From Gemmatimonadaceae bacterium (GTDB lineage: Bacteria; Gemmatimonadota; Gemmatimonadetes; Gemmatimonadales; Gemmatimonadaceae), in assembly GCA_035606695.1 (NCBI GenBank), contig DATNEW010000029.1, positions 1-64,000 of the forward strand: 64,000 nucleotides of DNA. The letters are read 5' to 3'. The stretch's first letter is position 1. Every line of letters begins with the position of its first letter. Position numbers and translations under genes: made by a program. Positions 1 to 64,000 of the stretch are shown in pieces. Under the pieces are notes generated by a model that searched no databases, was not told the DNA's origin, and saw only the letters and a list, made by a program, of their open reading frames with translations.

Positions 1-173
1 AGCGGCATCGGCGGTCGCCCCCGCTTCCCGGCGGTGGGATAGTACGGCGCGATCAACGCGCCAAGCGCGGCCCAGGGAATCACCGCATCCATCTCGGCCA
101 GGAATCGCTCGCGCCGCGTGACGCGCTTCTTCGTGCTCCACGCTTCGCCGGCGAACGTCCGCTGCTCTCCCAT
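1..173 (-). CDS. IS5-family transposase, N-terminal part (cut by window edge)
   Basis: Read on the minus strand from ATG at 173, an open frame runs off the left edge with 57 complete codons. It begins MGEQRTFAGEAWSTKKRVTR and continues through RREKF-like RRERFLAEMD, then VIPWAALGALIAPYYPTAGK and a GRPP motif. This is the characteristic N-terminus of IS5-group DDE transposases (basic KKxxTRRExFL stretch, then WxxLxxLIxPxYP). The DDE catalytic core lies outside the window, so intactness cannot be judged. An IS5-like terminus lies about 95 bp upstream of the start codon, as expected for a complete element end. The family call is confident; the subgroup is inferred. Confidence 0.85.
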   Translation of the reverse strand, partial: MGEQRTFAGEAWSTKKRVTRRERFLAEMDAVIPWAALGALIAPYYPTAGKRGRPPMP

Positions 174-268
174 GGGGCGCGCTCCGAAAAGAGAAAGGAC
201 TTCGACGCGGCAATACCGCATCGAAGCCCATTCCGCACAAGAGAAAACTCTATTAAATCAGACCTTCC
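1..268 (-). mobile_element. End of an IS5-family insertion sequence inserted in an attC site
   Basis: The inverted-repeat end reads, outward in, GGAAGGTCTGATTT (minus strand, 268 to 255). It matches the GGAAGGT start of IS5-group terminal repeats from memory of the family. It abuts CTAG at 269-272, the YTAR-type 4-bp target typical of IS5. That CTAG belongs to a sequence (ctagggcgttaggc) also found at the end of an intact attC at 1206-1219, so the element landed inside an attC and removed its left part from view. The other end is outside the window. Confidence 0.75.
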
Positions 269-282
269 CTAGGGCGTTAGGC
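269..282 (+). other. Truncated attC (right end only) cut by the IS5 element
   Basis: ctagggcgttaggc is identical to the last 14 bases of the attC at 1122-1219 and ends in the R'' core GTTAGGC (276-282). It marks the left boundary of the first cassette. The rest of this attC would lie beyond the IS element. Confidence 0.75.
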
Positions 283-309
283 AGCTATCACACTCCGTCG
301 GATCAGCAG

Positions 310-1137
310 ATGCCTTTCCTCGGTCATCTTTCGGATCTCCACGAAGTAGATCGCGGCAAACTAGCCGAACTACTCCGACCACTGGCACTTCGAAGTCGGT
401 CAGAGTATGTGAAGCTTGCTCAGCTGAGTGAGGCAGTGTCGCGCCATGACAACGCCAATGGTACCGATTGGACGGAGCGTCACGGCGCCGAGCTGCACGT
501 TTTGCTGACTGAGTACAAGTCGTTACGACAAGAGAGCCTGAACACGATCACGAATCGGGTCCAGGTAATGATCCTCGGGCTGGCGGCTATGGGCGCGCTT
601 GCCGGCGGAGCCATGACGAGTGAGGGCATCTCTCGAAGGCCCGCGCTGGTGACAGCAGTGTTCTCAGGTGCGATTCCTGTTTTTGCTTGCTTCATTTTCC
701 TCGCTTGGTTAAGCGAGGCCGTCAGATCGCATCGAGCGGGATACTTTCTCGCTTCGTGGCTCGAGCCGCGCATAAATGCGTTGGTGGGGAAGCTGACCCT
801 CAGTTTTGAGGCGTCGCTCTGGACGGGCCTCCTGCCGCGAGATGAACTCGGCGGCCCCTCGATGATGGCCTTAGCTATTCTAGGATTTGTCGCGGCGAGC
901 GCACCGCTGCTCGGGCTCGTGATATCGAATCGGCCATTCGGCTTTTGGGGCGGGTCGCCAATACCTCAGGTCTGGGGTCCTTGGATTGGCCTCGCCGTCG
1001 TCGCGGTGTACTCGTTGTCGCAAATGCATCGGCTGAAGAACAAGAGTCAGCTGGTCGCTGCGGTGTCCGGCGAAACGTCTTTGCCGGGAGACGCTGGCGA
1101 GACTGGTTCCAGCCGCAAGCTGCCTAACGAACGCTGA
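310..1137 (+). CDS. Cassette 1: unknown multipass membrane protein
   Basis: The 275-residue product was not recognised. ATG 310 is chosen because it lies 28 bp after the attC core; the frame is open upstream only through IS and attC sequence. The first ~80 residues are soluble, charged and likely helical. Four hydrophobic segments follow, at about 84-104, 111-136, 185-206 and 222-239. The region between segments 2 and 3 (140-180) is moderately polar. The stop codon lies inside the attC (1135-1137), so the last residues (LPNER) are encoded by attC sequence. There is no visible promoter or strong ribosome site in the 27-bp leader, as is usual for cassette genes. Confidence 0.7.
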   Translation: MPFLGHLSDLHEVDRGKLAELLRPLALRSRSEYVKLAQLSEAVSRHDNANGTDWTERHGAELHVLLTEYKSLRQESLNTITNRVQVMILGLAAMGALAGGAMTSEGISRRPALVTAVFSGAIPVFACFIFLAWLSEAVRSHRAGYFLASWLEPRINALVGKLTLSFEASLWTGLLPRDELGGPSMMALAILGFVAASAPLLGLVISNRPFGFWGGSPIPQVWGPWIGLAVVAVYSLSQMHRLKNKSQLVAAVSGETSLPGDAGETGSSRKLPNER

Positions 1138-1219
1138 AGCTGACAAGGGAGCTATTGATCATGCGCACTTCGTGCGCATTCTTATGTGATTCCCTTGCAG
1201 CTTAGCTAGGGCGTTAGGC
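1122..1219 (+). other. attC site 1
   Basis: R' GCCTAAC (1122-1128) and R'' GTTAGGC (1213-1219) are perfect complements. The inner boxes AAGCTGACAAGGGA and TCCCTTGCAGCTT pair except for one unpaired A, the extrahelical base that fixes strand polarity in attC folding. The centre carries a GC hairpin (ATGCGCAC/GTGCGCAT). Length is 98 bp. This is a textbook attC. Confidence 0.92.
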
Positions 1220-1250
1220 AGCATCCATCCCACGAGTGACGGTCAGGGCA

Positions 1251-2324
1251 ATGCTCGTCTATCTTGATTCCGGCGACATCGCCAACCTCGAACGATTGGC
1301 AGCGCGCGACCCGAACGCGTTCGCCGGCTTCATTGAAGCATGGGTCGCGCGCTCGTGCACGCTCGCGCTCTCACTTCATCACGCGCAGGAAATCAGCCAG
1401 CTGGCGGACGATGCCAGTCGGGAATGTCGGCTTGCATTGCTTTCCCGTTTCCCAGACATCCGATACGAGTGGGGTGGCTCGTATCAGGTCGCCCGTCTTG
1501 AAGCCCTCGCGCAGTTGATCGCACGTCTCGAGGGCACTCAAGCGGATTACGTTCGTGACGTTGGTTCCAGACTCTTTCAGCAACAAGGGCTTGAGCCACT
1601 TGCGGAGACCGTTAGCGAGGAGGGTCCGCGGCTTCGAGCACTGCAGGCGGAACAGGTTGCGACGTCGGCGATTCGCGGAGATACGCGCGGTGTGAAGCTC
1701 CCCCACTCGTATCGAAAGCAAGCGCTAAACAAAGTGGACTTGTCACACATTGCGTCCATCTCTTCCCGCGCACTCGCGATGGACGGCCTCACAGCATTCA
1801 CGCATGCGGCTGCGGCCCCGACCGTCGCAGCGATCAACGCTCACCTAGCAAGCGCTCCCAATGTGCGCGTCGCCTTCGAGCGAGCGTATGAATTGGAGGG
1901 CCTTGATGTCATTCGTTCGGTGGACGACGAGGATATTCATCGCGTCGCCACATTCTTCTCCGTAGCTCGAGAGGTGGCATCAGAGTGCGCTACGGAACTT
2001 GGCGCGGATGCCGCGATCGCGTTGCGCGCTCTCAATCCATACGAATGTCCGGGCGTGTGCGTGGAGATGGCGGTCAGCCGAGCGCAGGACCTCAGTGCCC
2101 AGGCGGCCGACGCAAGCGATGAGCCCGACCGCGCTCATATGAGCTACTTACCATACGTCGATGCAATGTTCGCGGATCGGCGAACTGTTGGCTTCCTGGA
2201 GCAATCCGCACGGTCGGGCAAGGCCGGGCCACTGCTCGCCACACAGTCACGACGTCTGGCGCGGAGTTCCGACCTGTCACGCTTCTTCGAAGTACTCGAC
2301 GCGATCACGCGCAATGCTGCCTAA
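1251..2324 (+). CDS. Cassette 2: unknown protein with possible PIN-like features
   Basis: The product is 357 residues from ATG 1251; a GTG at 1236 in frame would add five residues. The N-terminus MLVYLDSGDIANL resembles the first strand and acidic residue of PIN-like nucleases. Near the C-terminus, HMSYLPYVDAMFADRRTV resembles the PIN-like pattern in which a conserved D precedes a (D/N)xR turn. The middle is Ala-rich and helical. These similarities are by eye only and no full catalytic set is established, so a PIN-like RNase or toxin role is a hypothesis. The stop TAA (2322-2324) lies within attC site 2. There is no partner antitoxin gene in the same cassette. Confidence 0.65.
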   Translation: MLVYLDSGDIANLERLAARDPNAFAGFIEAWVARSCTLALSLHHAQEISQLADDASRECRLALLSRFPDIRYEWGGSYQVARLEALAQLIARLEGTQADYVRDVGSRLFQQQGLEPLAETVSEEGPRLRALQAEQVATSAIRGDTRGVKLPHSYRKQALNKVDLSHIASISSRALAMDGLTAFTHAAAAPTVAAINAHLASAPNVRVAFERAYELEGLDVIRSVDDEDIHRVATFFSVAREVASECATELGADAAIALRALNPYECPGVCVEMAVSRAQDLSAQAADASDEPDRAHMSYLPYVDAMFADRRTVGFLEQSARSGKAGPLLATQSRRLARSSDLSRFFEVLDAITRNAA

Positions 2325-2418
2325 CGAACATTGCGGCTGACAAAGGATCGCTATTGATTGTGCGCGCTCCGCGCGCACTCTTATTTGACTCGCTTGCAAC
2401 TGAACTCAGGCGTTAGGC
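2319..2418 (+). other. attC site 2
   Basis: R' GCCTAAC (2319-2325) and R'' GTTAGGC (2412-2418) are perfect complements 100 bp apart end to end. The centre contains the hairpin GTGCGCGC/GCGCGCAC. The left arm GCTGACAAAGGAT and right arm CGCTTGCAACTGA are related to, but more divergent than, those of site 1. Confidence 0.9.
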
Positions 2419-2434
2419 CGATGCACAAACTTTT

Positions 2435-2851
2435 ATGCCAAATTCCGTGACGGATTCATCCGGCGAACCTCTTCCGAATGTCGCGGTTGAACGCATCTCT
2501 CTCGTCGCGGCGTATTTTGGCCTGTGCACTGTCGGCGCGGCCTTCGCGACAGTGTTAGCGATCATCGCGATTGCGTTCCCAAAACTGGGATGGCATGAAC
2601 AGACCCAACCCCAATTGGGTAGGCCGGGCGTGGCCGTCACGCTGCTCGTTCTCCTCACGTTCGCACTCGGCAACACGTATCTCCAACTGCGCCGCCGCCG
2701 ACGCATCGGTGCGCTGTTGGCTGGCGCCTGTCTGGGTGCTGCCGTCGTCAACTCACTTTGGGCGCACGAGTACAGTTGGTGGATTTTAGCGCAGACGCTC
2801 GGTGTCGTCCTTCTCATTCGTGCGTGGCGATACCTTGAGCCGGGGGCTTGA
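2435..2851 (+). CDS. Cassette 3: unknown small membrane protein
   Basis: The 138-residue product was not recognised. There are hydrophobic segments at about 22-48, 65-83, 92-107 and 114-130, which suggests four membrane passes. A basic loop (RRRRR at about 86-90) would favour a cytoplasmic location between segments 2 and 3. The gene starts 17 bp after the attC 2 core and stops 13 bp before attC 3, a typical one-gene cassette. No promoter or clear Shine-Dalgarno site is visible. Confidence 0.7.
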   Translation: MPNSVTDSSGEPLPNVAVERISLVAAYFGLCTVGAAFATVLAIIAIAFPKLGWHEQTQPQLGRPGVAVTLLVLLTFALGNTYLQLRRRRRIGALLAGACLGAAVVNSLWAHEYSWWILAQTLGVVLLIRAWRYLEPGA

Positions 2852-2864
2852 ATCCGTCGCGCCG

Positions 2865-2963
2865 GCCTGACGAACGCTGAAGCTGCCGAGGAGGCTATTG
2901 ATGATGCGCGCTGCGCGCATTCTCATATGATTTCCTCGCAGCTTACCTGGGGCGGCGTACGGC
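2865..2963 (+). other. attC site 3 (slightly degenerate cores)
   Basis: R' GCCTGAC (2865-2871) and R'' GTACGGC (2957-2963) deviate from consensus. The inner boxes AAGCTGCCGAGGA and TCCTCGCAGCTT pair with one extra unpaired C, again the extrahelical base of attC folding. The centre hairpin is ATGCGCGC/GCGCGCAT. Length is 99 bp. Confidence 0.85.
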
Positions 2964-2979
2964 AACCACGCATCGCAAC

Positions 2980-3228
2980 ATGCCACTTTCCGAACTCGAG
3001 GTCGGCCCGCTGGTTTGGGTAGACGTGCGCGATGGAGTCGTCAGTCCGCTCGACCCGACGGTCCTCGCGCAATGCAAGTTCTGCGGATATTTCGTGCAAA
3101 CGCACCTGCCGGACGCCTGCGAGTGCGGCCGAATTCGCTGTACCGTGGTCGGCGATCGAGCGCAGGTGGTGAGTTCAGCGGATGAACCCGAGTATTGGCG
3201 ACCCCCGTCCGATGCGCATGGCGTATAA
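2980..3228 (+). CDS. Cassette 4: small Cys-rich protein, possibly zinc-binding
   Basis: The 82-residue product has cysteines at 32, 35, 47, 49 and 54 arranged as CKFC and CECGRIRC. CxxC followed by CxC suggests a small zinc ribbon or knuckle, but no named family was recognised. The gene begins 17 bp after the attC 3 core. Its stop TAA (3226-3228) lies inside the R' box of attC 4. Function is unknown. Confidence 0.65.
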   Translation: MPLSELEVGPLVWVDVRDGVVSPLDPTVLAQCKFCGYFVQTHLPDACECGRIRCTVVGDRAQVVSSADEPEYWRPPSDAHGV

Positions 3229-3340
3229 CGAACGCCAGCTGACGAGTGCTGCATCTCGGCAGGATGGCGCCCGCCGGTATCGCGATTTAGTCTTTTGATA
3301 TATCGCCTTGAAGACTCGCAGCTGAGCCAGACGGCAATCG
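3223..3340 (+). other. attC site 4, right core lost
   Basis: The inner boxes CAGCTGACGAGT (3236-3247) and ACTCGCAGCTG (3314-3324) pair with exactly one unpaired A, as in sites 1 and 3. The left core reads GTATAAC (3223-3229). At the spacing where R'' should lie (3334-3340) the sequence is gcaatcg, which is not a usable GTTRRRY core. The recognisable array ends here, which suggests a rearrangement boundary. Confidence 0.7.
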
Positions 3341-3395
3341 ATCCGTTTTGGCGCAATCCCAAGTCGAGCAAGAACTCCGGACAACCATCGCGATA

Positions 3396-4973
3396 TTACC
3401 GTATGCTCTTGATCGCGGCGCGAGCGGTCGACGGCTGAGCGAGTCCGGGAAGAAAACTGAAGTCAGCCGTCGCCTTGTCCCGTCCACCAACCGCCAGCGT
3501 CGCAAAGTTGTGGCAGCTGATGCACGAGCCAGGGCCCCGGTGTCCCGTATCACTCAACGTGAAATTCTGGATGTACGTCTCGAGTGTGACGTTCGACAGC
3601 ATTCCCGGCACAGCGTCCGTGGGCACGGGATTGGTCGTCTGCCGCGTAACGGCGGCACCCCACTGCGTGCCGATCAGGGCGTAATTCCTGAACGGCGTCT
3701 GGACGGAAGCCAACGCTTTTTGCCACTGCCTATTGATCTGCGCGGTGAGTGGATAAGGCGCCCAACAGCGCGATACCTGCGGTAGCGCGCTCGCCGGCGT
3801 CGTCGCGCCATTGGCATAGGGCTGCGCTGCACTCCACACGAACCGTTTGTCCGCCTTGTTCGACACCGGAATGATGTTCGTTCCCGCGACGTTCGCGCTC
3901 TTGTTGAAGTACGAATAACGAGTTGACGTACTCGGCGCCGCCGCCCCGCAGCTCGGCTGGTTCATCCAGTTCGCACGGGGCGAGCAGGCGCTCACCACGC
4001 TACACGGCGACTTGGCCAGCGGCGCGTTGTCCACGTGCTCGAACGTCGCCCAGATCCATTGCGGCTTCAGGTTCGCGTTGACGGCGTTGGGCGGGTTCCG
4101 CTGGATGATGTGCATGCCCACGAGGCCCAGTGTCACCGTCGCGCAGATCGGCTGGTTGGTGACGACGAGGTCTCCGGCCACGGCGAGGATCGCGCGCTCG
4201 GTGAAATAGCGCGTCGTGTCATCCCCGGCGTTCGCGTTCATGATGCGCCACGACGTCTTGACCTCGATCGAGCCATTGGCGCCGGTCGGCGTCGTCGCCG
4301 ACGCGGTGAATTGCGCGCCCGCTGGATTGTATTTCACGAACGTGTCCTGCCCCGCGATCGTCGTGAGCGTTTGCGAACGCTTGCCATCCGGCGCCTGGAG
4401 ATAATTCGCCTCGATGTCGTTCACTCGGCGCTCGTAGACCGTCCAGTTCCCATTGACGTCGATCAGCGGCAGGTCGGTGGACGCCTGGAAAAACTCTTCG
4501 TTGTTCGGCGCGGGCTTTCCCTTTCCGTTCGAGCCGATCGAGAAGACGGTGAGGTTTGACGGGTTGGCGCAGTTGGCGATCTTCGGCGAATTGCCGAACA
4601 GCGCGCTGATCCGCTTGAAGTTCTCCCACACCCGTGGCCCGGCCGCCGTGAGTCCCTTCGCCGGCGGCTGGGTCGTCGCGTTGGCGGCCCAGTTGAGCGC
4701 GACGAACATTTGCCACGCCATGTTGTCGAACGGGGTCTCCACGTCCGTCGCGGAACTCGTCGGCGCCTTGCCGAAGATTCCGCCGTAGTCGAGCGCCCTT
4801 TTGAGGGACGAATCCGTCCCGATGTAAGCGGGCACGATGGAGCACAATGTGTTCGACTCATTGGCGCAGAGGACCGCCACGGGAACGTACGGCGCCCGGA
4901 CCGTGGTCCGATCACGTACGGCCGCCGTCACACCAAGCAGAAGAATCGCGGATACGGCAAGGAGTCTTTTCAT
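3396..4973 (-). CDS. Exported protein with a C-terminal c-type heme motif
   Basis: The product is 525 residues. ATG 4973 is chosen over an upstream in-frame start because MKRLLAVSAILLLGVTAAV is a signal peptide. Near the C-terminus, CISCH (484-488) is a CxxCH heme c attachment motif in the context GPGSCISCHNF, so the protein should be periplasmic and carry one covalent heme. The long middle (about 60-480) has several scattered cysteines and was not recognised. It resembles hypothetical proteins whose only annotated region is a terminal cytochrome c motif. The gene lies opposite in direction to the cassette genes and lacks a flanking attC in its own orientation, so it is probably not a cassette. 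The electron-transfer partner is unknown. Confidence 0.7.
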   Translation of the reverse strand: MKRLLAVSAILLLGVTAAVRDRTTVRAPYVPVAVLCANESNTLCSIVPAYIGTDSSLKRALDYGGIFGKAPTSSATDVETPFDNMAWQMFVALNWAANATTQPPAKGLTAAGPRVWENFKRISALFGNSPKIANCANPSNLTVFSIGSNGKGKPAPNNEEFFQASTDLPLIDVNGNWTVYERRVNDIEANYLQAPDGKRSQTLTTIAGQDTFVKYNPAGAQFTASATTPTGANGSIEVKTSWRIMNANAGDDTTRYFTERAILAVAGDLVVTNQPICATVTLGLVGMHIIQRNPPNAVNANLKPQWIWATFEHVDNAPLAKSPCSVVSACSPRANWMNQPSCGAAAPSTSTRYSYFNKSANVAGTNIIPVSNKADKRFVWSAAQPYANGATTPASALPQVSRCWAPYPLTAQINRQWQKALASVQTPFRNYALIGTQWGAAVTRQTTNPVPTDAVPGMLSNVTLETYIQNFTLSDTGHRGPGSCISCHNFATLAVGGRDKATADFSFLPGLAQPSTARAAIKSIR

Positions 4974-5156
4974 GGTGCGCACCTTGTCAGGTCTTTGGGA
5001 GTGTCCGTCGCGAATCGCCCGGCGAAAGTACCGCCGGCAATTCTGCACGACAACCCTTCATTCGAGACGCTGAAGAACTTCCAGCTCGACATCCCGACGC
5101 AAGCACCGGCACCGAACGCAGAGAGCCAGACTGCGGCCTTGCGGAGCGTGACATCA

Positions 5157-5809
5157 TAGTAGCCGGCGACCTGTCAGAACGTCGCGCGTACCGCTTCACT
5201 GGCTTCGCCACGCGCGACGATACGTCGCTGCGTGAACGACTCGCGATGCGCGATGCAGAAACCGCGCTCGGGCTATCGCCGTCCGCACATCGCTTCGTCT
5301 ATGGTCCGCTCCGTGATGGGTGTGTGATCCGTGTGCTCAGCGTCGTCAATGATTTCGCGCGCGTGTCCGCTGCTCACCTCCGGTGGCTCACTGCCGGCGC
5401 CGCGCGTGATCCAGCTGCTCGACGAACGCGCGCGCATGACGCCGCTCCCCGCGCCATCGTCTGCGAAAATGGCGCGGAGTTCACGAGACAGGCGTTCGAC
5501 CAGTGGGCGCACAACCGCGGCATCACGCTCCACTTCATTCGCCCAGGCAAGCCGAGCGAGAACTGTTACGTCGAAAGCTTCAATGGCCGACTCAGCGATG
5601 AATGCCTCAACGAGAGCTCGTTCGTGAACCTGGCCGATGCGCAACGCACCATCGAAGCGTGGCGCATCGAGTACAACGAAGCTCGGCCGCACAGCGGCCT
5701 CGCCCTTCGAACCCCGGCGGAGTTTGCGGAGACTACCTGTTGCTCACACCTTCTACCCAGTCCGATCGACAGGAATAGCTGGATCAAGAATAGGGGTCAC
5801 GTCAATTAG
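5157..5809 (+). pseudogene. Decayed IS3-family transposase (OrfB)
   Basis: Pieces of an IS3-type OrfB integrase are collinear but damaged. LSERRAYRFTGF near 5177 matches the N-terminal region. The usual GYRR stretch appears only in another frame near 5268. IRVLSVVNDF near 5325 is the first core strand. SLPAPRVIQLLDERARM near 5390 lies in a shifted frame. IVCENGAEF, HFIRPGKPSENCYVESFNGR, DECLNE and EYNEARPHSGL (about 5455-5700) are the C-terminal half of the DDE core. The second catalytic Asp is Glu here (CENG instead of SDNG), and the first acidic region is deleted. At least two frameshifts and an internal deletion make it non-functional. It ends next to an attC half-site. Confidence 0.85.
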
Positions 5810-5811
5810 AC

Positions 5812-5841
5812 TTCCTTGCAGCTCTAGCTTCGGTGTTAGCT
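5812..5841 (+). other. attC right half next to the IS3 remnant
   Basis: ttccttgcagctc followed by ten bases and GTTAGCT reproduces the L''-R'' half of attC sites 1 and 3 (TTCCTTGCAGCTT, nine bases, GTTAGGC). The left half is missing and replaced by the IS3 remnant, so an IS appears to have interrupted a second attC. Confidence 0.6.
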
Positions 5842-5992
5842 GCGTTAGCTTGCAATAAATCTCGCTTCCTGCCTTGCAAAAATACGATCCTGATTTTCGG
5901 TGGCTCCGGTCGCCTATCGCTGCGATCAGAATGCATGCAAACTCTTCGGAGAGGCAGATACAGGAACGCAACCAAATTCTGGTCGAGGTGCA

Positions 5993-6598
5993 ATGGGTAC
6001 GGCAACGGACGACGGCTCGAACGGATATGAAGCGGTCGCGAACATGTACATTGCCGGACGCGGTACCCGGTCTCCCGCCGGCGACTCGATCGGTGCCGCG
6101 GTCGTCAAGGCCTGGGCAGACGCCTTTCCCCGCGGCGCGACGGTGCTCGACCTCGGCTCGGGTCCCGGTGAACCGAGCACCCGGATCCTGCAAGAGGCGG
6201 GTCTCACGACGTACGCGGTCGAGGCGTCACCGACGATGGTCGCAGCGTTCCGCGAGCGGTTCCCGGATGTGCCGATTGAGCGAAATACCGTCGAGGCATC
6301 AGAGTTCTTTAACCGAACCTTTAGCGGCGTGCTTGCCTGGGGCCTGTTGTTCTTACTCGACCCCGCCGCGCAAGCGCTCGTCATCAAAAAGGTCGCGCGC
6401 GCCCTCGAGCCACAAGGACGCTTTCTCTTCACGGCACACCGCGAGCCTTTGGAATGGTTGGACGCCATGACCGGACGCCGGTCGCAATCTCTCGGCGAGC
6501 ACACGTATGAGCGATTGCTGCGTGACGCTGGCCTGACGTGGGTCGCCGACGCCAAGGATGAGGGCGAGAACCATTATTACTTTGTCGAGAAGGCGTAG
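5993..6598 (+). CDS. Class I SAM-dependent methyltransferase
   Basis: The product is 201 residues from ATG 5993, preceded by a GAGGTG ribosome-binding site; the longer upstream frame reads through attC-like DNA. The glycine-rich SAM-binding motif I is VLDLGSGPGEPS (51-62). An acidic residue ends the next strand (AVEAS), and a post-II region reads FSGVLAWGLLFLL. The fold is the Rossmann-type methyltransferase; the substrate is not predictable. The gene lies between two attC half-sites and may be an old cassette gene. Confidence 0.85.
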   Translation: MGTATDDGSNGYEAVANMYIAGRGTRSPAGDSIGAAVVKAWADAFPRGATVLDLGSGPGEPSTRILQEAGLTTYAVEASPTMVAAFRERFPDVPIERNTVEASEFFNRTFSGVLAWGLLFLLDPAAQALVIKKVARALEPQGRFLFTAHREPLEWLDAMTGRRSQSLGEHTYERLLRDAGLTWVADAKDEGENHYYFVEKA

Positions 6599-6631
6599 TC
6601 CGGATCGTCACTCTGGGGGTCCTTTCGCGAG

Positions 6632-7132
6632 ATGAGTGACACACCTCTCTTACGCCACTATTGGTTCCCAGCGAGTCACGGCCTCGGCATCGGCGTCACG
6701 GCGCCCGACGCGGGCACGGCGTGGTTCGCCGCCAAAGCCGCGTTGCATCGGCTGCCGCCCGGGACGACGCTGACGGGCCAATACGTCGAAGACGTTGATC
6801 CACAATCGCTCGACGTCGGTGACATCGCCGCGCCGATCACTGTGCCCGGCGTCTGGTTTCCGGCCGGCGAAGCGCGGCCCGTCCAGATACGCGTCGCACC
6901 AACGCCCGACGAAGCGCGGTCCGGCTTTGTTTTCGTCGCCGACGATGGGTCGGCACGCGAACTCACCGCCGCCGAGGCGGACTTTCTCGCGACTGCATTT
7001 GACGCGGGTGACGGTGCGCGCCCGTACGTAAAGCGCCACTATGATTCTCGAACGCCCGATGGCCGGCTCCTCGGATTTCTGCCTCGAGCCGAACTGCCCG
7101 AAGGACTCAGCGTTCGGACGCGCGATTCATAG
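6632..7132 (+). CDS. Unknown protein, 166 residues
   Basis: No family was recognised. The N-terminal half (about 1-75) is a compact mixed sequence starting HYWFPASHGLGIGVTAPDAG. The C-terminal half contains FVFVADDGSARELTAAEADF and ends with LLGFLPRAELPEGLSV. There is no signal peptide, membrane segment or cysteine. It starts 33 bp after the methyltransferase stop, so the two could be cotranscribed. It sits in the accessory region with attC remnants on both sides. Confidence 0.6.
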   Translation: MSDTPLLRHYWFPASHGLGIGVTAPDAGTAWFAAKAALHRLPPGTTLTGQYVEDVDPQSLDVGDIAAPITVPGVWFPAGEARPVQIRVAPTPDEARSGFVFVADDGSARELTAAEADFLATAFDAGDGARPYVKRHYDSRTPDGRLLGFLPRAELPEGLSVRTRDS

Positions 7133-7236
7133 CGAGCGATGCCGAGCCATCGTGTCCCCACGCTCGGATTAGACTTCCTTGCTCAACTACAACCCTAGAT
7201 GACACCCACGCATCCCTTGCTGGTCAACGATCTCTC

Positions 7237-8034
7237 ATGACCGAGTCACGTACCCTCGATGAGCTTCTCGCTCATTTGGAAACGATGCTTCACACGAGCA
7301 CCTATGACGACCCGACCGGCAACGGTCTCCTCGTCCGCGGTCGCTCGTCCGTCCGGTGCATCGGCGCCGCGCTCAATACGTCGTTCGCGACCATCGACGC
7401 CGCGATTGAACGCGGTGTTGATTGCCTCTTCGTACATCACGCGCCCTGGGCGTCCATCGATCTCGACCTCCATGCTCCCAAGCTCGAGCGCCTGAGGAGG
7501 GAAGGCATCTCGCTCTATGCAGCGCACGAGGCGCTCGATCGTGTCCCCACTGACAGTGTCAGCGCCGTTCTCTCTCGGCTCATCGGTCTCACCGTCGAAC
7601 GCGAGGGCGGCGATGATCTCGTGGTCGCTCTCGCGCCGCCCATGACGTTCGACGCATGGACGGCGCTCGTCGCCGAGCGTTTGGCAACACCAGTGCGTGC
7701 GTGGCCCAACGCGTCCGACTTCCGGCGCGTTGCCGTCGTCCCCGGCGGTGGCGGCAGCACAGAATACCTCGCCAAAGCCGTCGCTCTGGGTTGTGACACC
7801 TTTTTCACCGGCGAAGGCTCGCTCTACACCGAACTCTTTGCCCGCGAGCAGGGGCTGTCCCTCGTTCTCGCGTCGCACGATGCGACGGAGTTTCCGGGCG
7901 TGTGCCACTTTGTGGAATCGGTCGCGGCTGCGCTCGGGCTCGATTGGCATCGGATCCAAGAAGCCGCGTTCATCACCGGTGGCGGCCGCGCACCGATCGA
8001 ACATGGTCGCGGCACGTCGTTTAACGAACGCTGA
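7237..8034 (+). CDS. NIF3-like dinuclear metal-centre protein
   Basis: The 265-residue product has the motif order of the NIF3 / GTP cyclohydrolase I type 2-like family. It shows a strand with ALNTSFATIDAAIERGVD, the metal-binding pair H67-H68 in LFVHHAPW, SLYAAHEALD (equivalent to YSAHTNLD), TGEGSLYTELF and a C-terminal SHDATEFPG (equivalent to GHYATE). Family members bind two metal ions; the biological reaction is uncertain for most. The stop codon and final NER residues come from an attC left half, exactly as in cassette 1, which suggests cassette origin. Confidence 0.85.
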   Translation: MTESRTLDELLAHLETMLHTSTYDDPTGNGLLVRGRSSVRCIGAALNTSFATIDAAIERGVDCLFVHHAPWASIDLDLHAPKLERLRREGISLYAAHEALDRVPTDSVSAVLSRLIGLTVEREGGDDLVVALAPPMTFDAWTALVAERLATPVRAWPNASDFRRVAVVPGGGGSTEYLAKAVALGCDTFFTGEGSLYTELFAREQGLSLVLASHDATEFPGVCHFVESVAAALGLDWHRIQEAAFITGGGRAPIEHGRGTSFNER

Positions 8035-8043
8035 AGCGAGGGC
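8019..8043 (+). other. attC left half at the end of the NIF3-like gene
   Basis: GTTTAAC (8019-8025) fits the R' consensus RYYYAAC. It is followed by GAACGCTGAAGCGAGGG, nearly identical to the start of attC site 1 (GAACGCTGAAGCTGACA). No convincing right half was found before the next gene at 8171, so the site is truncated. The stretch 8044-8170 holds nothing else recognisable. Confidence 0.6.
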
Positions 8044-8170
8044 GACAGGTGCGCCCGCACAATCGATGAAGCAGCAAACTCTTGTTCGATTCGTCGTTGT
8101 CACGGTGCGCTGCATGTCACTGCGATGCTGTCAGCAGAGTATGTAGGGCCCAGTCGAGCATATTTCGGTC

Positions 8171-8824
8171 ATGCCACCCGTCATCCCCAATCCCGCCAAG
8201 ATCAAGAGCTTCAAGTCCGCCGCCGCGTTCGAGAAATGGATGGCGACCCACCACGCCAGTGAATCGGAGATCTGGCTCAAGATTCACAAGAAAAGCTCGG
8301 GATTGCCGACCGTCGACTACGCCCAGGCCCTCGACGTCGCGCTCTGCTGGGGTTGGATCGACGGCATCAAGAAGTCGTTCGACGAGCAATCATTCCTGCA
8401 GCGCTTTACACCGCGGACCGCGAAGAGCATCTGGAGTCAGGTCAACCGCGGGCACGTCGCTCGCCTCATCGGCGCCGGACGCATGACGCCCCACGGTCAG
8501 CAGCAGATCGACGCCGCCAAAGCGGATGGCCGATGGGACTCGGCCTACGCGCCCATCCGCGAGATCTCCAGGGAGACCATACCGGGCGATCTCCGCGCCG
8601 CCATCGAAGCCAACGTGCGCGCGCTAAAGACGTTCTCGACGCTCAGTAAGCAGAACCTGTTCGCGCTCGCGTTTCGCACGAACAGCATGAAGACGCCCGC
8701 GGGCCGGGCGAAGAAGATTGCGACACTCGTGGCGATGCTCGCTCGCGGTGAGACGATCGTTCCGCAGAAAAATGCGACGAAAGCCGCGGCGACCGTTGGG
8801 AGATCGCGACGGTCGGCAGAGTGA
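8171..8824 (+). CDS. YdeI/OmpD-associated family protein
   Basis: The 217-residue product has the family hallmarks FEKWMATHHASESEIWLKIHKKS, ALCWGWIDGIKKSFDEQSF, LQRFTPRTAKSIWSQVN and VARLIGAGRMTPHGQQQI, roughly residues 20-115, followed by the conserved C-terminal segment with RAKKIATLVAMLARGE and a basic Lys/Ala tail. Molecular function is poorly known; some members are linked to stress or antimicrobial-peptide resistance. A second protein of related type (10042-10605) lies on the other side of the two leader-peptide genes. Confidence 0.85.
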   Translation: MPPVIPNPAKIKSFKSAAAFEKWMATHHASESEIWLKIHKKSSGLPTVDYAQALDVALCWGWIDGIKKSFDEQSFLQRFTPRTAKSIWSQVNRGHVARLIGAGRMTPHGQQQIDAAKADGRWDSAYAPIREISRETIPGDLRAAIEANVRALKTFSTLSKQNLFALAFRTNSMKTPAGRAKKIATLVAMLARGETIVPQKNATKAAATVGRSRRSAE

Positions 8825-8988
8825 TCGACTGGCCGCGCAGTACGACGCGTCGCTCCATAGAGTAGAGCCGTCGCTCCAGACTGCACACGACGCAGCGTGG
8901 CGCGCACCGAGATAACCGCAACGCACAAAACGTCTTCGCATTGACTTCGCTGCGGGCACGGCCGTTGCCCTCCCGCGGCCCATCATCG

Positions 8989-9020
8989 TGAGCAAAGCAT
9001 CATAAGTAAACAATTGCTCA
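8989..9020. promoter_or_regulatory. Inverted repeat upstream of the precursor genes
   Basis: TGAGCAA (8989-8995) and TTGCTCA (9014-9020) are perfect 7-bp arms around an 18-base AT-rich spacer, 81 bp upstream of the first leader-peptide gene. The AT-rich centre could carry a -10 element. The rest of the 8825-9100 gap shows no gene. An operator role is inferred from position only. Confidence 0.35.
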
Positions 9021-9100
9021 GTGATGCACCGGCCGCTTTCCACCACAACCGTGATTGGCAATCGCGTCCCCACGGCGTGAGCCGATTCAGGAGAAAGATC

Positions 9101-9514
9101 ATGCGGGCAACGATGCGGGAGCAGATGCAGCGGTACTCGTCCGACCCCGCGTTCGCGACCACGGCGAACGCGTATTACTCGGCGGTGCTCAGCCGATCGG
9201 CGGTGGACGGCGCGTTCCGGCAGAAGCTGTTGACCGAGCCGCGTGCGGCGCTTGCGGAGTTCAACGGCTGCGATGTCTCCAAGATGCCTGAGTCTCTGAA
9301 CATCGTGTTCATCGAGAACAACGTGGATGCAACGATCGTGTTGCCCGATCTCGTCTCGGAGAGTTCAACGCTCTCGGAGGCGCAGTTGGAGACCGTCTCT
9401 GGCGGCACTGACACCAGTGTGGGAGTCACCACCGCCGCCGTTGCCGCAGTCATGCTGTATGACGCCGCGGCGGATTGGATCAGGGCACACACCACCGACC
9501 CGTACGGCTTCTAG
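9101..9514 (+). CDS. NHLP-type leader peptide RiPP precursor 1
   Basis: The product is 137 residues from ATG 9101, chosen because CAGGAGAAA lies 8 bases upstream. Residues ~39-102 match the nitrile-hydratase-like leader family (NHLP): FRQKLLTEPRAALAEF, then LNIVFIEN, DATIVLPDL, and LSEAQLETVSGG ending in the Gly101-Gly102 processing site. The predicted core is 35 residues (103-137), starting TDTSVGVTTAAVAAVMLYDA and ending TTDPYGF, with no Cys. In this family the leader recruits modifying enzymes and a C39-type peptidase transporter cuts after GG. None of those partners is visible nearby. Function as a precursor is inferred from the leader. Confidence 0.82.
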   Translation: MRATMREQMQRYSSDPAFATTANAYYSAVLSRSAVDGAFRQKLLTEPRAALAEFNGCDVSKMPESLNIVFIENNVDATIVLPDLVSESSTLSEAQLETVSGGTDTSVGVTTAAVAAVMLYDAAADWIRAHTTDPYGF

Positions 9515-9551
9515 GCGCAATTCAGCTCCACTCATTTCAGGGGACGAACAC

Positions 9552-9938
9552 ATGCAACTCGACCAGCCGGGCGCGGTCCGCGATGCGCAGACCGACAAAG
9601 TGGCACGGAGTCACGAGCTCGTACACGCCGTCCTCGTGCGCTCCACGACCGATGCGGCGTTTCGCGCAGAGCTCCTGGCCAATCCGCGCGCCGCCATCGC
9701 GAGTCACGCCGGCAAGCCGGCCTCGGCGCTATCAGAATCCTTTAACGTGAGATTCATCGAGAACAGCTCCGACGCGACGATCGTGCTTCCCGATTTTCAG
9801 GGCGGCGATGCCGCGCTGTCGGACCAACAGCTCGAGACCGTGGCTGGCGGCGTAGGCGACCTGCAGGATGCCATCGCGCAAGCGGTCGCTCCGGTCCTCG
9901 CTCCGGTCGCGGCGTGGGTGGTCGGTCTGTTCGACTGA
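9552..9938 (+). CDS. NHLP-type leader peptide RiPP precursor 2
   Basis: The product is 128 residues from ATG 9552 and is paralogous to the preceding gene in its leader: FRAELLANPRAAIASH, FNVRFIENSSDATIVLPD and LSDQQLETVAGG with Gly99-Gly100. The 28-residue core (101-128) differs completely: VGDLQDAIAQAVAPVLAPVA then AWVVGLFD. It is hydrophobic, likely helical, and lacks Cys, Ser and Thr, so lanthionine or thiazole chemistry on it is not possible. It resembles a membrane-active or circular-type bacteriocin core, but that is inference. It starts 37 bp after precursor 1 and is probably cotranscribed. Confidence 0.82.
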   Translation: MQLDQPGAVRDAQTDKVARSHELVHAVLVRSTTDAAFRAELLANPRAAIASHAGKPASALSESFNVRFIENSSDATIVLPDFQGGDAALSDQQLETVAGGVGDLQDAIAQAVAPVLAPVAAWVVGLFD

Positions 9939-10041
9939 GGGCCCTGGCGACGGGAGCCCGCGCCGCCCGCGTCCCTTGGTATTCGACTACCTTGCTGCTC
10001 GTGGGACATTGAGTCACACAAATGTCGAGGGGTATGCCTTC

Positions 10042-10605
10042 ATGGAAATGGCGTATCGAGAGCGCTGGACGGCCGAGATCGCGGCGATGCGGCGCGTGCT
10101 CGCGGGGCTTGGCATGAAAGAGGAGTGCAAGTGGGGGAAGCCCACCTACACCGTGGACGGAAAGAACATCGTCATCATGCAGGGCTTCAAGGAGTACTTC
10201 GCGCTCGGCTTCTTTCAGGGCGCTCTGTTGAAAGATCCCCAGAACGTGCTGGTGCAGCTCGGTCAGGTTCAGGCCGGTCGTGTGATGAAGTTCACCAGCG
10301 CGAAGGACATCGCGACGAAAGCGTCGACGATCAAGGCATACGTGCGCGAGGCCATCGCGATCGAGAAGGCCGGCGTGCGCGTGAAGCCGAAGAAAACGTC
10401 GGATTTTCCAGTCCCCGAAGAACTGAGCGAGCGCTTCCGAAGAGACCCGCGTTTCAAACGCGCCTTCGAGGCGCTGACGCCCGGACGCCAACGGAGCTAC
10501 CTCTACCACTTCGCGGCGGCGAAGCAGTCGGCGACTCGCGCCGCGCGAATCGAAAAGGCGATGCCCGCGGTATACGAGGGCAGGGGATTTCTGGAGAGAC
10601 CCTAG
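10042..10605 (+). CDS. DUF1801/YdeI-type protein
   Basis: The product is 187 residues from ATG 10042. The N-terminal DUF1801-like domain shows the pattern ECKWGKPTYTVDGKNIVIMQ followed by GFKEYFALGFFQGALLKDP and a QAGRVMKFTSAKDI segment. The C-terminal part contains FPVPEELSERFRRDPRFKRA, LTPGRQRSYLYHFAAAKQSA and TRAARIEKAMPAV, the OmpD-associated (YdeI) tail. It begins 103 bp after the second precursor gene in the same direction. The function of the family is unclear; proximity to the precursor pair is noted without implying a pathway. Confidence 0.85.
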   Translation: MEMAYRERWTAEIAAMRRVLAGLGMKEECKWGKPTYTVDGKNIVIMQGFKEYFALGFFQGALLKDPQNVLVQLGQVQAGRVMKFTSAKDIATKASTIKAYVREAIAIEKAGVRVKPKKTSDFPVPEELSERFRRDPRFKRAFEALTPGRQRSYLYHFAAAKQSATRAARIEKAMPAVYEGRGFLERP

Positions 10606-10664
10606 GAGATGTGGATCGCGATGCGCAACCAGGAGGGTTCGCTTCGTTGTGTGAGTTCTGCTGA

Positions 10665-12512
10665 TCACGCGTGTTCGACGCGACCGCCCAGCGAATGCGC
10701 GAGGAAGGTTTCCGCGAGCGCGGTTAATCGTTCGAGATTGTCGGGGTCAGCGAATCCGTGTCCTTCGTTTTCGAATAGCAGGTATTCGACGGCGACGTCG
10801 CTCTCGCGCAGCGCCTCGACGATCTGATCGCTCTCGGCCCGCTTCACGCGAGGATCGTTCGCACCCTGCGCAATCAGCAGTGGCGCGCGAATGAATGACG
10901 CTCTGTGCAACGGCGATTGTGATCGCAGGAACTCCGGAGCTTCGCCCACGCGCTCCGTGAACAACTTTCGCATCGCGCTCCAGTAGGGTGGAAGCGTCGC
11001 CATGAACGTCTCCAGGTTCGATGGGCCGACGATGTCCACGCCGCAGGCGAACGCGTCCGGTGTCCACGCGAGTGCGGTAAGGACGGCGTAGCCGCCGAAG
11101 CTGCCGCCGAAGATCGCGATCCGTTTTGGATCAGCGACCCCCTGCGCGATTGCCCAGTCGCGCGCATCGAGGAGATCCGTTCGCATCGCGCCGGCCCACT
11201 CGCGGTTGCCGGCATTGAGAAACGCTTTGCCGTAACCCGTCGATCCGCGAAAGTTGACTTGAAGCACCGCGTAGCCGCGGTTCGCCAACCATTGCACGAT
11301 GGGTTCGTACCCCCAGCGATCGCGATACCATGGCCCGCCGTGTACGTAAACGACCATCGGCAGATCGTGCGGTTCCGTGCCATTCGGCAGCGTCAGGTAG
11401 CCGTGAATGACCAGACCGTCGCGCGCCTCGTACGCAATCGGGCGCATCGGTGCCAGCGCCTCGGCGCGCAGGTCGGGCCGGCTGTGGAACAACAGCGTCG
11501 ACTTACCGGTTGTCTTATCGTAGCAGTGAAAAGAATCGGGGCTGACGTCGCTCTGATACCGGATAATGAGTGTGTTGCCATCGGCGCTCGCGCCGTCGAT
11601 CAGGAAGTCACCGGGATCTGCCGCGCGCAGATCGTCGAGGTGACGCGCGAAGGCGGGATCGAGCGCCGTCCAGACAAGGCGTTCCTCGAGCACCGCGACG
11701 GCGACGACGTTGTGGCTGGATGGATCGACGAAGACTCGTTCGACGTCGTATATGGGATGTTCAAAGACGACGACGCGGCGGCCGGTGCAGACGTCATACC
11801 GCACGAGACGACTGGCGTTCGCCTCCTTCGCCGTGATGGCGTATAAGGATCGTCCGTCCGGGGAGAACGCAGCGATGCGCGGCTGGCCGTCGGCAAAGGG
11901 CACCTCATCCAGCGTGCGCCACGGCGCATCTGCGTCGTCGCGCACGCGGATGACGTAGGATCCGTCCGGCAGTTGCGCGACGGCCGCGCGAACCACGAGT
12001 CGCGTGTCGGCGAGCCACGTGACGACGTCGCCCGGATTGATCGTGTCGAGCACGGACTCGCCGTCGGTGACGTTCACGCGATGCACGTCGAGGAGGCGTG
12101 GATCGCGGCGGTTGAGCGTGACGAGCAGCTCTCCCGGGGTACACGGATCGATCGCGAGTGGCATGGCGCGAACGCCGTCACCCGGCGTGAGATCGCGGAA
12201 GCCAACCCCGTCGACCTCGACCTGAAAGAGATGGTAGTTCTCGTTGCCGCCGTCGTCCTGGAGATAGAGCACGTGCCGGCCGTCGCCCTGCCAGCGCGCC
12301 CAGGAAACGGGACGCGTGCGATCATGGGCGACGACGCGATCGTTCGCGGGGCGCTGCCCGAGATCGCGCACCCACACGCACTGCGTGCCCAAGTGCGGCG
12401 CGAGATACACAAGGCGGGTGGCGTCGGGCGCGATGCGCGGGGCGTCGACGGCAGGATGGCCGAAGAGGGCGCGGCGCGGAATGAGCGGGAATGTCGCGGT
12501 CGAGGGAGACAT
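10665..12512 (-). CDS. S9-family serine peptidase (acylaminoacyl/dipeptidyl peptidase type)
   Basis: The 615-residue product has an N-terminal beta-propeller region (about 1-345, recurring WxRW, LxLxDDGG and FSPDGRxLYAIT motifs) and a C-terminal alpha/beta-hydrolase domain. The catalytic triad is Ser471 in FGGSFGGY, Asp553 in QGANDPRV and His585 in ENEGHGF. HGGPWYRD supplies the oxyanion region. There is no signal peptide, so it is probably cytoplasmic. ATG 12512 directly abuts a palindrome overlapping its promoter; the divergent TetR gene starts 55 bp away and is the likely regulator. Oligopeptide hydrolysis is the family reaction; the substrate is unknown. Confidence 0.92.
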   Translation of the reverse strand: MSPSTATFPLIPRRALFGHPAVDAPRIAPDATRLVYLAPHLGTQCVWVRDLGQRPANDRVVAHDRTRPVSWARWQGDGRHVLYLQDDGGNENYHLFQVEVDGVGFRDLTPGDGVRAMPLAIDPCTPGELLVTLNRRDPRLLDVHRVNVTDGESVLDTINPGDVVTWLADTRLVVRAAVAQLPDGSYVIRVRDDADAPWRTLDEVPFADGQPRIAAFSPDGRSLYAITAKEANASRLVRYDVCTGRRVVVFEHPIYDVERVFVDPSSHNVVAVAVLEERLVWTALDPAFARHLDDLRAADPGDFLIDGASADGNTLIIRYQSDVSPDSFHCYDKTTGKSTLLFHSRPDLRAEALAPMRPIAYEARDGLVIHGYLTLPNGTEPHDLPMVVYVHGGPWYRDRWGYEPIVQWLANRGYAVLQVNFRGSTGYGKAFLNAGNREWAGAMRTDLLDARDWAIAQGVADPKRIAIFGGSFGGYAVLTALAWTPDAFACGVDIVGPSNLETFMATLPPYWSAMRKLFTERVGEAPEFLRSQSPLHRASFIRAPLLIAQGANDPRVKRAESDQIVEALRESDVAVEYLLFENEGHGFADPDNLERLTALAETFLAHSLGGRVEHA

Positions 12513-12546
12513 AATGTAAATGTAAATTCACATTCACATTTGTCAA
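12513..12546 (-). promoter_or_regulatory. Leaderless-looking promoter and TetR operator
   Basis: On the minus strand TTGACA (12546-12541) is followed by 16 bases, TACATT, six bases and the ATG of the S9 peptidase (12512), so transcription would begin at or next to the start codon. The interval 12513-12540 is a 28-bp imperfect palindrome: AATGTAAATGTAAA and TTCACATTCACATT pair with two mismatches. It covers the spacer and the -10. A repressor bound there would block the promoter. Binding by the adjacent TetR protein is inferred. Confidence 0.65.
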
Positions 12547-12566
12547 CCACCAGCTAGCTTACGCCC

Positions 12567-13253
12567 ATGACCGACGACGCCCAACACGCCGCGCCGCCCG
12601 CCGCGCACCAACACCGGAGCCGCGCGACCGAGTCCCGCCTGCTCAAGGCGGCGATCGCGATGCTGGCCGAGCATGGCTTGGACGGCGCGACCGTCCCCCG
12701 AATTGCCGCGGCCGCGGAGGTCGCGCCGGCAAGCATCTATCGGCGGTTCCACGATCGCGACACGCTCATTCGTGCCGCGTTGCTGGACGCGCTCGAACGC
12801 AGCGTCGAGGGCAGTCGAAACTCGATGCGGATCGAGTCGTTCAAGAAACTCACGCTGGAGGAGGTCGCGTCGCGACTGGCCGCCGTGACGATCCAGCAAT
12901 ACCGCTCGCAGCCGCGGCTGATGCGAGCCCTTACCCGCTTCGTCGAGACCGACTCCGACGCGACGTTTCGCTCACGCGCGCTCTCACTGGTGGCCGTGAG
13001 CTACGAGCGACTCATCGAGGCGCTGCTTCCCTTCAAGAACGAGATCGCCCACTCGAACCCCCGCCGCGCGATCACCTTCGCCCTGCTCACGATGGCCACC
13101 GTCGTCGAAGTCCACGCGCTCGACGACGTGTCGATGTGGCACAAGCTGACATCCCTTACCGACCGGCAGCTGCAGGGCGAAGTGGCGCGAACATTCGTAG
13201 CGTATTTGCGAAACCCCGCACCGGCGTCGTCACCGCGCGCTCGCCGGTCGTGA
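12567..13253 (+). CDS. TetR/AcrR-family transcriptional regulator
   Basis: The product is 228 residues. The N-terminal HTH (about 20-68) reads RLLKAAIAMLAEHGLDGATV, then PRIAAAAEVAPASIYRRFHD, then RDTLIRAAL, which is the TetR signature. The C-terminal ~150 residues are helical and would form the ligand-binding and dimer domain. The ligand is unknown. It is divergent from the S9 peptidase over a 54-bp gap containing a palindrome, so control of the peptidase and of itself is likely. The gene ends 28 bp from the convergent ADOP permease. Confidence 0.93.
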   Translation: MTDDAQHAAPPAAHQHRSRATESRLLKAAIAMLAEHGLDGATVPRIAAAAEVAPASIYRRFHDRDTLIRAALLDALERSVEGSRNSMRIESFKKLTLEEVASRLAAVTIQQYRSQPRLMRALTRFVETDSDATFRSRALSLVAVSYERLIEALLPFKNEIAHSNPRRAITFALLTMATVVEVHALDDVSMWHKLTSLTDRQLQGEVARTFVAYLRNPAPASSPRARRS

Positions 13254-13281
13254 CGCGGCCTGCACCGGTCCGCGCAAGGCC

Positions 13282-15936
13282 TCACCCTTCCCGCAACGCC
13301 ACCACCGGGTCGATCCGCGACGCCCTGCGCGCCGGCACATAGCCGCTCACGATCGCCACCGCGAACAACACACACACCATCGCGACGTACGTGACGGGAT
13401 CCGCCGGCGTCACGCCAAACAAGAAGCCGCTCAACGTTTGCCCGGCAATCCACGCGCCGGCCGTGCCGATCACGACGCCCACGACCGCCAGGCGCAGCGT
13501 CTCGCGAATGATGCGCGCCTGCACCACCCCCGGCGTCGCGCCCAGCGCCATGCGCACGCCGATCTCCTGCGTGCGATGCGTGACGGTGTACGAGATCACA
13601 CCATAGATCCCGAGCAACGCCAGACACAATGCAAAAACTGTAAAGCCGCCAAGCAGCGCGGTGAAGAACTTCCGAGGCGAGACCGACCGGTTCACCGCCG
13701 CGTCGAGCGTGTGAATCTCGTTCGTCGCCAGGTGTGGATCGATCGACGCGAGCTGCCGGCGAAGAGCACCTGCCAATGACGCCGGCTCGAGACTCGTGCG
13801 CACGATGAGCGTCACGGTCGACTGACTGAATTCCTGCCGCGTCGGGAGATACGCCTGCACGCCAGCGCTCTGCTCGACGGACAGATTGCGCACGTCGGCG
13901 ACGATGCCCACCACACGCCGATCGAAGTTGCCTCCCAGGCGCACCAGCTTGTTCAGCGCGCTCTGACCGGGCCACAACGTCTTCGCGCCGGTCTCATTCA
14001 GCAGGACCACCGGCTCGGTCGCCGTGACGTCATGGGGCGAGATGTCGCGGCCCGCGACGAGCTTCATGCCCATCGCGTCGAGATACCCGTCGCTTGCCAC
14101 GCGAATGAATGCGCTCGTCCAATGTCCCTTTCGATACTCCTGACCGCCGGGCGTGATGCCCCAACTCCGATTGCTGCCGAGCGGAATGCCATCGGCAATG
14201 GCCGCGGCGCTCACACCGGGAATGCTCCGCGTGCTCGCCAGCACGTTGTCGATGTAGCTCACGAGCTCGTCCTTCGTCTTGAAGTTCTGGTCCGGATCCA
14301 CCCGAACCGCCGCGACACGCTGCGGCCGGAACCCAAGATCGACGTCGAGCACCTTGAGAAAACTGTGAACGAGCAGCCCTGATCCCACGAGCAGCACGCA
14401 CGCAAGCGCGATCTCCGACACCACGAGACCGCGGCGCATCCACTGGCTGCGGCGGCTATCCGTTGCCGCGCGGCCCGACGCCTTGAGCGTATCGTGTACG
14501 CCGGCCTCCGACATCTGAAGCGCCGGCACCATACCGAACGCCAGTCCCGCGCCGGCGGCCAACAACACCGTGAACGCGAGCGCGCGCGCATCGAGCGTGA
14601 CGTCCGCAAGGCGCGGCAAGCTCACGGCATCCATGTGCGCGATGGCGTTGGTGCCGATCGCGGCCAACGCGAGACCGACGACCGCGCCGCACGCCGAGAG
14701 TACGAGGCTCTCCGTGAGCATCTGGCGAATGAGACGCCCGCGACCGGCGCCGAGTGCGGCACGAATTGCCATTTCCTTCTGTCGAGTCGTCGCGCGAGCG
14801 AGGAGCAGATTCGACAAGTTCGCGCACACGATCAGCATCACGACGCCCACGGCGAACGCGAGCACCACGAGGCCGAATCGCGCCCGTCCGCTCACGTGCT
14901 CCGCGAGCGGCGACACGACTCCATCGAACTTGTTGGCATTCGGATTCTCGGCAGTGACGCGCGGCGACAGGACGCGAAGCTCGGCCGCCGCCGATTGCAC
15001 CGTCGCGCCAGGCGCGAGCCGGCCAACCACGGCGAACGTGTTGCCCCAGCGGTTGGTCGCGGGCGACAGCGGAATCGGCGTGTACAGATCGATCCGCGCG
15101 CCCGGCGCGAACACCGAACCGAAGTCAAATGAGGCAGGCAACACGCCGACGACCGTCGTCGGGTCGCCGTTCAACGTGATCCGCTTGCCGATGATCGCGC
15201 GATCGGACGCAAAGCGCCGCTCCCAGAGCGCATGACTGATCATGACGGGGCTCGGACCGTTCCAAACACTCTCCTCGGGCGTGAAGTTGCGGCCGAGCAC
15301 GGGATGCACGCCGAGCAGCGGAAAGAAGTTCTGCGTGACGGGAACGGCGCTGAGGCGAATCGATTCCGAACCTTCGCTCAACGTGATGTCGCCGTCACCG
15401 TAGAACGCCGCGTAGGCCGCGACGTCGGTGAACGATCCATTCTCCCGCTTGAACGAGAGGAGTGGATTGACCTGGAACGTCTGCGCCGAGAGTCCGGGCT
15501 CCGTGCCGTTCTGAATCCACACGAGTCGATTGGGATTCGCGAACGGCAGGGGCCGCAGCAACAGGCCGTTCGCGACGCTGAACACCGTGGCGCTCGCGCC
15601 AATGCCGAGCGCGACGATCGCGATCGAAAACGCGGCAAAGGCCTTGTCGCGGCGCAGCGCGCGAACGGCGTATCGCAGATCCTGCCGCATGCCATCGAGC
15701 GTTTCACGAACTCTCATGCTGCGCTCCCGTGCGGCGGCTGAGGTGTGTAGCGAAGCGCTGGCTTCATCGACCGACGCTCCGAGCCGACGAACCGCCTCGG
15801 CACGCGCCTCGCTCGGGGACATTCCTTGCGCGACGAGATCATCCACGCGCTCCGCGAGGAACGCGTGTAGCTCCTCGTCGACGTCGGCGGCCGCGGCGGC
15901 GTCGCTGCGCAGCGGCAGGCGGAAGAGGCGTCGCAT
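13282..15936 (-). CDS. ADOP-type ABC transporter permease (MacB/FtsX fold) with N-terminal prefix
   Basis: The product is 884 residues. ATG 15936 is chosen with GAGGATC upstream. A ~60-residue cytoplasmic prefix (DVDEELHAFLAERVDDLV, GMSPSEARAEAVRRLG) precedes the first membrane segment (about 100-125, FAAFSIAIVALGIGASATVF). A large periplasmic MacB-like domain follows, then the FtsX helices with RQKEMAIRAALGAGRGRLIR near the middle. A duplicated second half ends in IGVRMALGATPGVV and VPARRASRIDPVVALREG. The order PCD-FtsX-PCD-FtsX is the duplicated orphan permease architecture. No ATPase is encoded nearby. It lies 4 bp after a padR gene in one operon. Confidence 0.92.
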   Translation of the reverse strand: MRRLFRLPLRSDAAAAADVDEELHAFLAERVDDLVAQGMSPSEARAEAVRRLGASVDEASASLHTSAAARERSMRVRETLDGMRQDLRYAVRALRRDKAFAAFSIAIVALGIGASATVFSVANGLLLRPLPFANPNRLVWIQNGTEPGLSAQTFQVNPLLSFKRENGSFTDVAAYAAFYGDGDITLSEGSESIRLSAVPVTQNFFPLLGVHPVLGRNFTPEESVWNGPSPVMISHALWERRFASDRAIIGKRITLNGDPTTVVGVLPASFDFGSVFAPGARIDLYTPIPLSPATNRWGNTFAVVGRLAPGATVQSAAAELRVLSPRVTAENPNANKFDGVVSPLAEHVSGRARFGLVVLAFAVGVVMLIVCANLSNLLLARATTRQKEMAIRAALGAGRGRLIRQMLTESLVLSACGAVVGLALAAIGTNAIAHMDAVSLPRLADVTLDARALAFTVLLAAGAGLAFGMVPALQMSEAGVHDTLKASGRAATDSRRSQWMRRGLVVSEIALACVLLVGSGLLVHSFLKVLDVDLGFRPQRVAAVRVDPDQNFKTKDELVSYIDNVLASTRSIPGVSAAAIADGIPLGSNRSWGITPGGQEYRKGHWTSAFIRVASDGYLDAMGMKLVAGRDISPHDVTATEPVVLLNETGAKTLWPGQSALNKLVRLGGNFDRRVVGIVADVRNLSVEQSAGVQAYLPTRQEFSQSTVTLIVRTSLEPASLAGALRRQLASIDPHLATNEIHTLDAAVNRSVSPRKFFTALLGGFTVFALCLALLGIYGVISYTVTHRTQEIGVRMALGATPGVVQARIIRETLRLAVVGVVIGTAGAWIAGQTLSGFLFGVTPADPVTYVAMVCVLFAVAIVSGYVPARRASRIDPVVALREG

Positions 15937-15940
15937 CGGA

Positions 15941-16270
15941 TCAGATCCTCGCCGAACGAGCGGTGAGTACACTCATGAGCGCGTCGAACTGATCGATCAG
16001 CGCCGCCGACTCCGCGCGCAGCGCGGCCCGGCCGGCCTGGGTGAGCTTGTAGTAGCGAGCGCGCCGTTCGTTGGCGGTGACGCCCCACTCCGCCGACAGA
16101 AGTCCGCGCGCCTCGAGCCGGTGCAGGGCCTGGAGCAATCCCGCATCGGTGATGTCCAACCGTCCACTCGAGCGCGCCTCGAGCCATTTGGTGATCTCGA
16201 ACCCGTGCATCGGTCCCCAGGACAGGGTTTTGAGGACCAGGACGTCGAGCGTTCCCTTGAGCAGTGCCAT
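15941..16270 (-). CDS. PadR-family transcriptional regulator
   Basis: The 109-residue product starts MALLKGTLDVLVLKTLSWGP and contains MHGFEITKWLE, LLQALHRLEARGLLSAEWG and ARYYKLTQAGRAAL, the PadR winged-helix signature. ATG 16270 is chosen over an upstream in-frame start because it aligns with the family start and has GGGGGAA upstream. A perfect inverted repeat lies 10 bp upstream (16281-16303), consistent with autorepression. It is cotranscribed with the downstream permease. Confidence 0.93.
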   Translation of the reverse strand: MALLKGTLDVLVLKTLSWGPMHGFEITKWLEARSSGRLDITDAGLLQALHRLEARGLLSAEWGVTANERRARYYKLTQAGRAALRAESAALIDQFDALMSVLTARSARI

Positions 16271-16280
16271 GCGTTCCCCC

Positions 16281-16303
16281 AAGTGTCTTTCCCTAAGACA
16301 CTT
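16281..16303. promoter_or_regulatory. Perfect inverted repeat, likely PadR operator
   Basis: AAGTGTCTT (16281-16289) and AAGACACTT (16295-16303) are perfect 9-bp arms with a 5-bp spacer, 10 bp upstream of padR. The position fits an autoregulatory operator; binding is inferred. Confidence 0.65.
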
Positions 16304-16310
16304 GCTCCGC

Positions 16311-16355
16311 AAAAAGGGTTGGAACAGCCGCGAGACGGCCATTCCAACCCTTTTT
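16311..16355 (-). terminator. Intrinsic terminator after the Asp-box propeller gene
   Basis: Arms AAAAAGGGTTGGAA (16311-16324) and TTCCAACCCTTTTT (16342-16355) pair perfectly over 14 bp, with an extra inner GCCG/CGGC pairing. On the minus strand the hairpin ends in five T, 27 bp after the stop of the gene at 16382. It separates that operon from padR. Confidence 0.85.
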
Positions 16356-16381
16356 CGAGAGGCTGCCGCGGTCGGCGGCGC

Positions 16382-19300
16382 TTACGGCTTCAGCGCGGCG
16401 AGCTCTTTCTCGATCGCCGCCACTTCCGCCTTCGCCTCGACGAGCGCCTGCCGATATTGCGCGCTCGGCGGATACAAACTGCCTTGCTGCGCGCCGTTTC
16501 CATTGTATGCCCGAGCAATCGCGCCAAGCTTGGCGCGCGGCGCATCGCGCCCGCCGGTGAGGCGCCGCTCGAGCGCGACGAGCTTCGCCGAATCGGCACC
16601 GGTCGCGCCGGTGCGCCGCTGCCGAAGCGTCGCCGCCATCTGCTCGACCTTCACCTGCTGCGCTTGCACGTCGAGCAGAAAGGTTTCGCGCGCCTTGTGC
16701 TGCGCGACCGTCACCGGCAGCGCGGGATCACCGCGCACCTCGAACGTGCGGCTCGTCGTGTCGCCGTCGACGTCGAGCGTAACGGAGTATGTGCCCGGCG
16801 ACACGTACGGTCCACGATTGCCGATCTCGTGCATCGGAATCGGCAGAGCAGGGCGGCCGCCGCGACCGCCGGTGGCTTCCTCACCGCCGCCACCGCCTTC
16901 CTCGCCGCCGCCGCGACCGGGCGTGGCCGGCGGCGGCTCATGGCGAAGATCCCACACGCTGCGATTGATCACGTCCGCCGCCGTCTTGCCGTCGACCGTG
17001 CGAATCACTTTTCCAGTCGGCCCGCGAACGACGAGCCGCACCTTCTGCGCGGGCTTGCTGAGCCAGTAGGTGAACGTCGCGCCGTCGGCGGGATTCTCCG
17101 CCGCGAAGAATCCTTGCGCCATGTTCGAGATGTCGTCCCAGTACTGCATGACGGTCGCCCGCGCGGGCGCGAACAAATACATGGACGTCGCTGCAATCCT
17201 GGGCGACCAGTCGGCGAGCGGCGTGGCGTCGTCGAGCACCCATAGCCCGCGGCCGTGCGTCGCGACCACGAGGTCGTGCGTCCGCGGCTGCACGACCATG
17301 TCGTAATAGATGGTCGTCGGCAAATTCGCGGTGAGCTGCGACCAGTGCGCGCCGGAGTCGCGGCTCACGAACAGATGCCGTTCGGTTCCGGCGAGCTCGA
17401 GGTTCGCCTTTCCAGGATACTCATAGATGCTGCGCACCGACGCGTCGCCGGGCAGGCCGTCCGTGATGCGCGTCCATGTCTTGCCGAAGTCGGTCGTGCG
17501 CGCGATGTACGGCGCGAAATCGCCGGAGCGGTGCGCGTCAAATGCCGCGTAGGCCGTTCCGCGCGACGCACTCGACGCAACCACGCGCGAGACGAACGTT
17601 CCGCTCGCGATGCCCGTCCCCGACGTGACCGCGGCGCTCACTTCCTTCCACGTCTTCCCGCCGTCCTGCGACACCTGCACGTTGCCGTCATCCGTGCCCA
17701 CCCACAACACCTTCGCGTCGAGCGGCGACTCGGCGATCGTCGTCAGTTCGCTGCTCGTCGTTTCGCCATCGTTGCGCGAGATGCGAATGTCGCGGCCCTT
17801 CTTGCCCATGAGCGGAATCGTGTCGCGGTTCACCTGCCGCGTGAGATCTTCCGTCCGCGTCCACGTCACGCCGCGATCGTGCGAGATGAAGAGGCGATTC
17901 GCGCCGACGTATACCGTGCCCGGCGTATGCTGCGATGCGATCAGCGGCGCATCCCAATCCCAGCGATATGCCGAGTCGCCTCTAGGCGGGATCGGCTTGA
18001 TGTCGTAGCGATCGCCGGTGATCGGATCGAAGCGCTGGACGTTGCCGTTCGTCGACGACGTATAGATGGTGTGGTAGCCGCTCTTGTCCACGGCTTGGCC
18101 GGTGCCGTCGCTCAACCCGATCTGCACCCAATCCTGATTCAGGATGCCGAGCCAGTGGCGCGTCGCGCTCGGACCCATCCACGAGTGGTTGTCCTGCAGC
18201 CCGCCGTAGATGAAGTACGGATCGCGATCGTCGACCGCGATGTGATAGAACTGCCCGATCGGGATGTTGTTCATCCGCACGTAGGTGTTGCCGAGATCGA
18301 AACTCTCGTTCAACCCGCCGTCGCCGCCGATGATGACGTGCCGCGTATCGCGGGGATCGATCCACATCGTGTGATGGTCGGTCTTGAGCCCGATGTCATA
18401 CGCCGGCGACGTCGGCGCGCCCTCGAACGTGTTGCCGCCGTCTTCGCTTTTCACGATCGTGGTGCCCAGGATCCAGATGCGCTTGTCGGTCGTCGGATCG
18501 ATGAACGGCGCGCTGTAATACATCGGCCGCGGATTCTGGCGGCTCACGCGCCTCCAGGTCGCGCCGGCGTCGTCGCTGCGGTACGTGCCGCTCTCCGTCG
18601 CATGTTCGATGAGCGCGACGACGACGTCCGGGTTGGATTTAGAGATTGCTAAACCGATGCGCCCTTTGTCGCCGGCGGGAATGCCTTTCTCGAGCTTGGT
18701 CCACGTCGCGCCGCCGTCCGTCGTCTTGTACAGCGCGCTACCGGGGCCGCCGCCGTTGAATCCGAATGCGCTGCGCAGACGCTGATACGTCGCCGCGTAG
18801 AGCACGTTGGGATTGCGCGGGTCCATCACCATGTCGGTGGCGCCGGTGAGCGTGTCGACGTAGAGAATCCGATTCCACGTTCTTCCGCCGTCGGTGGTCT
18901 TGTATACGCCGCGTTCGGGCGACGCCTTCCACAGATTTCCCACGGCCGCCGCGTACACGATGTTCGGATCGGTCGGGTGCACGATCACGCGACCGATGCT
19001 GGTCGTGTTCTCGAGCCCGATGTGCGTCCAGGTCGCGCCGGCGTCGGTGGTCTTATAGACGCCCGAACCCCATGACGACGACTGCCGGTTGTTCTGCTCG
19101 CCCGATCCCGCGTAGATGATGCGCGAGTTCGACGGCGCGATCGCGAGATCGCCGAACGTGTTCTCGGGCATCTTGTCGAAGATCGGAAACCAGAATGTGC
19201 CGCGGTTCGTGGTCTTCCAGATGCCGCCCGATGCCGCGGCGACGTAGATCGTCGCGGGGTCGGTGGGATCGACCTCGATGTCGTGAATGCGTCCACCGGT

Positions 19301-19471
19301 CGCGGCGGGGCCGATGTTGCGGAAGTGCAGGGAATCGAATGGCGACTGCTGGGCCGCTCCCGTCGCCGACAGCGACAGAAGCGACAGAAGCGCCAGCAGC
19401 GACGCGAAACGTGAATTGTGACGCAAGACGGAAACTCCGGTGGGGTGCGAGAGCGCGCTCTCGTGCAGCAT
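16382..19471 (-). CDS. Exported Asp-box (BNR/VPS10-like) beta-propeller protein
   Basis: The product is 1029 residues from ATG 19471. A hydrophobic segment (about 22-40, SLLALLSLLSLSATGAAQQ) acts as signal peptide. At least nine Asp-box motifs recur between about residues 85 and 720, for example TTDAGATW, TTDGGRTW, TTDGGATW, SDDAGATW, SHDRGVTW, SQDGGKTW and TTDFGKTW. The C-terminal ~250 residues include a Gly/Glu-rich linker (PGRGGGEEGGGGGEE) and a helical end. Such sortilin/sialidase-fold proteins are often called glycosyl hydrolases, but no catalytic set was identified. Its start overlaps the previous gene's stop (TGATG), so translation is coupled to the cytochrome/copper protein. Confidence 0.88.
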   Translation of the reverse strand: MLHESALSHPTGVSVLRHNSRFASLLALLSLLSLSATGAAQQSPFDSLHFRNIGPAATGGRIHDIEVDPTDPATIYVAAASGGIWKTTNRGTFWFPIFDKMPENTFGDLAIAPSNSRIIYAGSGEQNNRQSSSWGSGVYKTTDAGATWTHIGLENTTSIGRVIVHPTDPNIVYAAAVGNLWKASPERGVYKTTDGGRTWNRILYVDTLTGATDMVMDPRNPNVLYAATYQRLRSAFGFNGGGPGSALYKTTDGGATWTKLEKGIPAGDKGRIGLAISKSNPDVVVALIEHATESGTYRSDDAGATWRRVSRQNPRPMYYSAPFIDPTTDKRIWILGTTIVKSEDGGNTFEGAPTSPAYDIGLKTDHHTMWIDPRDTRHVIIGGDGGLNESFDLGNTYVRMNNIPIGQFYHIAVDDRDPYFIYGGLQDNHSWMGPSATRHWLGILNQDWVQIGLSDGTGQAVDKSGYHTIYTSSTNGNVQRFDPITGDRYDIKPIPPRGDSAYRWDWDAPLIASQHTPGTVYVGANRLFISHDRGVTWTRTEDLTRQVNRDTIPLMGKKGRDIRISRNDGETTSSELTTIAESPLDAKVLWVGTDDGNVQVSQDGGKTWKEVSAAVTSGTGIASGTFVSRVVASSASRGTAYAAFDAHRSGDFAPYIARTTDFGKTWTRITDGLPGDASVRSIYEYPGKANLELAGTERHLFVSRDSGAHWSQLTANLPTTIYYDMVVQPRTHDLVVATHGRGLWVLDDATPLADWSPRIAATSMYLFAPARATVMQYWDDISNMAQGFFAAENPADGATFTYWLSKPAQKVRLVVRGPTGKVIRTVDGKTAADVINRSVWDLRHEPPPATPGRGGGEEGGGGGEEATGGRGGRPALPIPMHEIGNRGPYVSPGTYSVTLDVDGDTTSRTFEVRGDPALPVTVAQHKARETFLLDVQAQQVKVEQMAATLRQRRTGATGADSAKLVALERRLTGGRDAPRAKLGAIARAYNGNGAQQGSLYPPSAQYRQALVEAKAEVAAIEKELAALKP

Positions 19472-20853
19472 CAATGCTGCGTCGTACCGCTCTTCTTCAA
19501 GTTCCTGCTCGGCACACTATACAAAAACCCCGTGTACTGCATCTCTTCCCACGTCTGGTCGCCCCAGTGCACGTCCTTCGTGGGATCGGGATTGTGCTTG
19601 TTCGCCACCGAGTTGTCGTACCACGCCATCGACTTGAGCTTGGCCCCAGCGGGAATCTCGAGCGGCTTGTCGAACAGGTAGTACGTCTGCCAGTTGAAGT
19701 CGTAGTGCGGCACGTCGAGCACGACTTCGCTCGTGCCGTCGGGCTTCTCGAGCGTGTAGCGCCACTTCACGCCGCGCAGATGCGTGTGCGGCAGCAAGCC
19801 CCAGATGCGCACGGGCTGCGTCGCGGTGATCTCGGACGGAACCGAGTCCTTGCCGCCCGCTGGGATCGTGAAGGATCCATTCGTGAACGCCGCCATCGAG
19901 ATCTCTTCGTTCGGTGGCTCCGCCGCGAACTTGAAGCCCACCTTCGAGCGATCCATCATGTCGTGCCCCTTCGCCGTGTAGTGCATCTGGAACGTGAGGA
20001 CCGTGCCCGCGCGAATCTTGAGCGCGGTGCCCTTTGCGAATTCCATCACGTTCGTGCCGGGCGCGGTGCCGCCGATCAAGGTGCCGAGTTGCCGCGGCGG
20101 TGCGTGAAGCGTGTCCTGGCGCGGTGGCTCGGGCTGCTGCCGATACGCGGGATTGCGCAAGAACAGCGGCTGCGGACGCGGCGTACCGGGTGGCGGGGCC
20201 GTCGGCGCGGATTGTTGCTGCGCGCCCGGCTGCGGCGGCGTGTAGGCGTAGACGAGAATGTGATGCACGACTTGCCGCGCGCCGGGCATGAATTCCATCG
20301 CCTGAATCCACTTGTCTTCGGTGAATCCCGTCGGCACCTGAAAGTACTGATACTCGATCGTGCCGCTCGCCGGTACATGGAACGACTCGGGCATCTCGAC
20401 GATCGCGTCCGGTGTGCCGATCGACCAGCTCGTGGGATATACGGGCTTGGGCGGGAGATCCTTCGCGTCGCCGGCCTTGGCTCCCGCATCGATCCAGTCG
20501 AGAATCGTCTGCTTGTCCGCATCGCTCAAGCGACGATCGTTGCGGAAAACACCATGCGGACCCTCGGCATGCCAGGGCGGCATTGCGCCGGTCTTCACGG
20601 CGTCCCTGATCTCGTCGACGTGATCCGCCGCGCTGTCGTAGTCGAGCAGCGAGAACGGACCCTGGCCGCCGGGGCGATGACACATCGCGCAATTGTGGTA
20701 GACGATGGGCGCCACGTCCTTGGCGAACGTTGGGTCGGCGCGGTGCGCACCGAGTGGTCCGTTGGGAGAAGCGAGCACGACACCGGCGATCGTCAGCGTC
20801 GCGATACCGAGCAATGGAACGAGGGGGATCGAACCGGGGCGGGACGACGGCAT
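19471..20853 (-). CDS. Exported heme c / copper monooxygenase-like protein
   Basis: The product is 460 residues. ATG 20853 is chosen with AGGAG seven bases upstream, because it begins a signal sequence (about 10-29). The N-terminal cytochrome c domain carries CAMCH (55-59) and an Asp-rich helix pattern (LSDADKQTILDWIDAGA). The C-terminal half has Cu-binding-like motifs of ascorbate-dependent type II monooxygenases: VVHHILVYAY, FQMHYTAKG and LPHTHLRGVKW. A Pro/Gln-rich insert separates them. A periplasmic heme-copper oxidoreductase is inferred; the substrate is unknown. Its stop overlaps the downstream propeller gene by one base. Confidence 0.85.
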   Translation of the reverse strand: MPSSRPGSIPLVPLLGIATLTIAGVVLASPNGPLGAHRADPTFAKDVAPIVYHNCAMCHRPGGQGPFSLLDYDSAADHVDEIRDAVKTGAMPPWHAEGPHGVFRNDRRLSDADKQTILDWIDAGAKAGDAKDLPPKPVYPTSWSIGTPDAIVEMPESFHVPASGTIEYQYFQVPTGFTEDKWIQAMEFMPGARQVVHHILVYAYTPPQPGAQQQSAPTAPPPGTPRPQPLFLRNPAYRQQPEPPRQDTLHAPPRQLGTLIGGTAPGTNVMEFAKGTALKIRAGTVLTFQMHYTAKGHDMMDRSKVGFKFAAEPPNEEISMAAFTNGSFTIPAGGKDSVPSEITATQPVRIWGLLPHTHLRGVKWRYTLEKPDGTSEVVLDVPHYDFNWQTYYLFDKPLEIPAGAKLKSMAWYDNSVANKHNPDPTKDVHWGDQTWEEMQYTGFLYSVPSRNLKKSGTTQH

Positions 20854-21018
20854 TGAGAGCTCCTGGAGGTGAGCCAATCTAGCAAAAGAGTGGGAGCGCG
20901 GCGATATCGTCACAATCGGCCGCGCCTGCGTTGAGCCGAATCGGCGCTTTGGCGAGCGTGGCCGTTTTTGTCGGATCAGCGTCATTGCGGCCATCGTGAT
21001 TCTTCGCGATCGTGCTGC

Positions 21019-22008
21019 ATGTCGCGTCGCATTGGCATCCTTGGCTTCGAGAATCTTCAGGCGCTCGACCTCGTCGGCCCCGCGGACGTGTTCTGCTCCG
21101 ACGCGCTGTCGGTGCCCGAATTCGCCGTCGACGGCGAGCCGCCGTACGAGCTCGTCGTGATCGGCGTCGACTCCAAGCACTTCACCGCGAGTAACGGCGT
21201 CGCGTTCACGGCGCGTCACGTGATTCCAACCAGTACCGAGCTCGATACGCTCATCGTCCCCGGCGGGAGCGGACTTCGCGCGGGCGGGCTGGCCGAGCGC
21301 GTAGCGAAATGGGTGAGCGGGCGAGCGACGAACATTCGGCGAATCGCGAGCGTGTGCACGGGGATCTATGGACTCGCACCGACCGGCCTCCTCGACGGCC
21401 GCGACGTCGCGACGCATTGGGGATTTGCCGACGACGTGCAGCGCCGATTTCCGAAGCTGCGCGTCGATCGCGACGCGCTCTTTCACAAGGCCGATCGCTT
21501 TTATACGTCGGCGGGCATCTCGGCCGGAATCGACCTCGCGCTGGCGATGATCGAAGAAGACCTGGGTCCGGAAGCCGCGCTCGCCGTCGCGCGCGAGATG
21601 GTCGTGTATCTCAAGCGCTCGGGCGGACAGAATCAGTACTCCGAGCCGCTGCGCTTTCAGGTCGAATCCAGCGATCGGTTCGCCGACATCGCCGCGTGGA
21701 TTCCCACGCACCTGCGGGCGGATCTGTCCGTCGAGGCGCTCGCCCAGCGCGCCTGCCTGAGCGTTCGACAATTCTCGCGCGCGTTCAAGGATCGCTTCCA
21801 GGTCACGCCGGCGGTCTTCGTCGAGGAAGCGCGTCTCACGGAGGCCTGCCGCCGGCTCGCGGCTCGACGGTCGAGCGTGGAGGCCGTCGCGCGCTCGGTG
21901 GGATACGCGAGCGACGACGCGTTTCGCCGCGCCTTCGAGCGGCGCTTCGGAGTGTCGCCCAAACACTACCGCAGCCGATTCGACCTCGTCAGCAAACCGT
22001 TCATGTAA
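21019..22008 (+). CDS. GlxA-family transcriptional regulator (DJ-1/PfpI + AraC HTH)
   Basis: The product is 329 residues from ATG 21019. The N-terminal DJ-1/PfpI-like domain (about 1-175) contains LDLVGPADVF, LIVPGGSGLR and the Cys113 elbow RIASVCTGIYGLAPTGLL followed by GRDVATHW. The C-terminal AraC-type double HTH (about 225-325) has LAQRACLSVRQFSRAFKDRF and VAFSVGYxSDDAFRRAF-like sequence ending FGVSPKHYR. Family members sense small molecules and activate catabolic genes. It diverges from the heme-copper gene across 165 bp with no recognised operator, so that operon is a possible target. Confidence 0.93.
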   Translation: MSRRIGILGFENLQALDLVGPADVFCSDALSVPEFAVDGEPPYELVVIGVDSKHFTASNGVAFTARHVIPTSTELDTLIVPGGSGLRAGGLAERVAKWVSGRATNIRRIASVCTGIYGLAPTGLLDGRDVATHWGFADDVQRRFPKLRVDRDALFHKADRFYTSAGISAGIDLALAMIEEDLGPEAALAVAREMVVYLKRSGGQNQYSEPLRFQVESSDRFADIAAWIPTHLRADLSVEALAQRACLSVRQFSRAFKDRFQVTPAVFVEEARLTEACRRLAARRSSVEAVARSVGYASDDAFRRAFERRFGVSPKHYRSRFDLVSKPFM

Positions 22009-22071
22009 ATCGACTGTCAGAGCCGGCGGTACCCAACACGCGTGACGCGGTGCACCTCTGGAGGACGGTCA

Positions 22072-24495
22072 ATGTTCGAAGACTCACGATACGCGCTGCG
22101 TACGCTGCGCCGATCGCCGGCGTATAGCCTGGCGGCAATCCTCACCATCGGCCTTGGGATCGCCGCGAGCACGGCCATCTTCAGCATGGTCGACGGTGTG
22201 CTGCTGCGTCGCCTGCCGATTGGCGCGGGCAACCGCCTGGTGCATCTGACGCAGCCCTCGACGCAGTCGCCCGACGAAGGGTTCTCGGTGCTCGAGGTTC
22301 GTGCGCTCGCCGCCAACACGCAAACGTTTAGCGGCGTGGCGGAGTATCACAGCATGTCCTTTCAGTTATACGGGCATGGTGAACCGCTTCGCGTGCAGAC
22401 CGGCGTCGTGTCCGACAAGTTCTTCGATCTGCTTGGCGTGAAGCCGTTGCTCGGCCGCACGTTCCTGCCGGGCGAGGAAGCAGTGGGTGCGCCGCCGGTC
22501 GTCGTGCTGACGCACACGTTCTGGATGGAACAGTTTCACGGCGATCCGTCGATCATCGGGGCGAAGTTCACGATGAACGACAAGGTGCACACGGTGGTCG
22601 GGGTCTTGCCGCCGATACCCAGCTATCCGAACAACGACGCGATGTTCATGCCCGCCGGGGCGTGCCCATTCCGTTCGGCGCCGGTCATGCTGAACGACTA
22701 CGGCATGCGGATGGTCGGCGCGTTCGCGGTGCTCAAGCCTGGTGTCTCGCTCGAGCGCGCGCAGACGGAGCTCGCCGCGCTCGGCGGACGTTTTCACACG
22801 GTGCACCAGGAAGCGTACCCGGCGCCGCAGCGTTTTCATTTCGTCGCCGAGTCGGCGCGCGATGAGATGACTGCGCGGGCGAAACCAATTCTGCTCTTGC
22901 TCCTGGCGACGGCGGCGTTTCTGCTGCTGGCCGCGGTGGCGAACGTCGCGAACCTGAGCCTGTCGCGCCAAATGCGCCGCGCGCGAGAGATGGCGGTTCG
23001 CGTCGCACTCGGTGCGGGGAGCTCGGTCGTCTATCGTCAACTGGCGCTCGAGAGCTTGTACGTCTCGATCGCCGGGGGCGTGCTCGGCGTGGGACTCGCG
23101 GCGTCGGGGATCGGATTGCTGCGCGCCACCGCGACGCGTCTCACGCCGCGTGCCGGTGAGATCGGCATGAGCGTTCCGGTATTCACGTTCGCTCTCTTGC
23201 TGTGCGTGCTCTGCGCGTTGCTCATCGCGGCGGTGCCGTTCGTCCAATCGGCGCGCGGCGCGAACATCGCCGACGCCTTGAGACAGGGGAATACGGGCGC
23301 GATGGCGTCGCGCGGCGAGCATCGCATGCGCAACGTGCTCGTCGTCGCGCAAGTCGCGCTCGCCGTGGTGATGTTGATCGGCGCGGGCTTGATCGGCCGC
23401 AGTCTCTTGGAATTGCGGCGCGTCGACGCGGGCATCGACGTCAGCAACGTGCTCACGGCGCGGTTGTCGCTCAACTTCACGAAGTATCGCACGGCGAAGT
23501 CGACGCGCGATTTCGCCGACGCCACGCTCGATCGGCTCACCGGCATGCCCGGCATTTCGTCGGTCGCGCTCGCGAGCACGCTGCCGTTGGCGAATGCACG
23601 CGCGCAGGACATTCACTTTCAGATCGAGGGTGTGACGGGCGCGGCGACGACTGGTACGCCGCATTCGGATGCGACCCTCGTGAGTCCCGGCTACTTCAAG
23701 ACCGTCGGTATTCCTCTCATTCGCGGCCGTGATTTCACACGCGCCGATCGAGATACGGTTATGCCTCTGGCGATCGTCAGCCAACGTCTCGCCAGGAACT
23801 ATTGGCACGGGCGCGATCCTGTTGGGACGCGCATCAGTCCCGACAGCGGCAAGACGTGGCTCACGGTGGTTGGCGTAGTTGGCGACGTCCGCGTCACCGG
23901 ATTGGACAAGGATGTGACGGACGAGATCTACCTTCCGATCGTGAGTCAGGGCGCCGGCGACCTGCGTGTATTCCTGCGGACGACGGGTGCCGTGCCGCCG
24001 GTGACCAAGGCATTGCGCGCGGCGATTCACGACATCGATCCGCAGCAGCCCGTGTCGTCGGTGCAGACGCTGGAAGAAGTGAAGGGAGCGCAGTTGGCGG
24101 AGCCGAGGTTGACGACCACGCTCTTGACCGTGTTCTCGATTGTGGCGCTGGTGTTGACGGCGACCGGCCTCGCGGGAGTGATCGGTTACGGGGTGACGCA
24201 GCGCCTGCCGGAGATCGCCATTCGTCTGGCGTTGGGCTCGAGCGGACGAAGGGTGTTGCTGCTCGTGATGCGGCAGGGCCTCACCATTGTCGCGGTGGGA
24301 CTCGTGCTCGGCGTCGGCGTGGCGATGGCGACCGGGCGGCTGGTGACGAAGCTGCTGTTCAACGTCACACCGACCGATACGCTGACATATATGAGTGTTG
24401 TAATACTCATTCTGGCAACGGCGGCGGTTGCGTGCTTTCTCCCGTCGCGGCGCGCGTTGCGGGCGGATCCCGCGCAGGTGTTTCGGGGTGGGTGA
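22072..24495 (+). CDS. ADOP-type ABC transporter permease without prefix
   Basis: The product is 807 residues from ATG 22072, with GGAGGA upstream. It begins MFEDSRYALRTLRRSPAYSL directly at the first membrane helix, without the prefix domain seen in the PadR-linked paralogues. Two MacB-like periplasmic domains alternate with FtsX helices. Key motifs are RREMAVRVALGAGSSVVYRQ-like sequence in the middle and EIAIRLALGSSGRRVLLLVM near the end, finishing RALRADPAQVFRGG. No regulator of PadR type is adjacent. An intergenic palindromic repeat follows 8 bp after the stop. Confidence 0.9.
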   Translation: MFEDSRYALRTLRRSPAYSLAAILTIGLGIAASTAIFSMVDGVLLRRLPIGAGNRLVHLTQPSTQSPDEGFSVLEVRALAANTQTFSGVAEYHSMSFQLYGHGEPLRVQTGVVSDKFFDLLGVKPLLGRTFLPGEEAVGAPPVVVLTHTFWMEQFHGDPSIIGAKFTMNDKVHTVVGVLPPIPSYPNNDAMFMPAGACPFRSAPVMLNDYGMRMVGAFAVLKPGVSLERAQTELAALGGRFHTVHQEAYPAPQRFHFVAESARDEMTARAKPILLLLLATAAFLLLAAVANVANLSLSRQMRRAREMAVRVALGAGSSVVYRQLALESLYVSIAGGVLGVGLAASGIGLLRATATRLTPRAGEIGMSVPVFTFALLLCVLCALLIAAVPFVQSARGANIADALRQGNTGAMASRGEHRMRNVLVVAQVALAVVMLIGAGLIGRSLLELRRVDAGIDVSNVLTARLSLNFTKYRTAKSTRDFADATLDRLTGMPGISSVALASTLPLANARAQDIHFQIEGVTGAATTGTPHSDATLVSPGYFKTVGIPLIRGRDFTRADRDTVMPLAIVSQRLARNYWHGRDPVGTRISPDSGKTWLTVVGVVGDVRVTGLDKDVTDEIYLPIVSQGAGDLRVFLRTTGAVPPVTKALRAAIHDIDPQQPVSSVQTLEEVKGAQLAEPRLTTTLLTVFSIVALVLTATGLAGVIGYGVTQRLPEIAIRLALGSSGRRVLLLVMRQGLTIVAVGLVLGVGVAMATGRLVTKLLFNVTPTDTLTYMSVVILILATAAVACFLPSRRALRADPAQVFRGG

Positions 24496-24503
24496 TCGCC
24501 GCC

Positions 24504-24599
24504 GTCATCCTGAGGCGCGGAGCGCCGAAAGGATCTCACCCGGTTGGATGCTCCCGATGCCGGGACCCGGATGAGATCCTTCGCTTCGCTCAGGATGAC
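24504..24599. repeat. Palindromic intergenic repeat, copy 1
   Basis: It begins GTCATCCTGAGGCGCGGAGC and ends CTTCGCTCAGGATGAC, with inner GGATCTCA/TGAGATCC arms. Ends and inner arms are inverted repeats. Related copies occur at 49918, 56866 and 60160. Confidence 0.8.
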
Positions 24600-24685
24600 A
24601 ACGGGCTCGTGGCGATCGCGCGCAGAATCGCGGTCCGAGACATCGTCCTGGTATACTGAATGGACCGTTTCTCCGGGTTGAAGCC

Positions 24686-25504
24686 GTGCGTGTGATGAGA
24701 GCCCGTCAGTTGGCCGTGTGTGGGTGCATGTGTGTGTGCGTTGTCGCTTCGATGTCACTCGTCGCCTGCGCGGGGCGGAGTACGACGACGACTCCGACGG
24801 CGGTTCCATCGACGCGCGCCGCGACGCGGACGCCGCTCGACGACGCGCGCCAGCTGGTCGTCGTGACGACGCCAGACTGGAACGCGACGAACGGCACGCT
24901 GCGCCGCTACACGCGCGTGACTGCCGGCGACGCGTGGCGCGCTGTCGATGACGCGGCGACTCCGGTCGTCGTGGGCCGCACCGGGCTTGCCTGGGGCACC
25001 GGCTTCGACGCCGACGCGAGCGACTCGGCACCGCACAAGCACGAGGGCGACGGACGGTCTCCCGCCGGCGCCTTTCCACTCGACACCGTCTTCGGGTTCG
25101 CGCCGACGAGCGATGCGTCGTGGGTGCGCCTGCCGTACGTGCAACTATCGCCGACGAGCGACTGCGTGGACGATACGGCGTCCGTGCATTACAACACCGT
25201 CGTCGATCGCGCGATGACCTCAGTGGTCGATTGGAATAGCGCCGAGCACATGCGGTCGATCCGGCAGTACGAGATGGGTGTGATCGTGGGGTACAACGCG
25301 ACGCCGCCCCGCCGCGGACGCGGGTCGTGCATCTTCCTGCACATCTGGAACGGTCCGGCGTCGACCACCGCCGGCTGCACGGCGTTCGACGCGGGCGTGC
25401 TTCGGCGCGTGATCGCATGGCTCGATCCGCGGCAGCGTCCGATGCTGGTGCAGCTGCCCGCCGCCGCGTATGCCGGGCTGCGCGAGACGTGGTCCTTGCC
25501 GTAA
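24686..25504 (+). CDS. L,D-transpeptidase-like lipoprotein (YkuD fold)
   Basis: The product is 272 residues from GTG 24686; ATG 24695 in frame is an alternative. A signal peptide ends in the lipobox SLVAC (Cys28). The catalytic region contains GDGRSPAGAFPLDTVFGFAP and CIFLHIWNGPASTTAGCTAF, with His219 and Cys231 in the H-x(n)-G-C arrangement of YkuD-type enzymes, although the usual SxGCxR/N is TAGCTA here. It would act on peptidoglycan stem peptides in the periplasm. Cysteine-rich signal residues (VCGCMCVCVV) are unusual. Confidence 0.85.
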   Translation: MRVMRARQLAVCGCMCVCVVASMSLVACAGRSTTTTPTAVPSTRAATRTPLDDARQLVVVTTPDWNATNGTLRRYTRVTAGDAWRAVDDAATPVVVGRTGLAWGTGFDADASDSAPHKHEGDGRSPAGAFPLDTVFGFAPTSDASWVRLPYVQLSPTSDCVDDTASVHYNTVVDRAMTSVVDWNSAEHMRSIRQYEMGVIVGYNATPPRRGRGSCIFLHIWNGPASTTAGCTAFDAGVLRRVIAWLDPRQRPMLVQLPAAAYAGLRETWSLP

Positions 25505-25560
25505 TTTAAATAAATGGAGTTATAAAATCATAACAATACAACCATAGGTAATCGCCTATG
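25496..25560 (+). promoter_or_regulatory. AT-rich promoter with a hairpin masking the start codon
   Basis: TTGCCG (25496-25501) and TATAAA (25521-25526, spacer 19, or TTATAA with 18) form a plausible promoter in a strikingly AT-rich 55-bp stretch. CATAGG (25543-25548) and CCTATG (25555-25560) pair perfectly; the right arm includes the ATG of the SGNH hydrolase and the left arm its only AGG-like ribosome site. Translational control by this hairpin is inferred. Confidence 0.45.
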
Positions 25561-26265
25561 TTCGCTCGCCGTGTGGGCCGGTTCGCGGTGCTGGTCGGGG
25601 TCGTCCTCTCGGGCCGCCTTGCCGCGCAGCAGCCGCCCAACCCTGATTGGCCCAACCTCCAGAAGTACCGGCAGGCGAACGCCGAGCTGCCGCCGCCCGC
25701 CGCGGGAGAGCAGCGTGTGGTGTTCATGGGCAACTCGATCACCGAGGCCTGGGCGCCGTTCTTCGCGCAGCTTTTTCCCGGCAAGCCGTACGTCGGTCGC
25801 GGGATCAGCGGCCAGACCACCCCGCAGATGCTGATTCGCTTTCGCCAGGACGTGATCGCGCTCAAGCCCGCCGTCGTGGTGATTCTCGCGGGGACGAACG
25901 ACATCGCCGGCAACACGGGCCCGTCGACGCTCGAGATGATCGAGGACAACATCGCGTCGATGACCGAGATCGCGCAGGCCAACGGCATTCACGTCGTGCT
26001 CGCGTCGGTGCTGCCGGTGTTCGACTATCCCTGGAAGCGCGGTCTCGAGCCGGCGCCCAAGGTGATCGCGCTCAACACGTGGATCAAGGCGTACGCGTCG
26101 CGGGTGCACGCGGCGTATGCCGATTTTCATTCCGCGATGGCCGACGAGCATGGCGGCATGCGCGAAGGGCTGTCGCGCGACGGAGTGCATCCCACGGAAG
26201 CGGGGTATCGGGTCATGGCGCCGATCGTTGAGGCGGCGATTGGGGAGGCGCTCAAGTCATCCTGA
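25558..26265 (+). CDS. Exported SGNH/GDSL-family hydrolase
   Basis: The 235-residue product starts with a signal peptide (about 1-23, ending RLAAQQ). The four SGNH blocks are present: block I VFMGNSITEAW (Ser60), block II GRGISGQT, block III AGTND (Asn114) and block V DGVHPTEAGY (Asp208, His211). Esterase or carbohydrate deacetylase activity in the periplasm is expected from the family; the substrate is unknown. The gene follows the L,D-transpeptidase by 53 bp of AT-rich DNA that carries its own candidate promoter. Confidence 0.92.
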   Translation: MFARRVGRFAVLVGVVLSGRLAAQQPPNPDWPNLQKYRQANAELPPPAAGEQRVVFMGNSITEAWAPFFAQLFPGKPYVGRGISGQTTPQMLIRFRQDVIALKPAVVVILAGTNDIAGNTGPSTLEMIEDNIASMTEIAQANGIHVVLASVLPVFDYPWKRGLEPAPKVIALNTWIKAYASRVHAAYADFHSAMADEHGGMREGLSRDGVHPTEAGYRVMAPIVEAAIGEALKSS

Positions 26266-26473
26266 CTCGGAGCGGCGGCGCCTCTTGACGCAGATCATCA
26301 ATCCGTCGCATCGTACCTGCGGCGGCGATCCACGCCCAACCTCTCTCGATTCCGCCCCAGCCGGAATCCCGCGCGAGGCAAAGGGGGGCACACTCCCGGA
26401 TGATGTCGTGATCATTGCGTCACCACGGTTGCTGCTGGGGAGAGGACCGTGGTGTACCCAATGGAGAACGACG

Positions 26474-27163
26474 ATGCCCGCCAATAAGGGTCTCAAGCGC
26501 CTCGTGCGCGCCCGCATGCAGAAGACCGCCGAATCGTACACCGCCGCCCGCGCGCAAATCACGCGCAAGCCGAAAAAGAAATCCGCGGTGGCGCTCGCCG
26601 CCGCGAATCCCGCCGACTACGCCACGCTCGCCGGCATGAGCGACCAAGTCGTGAAGGACAAAACGGGATGCACCTGGACGCGCTGGGTCAAAGCGCTCGA
26701 CCATCACGGCGCCGACACGATGTCGCACGCGGCGATCGCGAAACTCGTGCGCGACACGTACAAGGTTGGTCCATGGTGGGGCCAGATGGTCACCGTGGGT
26801 TACGAGCGCATCAAAGGCCTGCGTGCGCGCGGCCAACAGCGCGACGGCTCGTACGGCGCATCGAAATCGAAAACGTACAACGTGCCGATTGACACACTCT
26901 ACGATGCGTGGGCCAGCGCCAGGACACGCAAACGTTGGCTCGATGATGCGGGTGTGAAAATCCGCACGGCGACGCGCCCCAAGTCGATGCGCCTCGACTG
27001 GCCGGACGGCGGCATCGTCGCGGTTGGCTTCTTCGCAAAGGGCGACGGCAAGAGCTCCGTCGCGCTCGAGCACACGAAGTTGCCGGATCGTGAGACGGTC
27101 GTACGCCTCAAGACCTATTGGGCCGAACGCCTGGACGCATTAGGCAAAGTCCTGCACGATTGA
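26474..27163 (+). CDS. DUF4287/SRPBCC-type protein
   Basis: The product is 229 residues from ATG 26474, with GGAGAA upstream. The basic N-terminus (KRLVRARMQK, RKPKKKSAVA) is followed by a DUF4287-like helical segment with TGCTWTRWVKALDHHGADTM and VGPWWGQMVTVGYERIKGLR (about 65-120). An AHSA1/START-like part follows (about 130-229), with TYNVPIDTLYDAWASARTRK and WLDD. The combination is seen in uncharacterised bacterial proteins. The 26266-26473 gap contains CACCACGGT and ACCGTGGTG arms near 26431 and 26447, a possible operator. Confidence 0.8.
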   Translation: MPANKGLKRLVRARMQKTAESYTAARAQITRKPKKKSAVALAAANPADYATLAGMSDQVVKDKTGCTWTRWVKALDHHGADTMSHAAIAKLVRDTYKVGPWWGQMVTVGYERIKGLRARGQQRDGSYGASKSKTYNVPIDTLYDAWASARTRKRWLDDAGVKIRTATRPKSMRLDWPDGGIVAVGFFAKGDGKSSVALEHTKLPDRETVVRLKTYWAERLDALGKVLHD

Positions 27164-27198
27164 TGCAGCAGGTCTCGAGCAAGAGGAGGTAGTTTCAC

Positions 27199-27966
27199 AT
27201 GCGCATCCCGTTGTTTCGCCGGCTGGTCTTCGCGGCGCAGATCGCCTTACCGTTTGCGGTCGGTGCGGCCCAGCAAGCGAAACAACCGGATCGCGCGAAG
27301 GTCGCGGCAACGTATTCGGTGGCGGGCACCGTGGCGGACCAGGACGGCAACGCGGTGCCGGACGCCGAGGTCAGCGTGCTCGAACACGACACGCGCGCTC
27401 GGCACGTCCGATCCGATTCCGCGGGCCGCTTTCAGTTCAGCGGATTGGTCTCGAACCCCGCGGTGCTCAGCGTTCGTCATTTCGGTTTCGCGCCGCGCGA
27501 GCTGTCGGTGACGATTCCTGACGCGACGCATCGCGCCTCGATCGTCGTGACGCTGGATCCGAGCGCCGCGGAGATCGACGGCATGTCGGTCACCGGCCAA
27601 GCCGATCGCGACGACGAGCGATTGCGCGCATTCAACGAGCGGCGCGCGACGAACAGCTTCGGCAAGTACATCGACGAGGAGCGCATTCGCCAGCGGCGAC
27701 CGCAATTCATTAGCGAACTCTTACGCGAAGTGCCCGGCGTGAGCGCCTTCCCGGGCCGCCTCGGCAACACGGTGCGGATTCGCGGCTGTGCGCCACTCGT
27801 CTGGCTCGACGGCGTGCGCCTGCCCGGCGCGCAAATCGACGACGTCGCGCGTCCGCCCGACATCGCGGGGATCGAGATCTACAGCTCGTTCGCGGGAATT
27901 CCGTCGCAGTATTTCGATCGCTCGGCGACGTGTGGGACGATTCTAGTTTGGACTAAGGCGAAGTAG
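27199..27966 (+). CDS. Exported carboxypeptidase-like plus TonB-plug protein lacking a barrel
   Basis: The product is 255 residues with a strong GAGGAGG ribosome site. A signal peptide (about 1-28) precedes a carboxypeptidase-regulatory-like domain (about 35-115, VAGTVADQDGNAVPDAEVSV, GRFQFSGL, VRHFGFAPRELSV). A TonB-receptor plug-like part follows (about 150-255, FISELLREVPGVSAF, VRIRGCAPLVWLDGVRLPGA, IAGIEIYSSFAGIPSQY). The outer-membrane barrel is absent and the frame ends cleanly, so it is a short stand-alone form rather than a visible frameshift. Its role is unknown; it could be a transducer or adaptor. Confidence 0.8.
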   Translation: MRIPLFRRLVFAAQIALPFAVGAAQQAKQPDRAKVAATYSVAGTVADQDGNAVPDAEVSVLEHDTRARHVRSDSAGRFQFSGLVSNPAVLSVRHFGFAPRELSVTIPDATHRASIVVTLDPSAAEIDGMSVTGQADRDDERLRAFNERRATNSFGKYIDEERIRQRRPQFISELLREVPGVSAFPGRLGNTVRIRGCAPLVWLDGVRLPGAQIDDVARPPDIAGIEIYSSFAGIPSQYFDRSATCGTILVWTKAK

Positions 27967-28125
27967 GCGTGTCGTAGGCGTATGGGCGTCGAGGCGTCGG
28001 GGCGTCGAGGCGTCGAGGCGTCGAGGCGTCGGGGCGGTAAGAACAAAGGGCGACGGAGAGATTCCGTCGCCCTTTGCAGTTCGCCCCGACGCCCCGACGC
28101 CCATGCGCCCCGACGCCGACGCGTA
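27967..28125. repeat. Octamer tandem repeats flanking a terminator
   Basis: About eight units of an 8-bp repeat (cgtcgagg / cgtcgggg variants) occupy roughly 27972-28036. The complementary type (gccccgac, gcccatgc) occupies 28083-28125. The two blocks are inverted relative to each other around the hairpin at 28045-28075. A related array lies at 59464-59533. Confidence 0.8.
28045..28075. terminator. Bidirectional terminator between convergent genes
   Basis: AAAGGGCGACGGA (28045-28057) and TCCGTCGCCCTTT (28063-28075) form a perfect 13-bp stem with a 5-base loop, between the plus-strand gene ending at 27966 and susD ending at 28129. A- and T-rich ends suit both directions. Confidence 0.8.
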
Positions 28126-28128
28126 GCG

Positions 28129-29685
28129 CTACCGCGTCCCACACCCCGTCGTATACGTCGGCGCCGCCGTCGGATTCTTGTCCCAGTACATCCGCGTCGT
28201 GAAGACGTCGTCGCCGCCCATCTGTGTGATCGCGGCCTTCACCTGGCTCGCGTTCAACGCGTACTCGTTTGTCGAGTACTGCATGCGGCGCGGCACCGTG
28301 TTGATGATCGCGAACGGACCCGGCTTGAGCGTATTCGGCACACACGTGCGGCGCCACAATGCCCACGCCTGGCCGCCGTCCGTGAACAGCGCGACCCACT
28401 CTTGCTGCGCGATCTGCGACTCTCCCGCGACGCCGCTCTGATACGCAATGCTCGGCGCGGAGAGGAACGTGCTGATCTTCGACGCATCGGTCACGCCCCA
28501 CTGCGTCATCGAGGCGGTGACTCCGGCGTTGTAGAAGCTTTGCGCCTGGCCCGCGCTCAAGCCGCCGATGCCACGCGCCGCGGCTTCGGCCTCGAGGAAC
28601 GACACTTCCGCGTACGTGAGGATGTACGTCGGCGTCTTTTCACCCGTACCGCCGGTCACGCCGGCCGAGTTCACGGACGGCCAGAAGATCTTGCCGGGGC
28701 GTGAGCTGGTGTTGAAGTACGGCTGCGCCGTCGACTGCGTGAGCCCGTTCGGCATGCCCGCGTACTTCGTCGGATCGGCGACCGTGGGCTGCGCCCAGAT
28801 CGGCATCCGCGGATCATTCGTCGCGAGCAGGATGTTCATGAACGTCTGCGACATCCGATGGTCGTCGCGCGTCTGGAAATTGCCCGACCAGGGATTGTTG
28901 TAGACGCCGTCGCCCGGCCAGTTGAAGACCGCCATGTCGGCGTTCGACGTGAACACGCCGCCCGGCGCCGCCAGCGCCGCTTGCACCTGCTGCGACGCCG
29001 TCGTCGGATCGACGTTCACGAGCTGCATCGCGAGACGCAGGCGCAGCGAGTTGGCGAACTTCTGCCACTTCGCGGGCGATCCGCCGTAAATCGGATCGGC
29101 GCTGCCGAGCGAGTTCGACGCGCTCGCCAGCGACTTCGACGCGGCATCGAGCACCTTGAAGAAATCGGCGTAGATGTCCTTCTGCGCGTCGTACTTCGGC
29201 GTGAATGTCGCACCCGCGCTGTCGCCCTGCAGCGCGCTGAAATACGGAATGTCGCCGAAGGTGTTCGTGAGATACGAGAACACCCAGGTGCGCAGGATCA
29301 TTGCCGGCGCGGTGACGCCCGGATTGTTCGCCGCCGTGCCCTTGTCGACGACTTTCTTCAAGTCCTCGAGCTCGCTCGAATACGCGGGATCGAACCATCC
29401 CGACGTGGTGCCGGCCGCCGCGAGCAGACGCTTGTAGTCGTCTTCGTCGGGATATTGCACTTCGGCGAGATGCTGCGTGACCCACTCGATGCCGCGCAGG
29501 TCGTAGCCGTTCCCCATGTAGCGCGACACCGAGAGGCGCGCGGCCTCCGTGAACAGCGACGTGGCGGGGACGTCCTCCGGGCTGTTCGGGTTCACGTTGA
29601 TGGACGTGAGCTTGTCGTTGTTGCAGCCCGCCGCGACCAGACCGAGGCCGGCGACGAGCGCGAAGAGTTTCGTCTTATTCGTCAT
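28129..29685 (-). CDS. SusD/RagB-like outer-membrane lipoprotein
   Basis: The 518-residue product has a lipoprotein signal ending in VAAGC (Cys21), followed by NNDKLTSINVNPNSPEDVPA, a typical SusD-like-2 start. The body is helical and TPR-like and includes YTEVSFLEAEAAARG-like sequence (YAEVSFLEAEAAARGIGGLS). SusD proteins cap the SusC barrel and bind glycans or peptides at the cell surface. It starts 21 bp after susC with GGAGA upstream, so both are one operon. No glycoside hydrolase or sensor gene is adjacent, so the nutrient is unknown. Confidence 0.93.
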   Translation of the reverse strand: MTNKTKLFALVAGLGLVAAGCNNDKLTSINVNPNSPEDVPATSLFTEAARLSVSRYMGNGYDLRGIEWVTQHLAEVQYPDEDDYKRLLAAAGTTSGWFDPAYSSELEDLKKVVDKGTAANNPGVTAPAMILRTWVFSYLTNTFGDIPYFSALQGDSAGATFTPKYDAQKDIYADFFKVLDAASKSLASASNSLGSADPIYGGSPAKWQKFANSLRLRLAMQLVNVDPTTASQQVQAALAAPGGVFTSNADMAVFNWPGDGVYNNPWSGNFQTRDDHRMSQTFMNILLATNDPRMPIWAQPTVADPTKYAGMPNGLTQSTAQPYFNTSSRPGKIFWPSVNSAGVTGGTGEKTPTYILTYAEVSFLEAEAAARGIGGLSAGQAQSFYNAGVTASMTQWGVTDASKISTFLSAPSIAYQSGVAGESQIAQQEWVALFTDGGQAWALWRRTCVPNTLKPGPFAIINTVPRRMQYSTNEYALNASQVKAAITQMGGDDVFTTRMYWDKNPTAAPTYTTGCGTR

Positions 29686-29706
29686 GAGAGTTGTCTCCAG
29701 GGCTCG

Positions 29707-32700
29707 TTACGGCGTGACGCGGACGCTGACGCCGATGCTGCGTGCGCTCGGGATCGAGCCGTACTCCTGGCCCTGGTTGCCCGGGTCCTGGCTGTACGCG
29801 ACTTCCGGATCGATGTTCGGGACCTTCGTCCAGGTGTGCAGATTCCGGCCGACGATCGCGATGTTCATCGAGTTCGCATGCAGGCGGTTGGCGAGGCGCG
29901 GCGAGAGCTCATAGCCCAGGCGCACTTCACGCAGCTTCACCCACGTGTCGTTGTAGATGTACGGATCGACCGACGGATAGATGTTCTGGAAATACTCTTC
30001 CGACGTCACCGTGTCGGTGTTCAGCTTGCCCGTGTTGACGTCGATGCCGTGCACGACGACGCCGGGCTTGTTCCAGTCCACCTCGCGTCCCTGCAGCGAA
30101 TTCGCGAGCACGCCCGCGTATTCGCCCCACTGGTTCGTGACGCTGAAGATGTTGCCGCCCTTGTGGATGTCGATCAAGCCGCTGAGCGACCAGTTCTTCC
30201 ACACGAAGCTGTTGTTCCAAGCGCCGACCCATTCCGGCTGGAAGTTGCCCATCACCTTCTTGGAGCCCGCTTGCGGCAGGCCGCCGTCGGTGAGGATCAA
30301 GCCCGTGGCACTGTCGCGCGCGAACGCGGTGCCGAACAGCGTGCCGTATGGCTCGCCTTCACGCGCTTCGACGTCGACGCCCCACGTGTTGCCGAGGCGG
30401 ATGCGGCTGATGCCCGGGTAGAGGGTCACGACGCGGCTCGCGTTCTTCGCGAAGTTGAAGCCGGTCGTCCAGTTGAACCCATTGCTCATCTGCAGCGCCT
30501 GCACGGTGAGCTGCGCCTCGGCGCCTTCGTTCTTCACGCGGCCGGCGTTGATCACAACGGCGCCGAAGCCCGTCGCCGACGAGATCGACACCGGGAAGAT
30601 CTGGTTGCGCGTGTTCTTGTCGTAGTAGCTCGCGTCGAGATCGACCCGGCCGTGCAGGAACGCGATCTCGACTCCGCCTTCGCTCGACCGTGTGAGCTCG
30701 GGCTTGAGGCTGGCGTTCGCGATCTGGTCGCTCAGCGTGAACTGCGGCTGGCCCTTGAACTGCGACGAGACGCCGGTGTACACGGTGCGCAGTTGGTACG
30801 GGCTCGCGTCGTTGCCCACCTGCGCCAGCGCGCCGCGCAGCTTGAAGTACGAGATGCCGTGGTTGGCGATGGACGGGAAGAGATCGCTGAGGACGAGCGA
30901 CGTGTTCACCGAGGGATAGAAGTACGAGTTCTGGCCCTTTGGCAGCGTCGACGACCAGTCGTTGCGCGCGGTACCTTCGACCGTCCACCAGCTGTTGTAC
31001 GTGAACGATGCCGAGCCGTAGGCGCTGTTCACCTGCCGGCGGCGATCGGTCTGCGAGTTCGCCAGCGCGATCGCGGCGTTCGAGACGTTGTAGATGCCCG
31101 GCGCCGAGATGCCCTGCGTCGACACCTGCGTCCAGTTGTACGTCTCCTTGCGGATGTTGCCGCCGAACGTGCCGTTCAGCGCGAGCTTGTTGTAGGTCTT
31201 GTTCGCGGTGAGCAGCGCTTCGCTGTTCGTCTCGTTGTTGTACTCGTTCGAGAGCGCGAAGCCGCCGTTGTACGACGGATTCACCGGCGCGCCGGTGATG
31301 TCCGCCGGGCTCCAGTCCTGCGCGATGTTCAGGCGATACCAGTCGGAGCCGGTGCGGCCCGTGAGGTTCAGCCAGTCGGTGATCTTGTACGTCGCCGAGA
31401 CGTTGCCGAGCAGGCGATCGCGCGTGTCGTTCTCGGGATTGCCGTACATCAGGAAGTACGGGTTGTTATGAAAGTCGTAATTCCAGTTGTACTCGCGGCC
31501 GTCCGGGCCGTTGTTCAGCGCCGACGAGGCCTGCCAGTTCTGCTTGAGCTCACTGAGATTGACCTGGCGTCCGAACCACACGAAGCTCTCGAGAATGCTG
31601 TTCGAGTAGCCCTGGCCCGGGCGATTGCGGCCGCCGTTCCGGATGTAGTTCACCGTCGCGTCGGCGCTCAGGCGATCGGTCACCTGCAGCGTGCCCGTGA
31701 GGAGCGCGTTGGTTTTCTGGAGATACGTGCCCGGGATGATGCTCGAGTTGTTGTCGGTGCCGGCGGAGAGACGCGCATTCGCGCGGTCGGTGCCGCCGCT
31801 CACGGCGATCGTCGCGGAGGCGGTGTGCGCCGTCTGGAAGAACGACGCGACGTTGTCGGGATGCGCGACCCACGGACCGCCGTCGACGGCGTCGAACTGC
31901 TTGCACGGCACGCTCGTGTCGTACGTCGTCGTCTTCGGCTTGAAGATGCACCCCGACGTGCGGCCGTCGAGCTGCGGGCCCCAGCTCTGGTCGGCGCCGT
32001 CGTTCACGCCGTCACCCAGACCGTCGACATAGAGGAACTCGCCGCCGGCGCCCTGGCCGTACTGATTCTGATACGTGGGCAGCCGCGACGGATTGTCCCA
32101 CGTGTAGAACGAGTTCGCGTCGACGCGCATGCGGCCGCCCGAGTTGCGGCCCGTCTTTGTCGTGATGAGGATGACGCCGTTCGCCGCGCGTGAGCCGTAC
32201 AGCGCCGCGGCATTCGGCCCCTTGAGCACGGTCATCGACTCGATGTCGTCCTGATTGATGTCGTTGATCGCGCTGCCGAAGTCCCACCCGCCGTTCGCGC
32301 TGGCGCCGTGATCGATGTGCGACACGGGCACGCCGTCGACGATGAACAGCGGCGTGTTGTCGCCCGTGATCGAGTTGGCGCCGCGAATCGAGATGTAGCT
32401 CGAGCCGCCCGGCGTGCCGGTGCCCGTGATCTGAACGCCCGCGACCTTGCCCTCGAGCTGATCGACGATGCTCTGCGCCTTGGTCTGCGTCAAATCGCTG
32501 TTGCTCACCGTCTGCACCGCGGTGCCGAGCTGGCTCTTTTCCTTTTCCTGTCCGAGCGCGGTCACGACGATGCCTTGCAACTCCATCGCGGCGGCGCTGA
32601 GCATGAAGTCATGCGTGATCGAGGTGCCGGCGAGTCGGATCGTCGTCGACTTGGGCTCGAAGCCGATGCGGCGCGCGGTCAGCGTGACGGTCTGTCCCGC

Positions 32701-32922
32701 GATACGATTGCCGGGAAGGGTGAACGAGTAGCGTCCATTCGCGTCGGTCAGCGCACCGGCTGACATCGAGGGAATGCTGACGCTGACCGACGGCAGTGGG
32801 GCCGCGGACTCACTGGTGACGCGTCCGCTGATCGTCGTGCCTTGCTGTGCCGCGGCAAGTGTGGGGATTGCCCCCAGCAACAGCGCTGCGACCGCGAAGG
32901 CGGCGTGCGAGTTTCTGGACAT
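29707..32922 (-). CDS. SusC/RagA-like TonB-linked outer-membrane transporter
   Basis: The product is 1071 residues. ATG 32922 is chosen because a signal peptide (about 1-25, ending TLAAAQQ) and GAGGAAA fit there; the longer frame upstream is unlikely. A carboxypeptidase-regulatory-like domain (about 28-110) contains ISGRVTSESAAPLPSVSVSI and a DANGRYSFTLPG turn. The plug domain has VVTALGQEKEKSQLGTAVQT, LEGKVAGVQI, SIRGANSITGDNTPLFIVDG and VLKGPNAAALYGSRAANGVI. The ~800-residue remainder is beta-barrel-like, ending in SIGVSVRVTP. It imports oligomers with the downstream SusD partner. Confidence 0.94.
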   Translation of the reverse strand: MSRNSHAAFAVAALLLGAIPTLAAAQQGTTISGRVTSESAAPLPSVSVSIPSMSAGALTDANGRYSFTLPGNRIAGQTVTLTARRIGFEPKSTTIRLAGTSITHDFMLSAAAMELQGIVVTALGQEKEKSQLGTAVQTVSNSDLTQTKAQSIVDQLEGKVAGVQITGTGTPGGSSYISIRGANSITGDNTPLFIVDGVPVSHIDHGASANGGWDFGSAINDINQDDIESMTVLKGPNAAALYGSRAANGVILITTKTGRNSGGRMRVDANSFYTWDNPSRLPTYQNQYGQGAGGEFLYVDGLGDGVNDGADQSWGPQLDGRTSGCIFKPKTTTYDTSVPCKQFDAVDGGPWVAHPDNVASFFQTAHTASATIAVSGGTDRANARLSAGTDNNSSIIPGTYLQKTNALLTGTLQVTDRLSADATVNYIRNGGRNRPGQGYSNSILESFVWFGRQVNLSELKQNWQASSALNNGPDGREYNWNYDFHNNPYFLMYGNPENDTRDRLLGNVSATYKITDWLNLTGRTGSDWYRLNIAQDWSPADITGAPVNPSYNGGFALSNEYNNETNSEALLTANKTYNKLALNGTFGGNIRKETYNWTQVSTQGISAPGIYNVSNAAIALANSQTDRRRQVNSAYGSASFTYNSWWTVEGTARNDWSSTLPKGQNSYFYPSVNTSLVLSDLFPSIANHGISYFKLRGALAQVGNDASPYQLRTVYTGVSSQFKGQPQFTLSDQIANASLKPELTRSSEGGVEIAFLHGRVDLDASYYDKNTRNQIFPVSISSATGFGAVVINAGRVKNEGAEAQLTVQALQMSNGFNWTTGFNFAKNASRVVTLYPGISRIRLGNTWGVDVEAREGEPYGTLFGTAFARDSATGLILTDGGLPQAGSKKVMGNFQPEWVGAWNNSFVWKNWSLSGLIDIHKGGNIFSVTNQWGEYAGVLANSLQGREVDWNKPGVVVHGIDVNTGKLNTDTVTSEEYFQNIYPSVDPYIYNDTWVKLREVRLGYELSPRLANRLHANSMNIAIVGRNLHTWTKVPNIDPEVAYSQDPGNQGQEYGSIPSARSIGVSVRVTP

Positions 32923-33295
32923 GGCGTGTCGTTTCCTCGTTGAGTGAAACGGCCGGGCGTTCCGCACAGCATGTCGGCGGCGGCATGCACATGCGGTGAC
33001 AGCTCGACCAGGGCTCCGAGTGGCTGCGCCGAGATGTGCGCAGCCTGTTACTGCGATGCAGTCGTGATGCAAGGGAATCGCAAGGGCACGGGCCGGTCAG
33101 GCCGTGACTCGGTGCGAGCAGGTAGCCTCACGATGCGAGTAACTAACCGGCGTGTAAGGGAACAGTCAACGGGTTCCCAACGGTCACAAATCGTTGCGTG
33201 GCAATCATTTACGTGTGAATTAAGCATCTGTTCGGCATGCCGGGCGAACACACTCTTTACAGTTTGCTCATCCCCCGCGCGCGCATATTCCCGCC
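32923..33295 (-). promoter_or_regulatory. susC upstream region (373 bp, no gene)
   Basis: No coding sequence was recognised. On the minus strand TTGACT (33169-33164), a 17-bp spacer and TTAGTT (33146-33141) make a candidate promoter that would give a leader of roughly 210 bases before susC. The leader region contains no recognised riboswitch. The plus-strand side (near 33190-33290) is relatively AT-rich and may have driven the decayed gene at 33296. Confidence 0.35.
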
Positions 33296-33927
33296 ATGCG
33301 CATCCTCGACTCGCGTCATCGGTTTGACCGGATTCACTCGTTCGCCGCCGCCCTCCTCACCCTCAGCATCGGGCACCAGACCACGCTCGGCGCACAGACC
33401 TCGGGGCCCACCACCCCCATCACCGGCACCGTCGTCGCCAGCAACATGAACGACAACACCGCGACGCTCGTCGACGCCGCGAGTGGACGTCCCATCGCGA
33501 CGGTGCCCACCGGCGAAGGCCCGCACGAAGTCGCGATCTCGCACGACGGCCGCACGGCATGGCGTTTTTTCCCGGCGACCCCCTTGCCGCGGTGACGTCG
33601 GAGACGAGCGGCGCGGTGCTCGTGGTCGACGTGCGCGCGGCGCAGGTCACCGACACGATTCGCGGCTTCGGGCTGCCCTACCGCATGGCGATCGCGCCCA
33701 ACGGTCGCGTGGCGGTGGTGAGCGATCCCGTCAAATCACAGATTCGCGTGTTCGACGCCGCGACGCATCATGAGCGTTTCCTAATCGACGTACCGAAGGA
33801 CAGCGTCCTGAGCACTGGCGCCAATCGGCAACTGGTCGGATGGCGTTGGCTACTCGCCCATCGTGCAGAGGTAGGCGCGCTGGCGGTCGGGCCGACACAT
33901 CATCCCGACCGACCGGAGCGAGGATGA
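33296..33927 (+). pseudogene. Decayed YVTN/YncE-like beta-propeller gene
   Basis: The first segment (33296-33570) encodes a signal-like N-terminus and propeller sequence such as TGTVVASNMNDNTATLVDAA and GEGPHEVAISHDGRTAW. The frame is then lost. Propeller sequence resumes in another frame from 33559 with MAFFPGDPLAAVTSETSGAV, VVDVRAAQVTDTIRGF and MAIAPNGRVAVVSDPVKSQI. Compared with intact relatives, roughly one blade between the two pieces is missing, and the C-terminal blades are absent after VDVPKDSVL-like sequence. A deletion with frameshift is the simplest reading. It converges on the aldo/keto reductase 9 bp away. Confidence 0.75.
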
Positions 33928-33936
33928 CCACGATTT

Positions 33937-34929
33937 TCAGCGATAGACCGTACTCATGTCCGGATATCGCGTCCCATTCGCGGCGCCGACAGGAAATACA
34001 TCGTCGAGCCGCGACAGATCCTGCGCACTGAGTTGAATGTCGGCCGCACCGGCGTTCTCTTCGAGGCGCGCAATGCGTTTCGTTCCTGGAATCGGTACGA
34101 CGTCGTCACCGCGCTCCATCACCCAGGCGAGCGCGAGTTGCGCGGCACTCACGCCCTTGTCCTTGGCGACGCGCTCGACTTCAGCGACGAGGTCCAGATT
34201 CTTCGCGAAGTTCTCGCCTTGAAAGCGAGGGTTGCGCCGCCGAAAATCATCCGCCGGCAGATCGTCGAACGATTTGAACTGGCCGGTGAGAAAACCGCGG
34301 CCGAGCGGGCTGTACGCCACGAAACCGATTCCCAGCTCGCGCACGGTATCGAGCACACCGTTCTCCTCGACATCGCGGGTCCAGAGTGAATACTCGGTCT
34401 GGAGCGCCGTGATGGGGTGCACGGCATTCGCACGGCGAATCGTGTCGGGGGCGGCCTCGGACAAACCGAGGTGTTTCACTTTGCCGGCCTTCACGAGCTC
34501 CGCCATCGCGCCGACGGTGTCCTCGATCGGCACCTTGGTGTCGACACGATGCTGATAATACAGATCGATATGATCGATGCCGAGTCGCTCGAGCGACGCG
34601 TCGCACGCCTTGCGAACGTAGTCCGGGTCTCCGCGAATGCCCAGGAATTGACCGGCTTCGCCTCGAACGCTGCCGAACTTCGTCGCGACTACCACGCGAT
34701 CGCGACGACCTGCGATCGCTTTGCCCACCAGCTCCTCGTTCCTGAACGGGCCGTACATGTCGGCCGTATCCAGAAAGTTGATGCCGAGCTCCAGCGCGCG
34801 ATGAATCGTCGCGATCGACTCGCGATCGTTGCCCTCGCCGTAGAACTCACTCATCCCCATGCAGCCGAGTCCGATCGCGGACACTCGTAATTGAGCTCGG
34901 CCAAGCGTTCGCATTTGCATCTCTCGCAT
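33937..34929 (-). CDS. Aldo/keto reductase
   Basis: The 330-residue product has the AKR barrel signatures: [24 protein letters not shown] (catalytic Asp and Tyr), VVVATKFG (Lys), [10 protein letters not shown] (His) and [15 protein letters not shown] (NADPH-binding end). It should reduce aldehydes or ketones with NADPH in the cytoplasm; it resembles the AKR13/YajO-like group. An in-frame ATG at 34917 is an alternative start. It appears monocistronic. Confidence 0.93.
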
Positions 34930-34990
34930 GCTCCCGATCCGAAGTGACCTCGTTTGAGATCATACGGAGGGCGAGAAATGCGTAGCGTGC

Positions 34991-37405
34991 TCAGTCGTAG
35001 CGCAACGCGTCGACCGGATCGATTCGCGCCGCGCGGCGGGCCGGGACGTAGCTCGCCACCAGCGCCACGCACGCCAACAGCACCGCGACGCCGGCGAAGC
35101 TCGCGGCATCGAACGGCGACACGCCGACGAGCAGCGTGCGCAACGTTCGCGTGACGGCCAACGCGCCGGCCAGCCCGATCGCGATACCGATCGCCCCCAG
35201 CAGCGCGCCGTGGCCGACGATGAGTCGCAACACGTCGCCGCGCTGCGCGCCGAGCGCCACGCGCACGCCAATTTCCTGCGTGCGCTGCGAGACGGCGTAC
35301 GAGATCACGCCGTACACGCCAACGGAGGCGAGCACGAGCGCAATCGCCGCGAACGCGGCGAACATCTTTCCGTAGAGCGCCTGCTGCCAATACGAACGTT
35401 CGATGTTCGCGTCCATGGTGAGCACGCGATACGCCGCGACGAGGGGATCGCTCTGCTTGAGTGCCGCGAGCACGGTCTTGGTGGCCGCGCTGGGATCGCC
35501 CTGCGTGCGCACGACGATCGCCGCCGAGTTCCAGCCGCCCTGGCGATATGGCATGTATCCCTGAAAGTCGGGCGCCGACGTGAGCTGCCGGTCCTTGATG
35601 TCCGGCGTGACGCCGACGATGGTGTTCCAGCGGTGCGTGGTCGCGCTGGCCGCGTTGAAGTCGAATCGTTTGCCGAGCGCCGCCTGCGTTGATCCCCAAT
35701 ACTTCTCGGCCATGTGCTGATTGATCACGGCGACGCGGCCCGTCTCGCCGCTATCCGCCCATTCCTGCTGCGTGAACATGCGCCCGGCGATGATCGGCAC
35801 GCGGAGCGTCTCGAGGTACCGCGGTGAGACCCAGCGGATCTCGAGCAGCGGCTCGGAGCCAAGCTTGATGTCCTGTCCCTCCGGGAGGAAGAAGCTGTTG
35901 TTGTTGTTGCCGCTGAGCGGAATGTTGTTCGCGATCGACGCGGAGACGATACCCGGCTGGGCGTTGAGACGCGCGAGAAATGGATCGAAGAAGTTGAAGC
36001 GCTTGTACGACGAGTCGTACGACGGACCGGAAAGTGTGACGCGCATCGTCAACAGGTGGCTCGCATCGAAGCCGGGCTTGATGCTCTGCATTCCGAGAAA
36101 GCTGCGAACGAGCAGCGTCGCGCCAACCAGCAAGACGAGTGACAATGCGACTTCGCCAATGACGAGACTCGAACGCAGTCGTTGCCGCGCACGCCCGGCG
36201 CTCGCGCCGCGGGCGCCGGCATCGCGCAGCGTCTCATTCAAATTGGGGTTCGCGGCCTGCAGGGCGGGGACGAGTCCGAACAGAAACCCCGTGCCCACCG
36301 CGACGGCGACCGTGAACAACAGCACCGGCCCATCGATCGTGAAGTGCATCCAGAACGGGATTCCGCCCAGAATGTTCGCCTTGATCCACTGCAGGAACGC
36401 GTACGCGAACGCGACGCCGAGCGTCGCGCCGGCGAGCGCGACGACAATACTTTCGGTGAGCATCTGGCGAATCACGCGCCACCCGTCGGCGCCGAGCGCG
36501 ACGCGTACGGCCATCTCCTTCGATCGCGCGGCGGCGCGCGCCAGCAGCAGGTTCGCTACGTTCGCGCACGCGATGAGCAGGACGAACGCGACCGACGCCA
36601 TCATGATCATGAGCGCGGGCCGCGCGTCGCCGGCCTGAAAGTCGCGCAATGTCTGCACCTCGACCCCCCAGCCCGTATTCGAGGCGGGGTACAGCGCCTC
36701 GAGCTCGCGGCCGATGCGTGAGAGATCGGCGCGCGCCTGCTCGATGGTGGACCCGGCCTTCAGACGGCCGATCACCTGCCATGAATGATTGCCGCGATTC
36801 TGGACGGGATCCGTTCGGAGCGGCGTCCATGCCTGCGCGGACGCCGGGAACTCGAAGTCGGGCGGCATGACGCCGATCACGGTGTAGGGCTGGCCATTCA
36901 CCATCACCTGCCGGCCGACAACGTCGCGGCGCGCGTTGAAACGCTCGCGCCATAAGCGATCGCTAATGAGCAAAACCTTACGGCCTCCGACGCGATCTTC
37001 CTCCTCGAGAAAATCGCGCCCGAGCGCCGGGGCAATGCCGAGCACGTGAAACATCGTCCAGGAGACGGAGCCGCCCTCGATGAAGTCGGCGCCGTCGCCG
37101 CTCGCCAGATTGAACGACGCTCCCGTGTACGCACCAGCGCTCTCGAGTGACCGATTCTCGGCTTGCCAGCTCCGAAAGTTCGGGTACGACACGGAGTTCA
37201 TGTGCCAGCCGCGCGTGCTCGATTCACCGATCGCGACCAGCTCGTCGGGATTCCGATACGGAAACGGCCGCAGCAAGAACGCGCGAACGCAGCTGAAGAT
37301 CGTCGCGTTCACTCCGATGCCGAGCGCCAGGCAGATCACGGCGGCAACGGTGAACGCAGGGTTCTTCAGCAGCGTGCGAATGGCAAACCGAACATCCTGA
37401 AGCAT
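34991..37405 (-). CDS. ADOP-type ABC transporter permease without prefix
   Basis: The product is 804 residues, beginning MLQDVRFAIRTLLKNPAFTV immediately at the first membrane helix. It has two MacB-like periplasmic regions and two sets of FtsX helices, with SKEMAVRVALGADGWRVIRQ in the middle and QEIGVRVALGAQRGDVLRLI near the end, and it finishes VPARRAARIDPVDALRYD. No padR gene or ATPase is adjacent. It is downstream of a small exported charged protein on the same strand (62-bp gap), with a divergent paralogue beyond. Confidence 0.92.
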   Translation of the reverse strand: MLQDVRFAIRTLLKNPAFTVAAVICLALGIGVNATIFSCVRAFLLRPFPYRNPDELVAIGESSTRGWHMNSVSYPNFRSWQAENRSLESAGAYTGASFNLASGDGADFIEGGSVSWTMFHVLGIAPALGRDFLEEEDRVGGRKVLLISDRLWRERFNARRDVVGRQVMVNGQPYTVIGVMPPDFEFPASAQAWTPLRTDPVQNRGNHSWQVIGRLKAGSTIEQARADLSRIGRELEALYPASNTGWGVEVQTLRDFQAGDARPALMIMMASVAFVLLIACANVANLLLARAAARSKEMAVRVALGADGWRVIRQMLTESIVVALAGATLGVAFAYAFLQWIKANILGGIPFWMHFTIDGPVLLFTVAVAVGTGFLFGLVPALQAANPNLNETLRDAGARGASAGRARQRLRSSLVIGEVALSLVLLVGATLLVRSFLGMQSIKPGFDASHLLTMRVTLSGPSYDSSYKRFNFFDPFLARLNAQPGIVSASIANNIPLSGNNNNSFFLPEGQDIKLGSEPLLEIRWVSPRYLETLRVPIIAGRMFTQQEWADSGETGRVAVINQHMAEKYWGSTQAALGKRFDFNAASATTHRWNTIVGVTPDIKDRQLTSAPDFQGYMPYRQGGWNSAAIVVRTQGDPSAATKTVLAALKQSDPLVAAYRVLTMDANIERSYWQQALYGKMFAAFAAIALVLASVGVYGVISYAVSQRTQEIGVRVALGAQRGDVLRLIVGHGALLGAIGIAIGLAGALAVTRTLRTLLVGVSPFDAASFAGVAVLLACVALVASYVPARRAARIDPVDALRYD

Positions 37406-37467
37406 CGTCGTGGCCGCGAGGGTGATGTCTGGCGGTCAGACAGCACGACGTGCGCGTTGGTTTGTGT

Positions 37468-37824
37468 CTAGCGAATCCGCTGAGGCCCGCGGAACCGCCG
37501 CTCGCGATCGAAGTCCAGCCGATCACGCAGGCGATCGAGCGTGCGTTCACGCGAACGGGCGCTCACACGGTCGGCAACACGTTCGCGGGAGCGGAGCTCC
37601 AGTCTGCGCTCAGACACGCGATCCGCCGCACGCTCGATCGCGCGTTCGCGGTCCCGGTCGGCGTGCTCGCGCGCACGTTCGGCGCGCTCGACGGCGCGTT
37701 CCTGCTGGCGCGCGCCTCGCTCGGCGTCGGAGGGCCAGGAATATCGTTGCGCGTGCGCCACGGCCGGCAGCGCCGCGACGCCGATAATCGCCATCCACGA
37801 CAGGATCGCCGGTCTGAATCGCAT
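37468..37824 (-). CDS. Small exported Arg/Glu-rich protein
   Basis: The product is 118 residues from ATG 37824. A signal peptide (about 1-26, ending PAVAHAQ) is followed by ~85 residues dominated by Arg, Glu, Asp and Ala in a repetitive ERAxRxxxRER pattern (for example RAREHADRDRERAIERAADR). It should form a long charged helix or coiled coil. The family was not recognised. The strong bias could come from GC-rich repeat DNA, but the signal peptide and clean frame support a real gene. Confidence 0.6.
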   Translation of the reverse strand: MRFRPAILSWMAIIGVAALPAVAHAQRYSWPSDAERGARQQERAVERAERAREHADRDRERAIERAADRVSERRLELRSRERVADRVSARSRERTLDRLRDRLDFDRERRFRGPQRIR

Positions 37825-37961
37825 GGAAGCTCCGTAGAGGTGAGTGTGACTAGCTGGTAGGACAACGCGACGGCGCATTTGGTTGATCCGGCCGTGACGC
37901 ATCGGAAACCACAAGCCGGGAGGTACCGTACGGCCAGTCGAACCCCCGACCAGGCCACTTC

Positions 37962-40442
37962 ATGTCGCTTTCGCATTCGCTCACGTACGCGTGGCGTTCC
38001 CTGCGTCGCGCGCCCGTCTTCGCGGCGGCCGTTGTGTTGACGCTGACCGTCGGCATCGGTGCGGCGACGACGATCTTTACCATCGTGGACGGCGTACTCC
38101 TGCGTCCGCTTCCCTACGGGCAGCCGGATCAGCTGGTCGGTGCATGGCACGACATGCCCGCGCTGTCGTTGAAGCATGCCGAGCAAACGGAAGGCACGTA
38201 CTACACGTACAAGCGCTTTGCGCATTCCATCCAGGACATTGCGGAGTACAGCGGTGGGTCGGCGAGCATCACCGATCCCGACGGCCACGCCGATCCGCAG
38301 CGCATCCAGGTGGTGTGGGCGACGGCCAATCTGTTTCCGCTTCTGCGCGTCGCGCCGCTCGTCGGACGTACGTACACCAACGCGGAGGACGCTCCGAAGG
38401 GCGCGAAAGTCGTCGTGCTCAGTGAAGGACTCTGGCGCACTCGATTCGGCGGGAATCGCGACGCGATAGGTAAACACGTCGTCATCAACGGCAGACCGTA
38501 CGAGATCATTGGCGTCATGCCGTCGCGCTTTCGCTTCCCCGACGCCGGAACGCAGCTGTGGCTGCCGAGTCAGCTCGATCCCAACGACGCATTCCCCGGC
38601 GGCTTCAGGTACGATGCCGTCGCGCGGCTCAAGCCTGGCGTCACGATTCAGGCGGCCGAGCGTGATTTCGCGAGCGTGCTGCCGCGGATGGTCGAGATTT
38701 TCCCGAACGTCGGCCCCGGAATTCCGACGAGCATGCTGCTCGATCAGGCGAGGCCGGTGCCGCGTCTCGTTCCGCTGCGCGAAGACATCGTCGGCGACGT
38801 CGCGCGGACCTTGTGGATCGTCGCGGCGACGGCGGCGCTCGTGCTGCTCGTCACGTGCGCGAACGTGGCGAACCTGCTGCTCGTGCGCGCCGACGGGCGA
38901 CATCGTGAATTGTCGGTTCGTTCCGCGCTCGGCGCAGGCCGTGGTCAGGTGCTCGCGCACTTCTTCACGGAGTCCGCATTCCTCGCCATCGTATCGTCGG
39001 TCCTCGCGCTCGGCGCGGCGACGATCGGCATTCGTCTGCTCGTCAGCGCCGGCCCTGCCGAGCTTCCGCGGTTGAGTGAGATCTCGATCGGCGTTGCGTC
39101 GATTGTGTTCACGATCGTCGTCGCGGCGTTCGTGTCCGTTGCGTGCAGCATCATTCCCGCCGTGCGATTCCTGCGCAGCGACGCGCTCGGCGGTCTGCGC
39201 GAGGGTGGTCGCAGCGGCACGGCCGGCAGCTCGCGCCAGCGCGCGCGCAGCGCATTGGTCGCGGCGCAAATGGCGTTCGCGCTCGTGGTGCTCGCGGCGT
39301 CCGGATTGCTCTTTCGCAGTTTTCAGCGATTGCATGCCGTGAAGCCGGGCTTCAATCCCGACGGCGTCGCGACGCTCTGGCTCTCGCTGCCGGTCGCGCG
39401 GTATTCGAGCGACACGGCGGTAGTGCAGTTCTACATGCAGCTTGCGCGACGCGCCGCCGAGATTCCCGGGGTGCAGGCGGTTGGCGTCACGTCGCGATTG
39501 CCGTTGGTGGAACATGGTCGCGACAACGATCCGTTCTATGTCGAAGGGGACGCGAGCAACAGCAAGGCGATTCCGCCGTTGCAACTCTACACGACGGTCG
39601 ACTCGGGCTATTTCCGCGCGATGGGCCTGCCGCTCCTCGCCGGGCGAACGTTCGCGCGCATCGATGATCCGAATCACGGGAATGACGCAGTCATCAGCCA
39701 GGAGACGGCGAGACAGTTCTTCCACGATTCCACCGGCCGCACGGCGCTCGGAAAACGTTTTCGCACGCTGCCCAGCGGCGCGTGGCACACCGTCGTCGGG
39801 GTGGTCGGCTCGGCGCGCGATACGTCGCTTGCGTCGCCGCCCACGCCGGCGGTCTACCTGCCTGAGTCGATCTCGAGCGACACGATCGTCGGTGGTGTTG
39901 CTCGAAACATGGCGCTCGTCGCTCGCACGAATGGCGACGTCGACGCGGTGAGCCGGGCGATGCAGCGCCTCGCGCGCGATCTCGATCCATCGCTGCCGAC
40001 CTATGAAGTTCGCTCGATGCGCGCGATCATGAATGCGTCGATCGCGCCGCTCTCGTTCACGATGATCGTGCTCGGCGTCGCGGCTGGGGTGACGCTGGTG
40101 CTGGGCGTCGTTGGCCTCTACGGCGTGATTGCCTACATCGTCACGCTGCGCACGCGGGAGATCGGTGTGCGCATCGCACTCGGCGCGCAGCCCGGCGCGG
40201 TGATGGCGATGGTGACCAAGCAGGGCCTTGCCCTAAGCGTGCTAGGGGTCGGCGTCGGGCTCGTGCTGTCGCTCGTCACGGCGCGCTTTCTTCGCGCCCT
40301 CCTCTTCGAGGTGGCGCCGAGCGATCCGTTGACGCTCGGCGGCGCGTCGGTGACGCTGGTGCTGCTGGCGCTGCTCGCGAGCTGGATCCCGGCGCGGCGA
40401 GCAGCGCGGGTGAATCCTACGGAAGCGTTGCGGGCCGACTAG
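37962..40442 (+). CDS. ADOP-type ABC transporter permease without prefix
   Basis: The product is 826 residues. It begins MSLSHSLTYAWRSLRRAPVF and has the duplicated MacB-PCD/FtsX architecture, with RHRELSVRSALGAGRGQVLA midway and REIGVRIALGAQPGAVMAMV near the end, finishing IPARRAARVNPTEALRAD. It is divergent from the small charged protein and the paralogous permease at 34991. The 3' end overlaps the convergent VOC gene by 26 bp. The function of these permeases is usually inferred as macrolide-type export or lipoprotein handling, but no substrate evidence exists here. Confidence 0.92.
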   Translation: MSLSHSLTYAWRSLRRAPVFAAAVVLTLTVGIGAATTIFTIVDGVLLRPLPYGQPDQLVGAWHDMPALSLKHAEQTEGTYYTYKRFAHSIQDIAEYSGGSASITDPDGHADPQRIQVVWATANLFPLLRVAPLVGRTYTNAEDAPKGAKVVVLSEGLWRTRFGGNRDAIGKHVVINGRPYEIIGVMPSRFRFPDAGTQLWLPSQLDPNDAFPGGFRYDAVARLKPGVTIQAAERDFASVLPRMVEIFPNVGPGIPTSMLLDQARPVPRLVPLREDIVGDVARTLWIVAATAALVLLVTCANVANLLLVRADGRHRELSVRSALGAGRGQVLAHFFTESAFLAIVSSVLALGAATIGIRLLVSAGPAELPRLSEISIGVASIVFTIVVAAFVSVACSIIPAVRFLRSDALGGLREGGRSGTAGSSRQRARSALVAAQMAFALVVLAASGLLFRSFQRLHAVKPGFNPDGVATLWLSLPVARYSSDTAVVQFYMQLARRAAEIPGVQAVGVTSRLPLVEHGRDNDPFYVEGDASNSKAIPPLQLYTTVDSGYFRAMGLPLLAGRTFARIDDPNHGNDAVISQETARQFFHDSTGRTALGKRFRTLPSGAWHTVVGVVGSARDTSLASPPTPAVYLPESISSDTIVGGVARNMALVARTNGDVDAVSRAMQRLARDLDPSLPTYEVRSMRAIMNASIAPLSFTMIVLGVAAGVTLVLGVVGLYGVIAYIVTLRTREIGVRIALGAQPGAVMAMVTKQGLALSVLGVGVGLVLSLVTARFLRALLFEVAPSDPLTLGGASVTLVLLALLASWIPARRAARVNPTEALRAD

Positions 40443-41241
40443 CGGAATCCATCGCCGGTGTCGCGGGGACCGCCGCCTTGAAGTGAATACCGAAGCCCGC
40501 GCCTTGCGGGTCGATGACGACGGCGACGCGATCGCCGCCGGGTACATCCATCGGCGGAAGGATGACGGTGCCGCCGGCTTTGCCGGCGCGCTCGGCGGCG
40601 GCGTCGGCGCTGTCGGGCACGCGCGCGTAATGCAGCCAATGGTGCGGCGCGCCTGGCGTGGCGTTCATCATGCCGCCGTAAATGAATCGGCCGCGGCCGT
40701 ACATCTGATAAACGCCCATGGGGCCCATGTCGAACTCGCCCGTCTTTTCCCAGCCGAACAGCGCGTTGTAGAACGCGAACGCCGCGGCCGCATCGGTCGT
40801 CGAGAGCTCGTGCCACGAGAACTCGAATGCCTGCGGATCGCCTTCGGGCGAGAGCGGATTTTCACTGGTGACGATGGCGAAGGCGATGCCTTGCGGGTCG
40901 CGCATCATCGCGAAGCGGCCGACGCCTTGAACGCTTTGCGCCGGGCCAAGCATGCTGGCGCCGAGCTTGGTGGCTTGCTCGATGGTGGCGTCGACGTCGC
41001 TCACTTCGACGTAGGCGGACCAGCTTGGAGGCGCACCCATCGCGGCGGCTTCGGGTGGAATCTTCATCAAGCCGGCCACGGGAATGTCGCCGTTGGAGAA
41101 GAGGGTGTAGTCCATTGCGCCGTCGCCCCAATCCTTGGTCGTCCAGCCAACGACCTCGGAGTAGAACTTCTTGGCCGCGTCGGTGTTGCTGGTCATCAAT
41201 TCGTTCCAGCTGAACCGGCCGTGGTCGCCCTGATTGGCCAT
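40417..41241 (-). CDS. VOC (glyoxalase-like) protein with two domains
   Basis: The product is 274 residues from ATG 41241. Two tandem VOC modules are visible: residues ~8-125 (GRFSWNELMTSNTDAAKKFY, SEVVGW) and ~135-255 (FEFSWHELSTTDAAAAFAFY, NALFGWEK). Each has a VxDVDAT- or PDSADAA-type second half and a closing DPQGIAFAI or DPQGAGFGI strand. Such two-domain proteins are commonly annotated as glyoxalase/bleomycin-resistance-like. Metal ligands were not assigned confidently and the substrate is unknown. Confidence 0.9.
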   Translation of the reverse strand: MANQGDHGRFSWNELMTSNTDAAKKFYSEVVGWTTKDWGDGAMDYTLFSNGDIPVAGLMKIPPEAAAMGAPPSWSAYVEVSDVDATIEQATKLGASMLGPAQSVQGVGRFAMMRDPQGIAFAIVTSENPLSPEGDPQAFEFSWHELSTTDAAAAFAFYNALFGWEKTGEFDMGPMGVYQMYGRGRFIYGGMMNATPGAPHHWLHYARVPDSADAAAERAGKAGGTVILPPMDVPGGDRVAVVIDPQGAGFGIHFKAAVPATPAMDSASRPATLP

Positions 41242-41404
41242 GGTGTACTCCGTTGGAAAAGGGTTGTCGCTAGGAGCAGGGGGCCTACACGATAGCCACT
41301 CCCGGATCAGGGGCAAGTCGGGAAATTGTGAAGATTGCGTAACGCGGTGCTTGGGCCGCCTAGTATCGCGCGGTCACGATGCATTCATGACCGTTCGCGA
41401 CCGT

Positions 41405-42586
41405 TCACGGCGCGTTCCGCAGCAGGTCGAGCGCCTGGAGCTCCATGCGGCGATGCGCGCTGTTCGCGGGCGACGCGTTGTTCGTTGTGTTGAAGACGGC
41501 GATCACGGCGGCTTTCGTGAGGGGATTGAAATAATAGAACGATCGAAAGCCGGCCTGGCTTCCCGTGTGGCCGAGGAGTCGTGTTCCGTTGTGGTCGATG
41601 ACGAAGAACGACAGGCCCATCCATTGTGTGGGCGCGGCCTCGTAGCCTTGAGACATAGGTTTTCCGGGCTGCCACATCTCGTTCAGGCTCGAGGGCTGGA
41701 GCACGATCGCGTAGCGGTCGTGCGACATGCCCGGGATCACCGCGCCGGTGAGAAACGCCGTGTACTTCGCGAGATCGCCGACTGGCGCGTTCCAGGCGCC
41801 GTTCGGTGACGTGATGCCGGGATCGAAGTCCGCGCCATTGTCGACGAGGCGAGTCGCTCCAGTCGTATCGCGCACGTAGTTGTAGTTGTGCGAGCGATGC
41901 GCCGCGAGATAATACGGCGTCGAGCGGAAGTAGCTTCGCCGGAGCTCGAGCGGCGCGAAGATGTTTTTGTGAACGTAATCTTCCCATGGATCGCCGGTGA
42001 TCTGCTCGATCACGCGCGCGAGATAGATGAAGCCGGGATTCGAGTATCCATATCGCGAGCCGGGGCGAAACTCGAGCCGCTGATACGGCATCATCGCGAC
42101 GAGCTGGTTCCACGTCGTCGGCTCGAACGGCTCCCAGGGCCGGCCCTGGCTGTACGGCCACGTCGGATTCTGGAAACCGGCGGTGTGCGACAGCACCATG
42201 CGCAGCGTGATGCTGTCCATCATGCTATACGGATCATGCATTGAATGCATCTCGGGCACCCACTTCACGAGCTTGTCGTCGAGCGACAGCTTGCCGCGGT
42301 CGCGCAGCTGCATGATGGAGATCGCCGTCAGCGATTTCGTGATCGATCCCCAGTGAAAGATCGTCTCCGAGTCGACGGGCACGTTCGCCGCGCGATCCGC
42401 CGAGCCCGTGTCGTAGCGGCCGAGCACCGTGCCGTCGCGCATGTAGATGACGCTCGCGCCGACGACATGATCGCTGTCGACGTAGGTCTGAAACGTCCGC
42501 GTGAACTCCGGCCACGCCGCCGGGACTTGTGCCGGGCCGGCTGCCGCGAGAAAGAGGAGGGCAGCACCGGGAAGGATGGGTTTCAT
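41405..42586 (-). CDS. Exported serine hydrolase of the beta-lactamase (class C-like) family
   Basis: The product is 393 residues from ATG 42586, with a signal peptide (about 1-20). Catalytic motifs are S81-I-T-K84 in HWGSITKSLTA, Y181-S-N183 in YGYSNPGF and a late HTG in LLGHTGSQAGF. These define the serine beta-lactamase/esterase/D-alanyl-D-alanine peptidase superfamily. A periplasmic esterase or peptidase is likely; beta-lactamase activity is not implied. It diverges from the small ABM-like gene at 42676. Confidence 0.92.
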   Translation of the reverse strand: MKPILPGAALLFLAAAGPAQVPAAWPEFTRTFQTYVDSDHVVGASVIYMRDGTVLGRYDTGSADRAANVPVDSETIFHWGSITKSLTAISIMQLRDRGKLSLDDKLVKWVPEMHSMHDPYSMMDSITLRMVLSHTAGFQNPTWPYSQGRPWEPFEPTTWNQLVAMMPYQRLEFRPGSRYGYSNPGFIYLARVIEQITGDPWEDYVHKNIFAPLELRRSYFRSTPYYLAAHRSHNYNYVRDTTGATRLVDNGADFDPGITSPNGAWNAPVGDLAKYTAFLTGAVIPGMSHDRYAIVLQPSSLNEMWQPGKPMSQGYEAAPTQWMGLSFFVIDHNGTRLLGHTGSQAGFRSFYYFNPLTKAAVIAVFNTTNNASPANSAHRRMELQALDLLRNAP

Positions 42587-42675
42587 CCCGCTAGTCTGCA
42601 CCTCGCCGTCCGCGCCCGCAACGTTCATTATTCGGGTGGTGCCGTTCACGTCATCTCGGATCGAGGAGCCGTCCC

Positions 42676-42999
42676 ATGTACGTCATTCGCGAAGTCATGT
42701 ACTGCAAGCCGGGCAAGGTGCGCGCGCTGGTCGAGAAGTTTCACGCCATGAACGCGGTGTCGAAGCGGAGCGGCATGCCGGTCATGCGCGTGCTGACCGA
42801 CTTCGCCGCGGAACGCTACTGGACGGCCGTCGCGGAGATGGAAGTGGAAAGCGTCGAGGCATTCGAGAAGATGATGTCGGGCCAGTCGGGGCAAGGCAGC
42901 GAAGAAGACATGAAGGAGATGGAAACGATCATGCAGGGTTATCACGATCTCGTGGAATACGGCAAGCGCGAGATCTACAAAATCGAGTCGCCGAAGTAG
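42676..42999 (+). CDS. Small dimeric alpha/beta-barrel-like protein
   Basis: The 107-residue product starts MYVIREVMYCKPGKVRALVE and includes RVLTDFAAERYWTAVAEMEV and ESVEAFEKMM, consistent with the NIPSNAP/ABM ferredoxin-like fold that dimerises into a barrel. There are no catalytic residues that allow a function call. A Met/Glu-rich C-terminal helix follows. The next gene starts 7 bp downstream, so both may be cotranscribed. Confidence 0.75.
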   Translation: MYVIREVMYCKPGKVRALVEKFHAMNAVSKRSGMPVMRVLTDFAAERYWTAVAEMEVESVEAFEKMMSGQSGQGSEEDMKEMETIMQGYHDLVEYGKREIYKIESPK

Positions 43000-43006
43000 G
43001 CACGCG

Positions 43007-43555
43007 ATGTCTGCCGGCCGCCCGTGGTATCGGGAACCTGAAACGTTCATTGCGATCGCCGCGCTCGTCGTGAGTCTGACCGCGGTCGTGGTCGGCGTGT
43101 ACGAAGCGTGGCTGCAGCGCGCGCACGATCGCGCGGAGGTGTGGCCGCATCTGGAGATCCAGACGTGGGTCGGCGATAGTGGCGCGAAGCTGGACCTCGA
43201 CAACACCGGTCTCGGCCCTGCCGTCGTGCACTACGTCAGCGTGACGGTGGACGGCAAGCCGCAACGCAATTGGGATGTTGCGCTGGCGACGCTCTTTGGA
43301 CACACGCCGCCGCCGCACAGCAACGCCACGGTGTATCAGCATGCGCTACGTCCTGGAGATCACACCGAGATGGTCGGATTCGGGGCGGCCTACGTGCCGA
43401 AGAATTTTTTTGAATGGGCGGGGCGGGTGACAGTCACGGTGTGTTACTCCTCGGTCTTCGAGGAGTACTGGATGCTCACCGACACGCTCGGGAAGTCGAA
43501 CAAGTGGGAGACGGTGAAGAAGTGTCCCGAGCAGGGGAAGGGAACAGATCTGTAG
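43007..43555 (+). CDS. Unknown single-pass membrane protein
   Basis: The 182-residue product has one N-terminal membrane segment (about 14-34, IAIAALVVSLTAVVVGVYEA). The rest is a beta-rich soluble domain containing LEIQTWVGDSGAKLDLDNTG and an Ig-like pattern GPAVVHYVSVTVDG. The family was not recognised. It follows the ABM-like gene by 7 bp. AGATCT sits at its very 3' end, the first of several copies in the downstream gap. Confidence 0.7.
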   Translation: MSAGRPWYREPETFIAIAALVVSLTAVVVGVYEAWLQRAHDRAEVWPHLEIQTWVGDSGAKLDLDNTGLGPAVVHYVSVTVDGKPQRNWDVALATLFGHTPPPHSNATVYQHALRPGDHTEMVGFGAAYVPKNFFEWAGRVTVTVCYSSVFEEYWMLTDTLGKSNKWETVKKCPEQGKGTDL

Positions 43556-43622
43556 GCGGGACAAGATCTGTGCGTCGCTGCGCGGAGGACGTCACTACTC
43601 GCGAACAAAAACGTACAACGAC

Positions 43623-43667
43623 AACAACGGACCAGATCTGGTCAGATCTGTTCGTTGTTATTTCTTT
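43623..43667. terminator. Terminator between convergent genes
   Basis: AACAACGGACCAGATC and GATCTGTTCGTTGTT pair with minor mismatches around TGGTCA and are followed by ATTTCTTT. It lies between the plus-strand gene ending at 43555 and the polymerase gene ending at 43706. The region 43545-43705 carries AGATCT five times. Confidence 0.6.
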
Positions 43668-43705
43668 GTTCTGCGCCCGTGGCCGGCCGCGGTCTGAGGG
43701 ATAGA

Positions 43706-46108
43706 TCAGATCTGAACCGGCGCCCCCACCAATATCGGCCGAATCCCCTCTATCGCCGGCGCAAACAACGCCAGCTGATCCGGATCCGGAAACACCGCCG
43801 CATACTCCGACACCGTGAACGCCCGCACCATCCTTGCCGCGAACGTATCTCGCAGCTGCCGCACGTACCACTCGGCATCATAGTCGCGGGGATCGTCCCG
43901 CAATGGACGATCGGGATCCTCTCGTTCTTCCACCACGCGGCCGCCACCACCGCGCGTTCGATACACGCGCACCCGCTCGCCCACGCGCCAGTGCGTGCGG
44001 CCGCTCGAGAGCATCGCCTCGTACGACAACTCCTTCCGCGATTCCCGCGTGGCCGCGTACTCCTCCGGCGATTTCGTCAGTCGCACGCGTGAGGAAACGT
44101 CGTACGTGGAGTACTCCCGGCCGCGCAGGCGATCGATCGTGCGCAGGTACACCTCGCGAACGCCGGAGACGTCGTCGACCAGCAGCCGGCCAATCGCGAT
44201 CTGCAGAAACTCCGCCGCAAACGGCTCCATGCGACTCGACCGAAACGCCACGCCCGTCAGATTCAGATCGCCGTCATAGCCAAGCAGCGCGTAGTTCTTC
44301 GGCTCGTGCGACAACATCGCGGCGTAACGTCCCTCGAACTCGAGCTGCACCAGGTTCGGCAGCAAGGCGGCGACCTCCGAGACGGTGCGCCGCTCATCAT
44401 CCTCGCTCCAGGTCGCGGGCACGGCGAAATACACGCCGTCCGTATCCGCCTCGAGCAGCGTCACACCGCGCTCCGACAACGCGCGGCACATGAGCGCCAG
44501 CGTCTCACGCCCATGACGTGTGATCTCGTTAGCCGCGTTGACATCGGCGAGTCGCGTGAGTGTCGTCGCGCCGAGATAACCGTAGGCCGAGTTGACCACG
44601 ATCTTCATCGCCGAGGACATCGCCTCTTGGCTATGCCGCGTCGCGGAGCCTGGCGGCGCCGCGCGCGCAGCCGCCTTCGCGGTGAGACGGGTTTCGACGA
44701 GTCGGTCCACCAGCGCCAACAGCACGCCGAGATGATCGCGCTTGGGACCTATACGATACGCACGCATGAGCGACGGATAGAGGCTCGCGACGTCCGCCTT
44801 CACCACGCGATGCGCGACGCCCGTCGCGAACAGATACAATGCCGCGCCCGTGTGCTCGGTGCCGTCGCTCTCGTGATGCGCCGGCAACGCCGTATCCTCG
44901 CGCAGATACGCGCGCACGATGAGCGGATCGATCACGCCGGTGGCTGGTCCAGCGTCGGCCAGCCGCTCGTACCGACGGGGCACCATCCTCGCGAGCGCGA
45001 ATGCCGGGCCGCCAAGCAGCCGTGAGAGTTGCGCGACTTCTTCCACGTCCGCGATGGCGTATCGCCGCACACGCGCGGGATCCGTCTTATAAGTATTGTA
45101 AATCTCGGCGCCCGGGATCAGCTCGCGCTCGGGCCCGGAGATACCGAAGTGGCGCGCGAGCGCTTTCAATCCGTACCCGGGCAGCTCGCGGACGCCGTGA
45201 TCGTAACGGCGAACGGCGTCCATGGTGTCGATGAGCTCTCGCCCCGGCGCGACGAACCGAATCTGCCGGTCGTCGTCACGGCCGCTCGGGGCCCCACGCC
45301 GTGCGCCGCGCTGCTTGAGTCCCGGCGTCTCGATGCGGCCGAGGGTCAGCGGAACGCGTAATCGCCGCGCGCGCTGCTCCAGGAACGGCAGGTCGAAGCC
45401 GTGCAGATTGTGATTCTCGATGACGTCTGGGTCGGACTCGCGAATTCGGTCCATGAGGCGCCGGATCAGCGCGGCCTCGCCCGCATCGTCGTGCGACGAA
45501 CACTCGAGCGTTTCGGTCTGGCCGTTCGGGTAGCGGATCGAGACCATGAACATCCGGTCGTGCGACGAGTCGAGCCCGGTCGTTTCGAGGTCGAATTGCA
45601 GCCGGCGCAGGTCGTCGAATGATAGATCTCTAAAATACGTGCGGCCGCTGGCGACGAGATATTGTTCATCGAGCGGCAGCGCCAGGACCTGATCCGCCTC
45701 GTGGAGCTCGCGAATGTGGCCGACGTGACGCCCCAACCGCCGCGACGCACCGGCGCAGACCGCCGACGTCAGTGTGGAATAATGCTGGGCGGAAACGAGG
45801 TAGCGCAGCTCGCCAGGCCCGCTGAGCTCGCGCCAGGTGACGAACGCGTCGTCGTCGCCGGGCCGGCCAAGACGCGGGCCGAGATGGCGAATGTCGTCGG
45901 GAAAGCGCAGCAGCAGCCACGGCCGAAACGGCAGCTCGTCGCAGACCAACGCCCCGGAATCAGGAAGCCGGCGCCACACCCGCGCGGTCCCGTCTTCCTC
46001 GGCCCACACCGAGACGATGCCCGGTGTGGGATCCCAGCCCCACAACCACTCATCCTGCTTTCGGTCATCGATGTGCCGCGCTGGCGCGGGCGCGAGGGAC
46101 TCCTCCAT
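43706..46108 (-). CDS. Family B DNA polymerase with 3'-5' exonuclease domain
   Basis: The 800-residue product has Exo I D173-x-E175 (QFDLETTGLD), Exo II N234...D239 (ENHNLHGFDL) and Exo III Y350-x3-D354 (YAIADVEE). The polymerase motifs are A (D439 in VKADVASLYPSLMRAYRIG), B (K502 in KIVVNSAYGYLG) and C (D555-T-D557 in LLEADTDGVYF). Motif C is DTDG rather than the more common DTDS. All key acidic residues are present, so it should be active. It resembles bacterial PolB-like stand-alone enzymes thought to act in repair. A hypothetical lipoprotein gene precedes it by 16 bp. Confidence 0.93.
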   Translation of the reverse strand: MEESLAPAPARHIDDRKQDEWLWGWDPTPGIVSVWAEEDGTARVWRRLPDSGALVCDELPFRPWLLLRFPDDIRHLGPRLGRPGDDDAFVTWRELSGPGELRYLVSAQHYSTLTSAVCAGASRRLGRHVGHIRELHEADQVLALPLDEQYLVASGRTYFRDLSFDDLRRLQFDLETTGLDSSHDRMFMVSIRYPNGQTETLECSSHDDAGEAALIRRLMDRIRESDPDVIENHNLHGFDLPFLEQRARRLRVPLTLGRIETPGLKQRGARRGAPSGRDDDRQIRFVAPGRELIDTMDAVRRYDHGVRELPGYGLKALARHFGISGPERELIPGAEIYNTYKTDPARVRRYAIADVEEVAQLSRLLGGPAFALARMVPRRYERLADAGPATGVIDPLIVRAYLREDTALPAHHESDGTEHTGAALYLFATGVAHRVVKADVASLYPSLMRAYRIGPKRDHLGVLLALVDRLVETRLTAKAAARAAPPGSATRHSQEAMSSAMKIVVNSAYGYLGATTLTRLADVNAANEITRHGRETLALMCRALSERGVTLLEADTDGVYFAVPATWSEDDERRTVSEVAALLPNLVQLEFEGRYAAMLSHEPKNYALLGYDGDLNLTGVAFRSSRMEPFAAEFLQIAIGRLLVDDVSGVREVYLRTIDRLRGREYSTYDVSSRVRLTKSPEEYAATRESRKELSYEAMLSSGRTHWRVGERVRVYRTRGGGGRVVEEREDPDRPLRDDPRDYDAEWYVRQLRDTFAARMVRAFTVSEYAAVFPDPDQLALFAPAIEGIRPILVGAPVQI

Positions 46109-46124
46109 CCCCTCAGTGTAATCG

Positions 46125-46691
46125 CTACTCCGCCGGCTCCGAAGGCGAGTGATACACCTTGCTCGCGCTCGCCGGACACTGCACGTCGGGATTGAAGTCG
46201 GCGAACAGCCCGTCGCGATTCGGCCTCCACGCCCACACGTGCATATACCAGTACTTGAAATTGTCCTCGTGCTTCATGCGCTGGCCGAGCACTTCGGGCG
46301 GTGTGGAGTCGCGGCTCCAGAAGCGATATGGAACGATGAACTCCACGCCATTCAAGCGATACACGCCATTCGGCAATCGCTCGTAGAGCAACATCTCGGG
46401 ATGCTCGACGTCCACGACGCCGTCCGCGAGATCGCGGTTCAAGTGGTGATAGCCCATCGCGCCGTGGTGCTCGTGAATGATGCAGTCCGTGACGGTGCGC
46501 GGGTATCCGGCGGCGACCGCCGAATCGAGATCGCGGAATGGGCGCGTGGCATCGCGTAATCGCGCGAGATCGCGATCGGCAGGCGATGCACTGGCGAGCA
46601 TGGGTGCCGGTTGCATCGCGCGACCGCACGCCACCATGACGAACAGCGTGGCGGCGAATGCAATGACGGCAAGCAAGAATGGTCTTCGCAA
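46125..46691 (-). CDS. Putative lipoprotein of unknown function
   Basis: The product is 188 residues if TTG 46691 is used; this has GAGG six bases upstream and begins a clean signal sequence ending FVMVAC (lipobox Cys). A GTG at 46802 would add 37 non-signal-like residues overlapping the previous gene. The mature part contains CIIHEHHGAMGYHHLNRDLA, a histidine-rich motif seen in uncharacterised proteins, and MHVWAWRPNRDGLFADFNPD. Histidines could bind metal, which is speculation. It is upstream of the DNA polymerase on the same strand. Confidence 0.65.
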   Translation of the reverse strand: MRRPFLLAVIAFAATLFVMVACGRAMQPAPMLASASPADRDLARLRDATRPFRDLDSAVAAGYPRTVTDCIIHEHHGAMGYHHLNRDLADGVVDVEHPEMLLYERLPNGVYRLNGVEFIVPYRFWSRDSTPPEVLGQRMKHEDNFKYWYMHVWAWRPNRDGLFADFNPDVQCPASASKVYHSPSEPAE

Positions 46692-46782
46692 ACGATACCT
46701 CGACCCGGAGAGCGGTGAACCTCGAGGTGTCACGCTCGCGCGGGCCGAGGCGACCGTCAACGACGGTGGGACGAACCGTTCT

Positions 46783-49476
46783 TCATTCGGTGCGCATCGC
46801 ACTCACCGGATCGGCGCCGGCCGCGCGGCGCGCCGGAATGAGCGCGGCCACGACAGCGACGAGCGCGATCAGGAACGCGACCGAGCCAAGGACGAGGGGA
46901 TCGAGCGGCTGGATGCCGTACAGCACGCGATTCAGGCCGAACGCGATGGCGATGGTCACGATCAGACCGATTGCCGCTCCAATCCCGACGCGCCGCCCAC
47001 TCTCCCACAACACCATTCGCACGAGCCGTGCGCGTGTTGCGCCGAGTGCGGCGCGCACACCGATCTCGCGGCGGCGACTCGAGACGGAGTATGATGCCAC
47101 GCCGTAGATGCCCACCGCGGCGAGCACCAGCGCAATGACACCGAACGATCCAAGCAGCCCCGCGCCGAGACGCACGGGGAGCAGCGTGATTGCCATGTCG
47201 TCGCTCATGTGAACGACGGGTGGCGGAGGCAACGTCGGGGCAACGTCGTGCAGCAGCGACCACACCGCGCGTCGCGTGCTCGCGAGATTCCCGGACGTGC
47301 GCAGGAGCAGCGTCATTTCCTCTCGCGGATCCTGCGCGAGTGGCACGTAAACCGTGACCTTCGGTGCCTCACCCGGCATCACATAATTCGCATCGCGCAC
47401 GATGCCGACAACTTCAGTGAGCGGCCCCGTCGCCGATCCAAAATGAAAGCGCTTTCCGAGTGCGTCGCCGGTGGGCCAGTAGTGGCGCGCGGCCGCCTCG
47501 TTGATGATTCCGACGCGCGGCGAACCCTTCGCGTCGGTTGGGAGGAATTCGCGGCCGCGAACGAGTGACTGGCGCACCGTCTCGAAGAAACGCGGGCCGA
47601 TCACGTTGAAATAGACGTAGGGCTGTTCGCGGCGCGTGCGCACCGTCATTCCTTCCGGCGCGAAGCCCGTTTCCATGTTGCTGCCGCTGAGCGGAATGAC
47701 GGCGGCGAGCGACGCCGACCGCACGCCCGGCATTCTGGCCGCGGCATTGACGATGTTCGCGAGCATCGCCGCCTTGTCCTGCGCGGGCGGAAGAAGACCG
47801 AGATCGACCGTTGCATCGACGACGCCGTCGGCGCGGAAGCCGGGATCGACCGAACGACTGCTCGCGAGACTCCGCAAGAAGAGCGACGCGACCGCGAGCA
47901 GGATCACGCACAACGCCGCTTGCGCGACGACGAGCGCGCCACGCCGCGAGCGACGCCGTGCGCTCGTCTCGCCGCCTTTCAGAAGTCCGATCAGATCGGG
48001 TGACGCGGCACGCATCGCCGGCGCCACGCCAAACAACAACGTCGTGAGCAACCACAGCGCAGTCGTGAAAAGGACGACGTGCGCGTCCGGCGCGAAGTAC
48101 GTCGAGTCGATGCCCGCTTCGGGCGGCAGCGCGCTCGGAATTGCGTGCGTGAGTGCCCACGCGGTCACGAACCCCAACGCTCCGCCCGCGACGGCGAGGA
48201 GCAAACTCTCGGTGAGGAGTTGACGCACGAGACGATTGCGGCTCGCGCCGATCGCCAGGCGAACTCCCATCTCCGTGCGCCGTGCCGCGGCCCGGCCGAG
48301 CAGAAGGTTGGCGACGTTCGCGCACGCGATGAGTAGCACCATCGCGACCATGACCATGAGAAAGGCCGATCCCGCCTCGACGCCGACGCGCTCTTCGGCA
48401 TTCACGCCGCGAACGTGATCGAGTTGCACGTGCATTCCGTCGTAGCGCACGCTGTCCGTACGCGCAAGCTGCGTCATCAAGCCGCGCAGCTCGCCCTCGG
48501 CCTGTTGCTGTGAGATACCGGCCTTGAGCCGCGCCGTCGTGTAGAAGCTGCCTCCGAACTCATCGAGCTTTTGTCCCGTGAGGACCGGCGCCAGCGAAAA
48601 GGGAATGAACACGTCGGGCGACCAGGAGAGCACGGACGTTCGGAACTCCGGCGCAAGCACGCCGACCACCGTCACCGGATGCGCGGCGATGATGATCTGC
48701 CGCCCGATTACTGATGAGTCGCCGGCAAACTGCCGCTGCCAGAACGAATTGGTGAGCACGACCACCGCGCTGCGGCCGCCATCTCGCGCTTCGTCGACAT
48801 CGAAGGGGTGCCCGAGCGCGAAGCGCGGCGCGAGCGCGGGGAAGTACCCACGCGTAACGTAGGCGGTACGGATGCGTTCGTCCTCTGACGCAGCCGACGC
48901 ACGAAACGACATCGCGCTGGTCCGCTCGCCGAACATGTACTCCAGCGACTTCGAACGATCGCGAAGCCACGCCAGATCGGTGTATTCGAATGGGCTATGA
49001 CGATTCACGTATACGCGAAGCAGGCGATCGGCGCGAGCTCCGGGAATGGGCCGCAGAAGCAGCGCGTTCACGACGGAGAAAACCGTGGTGTTCGCCGCGA
49101 TGCCGAGCGCGATCGATACCACCGCGACCACGGTGAACGCGACGCTTCGGCGAAGGCCGCGCAACGCGTAGCGCACGTCGTACCGCAGCGTGTCGAGCGC
49201 CATGCTGATGTTCATTCGTGTCTCATGGCGGGCGTCGAGCCGCTCGACTTCGCGCCGCACGCGGGCAACGTCGCCGAATCGGCGCAGCGCTTCGCCTTCT
49301 GCCGCGTCGCGCGTCATGCCGTGTGCGACCAGCTCGTCGATGGTCGAACCGATGTGGTCACGCAGCTCGTCGTCCAGGTCGGCGGCCGCATTGGGGCGAA
49401 TGAATCGCAGATACCGCCGCCAGGTTGGCTGCGTCGACTCTGGTTCGCGCGCATCGCGATCTCGTGGGGGCATCAT
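46783..49476 (-). CDS. ADOP-type ABC transporter permease with prefix, PadR-linked
   Basis: The product is 897 residues from ATG 49476, overlapping the padR stop by four bases (ATGA). The cytoplasmic prefix (about 25-95) contains DLDDELRDHIGSTIDELVAH and GMTRDAAEGEALRRFGD. It continues with the duplicated MacB/FtsX body: RRTEMGVRLAIGASRNRLVR midway and REIGVRAALGATRARLVRMV near the end, finishing PARRAAGADPVSAMRTE. Translational coupling to padR implies joint expression. No ATPase is adjacent. Confidence 0.92.
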   Translation of the reverse strand: MMPPRDRDAREPESTQPTWRRYLRFIRPNAAADLDDELRDHIGSTIDELVAHGMTRDAAEGEALRRFGDVARVRREVERLDARHETRMNISMALDTLRYDVRYALRGLRRSVAFTVVAVVSIALGIAANTTVFSVVNALLLRPIPGARADRLLRVYVNRHSPFEYTDLAWLRDRSKSLEYMFGERTSAMSFRASAASEDERIRTAYVTRGYFPALAPRFALGHPFDVDEARDGGRSAVVVLTNSFWQRQFAGDSSVIGRQIIIAAHPVTVVGVLAPEFRTSVLSWSPDVFIPFSLAPVLTGQKLDEFGGSFYTTARLKAGISQQQAEGELRGLMTQLARTDSVRYDGMHVQLDHVRGVNAEERVGVEAGSAFLMVMVAMVLLIACANVANLLLGRAAARRTEMGVRLAIGASRNRLVRQLLTESLLLAVAGGALGFVTAWALTHAIPSALPPEAGIDSTYFAPDAHVVLFTTALWLLTTLLFGVAPAMRAASPDLIGLLKGGETSARRRSRRGALVVAQAALCVILLAVASLFLRSLASSRSVDPGFRADGVVDATVDLGLLPPAQDKAAMLANIVNAAARMPGVRSASLAAVIPLSGSNMETGFAPEGMTVRTRREQPYVYFNVIGPRFFETVRQSLVRGREFLPTDAKGSPRVGIINEAAARHYWPTGDALGKRFHFGSATGPLTEVVGIVRDANYVMPGEAPKVTVYVPLAQDPREEMTLLLRTSGNLASTRRAVWSLLHDVAPTLPPPPVVHMSDDMAITLLPVRLGAGLLGSFGVIALVLAAVGIYGVASYSVSSRRREIGVRAALGATRARLVRMVLWESGRRVGIGAAIGLIVTIAIAFGLNRVLYGIQPLDPLVLGSVAFLIALVAVVAALIPARRAAGADPVSAMRTE

Positions 49477-49832
49477 TTGGCCTCGGCGTTCAAATGACGT
49501 GCGTGGGCATGAAGTACCTTGCCGACGGCGCTGACCAACCGCTCCCACCTCTCGGTGCGCTCGCGCAGCGTTCGGCGTCCCAGCGTGGTCAGGCGATAGT
49601 ACTTCGCGCGGCGATTGTTCTCGCTCACCCCCCACTCGGCGCTGATCCACCCGCGATGCTCCATGCGGTGCAGGGCGGGGTACAACGCGCCCTCCTCGAC
49701 GTCGATGTCGCCGGCCGTCGCCTGTCGCACCCACTGCGCGATGGCGTAGCCGTTCATCGGGCCCCACGACAGCGTTTTCAGAATGAGCACGTTGAGGGTG
49801 CCTTGAATGAGATCGACGTCGCGGTCGGCCAC
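49473..49832 (-). CDS. PadR-family transcriptional regulator
   Basis: The product is 119 residues from GTG 49832, chosen because the family start (DVDLIQGTLNVLILKTLSWG) follows directly; the longer frame runs into the upstream intergenic repeat. PMNGYAIAQWVR, ALYPALHRMEHRGWISAEWG and RAKYYRLTTLGRRTL give the winged-helix signature. The stop overlaps the permease start. An inverted repeat lies 22 bp upstream. Confidence 0.92.
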   Translation of the reverse strand: MADRDVDLIQGTLNVLILKTLSWGPMNGYAIAQWVRQATAGDIDVEEGALYPALHRMEHRGWISAEWGVSENNRRAKYYRLTTLGRRTLRERTERWERLVSAVGKVLHAHARHLNAEAK

Positions 49833-49853
49833 GGGCGCTCCAGTAGTGCGGTA

Positions 49854-49874
49854 AGGGGAAAAGGATATTCCCCT
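49854..49874. promoter_or_regulatory. Inverted repeat, possible PadR operator
   Basis: AGGGGAA (49854-49860) and TTCCCCT (49868-49874) are perfect 7-bp arms with a 7-bp spacer, 22 bp upstream of the padR GTG. The operator role is inferred from position and from the similar arrangement at the other two padR genes. Confidence 0.5.
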
Positions 49875-49917
49875 AGTACGGTTATGGCAACGTGGGGTTT
49901 CAGGCGCCGCGCCGCCT

Positions 49918-50015
49918 GTCATCCTGAGCGAAGGCGCGGAGCGCCGGAGTCGAAGGACCCCGTCCCGGCGGAGGAGTCGCACGCAGCGCTCCGCTGAGCG
50001 AGGAGTCAGGATGAC
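49918..50015. repeat. Palindromic intergenic repeat, copy 2
   Basis: It starts GTCATCCTGAGCGAAGGCGC, contains GTCGAAGGACCCCGTCCCGG and ends AGTCAGGATGAC. Ends are inverted repeats of each other. The 50016-50113 remainder holds no gene. Confidence 0.8.
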
Positions 50016-50113
50016 CAGCGTCACGTTCTGCATCAAAACAAGGCAAGCCGGGCCGCGGTCGATTCACATCCGTTTAATAGTTGACTGGTGAGGTTCTTGC
50101 CCCTCCGCGACGC

Positions 50114-51439
50114 ATGTCGAATCGCATCGTACGCGCTCTTCTATGGATGTCGTCGGCCGCGCTCGCCGCGGCGTGTGGCGGCAACGCACACCTGCCGGTG
50201 TCGGCGGGCATGGGTCCGGCGCCCGAGCTGCCAGGCCCCGAAAAATCACTCGTGACCGTGGTGCGAGTCGAAACGGCGAAGGGATGGCCGGCCGGCACAA
50301 CGCCGACAGCGGCGCCGGGGCTCGCCGTGCGCGCGTTCGCGATGAACCTCGACCATCCCCGCTTCCTGTACGTATTGCCGAACGGCGACGTGCTGGTCGC
50401 CGAGTCGAACGGACCGGTGCGGCCCGAGGATGATCCCAAGGGCATCCGCGGCTGGTTCATGAAATACTATTTCAAGAAAGCTGGTGCGTCGGTACCGAGC
50501 CCGGACAAGATCATCCTGCTGCGCGACGCGGACGGCGACGGCGTTGCCGAAACGAAATCGGTATTGCTCGACAGCCTGTACTCACCATATGGCATCGCGC
50601 TCGTCGGACAGACGTTGTACGTCGCGAATGCGAATGCGCTGATCGCGTATCCCTATCATGACGGCGACACCCGGATTACCGCGGCGCCGCGCAAGATCAC
50701 TGATCTGCCGGGACGGCCGTACAACCATCACTGGACGAAGAGCCTGCTCGCGAGCCCCGACGGCTCGAAGCTCTACGTTGGCGTCGGCTCCAACAGCAAC
50801 GCCGCCGAGCATGGCATCGAAGCGGAAGCCGAGCGTGCGGCGGTGTGGGAGATCGACGCGAAGACTGGCGCGCATCGCGTATTCGCGAGCGGGCTGCGCA
50901 ACCCGGCTGGATTGGCGTGGGAGCCGGAGTCGGGCGCGCTCTGGGCGTCGGTGAACGAGCGCGACGAGTTGGGCAGCGATCTCGTACCCGATTACATGAC
51001 GTCGGTGCGCGACGGGGCGTTCTACGGATGGCCGTACAGTTATTACGGACAGCACATCGATGCTCGCGTGAAACCGCAGCGGCCGGACCTCGTCGCGAAG
51101 GCGATCGCGCCGGATTACGCGCTTGGACCGCACACGGCGTCGCTGGGACTCACCTGGTCGAAGAACGCGACGCTGCCTGCGCCATTCACGCACGGCATGT
51201 TCGTTGGACAACACGGCTCGTGGAATCGCAAACCGGTGAGCGGCTACAAGGTGATCTTCGTTCCGTTCGCGGAAGGAAAGCCGAGTGGCGCGGCGATCGA
51301 CGTGCTGACGGGATTCATCGACGGCGACGACGCGCACGGACGCCCCGTTGGGGTCGCGATCGACAAGCGCGGCGCGCTGCTCGTCGCGGATGATGTCGGC
51401 AATGCGGTGTGGCGGGTGACGCCGGGTGGAGGACGCTGA
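50114..51439 (+). CDS. Sorbosone-dehydrogenase-like beta-propeller lipoprotein
   Basis: The product is 441 residues from ATG 50114. A lipoprotein signal ends in ALAAAC (Cys21). The body contains the PQQ-dependent sugar/aldehyde dehydrogenase-like propeller motifs [87 protein letters not shown] and [13 protein letters not shown]. This is the family annotated as L-sorbosone dehydrogenase. It would act on the periplasmic face; PQQ binding is inferred from the family. Confidence 0.9.
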
Positions 51440-51441
51440 GC

Positions 51442-54138
51442 TCAGTCGCTGCGCAGCGCGTCGACCGGATTGAGTCGCGCCGCGCGCCGCGCGGGCACAT
51501 AGCTCGCCGCGACGGTCGCGGTGCCGAGGAGCACGAGTGCGGCGAGGACGGCCGACGGATTCGCATCGACGCCGGCGAACATGCCGCGCAACGCGCGCCA
51601 CGCCCAGAATGATCCCGCGACGCCGGCGACGGCGCCCAATGCGGACAACGCCAATCCGTCGCGAAGCACCTGCGTCATGACCTCCCCCGGCGTCGCACCG
51701 AGCGCGCAGCGCACGGCAAGTTCGCGCGTGCGTTGCACCACCCCTTGCGCGACGACTCCATATAGTCCAATCGCGGCAAGCACCAAGGCGATACCGCCAA
51801 AGGCGCCGATCCATGCACTGGCAATGCGCTGTGGGCGAATCTCGCTCGCCACGTGATCGATCAGCGGCTGGGCGCCGAACACCGGCACTCGCGGATCGAC
51901 GCGCATGAGAAAATCGTGAACGGCCCGCGGCGAAGGCGGTACGCCGTGCTTCCCGCGCACCACGATCGCCGGAAATAGCTCGGCGTGTTGGGTAAATGGC
52001 ACATACATCACGAGCGGCGGATCGCTCGTCAACGAGCGATGGCGCGTGTTCGCGACGACGCCGACGACGCGCATCGGCGGCCGGCGAGCGCCGCTCACAC
52101 TCGGCCACGACAGATATTGACCGATCGGATTCGCCCGCGGCCAAAACGCGTCCGCGAGCGCGCGGCTCACGAGAACGACCGATTCACTGCGCTCGTCGTC
52201 GGCCAACGTGAAGGCGCGTCCCGCGAGCAGTGGAATGCGCATCACGTCCAGCAGATTCGGTGAGATCGCATCCACCGCCACGCGCGTGCCGAGCTCGAAT
52301 TCGTGTCCGTCGAGTGCGCCGGGCGGCGGCTCCTGACCCGGGTGAAACACCGACACGCGCGTCGCATACTCCTGCGGCGGGACCGTGGACGTGAGTGCCA
52401 CGGCGTCGAACGACGGATCGGACTGGCCTCGCGCGTAGAGCGCGCGCTCGAACTGCCGGCGCGCGGCCGAATCGTAGCCGATGTCCCGCAGCTCCGGATA
52501 ATCGAACGTCAGGCCGCGCGCGTCGAATCCGGGATCGACGTGCATCAACCGCTGGAACGCGCTATAGACGATCGACGCGGACGACAGCAGGACCAGCGAG
52601 GCCGCCACTTGAAGAACGACGAGCGCGCGCTGGCCTCGCGTGCGCCGCCGAATCGCTCCGCCCGCGCCGTCCTTGAGCAGCACGGCGAGATCGGTCCGCG
52701 ACGCGTGCACACTCGGGAGCAGAGACACGAGTATGGCTGTCGCCGCGGCGACGGCGATTGTGACGAGCAATACGCGGCGGTCGATCGACAGGTCGACGGC
52801 GTGAATCGACACGATCCCGCCAACGATCGACGTCGTTCGCACGAGCAGCTGCGAGAGTCCCAATCCGAGCAGCGCTGCGGCGGAGGCGATCAACGCGCCC
52901 TCGATGACGAGAAGCCGGGTGAGCGATGCGCGCGACGCGCCGAGCGCGAGTCGAGTTGCAAACTCGCGGCGCTTTGCCGATGCGCGTAGGAGGGACAAGC
53001 TCGCGACGTTCGCGCAGGCGAGCAGCAAGAGCAACGCGACCGCCAGCGAGAGCAACCGCGGCATGCGCGCGGCGTCGACGCGCTCTTCGAACGTCATGCC
53101 CGCGCCCGCGAACACGCGCACGCCGCGGCCCTTGTTCGATGCATACGTCGACGCGAGGCGCGCGGCGACGGTCGACAGATCGCTCTGCGCTCGCTCGAGC
53201 GTCACGCCAGGGCGCATCCGTCCGATCAATCGCAACCATCCCGAACTGCGCGACGTCAGGAAATCGGCGGGCAGACCACCCGGGCTCGCGAACCTCGTTG
53301 CCGTGAGCGGAATGAACGCTTCCATCGGATGGAGCGTCATGGCGCCGATGAACCGCCGCGACGCAACGCCGATCACGGTAAATCTCCCTTCGTTCAATGA
53401 CACGATCCGGCCAATCACATTCGAATCGGCGCCGAATCGCCGCTCCCACAGCGAGTAGCCAAGCACGATGACGGGACCGGCGGGTCCGTCGATCGCATCA
53501 TGTCGCGTCATGAGCCGGCCAAGCGCGGGCCGCACGCCGAGCACGTCGAAGTAATTGTCGCTGACGTAACTCACCCACGCTCGTTCGGTGGTGCGGCCTG
53601 TCGACAACGACATGTAGGTGCCGTTGTACGCGGCGATGCCCGCGAACGTGGTCGTCTGCGCGTCGAAGTCTTTCGCGTCGGGATAGCTGAAGTCGTCGAA
53701 CGTCGACGTCGGCTGCACGCGTTCCATCGTCGCGAGCTCGGCCGGCGCGGCGATGTCGGGCGGCGGGCGGAGCAGGGCGGCGTTGACCACGGTGAAGATG
53801 GTCGTCGATCCGGCGATGCCGACGCCGAGCGTTACGATCGCGATCGCGACGAACCCAGGCGAACGGGCGAGCGAGCGCCACGCATACCGAAGCTCGCGCG
53901 CCAGGGCCGCGATGCTGCTTCCCAGCCAGGCGTCGCGGGTAGCTTCTTTCACCTGCGTCGAACCGCCGGTTGCGACGAGTGCCGCGCGTCGCGCGTCGGT
54001 CGGTGAAAGGCCACGGCCCTCGTAATCCTTTGTGAGAAGATCCACATACAACGCGAGCTCGTCGTCGAGCGCTTCGTCCACGCGCGCTCGGTGCCGAAGA
54101 TTCCACCAGAGACTGCGCAACGCGATGAGAACGCGCAT
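51442..54138 (-). CDS. ADOP-type ABC transporter permease with prefix, PadR-linked
   Basis: The product is 898 residues from ATG 54138; GTG 54144 is an in-frame alternative. The prefix (about 10-80) contains VDEALDDELALYVDLLTKDY and GLSPTDARRAALVATGG. The MacB/FtsX body has KRREFATRLALGASRASLTR midway and RELAVRCALGATPGEVMTQV near the end, and finishes VPARRAARLNPVDALRSD. It converges with the sorbosone-dehydrogenase-like gene, leaving 2 bp between stops. It lies 28 bp downstream of padR in one operon. Confidence 0.92.
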   Translation of the reverse strand: MRVLIALRSLWWNLRHRARVDEALDDELALYVDLLTKDYEGRGLSPTDARRAALVATGGSTQVKEATRDAWLGSSIAALARELRYAWRSLARSPGFVAIAIVTLGVGIAGSTTIFTVVNAALLRPPPDIAAPAELATMERVQPTSTFDDFSYPDAKDFDAQTTTFAGIAAYNGTYMSLSTGRTTERAWVSYVSDNYFDVLGVRPALGRLMTRHDAIDGPAGPVIVLGYSLWERRFGADSNVIGRIVSLNEGRFTVIGVASRRFIGAMTLHPMEAFIPLTATRFASPGGLPADFLTSRSSGWLRLIGRMRPGVTLERAQSDLSTVAARLASTYASNKGRGVRVFAGAGMTFEERVDAARMPRLLSLAVALLLLLACANVASLSLLRASAKRREFATRLALGASRASLTRLLVIEGALIASAAALLGLGLSQLLVRTTSIVGGIVSIHAVDLSIDRRVLLVTIAVAAATAILVSLLPSVHASRTDLAVLLKDGAGGAIRRRTRGQRALVVLQVAASLVLLSSASIVYSAFQRLMHVDPGFDARGLTFDYPELRDIGYDSAARRQFERALYARGQSDPSFDAVALTSTVPPQEYATRVSVFHPGQEPPPGALDGHEFELGTRVAVDAISPNLLDVMRIPLLAGRAFTLADDERSESVVLVSRALADAFWPRANPIGQYLSWPSVSGARRPPMRVVGVVANTRHRSLTSDPPLVMYVPFTQHAELFPAIVVRGKHGVPPSPRAVHDFLMRVDPRVPVFGAQPLIDHVASEIRPQRIASAWIGAFGGIALVLAAIGLYGVVAQGVVQRTRELAVRCALGATPGEVMTQVLRDGLALSALGAVAGVAGSFWAWRALRGMFAGVDANPSAVLAALVLLGTATVAASYVPARRAARLNPVDALRSD

Positions 54139-54166
54139 GATCACATCGACAGGCTGGATGCGGAGA

Positions 54167-54496
54167 TCATGTCGACTCGAGCGCGGCGGTCATCGCGCCG
54201 GCGACACGATTCCACTCCGCGGCCTCGGCGGTGAATTGGCGGCGACCCGCGGCGGTGAGCTTGTAGTACTTGGCGCGCCGATTGTTCTCCGATTCGCCCC
54301 ACGACGCCTCGAGCCAACCCTTTTCCTCGAGGCGATGCAAGGCGGGGAACAGCGATCCCGGTCCCACGACGAAGGCGCCGCGCGTGATCTGGTCGATGCG
54401 CCGCGAGACGCCGAGCCCGTGCAGCGGCTCGAGCGTGAGCGCCTTGAGAATGAGCACATCGAGCGTTCCCTGAAGCAACGGCGTCGGCCGGGTCAT
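54167..54496 (-). CDS. PadR-family transcriptional regulator
   Basis: The product is 109 residues from ATG 54496. It shows LLQGTLDVLILKALTLEPLH, GLGVSRRIDQIT, LFPALHRLEEKGWLEASWGE and AKYYKLTAAGRRQF, the PadR signature. A long nested palindrome begins 5 bp upstream, suggesting autoregulation. It precedes the prefix-bearing permease by 28 bp. Confidence 0.93.
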   Translation of the reverse strand: MTRPTPLLQGTLDVLILKALTLEPLHGLGVSRRIDQITRGAFVVGPGSLFPALHRLEEKGWLEASWGESENNRRAKYYKLTAAGRRQFTAEAAEWNRVAGAMTAALEST

Positions 54497-54500
54497 GCCA

Positions 54501-54556
54501 CTCCTATCGGCTGTCGATATGAGAATGCAGCGGCTCGTATCGAATGTCAATAGGAG
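54501..54556. promoter_or_regulatory. Nested palindrome upstream of padR
   Basis: Outer arms CTCCTAT (54501-54507) and ATAGGAG (54550-54556) are perfect. Inner arms TCGATATGAG (54514-54523) and CTCGTATCGA (54534-54543) have one mismatch. The symmetric 56-bp arrangement fits two operator half-sites for a PadR dimer or tetramer. Confidence 0.65.
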
Positions 54557-54592
54557 CGGTGACCGGCGTACGCGCGCCGAGGTTAGGCGGGT

Positions 54593-54946
54593 ATGCTCAA
54601 ACTGACCGGTCTCGCATTTCTTGCTGGCGCTGCCGCATGCGGCGGCGGCGAATGTCTGGCGCTCCCGTGTCCACTGCCGCTCGCGCTGACGATCACACTT
54701 CAATCGGCCGCGACGCGCACAGGGGTGAAGGACGCGACGATCGCGGTCACCGGACCGACTCAAACCACCATGTCGTGCGACACCGTCTGCATGATTCCCG
54801 GCACCGCAGGCGACTACCACCTGTCGATCTCGGCGCCCGGATTCACGACGGTCAACCAGGACGTCACGGTCACGGGCGACAATCCGAGTTGCGGCTGTTC
54901 TTCGACGCACCCTGTGTCGCTCACCATCGCGCTCACACCGCAATGA
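54593..54946 (+). CDS. Small putative lipoprotein with carboxypeptidase-regulatory-like fold
   Basis: The 117-residue product has a short signal ending in AGAAAC (Cys16), then a single Ig-like or CarboxypepD_reg-like domain: ATRTGVKDATIAVTGPTQTT, GDYHLSISAPGFTTVNQDVT. Seven further cysteines (for example CLALPC, SCDTVC, SCGCSS) may form disulfides. It was not otherwise recognised. It is divergent from the padR gene, whose palindrome lies between them, and could share that control. Confidence 0.7.
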   Translation: MLKLTGLAFLAGAAACGGGECLALPCPLPLALTITLQSAATRTGVKDATIAVTGPTQTTMSCDTVCMIPGTAGDYHLSISAPGFTTVNQDVTVTGDNPSCGCSSTHPVSLTIALTPQ

Positions 54947-55022
54947 GTGACTGACGTTCTTCCCGGCGCGCCCAGTTCGCGCTACGATTTGGGTCCTACC
55001 TCTTCCTTCGCATTCCCAAATC

Positions 55023-56837
55023 GTGAATACCCGACGCCAGTTTCTCATCACCGCGCCGCTTGGACTCCTCGGCGCTGCCGCTGCCTGTCGCAATGGCGAT
55101 TCGCAATCGTCCGCGACGGCGAGCTCCACGCCCGGCACACCGGGCGCGCCGCCGGCGTTCAATACCGGACCGGGTGCAGGTCCGCCGGTGACGACGACGA
55201 CATTCGCTGAAGCCGAGAAGCTCGCGCGTGTCGCGATGACCGACGCCGAGCGAAAGGTGGCGGCCGACAGTTGGCGCACGGCGATGGCATCGCTCATGGA
55301 GCGACGCACGGGGCCGCGCAAGGTCGCGATCGCCGATGCCGTGCAGCCCGCGTCGCGGTGGAATCCGCTGACGATCGGCAAGGATGCGAATCCCGCACGC
55401 GATCGCTTCGTGCGCAGCACAACCGATCCGGGCCCGCTGCCGGCAACCGACGACGCGATTGCGTTTGCGACAGTCGCGCAACTCTCACACTGGATCCAGT
55501 CGAAGAAGCTCACGTCGACGCGCCTCACCAACATCTACCTCGATCGCATCCAGCGCTTCGATCCCAAGCTTCGCTGCGTCATCACGGTGACGCGCGACGC
55601 CGCGCTCGCGCAGTCGAAACAGGCAGATGCCGAGATCGCCGCGGGGAAGTATCGCGGCCCGCTGCATGGCATTCCGTTCGGCGTGAAGGATCTGCTCGAC
55701 ACCGCGGGCATTCCCACGACGTGGGGTGCGGAGTTCTATCGCAATCGCGTGCCCACCGCTGATTCGGCTGTCGTCGCGCGATTAAAGAATGCTGGTGGGG
55801 TCCTCATCGCCAAGCTCAGCCTCGGCGCGCTCGCACTGAACGACATCTGGTTCGGCGGGCAGACGATGAATCCATGGCTGCTCGAGGAGGGCGCGTCGGG
55901 ATCGAGCGCGGGCCCTGGCGCGGCGACAGCTGCCGGTCTCGTTGGATTCTCGGTGGGCAGCGAGACGGGCGGCAGCATCATCGCGCCGAGTATGCGGTGT
56001 GGTGTCACGGGACTGCGTCCGACGTTCGGCCGTGTCGCGCGCACCGGCGCGATGACGCTCTGCTGGTCGCTCGACAAGCTCGGGCCGATGACCCGCGGCG
56101 TCGAAGACGCGATGCTCGTGCTGAATGCCATCAGCGGCCCCGACGCCGCCGACACGTACAGTCTGCCGAGTCATCTCGATTTCGACGCGACGGCGGGCGT
56201 GAGTGGACTGCGCGTCGGCTACTTCCCGGCGTGGATGAAGGAAGCGCCGGCGACGGACGTCGATCGCGCGGCGCTCGACACGGTGAAGAAGCTCGGTATG
56301 GTGCCGACGGAAGTTACGCTGCCCGATTGGCCGTACGATTCACTGCAGCTGATGCTGTTCGCCGAAGCGGCCGCGGCGTTCGAGGACATCACGCTCGATC
56401 ATCGCGTCGATCAGCTCAAGGCGCAGGTGCCGGACGCGTGGCCGAATCTCTTTCGCATCTCGCGCTTCTTGTCGGCGGTGGATTTCGTGCAGGCGGATCG
56501 CTTTCGGCGGATGGTGGCGGGTGAGATGGATCGCATCTTCTCGCAAGTCGATCTGCTGCTCGTGCCGTCGCTGCGCGATGAGATGCTCACGATCACGAAC
56601 TTCACGGGGCATCCGTCGCTCACGTTGCGTGCGGGGTTCGTGCAGGTGTCCGAGGCGCGCAGCGACTGGGCGCCGGATCCGGCGCATCCGTTACCGAAGT
56701 TCAATCCGCCGCGACGCGTGCCGCATGGTGTGACGCTGCTCGGGCGGTTGTTCGATGAAGGAACAGTTGGGCGGGCGGGGGTGGCATTGGAGCGGGCGTT
56801 TGGTGTGGCTGGGGAGCGGCCGCCGGGGTTTGTCTAG
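55023..56837 (+). CDS. Exported amidase-signature family enzyme
   Basis: The product is 604 residues from GTG 55023. The N-terminus TRRQFLITAPLGLLGAAAAC has a twin-arginine motif and a possible lipobox. The Ser-cisSer-Lys triad of the amidase signature is K222 (FGVKDLLDTAG), S292 (GASGSSAGPGA) and S318 (GSETGGSI). A Gly/Ala/Pro-rich linker precedes the catalytic domain. It hydrolyses an amide in the periplasm; it is too diverged in context to be a GatA subunit. Confidence 0.92.
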   Translation: MNTRRQFLITAPLGLLGAAAACRNGDSQSSATASSTPGTPGAPPAFNTGPGAGPPVTTTTFAEAEKLARVAMTDAERKVAADSWRTAMASLMERRTGPRKVAIADAVQPASRWNPLTIGKDANPARDRFVRSTTDPGPLPATDDAIAFATVAQLSHWIQSKKLTSTRLTNIYLDRIQRFDPKLRCVITVTRDAALAQSKQADAEIAAGKYRGPLHGIPFGVKDLLDTAGIPTTWGAEFYRNRVPTADSAVVARLKNAGGVLIAKLSLGALALNDIWFGGQTMNPWLLEEGASGSSAGPGAATAAGLVGFSVGSETGGSIIAPSMRCGVTGLRPTFGRVARTGAMTLCWSLDKLGPMTRGVEDAMLVLNAISGPDAADTYSLPSHLDFDATAGVSGLRVGYFPAWMKEAPATDVDRAALDTVKKLGMVPTEVTLPDWPYDSLQLMLFAEAAAAFEDITLDHRVDQLKAQVPDAWPNLFRISRFLSAVDFVQADRFRRMVAGEMDRIFSQVDLLLVPSLRDEMLTITNFTGHPSLTLRAGFVQVSEARSDWAPDPAHPLPKFNPPRRVPHGVTLLGRLFDEGTVGRAGVALERAFGVAGERPPGFV

Positions 56838-56865
56838 GCGTTATATGAGCGGAGGCGCGCCCGTG

Positions 56866-56997
56866 TCATCCCGAGCGAAGGCGCGCAGCGCCGCGGTCGA
56901 AGGACCCTCGCGTCAGCGGAGCGCTGTCTATCGCTCCTCCGCCGGGACGGGGGTCCCTCGACTCCCCTTCGCTACGCTCAGGCTCGCTCGGGATGAC
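56866..56997. repeat. Palindromic intergenic repeat, copy 3
   Basis: It starts GTCATCCCGAGCGAAGGCGC and ends CTCGCTCGGGATGAC, with inner GTCGAAGGACCCTCG and GGTCCCTCGACTCC arms. It separates the convergent amidase and outer-membrane protein genes and may act in termination. Confidence 0.8.
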
Positions 56998-57010
56998 AAT
57001 GCGGGTAGTT

Positions 57011-59383
57011 CTAAAATCTCGCATTCAAATACGCTGACAACCGCGTCTGTGTCCGCGGATAAATGCCTCGCGCCACGTCGAAGCGAATGAGGCCGTCCAT
57101 CATCGAGTAGCCGACGCCAACGCCACTCATCGGCCGCCCTGCATCGCGCCACGCTCGGCGATCGCCGACCCACCCGAGATCGCCGAACAGCGCGACGCGC
57201 GCCAAATCCTCATCGAGCCCGAGCTCGGCGCGCGACATCCAGAATGCATTGCCGCTCTGTGTCGTGTCGGGACTCTGGCCGCGAATCGTTTGCGCGCCGC
57301 CAAGGAACCAGCGGCGCTGCGGCGTGAGCTGCCCGACGCTCGATCCGCCGCCGACGGTGATGGCAGCGGAGGTACGTCGCGTGAGCCCGCGGGAGACCGT
57401 GAAGTCGATCGCGCCCCGACCATACGTTGAATCACCGGTCGCGGTCTCGAGGCGCACGTCGGTCGCGGTTCGAAACGCGCGCGGGTCGACCCCGGTGTCG
57501 TGACGCCAATGCACCGCGGCGCCCGCGCTCGCACCGCGCGCCGCGACGATGTTGGGAATGAACTCGGTTCCCCACGAGTAGTTGTTGCGCCACTCGGCCG
57601 TGCGCTGCTCTTCGCCGAACAACCGCCAATCGAGACGCGGACCAAAATCGGTATTCCACGCGAGCTCGGCACCGCTCGCGCGATAATAGAAGCCTTCGTC
57701 GCGCCCGAACAGGAATGCCGACAACGACGAACCGAAGCTCAACGGATCGCCCCAATCGTTCGCCGAGACGAGGCGATTGTAGCCGGTGAGCGTCGCGGTG
57801 TGAACGAGGTTCGTGCGTGACAGGGAAAGCTCGATGTTCGGCTCGCGATCGGCGGTGCCGAGACGCCCGACCAAGCCTGCGCTGTACCCGCCACCGAGTT
57901 GTTGATCGATGCCGATGCCGGTCGAGAATCCTTCGATGCGGTTGTAACGCGACATTGAAAGACCGTAGCGGAAATCAGGGCGGGGCAGCTCGCTGAATCG
58001 CATCAGCGCTTGCGCCCCGAACGGCAGCGACGCATTGAGCAGCGCGTCGCGATCGGCTTTGCCCCACACGTCGTCGTTCGCGTCGAAGATCGGGCGGTCG
58101 AAATCGGGCGACGCAATGAGCTTCTCGATGTCGCACGGATAGGTCACAGCCACCATCTGTCCGCTGGCTCTGCGTTCACGCGCGAGCGTCCGATACCCCG
58201 TCGAGTCGCACGACACTTTCTTGAGCGAATCGTCAAAGGCGGTGCGGCGCTTCGAGAGTGCGGTTCTCACCGAGTCGCGCCACTTGCGCGCGTCGGCCCG
58301 CGAGAGCGAATCGGGAGCGCGCACGGGAAACTCGTCCGGCTCATTGGCGGCGATCGCCGTGAAGTTCACCGGTCCGTTGACACTCGCGTACGTGAAGCTC
58401 TGTTCCAACATGATCGCCGGCTTCACGAACATGATCTGTGCCGTGCCCTCGAACGAACGCACCCGCGGAAGCCAGTACTTGTTCTCGAACAATCCGTACT
58501 CGATCGTGACGCCGGTCAGCTTGGCTTGCAGCGGCGACACGATCGCCTTGGCGATCATCATGCCGACCTTGGACGATGAACTGTCCTCCTTCGCGGCCTC
58601 CTTCATTGGAATCCAGAGATCGAGCGGGGTCGCGAGACGGAACGCGGCACGCACGAGATTTCCACTCTCGACGTCGAACCACAGCGACCCCACGACGAGA
58701 TTCCACTCCGGTTTGCGCGGCCGCACCTTGATCTCGCGCAGGCGCACGCGCTGGCCGGCCGGCAGCCGCCAGCTCATCGAGTCCCCGCTCGCATACGTGT
58801 AGTACGCTTCGGCGCCATTCGCGAGCGGATTCACTAAATCCTCATCGTTCACGTCGGCGCGAACTCGTCCGCCCGCGATCCAGAGTGCCTCCTGGCCCGG
58901 ATAGTAGGGAATGGGAGTCAGGTCGGAGCTGGCCAGATTCTCTTTCAGGTCGTCGCGCTCATCGTCCCTGTTACCCATGGGCATGCCGACGCGAGCACCG
59001 GTGAGCTTCACCTGCGCGCCGACTCCCGCCCGCCACGACACCTCGGACACCGCTTCGGAACGGTACATGGTCCGCTGCGGACCGATCGAGCCGATCCCTA
59101 GCGTGAACGTGGTGCGCTGCCGCGCCTTCGCGACGTAGCTGACGAGCGACGAGTCCTCGGCGAGTCGCGTCTTGCGCGCGCGAGTTAGCATGTCTCGCGC
59201 GCCGGCGTCGCGAAATGCGGTGCGCAGCAGCTCGGCCGTCACGGGCAGCCGCTTCGCGGGCCGTCTGCTCTTGACGGTGTCGGTACTCGCGCTGTCACGA
59301 ACGATGGTGGGCCGTTCGCGTCGCGGCGCTTGACCACCCTGAAACACATGCAACGCCATGACGGCGCCGAGGAGCATCAACAT
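57011..59383 (-). CDS. D15/DUF5686-like outer-membrane protein
   Basis: The 790-residue product has a signal-like N-terminus (MLMLLGAVMALHVFQGGQA). The periplasmic half (about 60-400) contains TRKTRLAEDSSLVSYVAKAR-like sequence and a block with FDVESGNLVRAAFRLATPLD typical of DUF5686-type proteins. The C-terminal half is a beta-barrel with RWFLGGAQTIRGQSPDT and a terminal aromatic strand ending SAYLNARF, as in the surface-antigen (D15) barrel. Its cargo or function is unknown. Confidence 0.8.
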   Translation of the reverse strand: MLMLLGAVMALHVFQGGQAPRRERPTIVRDSASTDTVKSRRPAKRLPVTAELLRTAFRDAGARDMLTRARKTRLAEDSSLVSYVAKARQRTTFTLGIGSIGPQRTMYRSEAVSEVSWRAGVGAQVKLTGARVGMPMGNRDDERDDLKENLASSDLTPIPYYPGQEALWIAGGRVRADVNDEDLVNPLANGAEAYYTYASGDSMSWRLPAGQRVRLREIKVRPRKPEWNLVVGSLWFDVESGNLVRAAFRLATPLDLWIPMKEAAKEDSSSSKVGMMIAKAIVSPLQAKLTGVTIEYGLFENKYWLPRVRSFEGTAQIMFVKPAIMLEQSFTYASVNGPVNFTAIAANEPDEFPVRAPDSLSRADARKWRDSVRTALSKRRTAFDDSLKKVSCDSTGYRTLARERRASGQMVAVTYPCDIEKLIASPDFDRPIFDANDDVWGKADRDALLNASLPFGAQALMRFSELPRPDFRYGLSMSRYNRIEGFSTGIGIDQQLGGGYSAGLVGRLGTADREPNIELSLSRTNLVHTATLTGYNRLVSANDWGDPLSFGSSLSAFLFGRDEGFYYRASGAELAWNTDFGPRLDWRLFGEEQRTAEWRNNYSWGTEFIPNIVAARGASAGAAVHWRHDTGVDPRAFRTATDVRLETATGDSTYGRGAIDFTVSRGLTRRTSAAITVGGGSSVGQLTPQRRWFLGGAQTIRGQSPDTTQSGNAFWMSRAELGLDEDLARVALFGDLGWVGDRRAWRDAGRPMSGVGVGYSMMDGLIRFDVARGIYPRTQTRLSAYLNARF

Positions 59384-59391
59384 CGATCGAG

Positions 59392-59533
59392 AGTCGGGGC
59401 GTGGGCGGGTCTACGTTCGTCTAGACGTATAGAACGGCGGCGTAGTCAGAATGTTCCAAGCATTCACGCCCCGACGCCCCGACGCCCCGACGCCCCGACG
59501 CCCATGCGCCCATGCGCGCATACGCCCATACGC
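59392..59533. repeat. Octamer tandem repeat region, second locus
   Basis: From 59464, about nine 8-bp units run in tandem: gccccgac four times, then gcccatgc twice, gcgcatac and gcccatac. Inverted fragments (ggcgtggg) lie near 59397. It is the same repeat type as at 27967-28125 and lies between the outer-membrane gene and yceI. Confidence 0.8.
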
Positions 59534-59536
59534 CCG

Positions 59537-60130
59537 CTACTGCTTCCTCGTCGCCTCGAGATCGATCGTGATCGTGATCTCATCGCCGACGATCGGCGTC
59601 GCCTCGACCATCTTGCTGTAATTCAAGTTGAAGTCGTGGCGATTGATCTTCGTCGTCGCGCTCGCACCGGTGCGCAGCATTGGTCCCTGCTTGACCGGCG
59701 CCGACGGCCCTTCGACGTCCAGCGTCACCGGTTTCGTGACGCCGTGCATCGTGAGATCGCCGGTCAACTTGAAGTGCTCGGCGTCTACCGGCTGCGCGCG
59801 GGTGGAGACGAACGTGATCGTCGGATACTTCTCGACGTCGAAAAAGTTCGCGCTGCGCAAATCCTTGTCTCGATTTTCAATGTGCGTGTTGACCGTGGCA
59901 GCGTCGATTGTGACGTTCACCTTCATGGTTTTCAGATCGCGACCGTCGTACTGAATGGTGCCGTTGATCTTCTCGAACTGACCGCGGACCGTCGAAACCA
60001 TCATGTGCTTCACCGCGAACTGGGCGGCGCTGTGATTCGGATCGATCGTCCAGGTCTGCACGCCGGCCTGGGCACCAACGGCCCGGAGCGCCGTGGCGCT
60101 CGCGAGAATGAGGAGGATGTGTTTCATCAT
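59537..60130 (-). CDS. YceI-family periplasmic protein
   Basis: The 197-residue product has a signal peptide (about 1-21), then the lipocalin-like YceI domain: WTIDPNHSAAQFAVKHMMVS, VRGQFEKINGTIQYD, VTIDAATVNTHIENRDKDLR, FFDVEKYPTITFVSTR, LTGDLTMHGVTKPVTLDVEG and NRHDFNLNYSKMVEATPIVG. YceI proteins bind isoprenoid-like lipids. An in-frame ATG three bases downstream is an alternative start. Confidence 0.95.
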   Translation of the reverse strand: MMKHILLILASATALRAVGAQAGVQTWTIDPNHSAAQFAVKHMMVSTVRGQFEKINGTIQYDGRDLKTMKVNVTIDAATVNTHIENRDKDLRSANFFDVEKYPTITFVSTRAQPVDAEHFKLTGDLTMHGVTKPVTLDVEGPSAPVKQGPMLRTGASATTKINRHDFNLNYSKMVEATPIVGDEITITIDLEATRKQ

Positions 60131-60159
60131 TCGACGTTACTCGGGCGCGCGGCGGCGCG

Positions 60160-60351
60160 CCACCGGCGCGGAGGCGCCGCGGTCGAGGGACCCCCTTCTC
60201 AGCGGAGCGCTGCATGGCGCTTCTCCGCCGGGACGGGGGGCCCCTCGACTCCCCTTTCCCTTCCCCTTCGCTACGCTCAGGGTCAGGATCAGGGTCAGGG
60301 TCAGGGTCGCTCGGGATGACAATCGGTGCGCTCAGGGTCGCTCGGGATGAC
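60160..60351. repeat. Palindromic repeat copy 4 with TCAGGG tandem expansion
   Basis: It contains GTCGAGGGACCCCC and GGGGGGCCCCTCGACTCC arms, CTTCGCTACGCTCAGGG, five tandem 6-bp units (TCAGGG, one TCAGGA) at 60277-60306, and the CTCGGGATGAC end twice (near 60309-60320 and 60340-60351). The rest of the 60131-60403 gap shows no gene. Confidence 0.8.
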
Positions 60352-60403
60352 AAGGGTTCTCTCGCGTGACAGATTTTCCCCACACCTTCCTCCCGGAACA
60401 TCC

Positions 60404-61636
60404 ATGCGTAGCACGCACTTCGTCGGCGCACTTTGCTCCCTCGGCGCCGCTGTTCTCTTCGCCGGTGCTCTCACCGCGCAGCAGCCGACCGGACGTGGCG
60501 GCGGCCGTGGGATGGGCGGCGTCGCGATTCAAGACGGCGAGGATTGTCCCGCCGGCATGACGGAGATTCGTCCCCGCCGCTGCGCCGCGCCCGAGTTTCC
60601 GCCGCCGAGCATTCTGGACTACCGCCCGAAGTCGACGTTGGTGACGGATGCGCACATGAAGCCCAAGGCCAAGTATCCGGCCATCGATTATCACGGGCAT
60701 CCGGGCGGCCTGATCGATTCCGCGGAGGGCCTCGACTCACTCGGCCGCGCGTTGGATCAGCTGAACGTGCGCATCATGGTTTCGGCGGACAATCTCTCTG
60801 GTGCGCGGCTCAAGCGGGCGCTGAACGCGATCAAGGCGTCGGACAAGATGCGCGACCGCGTACGCGTGCTGGCGGGCATCGACTTTCGGAATGTCGGTCC
60901 GGGCTGGGCGCAGCGCGCGGTGGCGCAGCTCGACTCGGACGTTGCCTCGGGCGCGGTCGGGGTCGGCGAAGTCTCGAAGAGCTTCGGTTTGAGTATTCGA
61001 AAGCCCGACGGATCGCGATTGCGGATCGATGATCCGGAGCTCGATCCGATCTGGGACGAATGCGCGCGGTTGCATCTTCCGGTGTTCATTCACACCGCGG
61101 ATCCGCAGGAGTTCTTCAAGCCGATCGATTTCACGAACGAGCGGTGGCTCGAGCTGTCGTTGTTCAGCGACCGCCGGTATCCGCAGGATCGCTTCCCGAG
61201 CTTCGAGGAGCTGATGACGGAGCGGGACAACCTGTTCCGCAAGCACAAGAACGTCACGTTCGTCGCGGCGCACATGGGCTGGTCGGCGAACGATCTGCCG
61301 AAGCTCGCGAAGATGATGGACGAGATGCCGAACGTGGTGACGGAGGTCGGTGCGGTGTTGTACGACATCGGCCGCCAGCCGCGCGCCGCCCACGACTTCT
61401 TCGTCAAGTATCAGGACCGCATCCTGTTCGGCAAGGACTCCTTCCAGCCGGAAGAGTATCCGTACTATTGGCGTGTGTTCGAGACGCGAGACGACTACTT
61501 CGACTACTATCGGCCCTATCACGCCTTCTGGAAACTTTATGGAATTGATCTTCCAGATTCAGTATTAAAGAAGGTGTATTTCGAGAATGCGCTGCGGGTC
61601 ACGAAGGGGATTCCACAGGGCGGGTGGCCGAAGTGA
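60404..61636 (+). CDS. Exported amidohydrolase-family protein
   Basis: The product is 410 residues from ATG 60404, which starts a signal peptide (about 1-27, ending GALTAQQ). TIM-barrel hydrolase motifs are DYHGHPGG (metal His pair region), PVFIHTADPQEFF, VTFVAAHMGW and RILFGKDSF (late acidic residue). The family includes amidohydrolase-2-type decarboxylases and hydrolases; the substrate is unknown. A Gly/Arg-rich segment follows the signal peptide. The stop overlaps the start of the cyclophilin gene (GTGA). Confidence 0.88.
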   Translation: MRSTHFVGALCSLGAAVLFAGALTAQQPTGRGGGRGMGGVAIQDGEDCPAGMTEIRPRRCAAPEFPPPSILDYRPKSTLVTDAHMKPKAKYPAIDYHGHPGGLIDSAEGLDSLGRALDQLNVRIMVSADNLSGARLKRALNAIKASDKMRDRVRVLAGIDFRNVGPGWAQRAVAQLDSDVASGAVGVGEVSKSFGLSIRKPDGSRLRIDDPELDPIWDECARLHLPVFIHTADPQEFFKPIDFTNERWLELSLFSDRRYPQDRFPSFEELMTERDNLFRKHKNVTFVAAHMGWSANDLPKLAKMMDEMPNVVTEVGAVLYDIGRQPRAAHDFFVKYQDRILFGKDSFQPEEYPYYWRVFETRDDYFDYYRPYHAFWKLYGIDLPDSVLKKVYFENALRVTKGIPQGGWPK

Positions 61637-62259
61637 GGGCGCGGCGACTGATCGTTGGAGTGATGCTGGCCGTCGCTGCCGTGGCGTGTGGGACCGCCGG
61701 AGAGAAGACCGCCGCCAAGGCCGACAGCACCGCCACTCCCGCCCCCGACTCGTTCCGCGTCGTGTTCGAGACGAGCCGCGGAAAGTTCGTGGTGCAGGCG
61801 ATCAAGGCGTGGGCGCCGATCGGGGTCGAGCGATTCTATCGTCTCGTGAACGACGGCTTCTACGACGACAATCGGTTCTTTCGTGTCGTGCCCGGTTTCG
61901 TCGTGCAGTTCGGCCTGAACGGAGAGCCGAAGAAGAACGATGCGTGGGACGACAAGCGGCTACCGGACGACTCGGTGCGCCAGTCGAATGCGCGCGGCAC
62001 GATCACGTTCGCCACGGAAGGCCCGCGGACACGGACGCATCAGCTCTTCATTAATCTGGCGGACAACGCTCGGCTCGATAAGATGGGCTTCGCACCGTTC
62101 GGGAAAGTCGTCGAAGGCATGGACGTGGTGGATTCGCTGTACAGTGCGTACGGCGAAGATCCGGAACAGCACTTCATCATGACCATGGGGAATTCGTATC
62201 TCAGCAGGCTGTTTCCGAAGCTGGACTATATCAAGACGGCGAAAGTGGGGGCGCCCTGA
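61633..62259 (+). CDS. Lipoprotein cyclophilin-type peptidyl-prolyl isomerase
   Basis: The product is 208 residues from GTG 61633, overlapping the upstream stop by four bases; GTG 61624 is the alternative. A signal ends in AVAAVAC (lipobox). The cyclophilin domain (about 40-200) contains GKFVVQAIKAWAPIGVERFY, NDGFYDDNRFFRVVPGFVVQ and HQLFINLADNARLDKMGFAP. The residue usually His in the FxRVxPGF context is Phe. It should assist folding of exported proteins. Confidence 0.93.
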   Translation: MRARRLIVGVMLAVAAVACGTAGEKTAAKADSTATPAPDSFRVVFETSRGKFVVQAIKAWAPIGVERFYRLVNDGFYDDNRFFRVVPGFVVQFGLNGEPKKNDAWDDKRLPDDSVRQSNARGTITFATEGPRTRTHQLFINLADNARLDKMGFAPFGKVVEGMDVVDSLYSAYGEDPEQHFIMTMGNSYLSRLFPKLDYIKTAKVGAP

Positions 62260-62260
62260 A

Positions 62261-62494
62261 CGAGCATACCACGGACAAACTTCGGAAATACGCGGATCGG
62301 CACGGAGACGGCGTCAACTGCGGTTAACGGCCGTTCAGGACCTTTTTTTTACAACACCCTCGGGAGGCTTCGCGAATCGAAGCCTCCCGAGGGTGTTCTA
62401 AGAAAAGCACTCAACTGCAAACGCCGTTCAAACGCCGTTCAAACGCCGTCTCCGTGCCGGTCCGTGAACGTCCGACGTTTGTCCGTGGTAGCTC
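62261..62494. repeat. Long inverted-repeat element (234 bp)
   Basis: The ends pair imperfectly: cgagcataccacggacaaac on the left against gtttgtccgtggtagctcg on the right. Further inside, cggcacggagacggcg pairs with cgccgtctccgtgccg. The right arm holds three tandem copies of aacgccgttca-like 11-mers. A perfect 20-bp hairpin sits at the centre. No coding frame is present. It looks like a non-coding structured or MITE-like element. Confidence 0.7.
62353..62397. other. Perfect 20-bp hairpin at the element centre
   Basis: AACACCCTCGGGAGGCTTCG (62353-62372) and its exact complement (62378-62397) flank a 5-base loop. Eight T precede it on the plus strand (62343-62350), the wrong side for a standard plus-strand terminator; no T-run follows. 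It may still terminate the cyclophilin transcript. Confidence 0.75.
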
Positions 62495-62500
62495 GTGTTC

Positions 62501-62737
62501 CTATCGATCGCTTTGCCGGAACGTATTCTCCGGACTATCCGGCGCCGTCGGATCCGTGTTCTCGGACACCGGATCACTGAAGCTCGCCCGCTCGTGCGAC
62601 GGTGTCGTCCCCGCCGGCGGTTGTGCCTTCATCCGCCCTTGTCCCGCGATCTCGCTGGCCTGACTCCCCGTCGGCTCGATCGCGCGTCGCGTGCCCTGTT
62701 CGTCGTTGAAGCCTTCGTGCTCTCGATTGTCCGCCAT
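62501..62737 (-). CDS. Small hydrophilic, likely disordered protein
   Basis: The 78-residue product has GAGGAG seven bases upstream of its ATG. It is rich in Glu, Asp, Ser, Thr, Pro and Gly, with no hydrophobic core (MADNREHEGFNDEQGTRRAI at the start). It was not recognised. The ribosome site and composition support a real gene; a stress-related role is only a guess. Confidence 0.6.
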   Translation of the reverse strand: MADNREHEGFNDEQGTRRAIEPTGSQASEIAGQGRMKAQPPAGTTPSHERASFSDPVSENTDPTAPDSPENTFRQSDR

Positions 62738-62806
62738 CGTCCACTCCTCTCTCCAGAGATGCCAACTCGTCGGACGATCTCTGGCGCAAGCTTTACGCCT
62801 GCATCG

Positions 62807-63871
62807 TCAGCGAACCTCCGCTGAGATCGCCTGCGCGACATCCGTGGTACCCGCGGTGCCGCCGATGTCCGCCGTGCGCGGAGCACCGGGATCGGCGAGG
62901 ACCGTCTCGATCGCCCGCACCACCGACGCGGCCGCGGCGCGCTCGCCCAAATGCTCGAGCATCATCGCGCCCGACCAGATCTGTCCGATCGGATTCGCGA
63001 TGCCTCTACCCGCGATGTCCGGCGCCGATCCGTGGACCGGCTCGAACATCGACGGATACTCCCGCTCCGGATTCAGATTCGCACTCGGCGCAATCCCGAT
63101 CGAACCGGCGATCGCCGGGCCCAGGTCCGACAGGATGTCGCCGAAGAGATTGCTCGCGACGACGACGTCGAACCAATCGGGATGCCGAACGAAGTGCGCG
63201 CTCAGAATGTCGACGTGATATTGGTCCGCGCGCACATCAGGATACTCGGCGGCGATCGCCGTGAATCGGTTGTCCCAGTACGGCATCGAGTGTCGCAGCC
63301 CGTTCGACTTGGTCGCCGACGTCACGTGACGCCCGCGGGTGCGCGCAAGCTCGAAGGCGTAGCGCATGACGCGATCGCAGCCGCGCCGCGTGAACGTCGC
63401 CGTCTGCGTGACGAGCTCATCGGGCGTCCCCTCGTGCTCGATGCCACCGATATCAGAATACTCACCTTCCGTATTCTCGCGAACGACGACGAAGTCGAGG
63501 CTCCCCGGCGCGCGATCGCGCAACGGCGATTGAATGCCGCGCAGCAACCGCACGGGGCGAAGATTGACGTATTGCTGAAAGCCGCGGCGAATGGGCAGCA
63601 GCAAACCCCACAGCGACACGTGATCCGGCACGCCTGGATATCCGACGGCGCCGAGGAAGATGGCGTCGAACGAACGGAGCTGGTCGAGTCCGTCCAGGGG
63701 CATCATCGCGCCCGTGCGCGCATATCGCTCGCAGCTCCAATCGAAGTGCTGCCACTCGAGTGAGAAGTCGAATCGTCGCGCCGCGGCTTCGAGCACCTGT
63801 TGTCCGGCCGGCACGACCTCATTGCCGATCCCGTCGCCGGGAATGACGGCGATGCGATGCGCGCGGCTCAT
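62807..63871 (-). CDS. Tartrate/D-malate-type NAD-dependent decarboxylating dehydrogenase
   Basis: The product is 354 residues from ATG 63871, which overlaps the stop of the upstream gene (ATGA). It contains IAVIPGDGIGNEVVPAG, VRENTEGEYSDIGG, SATKSNGLRHSMPYWD (Lys) and FDVVVASNLFGDILSDLG, ending NPIGQIWSGAMMLEHLGE. These are the isocitrate/isopropylmalate dehydrogenase family motifs. The substrate loop (VNLRPVRLLRGIQSPL) fits the tartrate dehydrogenase/D-malate branch. It is cytoplasmic and uses NAD and a divalent metal. Confidence 0.92.
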   Translation of the reverse strand: MSRAHRIAVIPGDGIGNEVVPAGQQVLEAAARRFDFSLEWQHFDWSCERYARTGAMMPLDGLDQLRSFDAIFLGAVGYPGVPDHVSLWGLLLPIRRGFQQYVNLRPVRLLRGIQSPLRDRAPGSLDFVVVRENTEGEYSDIGGIEHEGTPDELVTQTATFTRRGCDRVMRYAFELARTRGRHVTSATKSNGLRHSMPYWDNRFTAIAAEYPDVRADQYHVDILSAHFVRHPDWFDVVVASNLFGDILSDLGPAIAGSIGIAPSANLNPEREYPSMFEPVHGSAPDIAGRGIANPIGQIWSGAMMLEHLGERAAAASVVRAIETVLADPGAPRTADIGGTAGTTDVAQAISAEVR

Positions 63872-64000
63872 GAATTGTCGAATTCGCGAATGATCGGCAC
63901 GTGGCCTGCCTTGTTGGTACGAAAACAATTGAGGACGAGCTCGAGCGTGCTGAACATACTCAAAGCGGCGTGGAATGGGTTCAACGAAGACGAGTGCGGA
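63868..64000 (-). CDS. 3' end of an upstream gene (cut by window edge)
   Basis: In the frame ending TGA at 63870-63868, 43 residues are visible, ending LELVLNCFRTNKAGHVPIIR then EFDNS. The stop overlaps the dehydrogenase start by four bases, showing a coupled operon. The tail resembles the C-terminus of Gfo/Idh/MocA-type oxidoreductases (SxELVLxxFxxxxxGxxVPI), but this is weak. Identity needs the sequence beyond the edge. Confidence 0.6.
   Translation of the reverse strand, partial: PHSSSLNPFHAALSMFSTLELVLNCFRTNKAGHVPIIREFDNS

What the first reader, a model, noticed from the sequence alone, without database searches (positions are those of the whole stretch)
9101..9938. Tandem NHLP-leader precursor genes with unrelated, Cys-free cores and no visible maturation genes
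Two adjacent genes share a leader block (FRxxLLxxPRAA, FIENxxDATIVLPD, LSxxQLETVxGG) but have different 35- and 28-residue cores after Gly-Gly. This is the layout of leader-conserved, core-diversified RiPP precursors. Neither core has Cys, and core 2 also lacks Ser and Thr, so common lanthipeptide or azole chemistry is excluded for core 2. Core 2 is a hydrophobic helix typical of membrane-active or circular peptides. No radical-SAM, cyclase, lanthionine synthetase or C39 peptidase transporter is in the 64-kb window, so maturation would be in trans or use a novel partner. A possible operator (8989-9020) lies upstream. Flanking YdeI-like genes on both sides could be linked to tolerance.
Basis: partly seen in the sequence, partly recalled or inferred. 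Interest (0 to 1): 0.8.

Follow-up and report, generated by a model that had tools for sequence, protein, structure and literature searches.

The report
Satellite proteusin peptide genes, co-regulated remotely
Two neighbouring genes encode exported-peptide precursors of the NHLP ("proteusin") type, and although no processing genes lie next to them, they carry the same two-part sigma-54-type promoter as a complete peptide-modifying and exporting gene cluster elsewhere in the same genome, so they are most likely a distant outpost of that cluster.

Summary
Two adjacent genes (9101-9514, 137 aa; 9552-9938, 128 aa) have NHLP leaders (TIGR03793, E about 3e-11, but below the curated cut-off), a GG site, and Cys-free cores of 35 and 28 residues; core 2 has no Ser or Thr. 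No C39 peptidase, LanM/LanC or YcaO lies in the window.

They are not orphans. Another contig (C30) of the same genome holds six more NHLP precursors, four short GG peptides, two LanM synthetases and a complete NHLP export system with the genome's only detected C39 peptidase. The pair carries, at 8854-8969, the same bipartite promoter-like element as C30: a TCYA-N5-TAGA dyad 100 bp upstream of a sigma54-type GGYAC-N5-TTGC. The 5.9-Mb genome has exactly three such sites, each upstream of an NHLP operon; a near match precedes the export operon. A sigma54 activator gene sits in C30 and RpoN is present.

Best reading: a satellite precursor operon of a sigma54-controlled regulon, cleaved and exported in trans. 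The LanM beside the Cys-free C30 precursors has lost a zinc ligand, suggesting dehydration at most; core 2 cannot be a LanM substrate. This is a new variant of a known kind. The proposed operator and YdeI tolerance link are not supported.

The parts
8854..8866 (+). Dyad TCCATAGAGTAGA (consensus TCYA-N5-TAGA), putative activator-binding (enhancer) site
   Evidence: Exactly 100 bp upstream of the sigma54-like promoter, as at C30 10159, C30 17039, G033 (two) and G070 (one)
8954..8969 (+). Sigma54-type promoter GGGCACGGCCGTTGCC (-24/-12 like)
   Evidence: Same element upstream of both C30 NHLP operons and of the first G033 precursor; with the dyad, only 3 sites in the 5.9-Mb genome
8989..9020 (.).
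   Evidence: Present but not in the homologous C30 region; the 7-bp arms are not the pairing in the minimum-energy RNA fold; function unknown
9101..9514 (+). Gene 1: NHLP (proteusin-type) precursor, 137 aa
   Evidence: TIGR03793 E 3.4e-11, 42.8 bits, cut-off 50.9; 57% identical over residues 1-130 to the precursor at C30:10331
9407..9511 (+). Core 1, TDTSVGVTTAAVAAVMLYDAAADWIRAHTTDPYGF
   Evidence: Follows the GG at residues 101-102; related to the C30:10331 core
9552..9938 (+). Gene 2: NHLP (proteusin-type) precursor, 128 aa, probably co-transcribed (37-bp gap)
   Evidence: TIGR03793 E 2.8e-11, 43.1 bits, cut-off 50.9; 48% identical to P0001 over P0001 residues 25-126
9852..9935 (+). Core 2, VGDLQDAIAQAVAPVLAPVAAWVVGLFD; no Cys, Ser or Thr
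   Evidence: Follows the GG at residues 99-100; no core relative found among the paralogues

Best explanation
The pair is a satellite precursor operon of a sigma54-controlled NHLP (proteusin-type) peptide regulon. Proposed mechanism: the sigma54 activator encoded in the C30 cluster binds the TCYA-N5-TAGA dyad and, with RpoN, switches on the window pair, the two C30 precursor operons and probably the export operon together. The NHLP leaders are recognised by the NHLM exporter, its C39 peptidase domain cuts after Gly-Gly, and the roughly 30-residue hydrophobic, mildly acidic cores are released. A LanM from C30 may dehydrate Thr/Ser of core 1 before export; lanthionine rings cannot form because there is no Cys, and core 2 cannot be a LanM substrate. 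Shown by sequence: the precursors, the leader match, the shared promoter architecture, and the machinery elsewhere in the genome. Inferred: binding by this activator, trans processing and export, dehydration, and secretion as a membrane-active or signalling peptide pair.
For: NHLP leader matches. C30 cluster with NHLP paralogues, two LanM (TIGR03897, 631 and 619 bits), NHLM HlyD (TIGR03794), C39-ABC (TIGR03796, 1094 bits) and ABC2 (TIGR03797, 923 bits), all above cut-off. The genome's only detected C39 peptidase is that exporter. Same promoter architecture with 100-bp spacing; the whole-genome pattern search gives 3 hits, all directly upstream of NHLP operons, reversed control 0; in 179 genomes 8 of 9 hits lie in NHLP clusters, and the reversed control gives 6 hits, none in those genomes; 0 hits in 29.5 Mb simulated. 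Near match (dyad C30:21888 plus GGTAT-N6-TTGC-like promoter, 98-bp spacing) upstream of the TolC/HlyD/C39-ABC operon. Sigma54_activat domain in the C30 activator, E 5.7e-62; RpoN present. Precedent: phylogenetic profiling ties NHLP to this exporter more than to any modifying enzyme (PMC2887384); [quoted passage not shown]
Against: No expression or product data. Scores are under the curated TIGR03793 cut-off. Core 2 has no residue any LanM can modify, so the role of modification is uncertain. The activator has no DNA-binding domain recognised by Pfam, so its binding to the dyad is inferred. The promoter pattern was derived from four of the sites it then found (window, C30 x2, G033); the exactness of the spacing and the extra G033 and G070 sites are the independent part. 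The order of contigs C29 and C30 is unknown, so the true distance is unknown.
Confidence: 0.78

Rival explanations
1. The pair encodes unmodified two-component secreted peptides: the NHLP leader serves only as an export and cleavage signal, and the two helical cores act together like a two-peptide bacteriocin.
For: Core 2 has no Cys, Ser or Thr; two different hydrophobic cores in tandem; strongest known correlate of NHLP is the exporter, not an enzyme (PMC2887384); low-confidence model shows a helix 107-130 in core 1.
Against: Core 1 has seven Ser/Thr and its nearest paralogue lies in a LanM cluster; the precursors that share its promoter sit in LanM operons; all cores are net negative; no GxxxG motif in either core.
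Confidence: 0.35
2. The pair is a decaying, functionally silent duplicate of C30 precursors left behind after transposition.
For: Leader DNA of gene 1 is 75% identical to C30:10369-10579; IS3-type integrase ORF at 4847-5809; no counterpart near the homologous YdeI gene in two congeneric genomes; core 2 has no modifiable residues.
Against: Both ORFs intact with coding-like GC3 (0.84 and 0.78), conserved GG and leader motifs, and a promoter kept at exactly the right spacing.
Confidence: 0.12
3. The pair is modified by an unrecognised enzyme encoded nearby.
For: A methyltransferase (5900-6598) and uncharacterised ORFs lie within 4 kb.
Against: Neighbours are ordinary types (NIF3, YdeI/OmdA, S9 peptidase, TetR); the flanking YdeI homologues in relatives stand in other neighbourhoods; a complete machinery with the same promoter exists elsewhere in the genome.
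Confidence: 0.05

Closest known systems
NHLP / proteusin precursor family (TIGR03793; Haft, Basu and Mitchell 2010, PMC2887384)
   Same: About 100-residue nitrile-hydratase-like leader, GG site, short variable core, NHLM export genes in the genome, paralogues beside LanM; Cys-free members near LanM were already noted and predicted to stay dehydrated.
   Different: Scores lie below the curated cut-off; the pair is unlinked to any enzyme or exporter; sigma54-type promoter with a fixed-distance dyad shared with a remote cluster; core 2 has no modifiable Ser, Thr or Cys.
Prochlorosins / synechococsins (ProcM-type class II lanthipeptides)
   Same: Many precursors with conserved leaders and diverse cores, some far from the LanM gene (PMC10783134).
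   Different: Those are Nif11-type leaders with a single promiscuous LanM; here cores lack Cys, so lanthionines cannot form, and the leader is NHLP.
Carnazolamide-type dehydrazoles (LanMbC, PMC10676384)
   Same: NHLP precursor, LanM-type dehydratase fused to a cyclase domain without the zinc site, dehydration without rings.
   Different: That system also uses a YcaO and a Cys-rich core; on C30 no YcaO was found and the NHLP cores are nearly all Cys-free (one Cys in one of them).

Membership tests
NHLP / proteusin precursors (TIGR03793) | Leader profile match above curated cut-off (50.9 bits) | tested here: not met
   42.8 and 43.1 bits, E about 3e-11, near full-length match; three C30 paralogues exceed the cut-off. 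Hence 'NHLP-type', sub-threshold
NHLP / proteusin precursors (TIGR03793) | Gly-Gly cleavage site followed by short variable core | tested here: met
   GG invariant in the alignments of 9 and 8 paralogues; cores 35 and 28 residues
NHLP / proteusin precursors (TIGR03793) | NHLM export system (TIGR03794/03796/03797) in the genome | tested here: met
   All three above cut-off on C30
NHLP / proteusin precursors (TIGR03793) | Post-translationally modified core | not testable with these tools
   Needs mass spectrometry
Class II lanthipeptide | Core with Cys and Ser/Thr for lanthionine rings | tested here: not met
   No Cys in either core; no Ser/Thr in core 2
Class II lanthipeptide | LanM synthetase linked to the precursor | tested here: not met
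   None in the window; two LanM on contig C30
Two-peptide (class IIb) bacteriocin | GxxxG helix-interaction motif and known family match | tested here: not met
   No GxxxG in either core by inspection; no NCBIfam class IIb match above cut-off (best TIGR03949, 12.5 bits against 21.5)
Sigma54-dependent regulon | -24/-12 type promoter, upstream activator site, activator gene and RpoN | tested here: met
   Sequence features only; binding and dependence not tested

The most novel reading that the evidence does not exclude
A sigma54-controlled regulon couples scattered Cys-free NHLP precursors to LanM enzymes whose cyclase half has lost its zinc site. In three related clusters (G033, G070, G008) the zinc-ligand Cys motifs are gone and a zinc-type dehydrogenase gene (LanJA-like) sits beside LanM, suggesting ring-free peptides in which Ser/Thr become dehydro- or D-amino acids. 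In the window's own genome the LanM next to Cys-free precursors has lost one ligand (WSHG for WCHG) and no close dehydrogenase homologue was found.
Probability: 0.35. Interest if true: 0.7.

Novelty: new variant of a known kind. Interest (0 to 1): 0.55.

Why it matters
Precursor genes of this type are usually found by looking next to an enzyme or exporter, so unlinked ones are missed or called orphans. Here a promoter signature alone ties an unlinked precursor pair to its machinery and recovers precursor operons in other genomes, giving a simple genome-mining handle. It also makes testable whether a LanM with a damaged zinc site serves only as a dehydratase for Cys-free peptides, and what ring-free, acidic, hydrophobic NHLP peptides are for.

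Tried and rejected
The 8989-9020 repeat as shared operator: rejected, absent from C30. YdeI/OmdA as linked tolerance genes: not supported. Contig-end overlap between C29 and C30: none found, adjacency undecided. A LanJ orthologue in the own genome: best hit only 29% identity on C28. Radical-SAM/SPASM route: no SPASM domain in the genome. YcaO route: one YcaO on C28, unlinked, not examined further. Structure prediction of P0001: low confidence (mean pLDDT 57), so no fold search was made. PADLOC search of ORFs at the two contig starts: nothing.

Full report
Observation. Both match the NHLP leader profile TIGR03793 over nearly its whole length, up to the Gly-Gly (E 3.4e-11 and 2.8e-11), though below the curated cut-off. 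The cores have 35 and 28 residues. Neither has Cys; core 2 has no Ser or Thr and is strongly hydrophobic.

Not orphans. In the whole genome (5.9 Mb, 50 contigs, 99% complete) the NHLP profile finds eight clear matches: these two on contig C29 (the window) and six on contig C30, a 40.5-kb contig. C30 also encodes four short GG-leader peptides, three of them with Cys in the core; two LanM synthetases; a small hydrophobic protein; TolC; and the full NHLM export set, HlyD-type adaptor, C39-peptidase ABC transporter and second ABC subunit, each of the three above its curated cut-off. The genome's only detected C39 peptidase is that exporter. Gene 1 is 57% identical to the first C30 precursor over residues 1-130, and its core is related to that precursor's core (z 7.9), whereas core 2 resembles none of the others.

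Shared control element. Upstream of gene 1 lies GGGCACGGCCGTTGCC (8954-8969), a sigma54-type promoter, and exactly 100 bp upstream of it a dyad TCCATAGAGTAGA (8854-8866). The same pair of elements with the same 100-bp spacing precedes both C30 precursor operons and two precursors in a related genome (G033); genome G070 has one at 100 bp and two at 96 and 112 bp. A pattern allowing 76-104 bases between the two parts matches exactly three places in the window's genome, all directly upstream of NHLP precursors, with no match of the reversed control. Over 179 genomes of the family, nine matches occur, eight in NHLP clusters (G000 three, G033 two, G070 three; one of the G070 sites is not directly upstream of a recognised precursor); the control pattern matches six times, never in those genomes. 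Simulated sequence of 29.5 Mb gives none. A near match (dyad at C30:21888, CGGTATGGCGGTTGCC, spacing 98) precedes the export operon. The C30 cluster encodes a protein with a sigma54 interaction domain (E 5.7e-62), counterparts by sequence occur in the G033 and G008 clusters, and the genome has RpoN. The pattern was derived from four of the matches; the extra G033 and G070 matches and the constancy of the spacing are independent support.

Chemistry. LanM1 keeps the zinc-ligand motifs WCHG and CCG and lies beside the Cys-containing short peptides. LanM2, beside the Cys-free NHLP precursors (one of them has a single Cys), reads WSHG and CCG. The LanM of G033, whose three neighbouring NHLP cores are Cys-free, has WSHG and no second Cys motif; those of G070 and G008, with Cys-free NHLP cores in the same clusters, have neither motif. 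The last three have a zinc-type alcohol-dehydrogenase-like gene next to LanM, as in LanJA enzymes, which lead to D-amino acids from dehydro residues (PMC7268733). [quoted passage not shown] 2007, title seen in the reference list of PMC9934072). Dehydration without rings is thus plausible for core 1; core 2 offers LanM nothing. These are few clusters from one family and no tree was made, so the association is a lead, not a law.

Function. The most likely course is: co-induction with C30, leader recognition by the exporter, cleavage after Gly-Gly, release of two hydrophobic, mildly acidic peptides. Whether they act as membrane-active agents against competitors, as signals, or otherwise cannot be told here.

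Novelty. NHLP precursors, Cys-free members near LanM, scattered class II precursors and ring-free LanM products are each known (PMC2887384, PMC10783134, PMC10676384). In one search of the held library I found no report of sigma54 control of proteusin-type peptides; this is weak evidence, since the library is partial. The combination is a new variant of a known kind.

Noticed in passing
G033:C8:202812-207167, G070:C6:26512-30904, G008:C21:202122-206500: LanM genes with degenerate or missing zinc ligands, each next to a zinc-type dehydrogenase gene (LanJA-like), in clusters whose NHLP cores lack Cys.
   Followed up: partly
G000:C30:21888-22001: Dyad plus near-consensus sigma54-type promoter upstream of the TolC/HlyD/C39-ABC export operon, spacing 98 bp.
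   Followed up: partly
window 4847-5809: ORF with IS3-type integrase core domain (rve_3, E 1.3e-26), about 3.3 kb upstream of the pair; a possible trace of mobility.
   Followed up: no
window 1-8000 and G000:C30:1-6600: Both contig starts have lower GC and lower third-position GC than the rest, with several ORFs of no Pfam or PADLOC match; possibly foreign DNA near the contig breaks.
   Followed up: partly
G000:C30:31752-33023; G033:C8:209347-210486: DUF7005 protein (PF22541, E below 1e-120) with an HExxH-like motif, kept beside the NHLM exporter and a substrate-binding protein in both clusters.
   Followed up: no
G000:C1:171651-172856 and G000:C28:62003-62962: A separate LanC-like domain protein and a YcaO protein elsewhere in the genome, not linked to NHLP precursors.
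   Followed up: no
G025:C64:76372-76499: Single promoter-pattern match in a genome without an NHLP match; may be chance.
   Followed up: no
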